Part shown: positions 1 to 7,568 of the stretch, piece after piece
How the letters are laid out: each line of letters opens with the position of its first letter
Numbering within the stretch: position 1 is the first letter of the stretch
Assembly: GCA_024401915.1 (NCBI GenBank)
Contig: JAKSKA010000065.1
Coordinates: 1-7,568, forward strand
DNA: 7,568 nucleotides
DNA from: Bacteroidales bacterium
GTDB taxonomy: Bacteria > Bacteroidota > Bacteroidia > Bacteroidales > UBA932
Direction of reading: 5' to 3'
The notes under the pieces: generated by a model
The model's input: the letters and a program-made list of their open reading frames with translations, nothing else
Database searches by the model: none
What the model was told of the DNA's origin: nothing
Position numbers and translations under genes: made by a program

Positions 1-1139
1 CCGCTGAGGGAAACGATGATACAGAAGATCATAGCGTTCGAAGGAGTGCCATATCTGGGGCTGATCTTTCCGAACACGGGAGGAAGATAGCCGTCGCGGC
101 TCATCGAGTACATAAGGCGGCTGGAGGCGAGATAGAAGCCCATTATTCCGGACAGGACCGCGCAGGACACAGCAGTGCCGACAAGCACCTTGCCGAACAC
201 GCCGAGTATGTTTTCAGCGGCGATCAGGAGTACCCACTCCCCTGCCATCACGCGTTCCGGCCAGTTCTCGCAGGCTGCAGCGGCAACCGTATTGTTCGCA
301 ATATAGACAAAGCAGCCGAATAGGATGGCGATGACCATAATACCCATCACCTTGCGGTAGGAGAACTTGAACTCCTCGGCGGCCTGCGGGATCGTATCGA
401 AACCGACGAATGCCCAGGGAGCGATCGCGAAGGTGGCGAGGATCGCGGAAAGGACACCCTGGCGGCCGACGTGCGCAAAGGCACCGATATCCGCAGTCGA
501 GGCCGATGCCTGCATTGCGGCAGCCTTGTCGAATCCCCACATCGGGTGCATATTGAGCACGCTCGCCTTGTCGCTCACGATGGCGGCGATCACGAGGATC
601 AGTATCGACCCGGCCAGAAGGCTCGCGAGCACCGTCTGCACGAAGCCCGCCTTCTTGACGCCGATGATGTTGAGCCATCCGAAAAGGATCAGTATCGCCA
701 TCGCGAACATCATCTCGCCAGCCCAGACGTCGAAGCCCGCCACGCTGTAGTGGAAGCCCCATTTCAGAATGTCGGCACCACCGTCCAGACCATCGACGAT
801 AAGCCCGATTGCCGTCGAGTTCATCGGCACGTTGGTAAGGTATGCGGCGACAAGGAACCAGCCGCAAAGATAGGCGGGAGCCTTTCCGAAGCAGTTCTTG
901 GTGAAGGTGAACTCACCTCCCGCCTTCGGGAACTTCGGCACCATATAGGCATACGCAAAAGCGATGATGATCATCACGAGGGCACCGAGGACCATCGCGA
1001 TGGCCGTTCCCTCTACGCCGGAATTCGGGAGGAATTTCTTTCCCGGATTGATGAATGAACCCCAGCCGATGATGCAGCCGAAGGCGATTGCCCAGACGTG
1101 TGTCGGGGACAGCTGTCTCTGTAATCCTGTCTTTGCCAT
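1..1139 (-). CDS. APC-superfamily amino acid permease (3' end off the window)
   Basis: Read directly from the minus strand: ATG at 1139-1137, then 379 open codons running off the left edge, so the last membrane segments are missing. The protein is strongly hydrophobic with repeated membrane segments (about residues 13-33, 45-67, 88-112, 140-160, 167-188, 228-250, 264-284, 303-340). Family marks are IIGWGSF at 24-29, where APC permeases usually have a Gly-rich GxG unwound helix; PKAGGEFTF near 71-79; FVGFDTIPQAAEEF at 244-257; and SRLMYSMSRDGYLPPVF at 340-356. These fit an inner-membrane amino acid or amine importer; the substrate cannot be read from sequence. The start lies 2 bases after the stop of the HTH-Gfo/Idh gene and has no clear ribosome binding site, which suggests translational coupling and co-regulation. 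Family call firm, substrate unknown. Confidence 0.92.
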   Translation of the reverse strand, partial: MAKTGLQRQLSPTHVWAIAFGCIIGWGSFINPGKKFLPNSGVEGTAIAMVLGALVMIIIAFAYAYMVPKFPKAGGEFTFTKNCFGKAPAYLCGWFLVAAYLTNVPMNSTAIGLIVDGLDGGADILKWGFHYSVAGFDVWAGEMMFAMAILILFGWLNIIGVKKAGFVQTVLASLLAGSILILVIAAIVSDKASVLNMHPMWGFDKAAAMQASASTADIGAFAHVGRQGVLSAILATFAIAPWAFVGFDTIPQAAEEFKFSYRKVMGIMVIAILFGCFVYIANNTVAAAACENWPERVMAGEWVLLIAAENILGVFGKVLVGTAVSCAVLSGIMGFYLASSRLMYSMSRDGYLPPVFGKISPRYGTPSNAMIFCIIVSLS

Positions 1140-1141
1140 TC

Positions 1142-2290
1142 TTATATGATTTTATTTTGGATATCTATCATCTTGAGCAGTTCCTCACGAGTGACATATT
1201 CCCGTGGGTCCCTGCGGTTTATCTTGTCCGAAAGCACACGGATCTCATAACGGAGCCCGTCGGCCTCATAAGGGAAGAAATACTTCTTGTTCTCGGCCGG
1301 ATTCTCGAACCTGACCTCGAAATAATCAGGCTTCCACCAGGGGGCGGGGACATAGATATAGCCTCTCGTCCCGGATATGACCAGACTGCCCTCGCTCTTC
1401 ACGCCGACCCCGACCTTAAGGGAGCCGGACGCCCTGTCGAATTCCAGGATGGAGTGGGTGAACAGGGCCTTGGAGCCTTCGCGCCTCACCACGCTGCTGA
1501 CGTGGCGGCAACCGGTGCCGAAGATCTTGAAGAAAGCCAGCAGCGGATAGCTTAGGTTCTCGAGCATCCTCTCGTTTGCGAAATCGACGGGCACTGCGTC
1601 CGGAAGCAGGTTCGTGACCGTTGCGCTCACATCCACAGCCTCCCCGATGATCCCCGATTTCGCGACAACCATCATCTGGCTGAAAGAAGGGCAGTAAGCC
1701 GTCTTCAAGGCGGGAAGCACCACGAGATTCCTGCGCGCCGCAGCCTTGAGCAGTTCTTCAGCCTCCGTGCGTTTTGTGGTGAAAGGCATCTCGCACAGCA
1801 CGTGACGGCCATTTTCAACTGCCTCCATAGCATACTGGAAATGAGTATCCACCGGTGATGCGACATATACGGCATCGACAGCGGAAAGGAGTTCGGCATA
1901 GCCGGATGCGGCCCTCGGGATGCCATTCTTTTCACAGAAGGACTGGCACTTGACAACATCGGGATTATACGCCGCTGCGACTTCGACTCCGGGAACCGAA
2001 AGCGATTCACGCACAAAACGGCCGGCGATATTGCCGGTACCTACTATGCCTATCCTCACCGGGGCGGACTTTCCCCTGTAGGTCGAATCCGACGATACGG
2101 GCTCGCCAAGGGCCTCTTCGATCAGAGCCTGGCTTCTCGGGGATATGTTGCAGCGCCCGGAAAACCAGCGGCTGATCTCAGCCTCCTTTTTTCCGAGCAG
2201 CAGGGAAAAATCCTTCTGGGTCAATCCCCTTTTCTCAAGGATCGACCTGATATTGGAAACCACTTCCCTATTTCTGCACTCCTTTTCCAC
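1142..2290 (-). CDS. XRE helix-turn-helix / Gfo-Idh-MocA fold fusion, probable ligand-sensing regulator
   Basis: From GTG 2290 the protein is 382 residues. Residues about 10-62 form an XRE/HigA-antitoxin-like helix-turn-helix (GLTQKDFSLLLG, then EISRWFSGRCNIS). Residues about 78-200 form an NAD(P)-binding Rossmann fold with GIVGTGNIAG at 81-90. The rest is the Gfo/Idh/MocA C-terminal domain, ending in the usual DGLRYEI and VTREELLKM segments. The family's catalytic EKP reads E-M-P (residues 167-169; ATG codon at 1789-1787), and the expected D-x-G-x-YP reads NLSYP (245-249). It is therefore probably not an active dehydrogenase; a sensor that binds NAD(P) or a sugar or amino-acid-like ligand and DNA is my inference. 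No in-frame ATG precedes the HTH. The open frame extends to TTG 2368 (408 aa), but the promoter at 2346-2315 would start transcription inside that extension, so GTG 2290 is preferred. It is the first gene of an operon with the permease. Confidence 0.88.
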   Translation of the reverse strand: MEKECRNREVVSNIRSILEKRGLTQKDFSLLLGKKEAEISRWFSGRCNISPRSQALIEEALGEPVSSDSTYRGKSAPVRIGIVGTGNIAGRFVRESLSVPGVEVAAAYNPDVVKCQSFCEKNGIPRAASGYAELLSAVDAVYVASPVDTHFQYAMEAVENGRHVLCEMPFTTKRTEAEELLKAAARRNLVVLPALKTAYCPSFSQMMVVAKSGIIGEAVDVSATVTNLLPDAVPVDFANERMLENLSYPLLAFFKIFGTGCRHVSSVVRREGSKALFTHSILEFDRASGSLKVGVGVKSEGSLVISGTRGYIYVPAPWWKPDYFEVRFENPAENKKYFFPYEADGLRYEIRVLSDKINRRDPREYVTREELLKMIDIQNKII

Positions 2291-2314
2291 CGTGCTTTTA
2301 TCCGTATTTTTCTG

Positions 2315-2346
2315 CAAAATTACCACGCCATTCAGTTTTAAAACAA
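2315..2346 (-). promoter_or_regulatory. Bacteroidetes-type promoter of the HTH-Gfo/Idh operon
   Basis: On the minus strand, TTG at 2346-2344, a 21-base spacer, then TAATTTTG at 2322-2315. This fits the known Bacteroides primary-sigma pattern (TTG near -33, TAnnTTTG near -7). The expected start is near 2309, leaving a leader of about 19 bases before GTG 2290. A second perfect TAATTTTG lies at 2364-2357, but I see no TTG at the right distance upstream of it. Confidence 0.6.
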
Positions 2347-2357
2347 TCAACTCTTGC

Positions 2358-2402
2358 AAAATTAACAATAATGAAAAGAATTTTTATATAATTGTTAATT
2401 TT
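2358..2402. repeat. Inverted repeat with 12-bp perfect arms, candidate operator
   Basis: AAAATTAACAAT at 2358-2369 is mirrored exactly by ATTGTTAATTTT at 2391-2402, with partial pairing continuing inward around a centre at 2380. It sits in the divergent region, just upstream of the proposed -33 element of the HTH-Gfo/Idh promoter, and covers the second TAATTTTG box. It is AT-only apart from one C/G pair, so it is more plausible as a protein-binding site on DNA than as a terminator. AT-rich sequence makes chance repeats more likely, though 12 matched bases is long. Confidence 0.55.
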
Positions 2403-2439
2403 CTTTCAATGTTAAGCGAAATCCATTTCAAAATGTTAA
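2393..2439 (+). repeat. Three TGTTAA direct repeats in the divergent region
   Basis: TGTTAA occurs at 2393-2398, 2410-2415 and 2434-2439; the last two are part of a longer AATGTTAAG repeated exactly at 2408-2416 and 2432-2440. The inverted form TTAACA is at 2362-2367. The clustering upstream of the Abi promoter fits repeated regulator-binding half-sites, but the words are short and AT-rich. Confidence 0.4.
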
Positions 2440-2465
2440 GTCATTATAATACCATTCCTAACCTA

Positions 2466-2496
2466 TTGGAGAGAGTATGGATTTTCAGTAATTTTG
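2466..2496 (+). promoter_or_regulatory. Bacteroidetes-type promoter of the Abi gene
   Basis: TTG at 2466-2468, a spacer of exactly 20 bases, then TAATTTTG at 2489-2496: a full match to the Bacteroides -33/-7 pattern. The expected start is about 2502, giving an 18-base leader before GTG 2520. This leader is nearly the same length as that of the divergent operon. The site supports a downstream start for the Abi gene, because in-frame ATGs at 2409 and 2433 would lie outside this transcript. Confidence 0.65.
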
Positions 2497-2509
2497 CGTT
2501 TGGCAAAAT
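2491..2509. promoter_or_regulatory. Palindrome ATTTTGC-N5-GCAAAAT over the Abi -7 box and start site
   Basis: ATTTTGC at 2491-2497 and GCAAAAT at 2503-2509 are perfect 7-bp inverted arms around 5 bases. The left arm lies within the -7 element and the right arm falls just past the expected transcription start. A repressor bound here would block the promoter, so it is a candidate operator. The left arm is partly dictated by the promoter consensus; the right arm is not. Confidence 0.5.
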
Positions 2510-2519
2510 ACACCGGAAC

Positions 2520-3422
2520 GTGAAAAAGGAATTTACAGGATTCTATCTGGACTTCGACCAGCTCATTGCGATGCTTCGCTCGCAGGGTCTGGAAATAGAG
2601 GGCGAGAAAAAATCGAAGAACATACTTTCCAACGTCAGCTATGCGAGGCTGAAAAGCTATCTCATCCCCCTGATGGAGGACAGGTCGACACACAGGTTCA
2701 AGCCCGGGGCCACCTTCGGCCAGGCCTATGCGCTCTACGGCTTCGACAGACGCCTCAGGGAACTCATTTTCCACGAGATGGAAAAATTCGAGATATCCCT
2801 CAGAACCCATATCGCCAACGCCACTTCCGGAGCCGAGAAGGGCTACTGGTTCATCAACCCCGACTATTTCAAGAACCCGAGGGACCACGCGAACCTCCTG
2901 AGGAAGATGCTCAGCGACATAAACCGTTCGGACAATGACGCGATCGTGCGTTTCAAGGAAAAATACTCCAACGACTTCCCTCCCTGCTGGCTCACCCTGG
3001 AAGCCACGTCGATGGGCACCCTCGCCATCATCTTCGCGGAGATGAAACCGGGTCCGTTCAAGTCGAGGATAGCCGACTACTATGGAATAAGCGAGGCCGT
3101 GCTGAATTCCTGGATACAGCATCTGGTCTATGTCAGGAACTACTGCGCCCACCACAACAGACTGTGGAACAAGCACCTGGCGGTCGAAGGGCTGGTTCCG
3201 GAAAGAACGAGGGACCCGTTCCCGGACCTCGAAGCAAAGGACTCCAGGAAGATTTACTTCACCCTCTGCGTGCTCAAGTACCTGGTCAACGTGATCAAGC
3301 CTGACAACAACTTCGCGCTCAGGCTCGTGAACCTCATAGACAGCTTCAAGACAGTACGGACGGAAAGCGAGATGGGCTTCCCGTCCGGATGGAGAGATGA
3401 CCCGTTCTGGAGGGTTTACTGA
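2520..3422 (+). CDS. Abi_2-family (AbiD/AbiF-like) abortive infection protein, HEPN ribonuclease fold
   Basis: Starting at GTG 2520 (MKKEFTGFYLDF) the protein is 300 residues, the usual size for Abi_2 proteins. Visible family signatures are the opening FDQLIAMLRSQGLEIE (12-27); NVSYARLKSYLIPL (38-51), where the family has a YYRLSGY-like segment; RRLRELIFHEMEKFEISLRT (77-96); CWLTLEATSMGTLAIIF (156-172); and RNYCAHHNRLWN (206-217). The last holds R206-x4-H211, the HEPN ribonuclease motif, intact. Known AbiD/AbiF members of lactococci stop phage growth at the cost of the host cell; RNA cleavage here is inferred from the HEPN motif. The reading frame stays open upstream to 2145 across the antisense HTH gene, but the promoter and the domain start argue against that extension. 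Base composition resembles its neighbours, so no recent transfer is evident. Its end overlaps the GTPase end. Confidence 0.92.
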   Translation: MKKEFTGFYLDFDQLIAMLRSQGLEIEGEKKSKNILSNVSYARLKSYLIPLMEDRSTHRFKPGATFGQAYALYGFDRRLRELIFHEMEKFEISLRTHIANATSGAEKGYWFINPDYFKNPRDHANLLRKMLSDINRSDNDAIVRFKEKYSNDFPPCWLTLEATSMGTLAIIFAEMKPGPFKSRIADYYGISEAVLNSWIQHLVYVRNYCAHHNRLWNKHLAVEGLVPERTRDPFPDLEAKDSRKIYFTLCVLKYLVNVIKPDNNFALRLVNLIDSFKTVRTESEMGFPSGWRDDPFWRVY

Positions 3423-4555
3423 ATCCCTTCGTCAGAGAGACAGGCGTCAAGCGCCGAAGCGATTGCCGCCTTGTCGAGATTGCGGCCTATGAAGACCAGC
3501 TTCTGCATCCTGTCCCCGTAAACGTCATCCCAGTCCCTGCGTAGTATGGGATCGGACATCAGCGCATTCTGCAGGTCCACGGCAGGCATTGTGGCATACC
3601 ACTGCCCGGCCTTCTTCATCGAGATCTGAGTACCGGCCTGTTCGAAGAGATAGCAGTTATCGGTATCATCCGCAAAATAGCACAGACCCTTGACCCTTAT
3701 TATCCCGGCAGGCCAGTGCTTGGCGACGAAATTGTCGAACTTGTTGATATCCAGCGGCGGACGGGAACAATAGACAAAGGTGCCTATGCCATATTCGTCC
3801 GCCTCGCCTTCCTCTTCGTTCTCCTCTACCTCACCCTCGACGCCTTCGACCCAGCCCGCGGAGCCTGAAACCGACTCGTAGTCGAAACGGCCGGTCCCGA
3901 CTACGCGGTCGATATCCACATCGGCATAATCGCACTCTATGATCTCGGCGCGCGACTGTAGCTGGCGTATGATGGAACGGAGCGTGGAGAGGTCCTCCTC
4001 AGAGACCATCGAAGCCTTGTTGAGAAGGATGACATCACAGAACTCTATCTGCTGGATCACGAGGCTTTCGATATCATCCTCGCCGAGGTTGCCGCGGAGC
4101 AGGTCCTTCGCGCAAGCGAACTCGTCCCTCATACGGAGGGCGTCCACGACGGTAACTATGCAGTCGAGCCTCGGCGTGCCGTAACGGTTCACCTCGCTTC
4201 CCATCGCAGGGATGGAACAGATCGTACGGGCGATGGGTTCCGGCTCGCATACCCCGCTCGCTTCAACCACGATATAATCGAAGCGGCCGGTCGCGGCTAT
4301 ATCCCTAAGCTGCTGGACAAGGTCCATTTTCAGGGTGCAGCAGATGCAACCGTTCTGGAGGGCCACGAGGCTGTCGTCCTTGAGTCCGACAACTCCTCCC
4401 TTGCCTATCAGGTCGGCATCTATGTTGACATCGCCGATATCATTGACTATGACCGCGAACTTGATTCCCCTGGTATTCGCGAGTATCTTGTTGACCAAGG
4501 TCGTTTTTCCGCTTCCCAGGTATCCGGTAAGCAAAAGTACAGGTATTTCTTTCAT
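3416..4555 (-). CDS. COG0523 / CobW-type GTPase, putative metallochaperone
   Basis: A 379-residue G3E-family P-loop GTPase. The N-terminal half has Walker A GYLGSGKTT (11-19), NDIGDVNID (38-46, the family's NEFGEVGID segment), the metal-binding C-x-C-C motif GCICC (69-73), Walker-B-like YIVVEASG (94-101) and NKAS (179-182) for guanine recognition. The CobW C-terminal domain spans about 256-372. Between the halves is a linker rich in acidic residues (236-254), where many relatives carry His-rich metal-binding stretches. Family members deliver Zn, Co or other metals to client enzymes in the cytoplasm; the metal here is not readable. It lies 15 bases downstream of a CDF efflux gene, so a metal-homeostasis role is well supported. 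No zinc-starvation operator is visible in front of it. The start ATG 4555 is the natural one, with no clear Shine-Dalgarno. Its stop overlaps the convergent Abi stop. Confidence 0.94.
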   Translation of the reverse strand: MKEIPVLLLTGYLGSGKTTLVNKILANTRGIKFAVIVNDIGDVNIDADLIGKGGVVGLKDDSLVALQNGCICCTLKMDLVQQLRDIAATGRFDYIVVEASGVCEPEPIARTICSIPAMGSEVNRYGTPRLDCIVTVVDALRMRDEFACAKDLLRGNLGEDDIESLVIQQIEFCDVILLNKASMVSEEDLSTLRSIIRQLQSRAEIIECDYADVDIDRVVGTGRFDYESVSGSAGWVEGVEGEVEENEEEGEADEYGIGTFVYCSRPPLDINKFDNFVAKHWPAGIIRVKGLCYFADDTDNCYLFEQAGTQISMKKAGQWYATMPAVDLQNALMSDPILRRDWDDVYGDRMQKLVFIGRNLDKAAIASALDACLSDEGIQ

Positions 4556-4570
4556 ATCTATTAACGGTTT

Positions 4571-5482
4571 TCAGGATTCCGGAGAGGCGTCCACGTCCTG
4601 CTTAATAGGTTCGACGTGGATGGCGACGTGGGTATTCTCTCCGTAGCGGTCCTTGATGGCGCTCTCGATTTCCGTGGCCCTGGCGTGCGCTTCGTGCAGC
4701 GTGATGTCTCCGCTCATCCTGATATGCATCTCGATGGCGAAACTGTTGCCTATGCGGCGCGTGCGCAGATGATGCGGGTCCGAAACATCGGGAAACGCGG
4801 ACACGAGGCCCAGTATCTCGTCTTCGGTCTCCTCCGGAAGCGAGCGTTCCATCAGCTCGCCGATACCATTGCGCAGCAGCTCCACGGCCACCTTGACGAT
4901 GAACACGCCGACAACGATGGACGCAATCGGATCGAGCACCGCCCAGTTGTTACCGAGCAGCACGGCTCCGCTTATGCCGAGCGCCGTCCCGACGGACGAG
5001 AGCGCATCGCTCCGATGATGCCAGGCATTAGCCTCGAGGGCCTGTGAATTGAGGTCACGTCCCTTGAGCCTGGTGTATTGGAAAATCAGTTCCTTCAGCA
5101 CGATGGACACGATGGCGGCCCAGAAAGCGAGCATCCCGGGAGACTGGATCGTACCGCCGCGGACCACCACGACGACACGGCTTATGCCGTTCCAGAATAT
5201 CCACAGGGCAACTCCGAGCAGGACCAGCGCCACACAGGTGGTCGCAAGGGTCTCGTACTTGCCGTGACCATAATCGTGGTTCTTGTCCTGCGGCTTGCCG
5301 CTGATGCGGACGAAGACGAGCACGATGATGTCGGTCACGAAATCGGAAAGCGAATGGACGGCATCGGCAATCATCGCGGCACTGTGGCCGAAAATGCCGG
5401 CGACGAACTTGAACGCCAGCAGCGCGGCATTGAGGAAGCCTCCTACAAGCGTCACCTTGATGATTTCGCGTTCCCTGTCCAT
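4571..5482 (-). CDS. Cation diffusion facilitator (CDF) family metal transporter
   Basis: 303 residues, typical for a bacterial CDF protein: six membrane segments followed by a cytoplasmic domain. The transport site is visible as H43-x3-D47 (AVHSLSD) in the second helix and H155-x3-D159 (HHRSD) in the fifth, equivalent to the DxxxD and HxxxD pairs of YiiP. D70-YG-H73-GKYE matches the second metal site of YiiP. The C-terminal domain (about 208-292) has the dimer metal-site histidines: H237 (DPHHLRTR), H253, H266 (LHEAHAR) and H289 (VAIHVEP). CDF proteins exchange protons for Zn, Mn, Fe or Co, exporting the metal. A His rather than Asp in helix 2 occurs in several CDF branches and does not by itself fix the metal. 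The start is 2 bases after argS and just before the GTPase gene, pointing to an operon. The gene is complete. Confidence 0.95.
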   Translation of the reverse strand: MDREREIIKVTLVGGFLNAALLAFKFVAGIFGHSAAMIADAVHSLSDFVTDIIVLVFVRISGKPQDKNHDYGHGKYETLATTCVALVLLGVALWIFWNGISRVVVVVRGGTIQSPGMLAFWAAIVSIVLKELIFQYTRLKGRDLNSQALEANAWHHRSDALSSVGTALGISGAVLLGNNWAVLDPIASIVVGVFIVKVAVELLRNGIGELMERSLPEETEDEILGLVSAFPDVSDPHHLRTRRIGNSFAIEMHIRMSGDITLHEAHARATEIESAIKDRYGENTHVAIHVEPIKQDVDASPES

Positions 5483-5484
5483 AA

Positions 5485-7206
5485 CTACATCCTTTCAGGA
5501 AGTTCTATTCCGAGTATCCCCATCGCCTTCCTGAGCACGCCGGCCACCGTTGAAAGCAGCTGGAGCCTCATCCGAAGCACCGCTCCGTCAGGTTCCTTGA
5601 GGATCGGAGTATCGTGATAATACTGGTTGAATTCCTTTGCGAGGTCGTAGCAATAGTTGGCGACCAGCGCAGGGGAAAGCGCGGCAGCCGCCTCGGAAAC
5701 CTTTGCGGGATAGGCGCAGAGCAGCTTCACGAGACGCGTCTCCTTCGGGCTGAGGGAAGCCTCGCCGGATGCGGCGGACATATCAGGAGCCTTGCGGAGG
5801 ATGGAGCATATACGCGCGTGGGTATACTGGATGAAAGGTCCGGTATTCCCGTTGAAATCGATCGACTCGCGGGGATCGAAAAGCATAGTTTTCTTCGGGT
5901 CCACCTTGAGGATGAAATATTTGAGTGCGCCGAGGCCTATCATTCCGAAAAGCTTCTCCCTCTCATCCTCAGGGATGCCCTCGAGCTTCCCGGACTCCTC
6001 GGATATCGCCTTCGCCTCGTCGTGCATCTTGAGGATCAGGTCGTCCGCATCGACAACCGTACCTTCGCGCGACTTCATCTTGCCCTCGGGCAGCTCGACC
6101 ATTCCGTAGCTGAGGTGGTAGATCTGCGAAGCCCAGTCGAAGCCGAGCTTGCCGAGTATGAGCTTGAGGACCTGGAAATGATAGTCCTGTTCATTGCCGA
6201 CCACATAGATATGGGAATCGAGCGTATGCTCGGAGAAACGGCGTTCCGCAGTGCCGAGGTCCTGGGTTATATAGACCGACGTACCATCGGCGCGCTGCAC
6301 TATCTTGCGGTCCAGCCCGTCGGCGGTAAGGTCGCACCATACCGAGCCGTCCGGATCGGTTGTGAACACACCTGATTCCAGGCCCTTGCGGACAAGTTCC
6401 TTGCCCAGAAGATAGGTATCGTGCTCATAATATGTCTTGTCGAAAGAGATGCCGAGGGCCTTGTATGTCTCGTCGAAGCCCTTGAACACCCATCCGTTCA
6501 TCTTCTCCCACAGGCTCCTGACCTCGGGGTCGCCCTGCTCCCACTTGACAAGCATCTCGTGGACGTCGTCAAGGACGGCCGGGTTTTCCTTCTCCATCTT
6601 TGCGTACTCGACATAGCAGTCACCGACAAGGTGGTCGCCCTTCTTCCCGGTGGATTCGGGGGTAGCCCCGTCGAAACGTTTCTGCCAGGCATACATCGAC
6701 TTGCAGATATGGACGCCCCTGTCATTGACAAGCGTTGTCTTGATCACCTCGTTGCCGGCCTCGCGCAGCAGGTTGGACACGCTGGCACCGAGAAGGTTAT
6801 TGCGCACGTGGCCGAGATGGAGGGGCTTGTTGGTATTGGGAGAGCTGAACTCGACCATTATCCTCTTCCCCGTCGGAGGAAGGGTTCCAAAAGAGGGGTC
6901 GGCGGCAATGGACGCAAATGTCTCCTTCCAGAAAAGTCCGCTGAGGGAAAGGTTGAGAAAACCCTTCACCGAGTTGAACGAACTGATTTCAGGGCAGTTG
7001 GCAACGAGCCACTCACCTATCGCATTCGAGCTGGCGTCCGGCGAGCTGTGGGTGATGCGGAGCAACGGGAATACTACGAGCGTATAATCGCCCTCGAACT
7101 CCTTGCGGGTGGTCTGGACCTGAAGCGAAGAGGCCTCGACATCGACGCCATAAAGAGCCTTGACCGCATCCGCGGCCTTGGCTGCAATCAAAGATTCAGC
7201 TGTCAT
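5485..7206 (-). CDS. argS: Arginyl-tRNA synthetase
   Basis: 573 residues, complete. It charges tRNA-Arg with arginine in the cytoplasm, an essential class I aminoacyl-tRNA synthetase. The order of parts is standard: an N-terminal ArgRS additional domain (about 1-105), the catalytic Rossmann fold with the HIGH signature as HLGH (130-133, within SPNTNKPLHLGHVRNN), the second signature loop GKMKSREGTV (375-384), and the all-helical DALR anticodon-binding domain (about 458-573). The KMSK loop is KMKSR here, a variant common in this enzyme family. The start ATG shares one base with the rpoD stop (TAATG), so translation is probably coupled. The CDF gene follows 2 bases after its TAG. The large open frames on the opposite strand of this gene are codon-bias shadows. 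Confidence 0.98.
   Translation of the reverse strand: MTAESLIAAKAADAVKALYGVDVEASSLQVQTTRKEFEGDYTLVVFPLLRITHSSPDASSNAIGEWLVANCPEISSFNSVKGFLNLSLSGLFWKETFASIAADPSFGTLPPTGKRIMVEFSSPNTNKPLHLGHVRNNLLGASVSNLLREAGNEVIKTTLVNDRGVHICKSMYAWQKRFDGATPESTGKKGDHLVGDCYVEYAKMEKENPAVLDDVHEMLVKWEQGDPEVRSLWEKMNGWVFKGFDETYKALGISFDKTYYEHDTYLLGKELVRKGLESGVFTTDPDGSVWCDLTADGLDRKIVQRADGTSVYITQDLGTAERRFSEHTLDSHIYVVGNEQDYHFQVLKLILGKLGFDWASQIYHLSYGMVELPEGKMKSREGTVVDADDLILKMHDEAKAISEESGKLEGIPEDEREKLFGMIGLGALKYFILKVDPKKTMLFDPRESIDFNGNTGPFIQYTHARICSILRKAPDMSAASGEASLSPKETRLVKLLCAYPAKVSEAAAALSPALVANYCYDLAKEFNQYYHDTPILKEPDGAVLRMRLQLLSTVAGVLRKAMGILGIELPERM
5490..5495 (-). promoter_or_regulatory. Shine-Dalgarno-like site for the CDF gene, inside the argS end
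   Basis: AAAGGA on the minus strand lies 7 bases ahead of the CDF ATG at 5482 and within the last codons of argS. It is the clearest ribosome binding site in the window and confirms that start. Confidence 0.5.
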
Positions 7207-7568
7207 TACTGTCCCAGGTATGTTTTAAGGAGTTTCGATGCAGAAGGCTTCTTGAGCTTGCGTATGGCCTTCTCCTTGATCTGACGGACCCTTTCGCGGG
7301 TAAGGTCGAGCCTTTCGCCTATCTCTTCCAGAGTCATCTCCTGACACCCGATGCCGAAGAAGCTCTTGATAATCTCGCGCTCACGGACGGTAAGGATCTG
7401 AAGCGCACGCTCGATTTCGGTACTCAGGGATTCATTGGTGAGTCCCCTGTCCGCCATAGGGCTGTCATCATTGGGCCGGACGTCGAGAAGGGAGTTGTCC
7501 TCCCCTTCCACGAACGGTGCGGCGACGCGGACGTGACGGCCGCTCACGCGGCGGGTATCGGCGAGCTT
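7206..7568 (-). CDS. rpoD: Primary RNA polymerase sigma factor RpoD, C-terminal part
   Basis: The open frame enters from the right edge (KLADTRRVSGRHV...), so the GTG at 7547 is internal and not a start. What remains is 120 residues: the end of region 3 (APFVEGEDNSLLD) and all of region 4, including the HTH that reads the -33/-35 element (MTLEEIGERLDLTRERVRQI) and the C-terminal tail ending TYLGQ. Spacing and wording match the short (about 285-residue) Bacteroidetes primary sigma, which recognises the TTG/TAnnTTTG promoters seen elsewhere in this window. The downstream argS start overlaps its TAA by one base. Housekeeping role is secure; the N-terminal two thirds lie outside the window. Confidence 0.96.
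   Translation of the reverse strand, partial: KLADTRRVSGRHVRVAAPFVEGEDNSLLDVRPNDDSPMADRGLTNESLSTEIERALQILTVREREIIKSFFGIGCQEMTLEEIGERLDLTRERVRQIKEKAIRKLKKPSASKLLKTYLGQ

Follow-up and report, generated by a model that had tools for sequence, protein, structure and literature searches.

Why should a protein with the fold of a Gfo/Idh/MocA dehydrogenase begin with a DNA-binding domain? The question is raised by one gene in a 7,568-nucleotide stretch of DNA from a gut bacterium of the Bacteroidales (the window), which a preliminary description read as a dehydrogenase fold turned transcription regulator. The sequence comparisons reported here suggest that its product probably acts as a switch for genes that decorate the cell surface with phosphorus-containing groups. 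The gene and its parts are as follows.

1142..2290, minus strand: HTH–Gfo/Idh/MocA fusion gene, candidate regulator; 382 aa, GTG start
2099..2251, minus strand: XRE/HTH_3 domain (Pfam PF01381), residues about 14–64; carries invariant residues in 121 sequences
2159..2185, minus strand: predicted recognition helix, residues 36–44 (EAEISRWFS); helix 3 of the AF2 model
1145..2062, minus strand: Gfo/Idh/MocA body, residues 77–382; NAD(P)-type Rossmann domain and C-terminal sheet
1787..1789, minus strand: Met168 codon, aligned with the catalytic lysine of the EKP motif (KijD10 Lys102)

The two-domain architecture is common to the whole set of relatives analyzed. The HTH_3 domain scores 30.7 bits against a curated Pfam cut-off of 23, and HTH models alone match the N-terminal part of the protein. 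A CTP_transf_like domain is absent from this N-terminus in the Pfam search, and the architecture survey separates the HTH fusions from cytidylyltransferase fusions. A phmmer search returned 6,844 proteins under an E-value of 1e-3, and the family analysis rests on the 120 that were listed. Each of these covers 94% or more of the query in its alignment and keeps the motif [S/A]RW in the recognition helix; a precomputed HTH_3 call is present in 118. In the alignment of these relatives with the window protein (121 sequences), Q25, K34, E38, R41, W42, and L61 are invariant, and E36, S40, S44, and G45 are nearly so. Because the relatives are fused and the HTH residues invariant, the architecture is established and under selection, and is neither a chance read-through nor the product of a mis-called start; a start downstream of the HTH was rejected. 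The preliminary description was thus right about the junction of an HTH with a full-length Gfo/Idh/MocA protein, found in the Pfam domains and in 120 of 120 listed homologues, and about the start codon, which precedes the HTH segment. The structure prediction that it proposed places HTH helix 3 at residues 36–44, and the HTH residues whose conservation it asked about, Q25, K34, E38, R41, and W42 among them, are kept across the homologues.

In a scan of 84,980 species genomes, the fusion protein was present in two of the best 80 loci, L001 and L002, both from Bacteroidales metagenome-assembled genomes of the herbivore gut. Surveys by rank recovered the query genomes themselves: one of 198 genomes in the order of G001, one of 199 in the family of G001 and one of 199 in that of G002, one of 200 in each of two genus searches, and two of 400 in a genus at an E-value of 1e-140. 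The family of G003 gave none in 399 genomes, an empty result that carries no weight in the absence of a known positive. At most nine candidates were scored per genome (at most four in the genus search at 1e-140 and in the family of G003), so these surveys may have missed fused forms. Viral contigs contained three relatives, each aligned over only about residues 7–78 and none fused across the body.

Heads and bodies may not always have traveled together. P0022 and P0055 have heads that are 97% identical on bodies that are 52% identical, and P0022 and P0018 have bodies that are 86% identical below heads that are 47% identical. The presence of near-identical heads on different bodies suggests selection on the HTH. 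Head/body mismatch was observed among P0022, P0055, P0078, P0018, P0035, and P0051, and may reflect HTH exchange between paralogues or, for single-contig clusters, assembly chimeras. The window's HTH head matches the PADLOC candidate defense models PDC-M64B/C (3.1e-14) and is 53% identical to a 112-residue HTH protein. XRE regulators and antitoxins of this kind (HTH_3; PDC-M64B/C) share the head, but those found are about 90–135 residues long and have no enzyme body.

The body contains both expected domains, a Rossmann NAD(P) domain with GxGxxA and a C-terminal α/β domain. Among its closest solved folds are KijD10 and dimeric dihydrodiol dehydrogenase (3rc1, 2o48), which are enzymes with a lysine (Lys102 in KijD10) where the HTH family has Met or Thr. 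In the alignment, Met168 lies opposite KijD10 Lys102 and Tyr248 opposite KijD10 Tyr186, two residues for which mutant structures exist in the PDB according to entry titles. The window protein (Met168) and 119 of 120 relatives have another residue in place of the EKP lysine; across the 120, the triplet reads ETP (69), EMP (43), EIP (4), EVP (2), ELP (1), or EKP (1). The cofactor glycines 81/84/86 and Tyr248 are invariant (121 of 121), the SP..TH motif and Lys196 are conserved in the HTH family, and so are K298, E300, W318, W319, E329, and Y348, which are also found in cytidylyltransferase fusions. Most simply, the fold would still bind a dinucleotide but do without the usual catalytic lysine, and the body is unlikely to be a normal dehydrogenase. 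Since this lysine is missing, we assign the protein to the Gfo/Idh/MocA fold and not to the enzymes of the family; retention of Tyr248 makes residual chemistry possible. The sole EKP protein among the 120 listed relatives, P0069, stands for 250 member sequences, and its near neighbor P0064 has ETP.

The origin of the body was sought among HTH-less relatives. Gfo/Idh proteins had been taken to be normally stand-alone, which does not hold here: the nearest HTH-less relatives of the body are nearly all cytidylyltransferase–Gfo/Idh fusions. Read to their own starts, those among the matches listed begin, with few exceptions, with a TagD-like cytidylyltransferase. A regular-expression script that classified 126 loci, duplicates included, found 119 with a cytidylyltransferase head, four with an HTH head (L001, L002, and their second copies L081 and L082), and three with neither (L056, L063, and L086); a stand-alone ancestor of the body was rejected on the count of 119 in 126. 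The one head tested against the PDB, that of L037, matches glycerol-3-phosphate cytidylyltransferase (1.8e-32). In the listed loci (e.g., L003, L017, and L037), the body of these fusions is 38–47% identical to that of the window protein, whereas the N-terminus is of the GCT/TagD type without an HTH, and their loci showed no counterpart of the permease from the HTH operon.

The catalytic lysine distributes by phylum in these sister proteins. With the HTH loci and L086 excluded and identical rows collapsed, cytidylyltransferase–Gfo proteins retain it in 29 of 30 cases from Bacillota, 3 of 3 from Actinomycetota, and 2 of 2 from Spirochaetota, but in only 3 of 41 from Bacteroidota (1 of 32 in a further set). 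Like the HTH family, with which they have many conserved residues in common, the Bacteroidota fusions have mostly lost the EKP lysine, so the loss is not specific to a regulator role; the idea that it accompanied the gain of the HTH was rejected on this basis. Of the two dehydrogenase-site residues, the Lys is missing from 38 of 41 Bacteroidota cytidylyltransferase–Gfo proteins and the Tyr from 37 of 41; most of these proteins lack both, so they may be non-redox too.

A careful 67-row tree places its 17 HTH rows on one side of a branch (support 100/100) and unites them with one Bacteroidales cytidylyltransferase set that has ETP and some EIP and ESP (100/99). It was drawn from 110 rows, omitting the long rows L047, L090, and L126 as well as L001 and L002. 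A quick tree of all 110 rows, for which locus rows were thinned and L081–L086 omitted, agrees: its 39 HTH rows (36 P proteins, the window, L001, and L002) group with support 100, and their union with the Bacteroidales set has support 84. Both trees are unrooted; should the root fall on the lysine side, where canonical enzymes would put it, the parsimonious order is that the lysine went first and the head changed later. The HTH has apparently replaced a nucleotidyltransferase head, a direction that we infer from the comparison. The alternative fusion partner and the lysine loss are both visible in living relatives.

Many of the sister proteins lie in loci for CDP-activated surface-glycan tailoring, as judged from LicD-type genes: a search of 80 loci plus the window detected them in 44 of these 81 sequences. 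Within the same 81, they are absent from L001, L002, and the window. In three of four neighbor-scanned loci (L003, L017, and L058, not L037), LicD is one or two genes away. L017 also encodes a triple fusion, NTP_transf_3–CTP_transf_like–PEP mutase (8875-10884, plus strand), near its cytidylyltransferase–Gfo/Idh gene, LicD, and a PhnW-like transaminase. Sixteen cytidylyltransferase–Gfo loci (L003–L006, L008, L010–L018, L021, and L027) have a gene for a class V aminotransferase resembling PhnW/AepZ, and in the 110-row tree all 16 belong to the sister clade of the HTH proteins.

What such a protein might control is indicated by its operon partners, of which the window contains one:

3..1139, minus strand: APC-family amino-acid-type permease, probably in the same operon; 2 bases downstream of the fusion gene, running off the window

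The preliminary description had put the gene at the head of an operon with a transporter, and the order holds in both other mapped loci. The window permease is 78% identical to the one at the same position in L001, and the L002 permease is 73% identical to that of L001; a search of 126 loci, copies counted, matched the L001 permease in no other locus except L002. Its identity as AepP was considered and is unsupported, AepP being a GlpT-like MFS protein in the accessible text of PMC8316502 and the window permease an APC protein. The third gene in L001 and L002 encodes a nucleotidyltransferase (73% identical between the two). Among PDB entries, the L001 protein matches PntC best (6PD1, 5.8e-45), with LicC at 1.4e-18. 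PntC is the CTP:2-aminoethylphosphonate (AEP) cytidylyltransferase, in which Glu104 and Glu196 are placed to contact AEP (PMC6697681, section 8). Both align with glutamates in the L001 protein (numbers counted by hand on the alignment), and by eye the glutamate motifs are present in the L002 protein also.

In L002, these genes are followed on the same strand by a cytidylyltransferase–PEP mutase fusion, a phosphonopyruvate decarboxylase, and an AEP transaminase, and the PEP mutase, decarboxylase, and transaminase each score above the NCBIfam cut-off. The HTH–Gfo gene of L002 thus heads an operon for AEP synthesis and activation. The apparent operon of L001 consists of three genes, and no PEP mutase scored above the Pfam cut-off in the L001 draft genome; AEP may therefore be imported there or another aminoalkyl phosphate used, and, provided that the draft is complete, the usual route to AEP would be lacking. 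The operon comparison covers the window and the two mapped loci. The window's third-gene position lies beyond base 1, and a pntC-type gene is predicted there from L001 and L002.

The region upstream of the fusion gene is shared with a divergent gene and contains several candidate control elements:

2315..2322, minus strand: TAATTTTG, presumed Bacteroidetes-type -7 box of the fusion gene
2357..2364, minus strand: second TAATTTTG box, overlapping the inverted repeat
2358..2402, no strand: 20-nt inverted repeat, 85% complementary, 5-nt loop; candidate operator
2409..2416, minus strand: CTTAACAT box 1, candidate binding site
2433..2440, minus strand: CTTAACAT box 2, candidate binding site
2490-3422, plus strand: Abi_2/AbiD-type abortive-infection gene, divergent (Pfam 2.6e-50; PADLOC AbiD 1.2e-63)

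We take TAATTTTG to be a Bacteroidetes-type -7 box; a further copy lies at 2489-2496, at the Abi_2 gene. At the Rfam gathering level, the window has no RNA-family match. In the window, L001, and L002 alike, the region upstream of the gene contains two copies of CTTAAC, six occurrences in total against 0.27 expected from shuffles. The same hexamer is found two times in 45 AT-rich non-coding control regions of Bacteroidota (11,254 bp), never twice in one region. CTTAACAT is absent from these 45 regions (11,254 bp), and its two boxes are its only occurrences in the whole window (0.04 expected). The shorter TTAACA alone, seen twice upstream in L002, is not significant (p 0.10), and the upstream regions of the window, L001, and L002 have no palindrome in common. 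We treat a CTTAACAT operator as a lead, because CTTAAC and CTTAACAT were picked from the three regions where they were counted, the box spacing varies, TTAACA is weak in L002, and a common palindrome is absent. Perhaps the gene is autoregulated through these boxes.

Taken with the operon, these features make it likely, in our view, that the protein is a one-component regulator whose sensor is a pseudo-dehydrogenase; it would control its own surface phosphono-tailoring operon, and the HTH would have replaced a TagD-like head. The N-terminal XRE-type HTH would bind operator DNA in the 2291-2519 intergenic region, at the CTTAACAT boxes and/or the 2358-2402 inverted repeat. The catalytically disabled body would act as dimerizer and sensor, probably binding NAD(P) and a small ligand. 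The target would be the protein's own operon, that is, the permease and, as in the two mapped relatives, PntC, in one of them followed by the AEP-making genes; autoregulation, of positive or negative sign, is what we infer from this arrangement. With its own operon as the target, the ligand would be a phosphono- or phospho-alkyl tailoring intermediate or an imported solute, most likely AEP, CMP-AEP, a related phospho-alkyl intermediate, or that solute. Historically, the TagD-like head of a bifunctional cytidylyltransferase–Gfo/Idh protein would have been swapped for the HTH. A regulator derived from a dehydrogenase fold, as first proposed, stands as the best reading, while the generic sugar, polyol, or amino-acid ligand gives way to CDP/CMP-activated phospho- or phosphono-alkyl tailoring as the likelier context.

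Three other explanations were weighed against this regulator. PutA is a precedent for an enzyme that autoregulates its own operon, and the fusion protein could be a trigger enzyme of this kind, with a body still active through an unusual catalytic set. Conservation of the cofactor glycines, SP..TH, Lys196, Tyr248, and many C-terminal residues fits an active body, as does the EKP of one cluster, P0069; yet the EKP lysine is missing from the window protein and 119 of 120 relatives, and the conserved residues could equally serve ligand sensing. We regard a trigger enzyme as unlikely, if worth keeping in mind. An ordinary metabolic Gfo/Idh enzyme, its HTH vestigial or used for protein interaction, would explain the fold-level likeness to many oxidoreductases, and XRE heads do serve other roles, e.g., in antitoxins. 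But few parts of the protein are as conserved as the recognition helix, and the near-identical heads on different bodies suggest that the head itself is selected, which leaves this explanation the least probable of the three.

The neighboring genes offer a different target. A regulator with an antitoxin-like head might mainly control the divergent Abi_2/AbiD gene and so be a host switch for defense: the CTTAACAT boxes lie between the two promoters in the common intergenic region, the head matches PDC-M64B/C, and the neighbor matches PADLOC AbiD. The conserved partner, however, is the permease and not Abi_2, and no Abi_2 gene was identified among five scanned neighbors of L001 and L002, a part of the flanking ORFs; these five encode a glycosyltransferase, an aminotransferase, a UDP-sugar dehydrogenase, and two proteins without a Pfam match. 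We hold a primary role in defense to be very improbable.

Rex and NmrA, redox-sensing regulators from other families that use a dinucleotide fold as sensor, had been offered for comparison, but Gal80 is in our judgment the nearer functional precedent. Gal80 belongs to the Gfo/Idh fold. In the accessible text of PMC8801411, this repressor of the yeast GAL genes regulates transcription with an NAD(P)-binding Rossmann domain and a β-sheet dimer. Gal80 has no DNA-binding domain and acts by binding Gal4 (PMC8801411), whereas the window protein has a fused HTH. If the proposed mechanism is true, the protein would be for bacteria what Gal80 is for yeast, a gene switch made from an enzyme fold; the surprising part is its apparent origin by head replacement, together with the link to phosphonate tailoring. 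The tailoring steps that follow C–P bond formation "remain enigmatic" in a 2019 account (PMC6697681), in whose main text, as accessible, the word "regulator" does not occur. With a regulator tied to such genes whose sensor domain can be defined, their control would become open to direct test. Our literature search found no report of the HTH–Gfo/Idh/MocA architecture, an absence that is weakly supported since the family name is not searchable verbatim, and none of the cytidylyltransferase–Gfo fusion.

A wider proposal is tentative, and we hold it to be possible rather than probable. The protein might represent an undescribed family of regulators, derived from a bifunctional CDP-activating protein of surface glycans in which an antitoxin-like HTH replaced the nucleotidyltransferase head on a body already without its lysine. 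Together with NAD(P), the dead body would signal a phosphono- or phospho-alkyl intermediate in its activated form to the operon responsible for making it, and recombination would exchange heads between paralogous sensor bodies and so rewire sensors to operators.

Beyond the Abi_2 gene, the window contains two adjoining genes on the minus strand:

3416-4555, minus strand: CobW/ZigA-like GTPase
4571-5482, minus strand: CDF cation-efflux gene

The GTPase matches NCBIfam ZigA at 1.1e-104, yet under the model's cut-off, and the two genes are perhaps a small metal-homeostasis pair.
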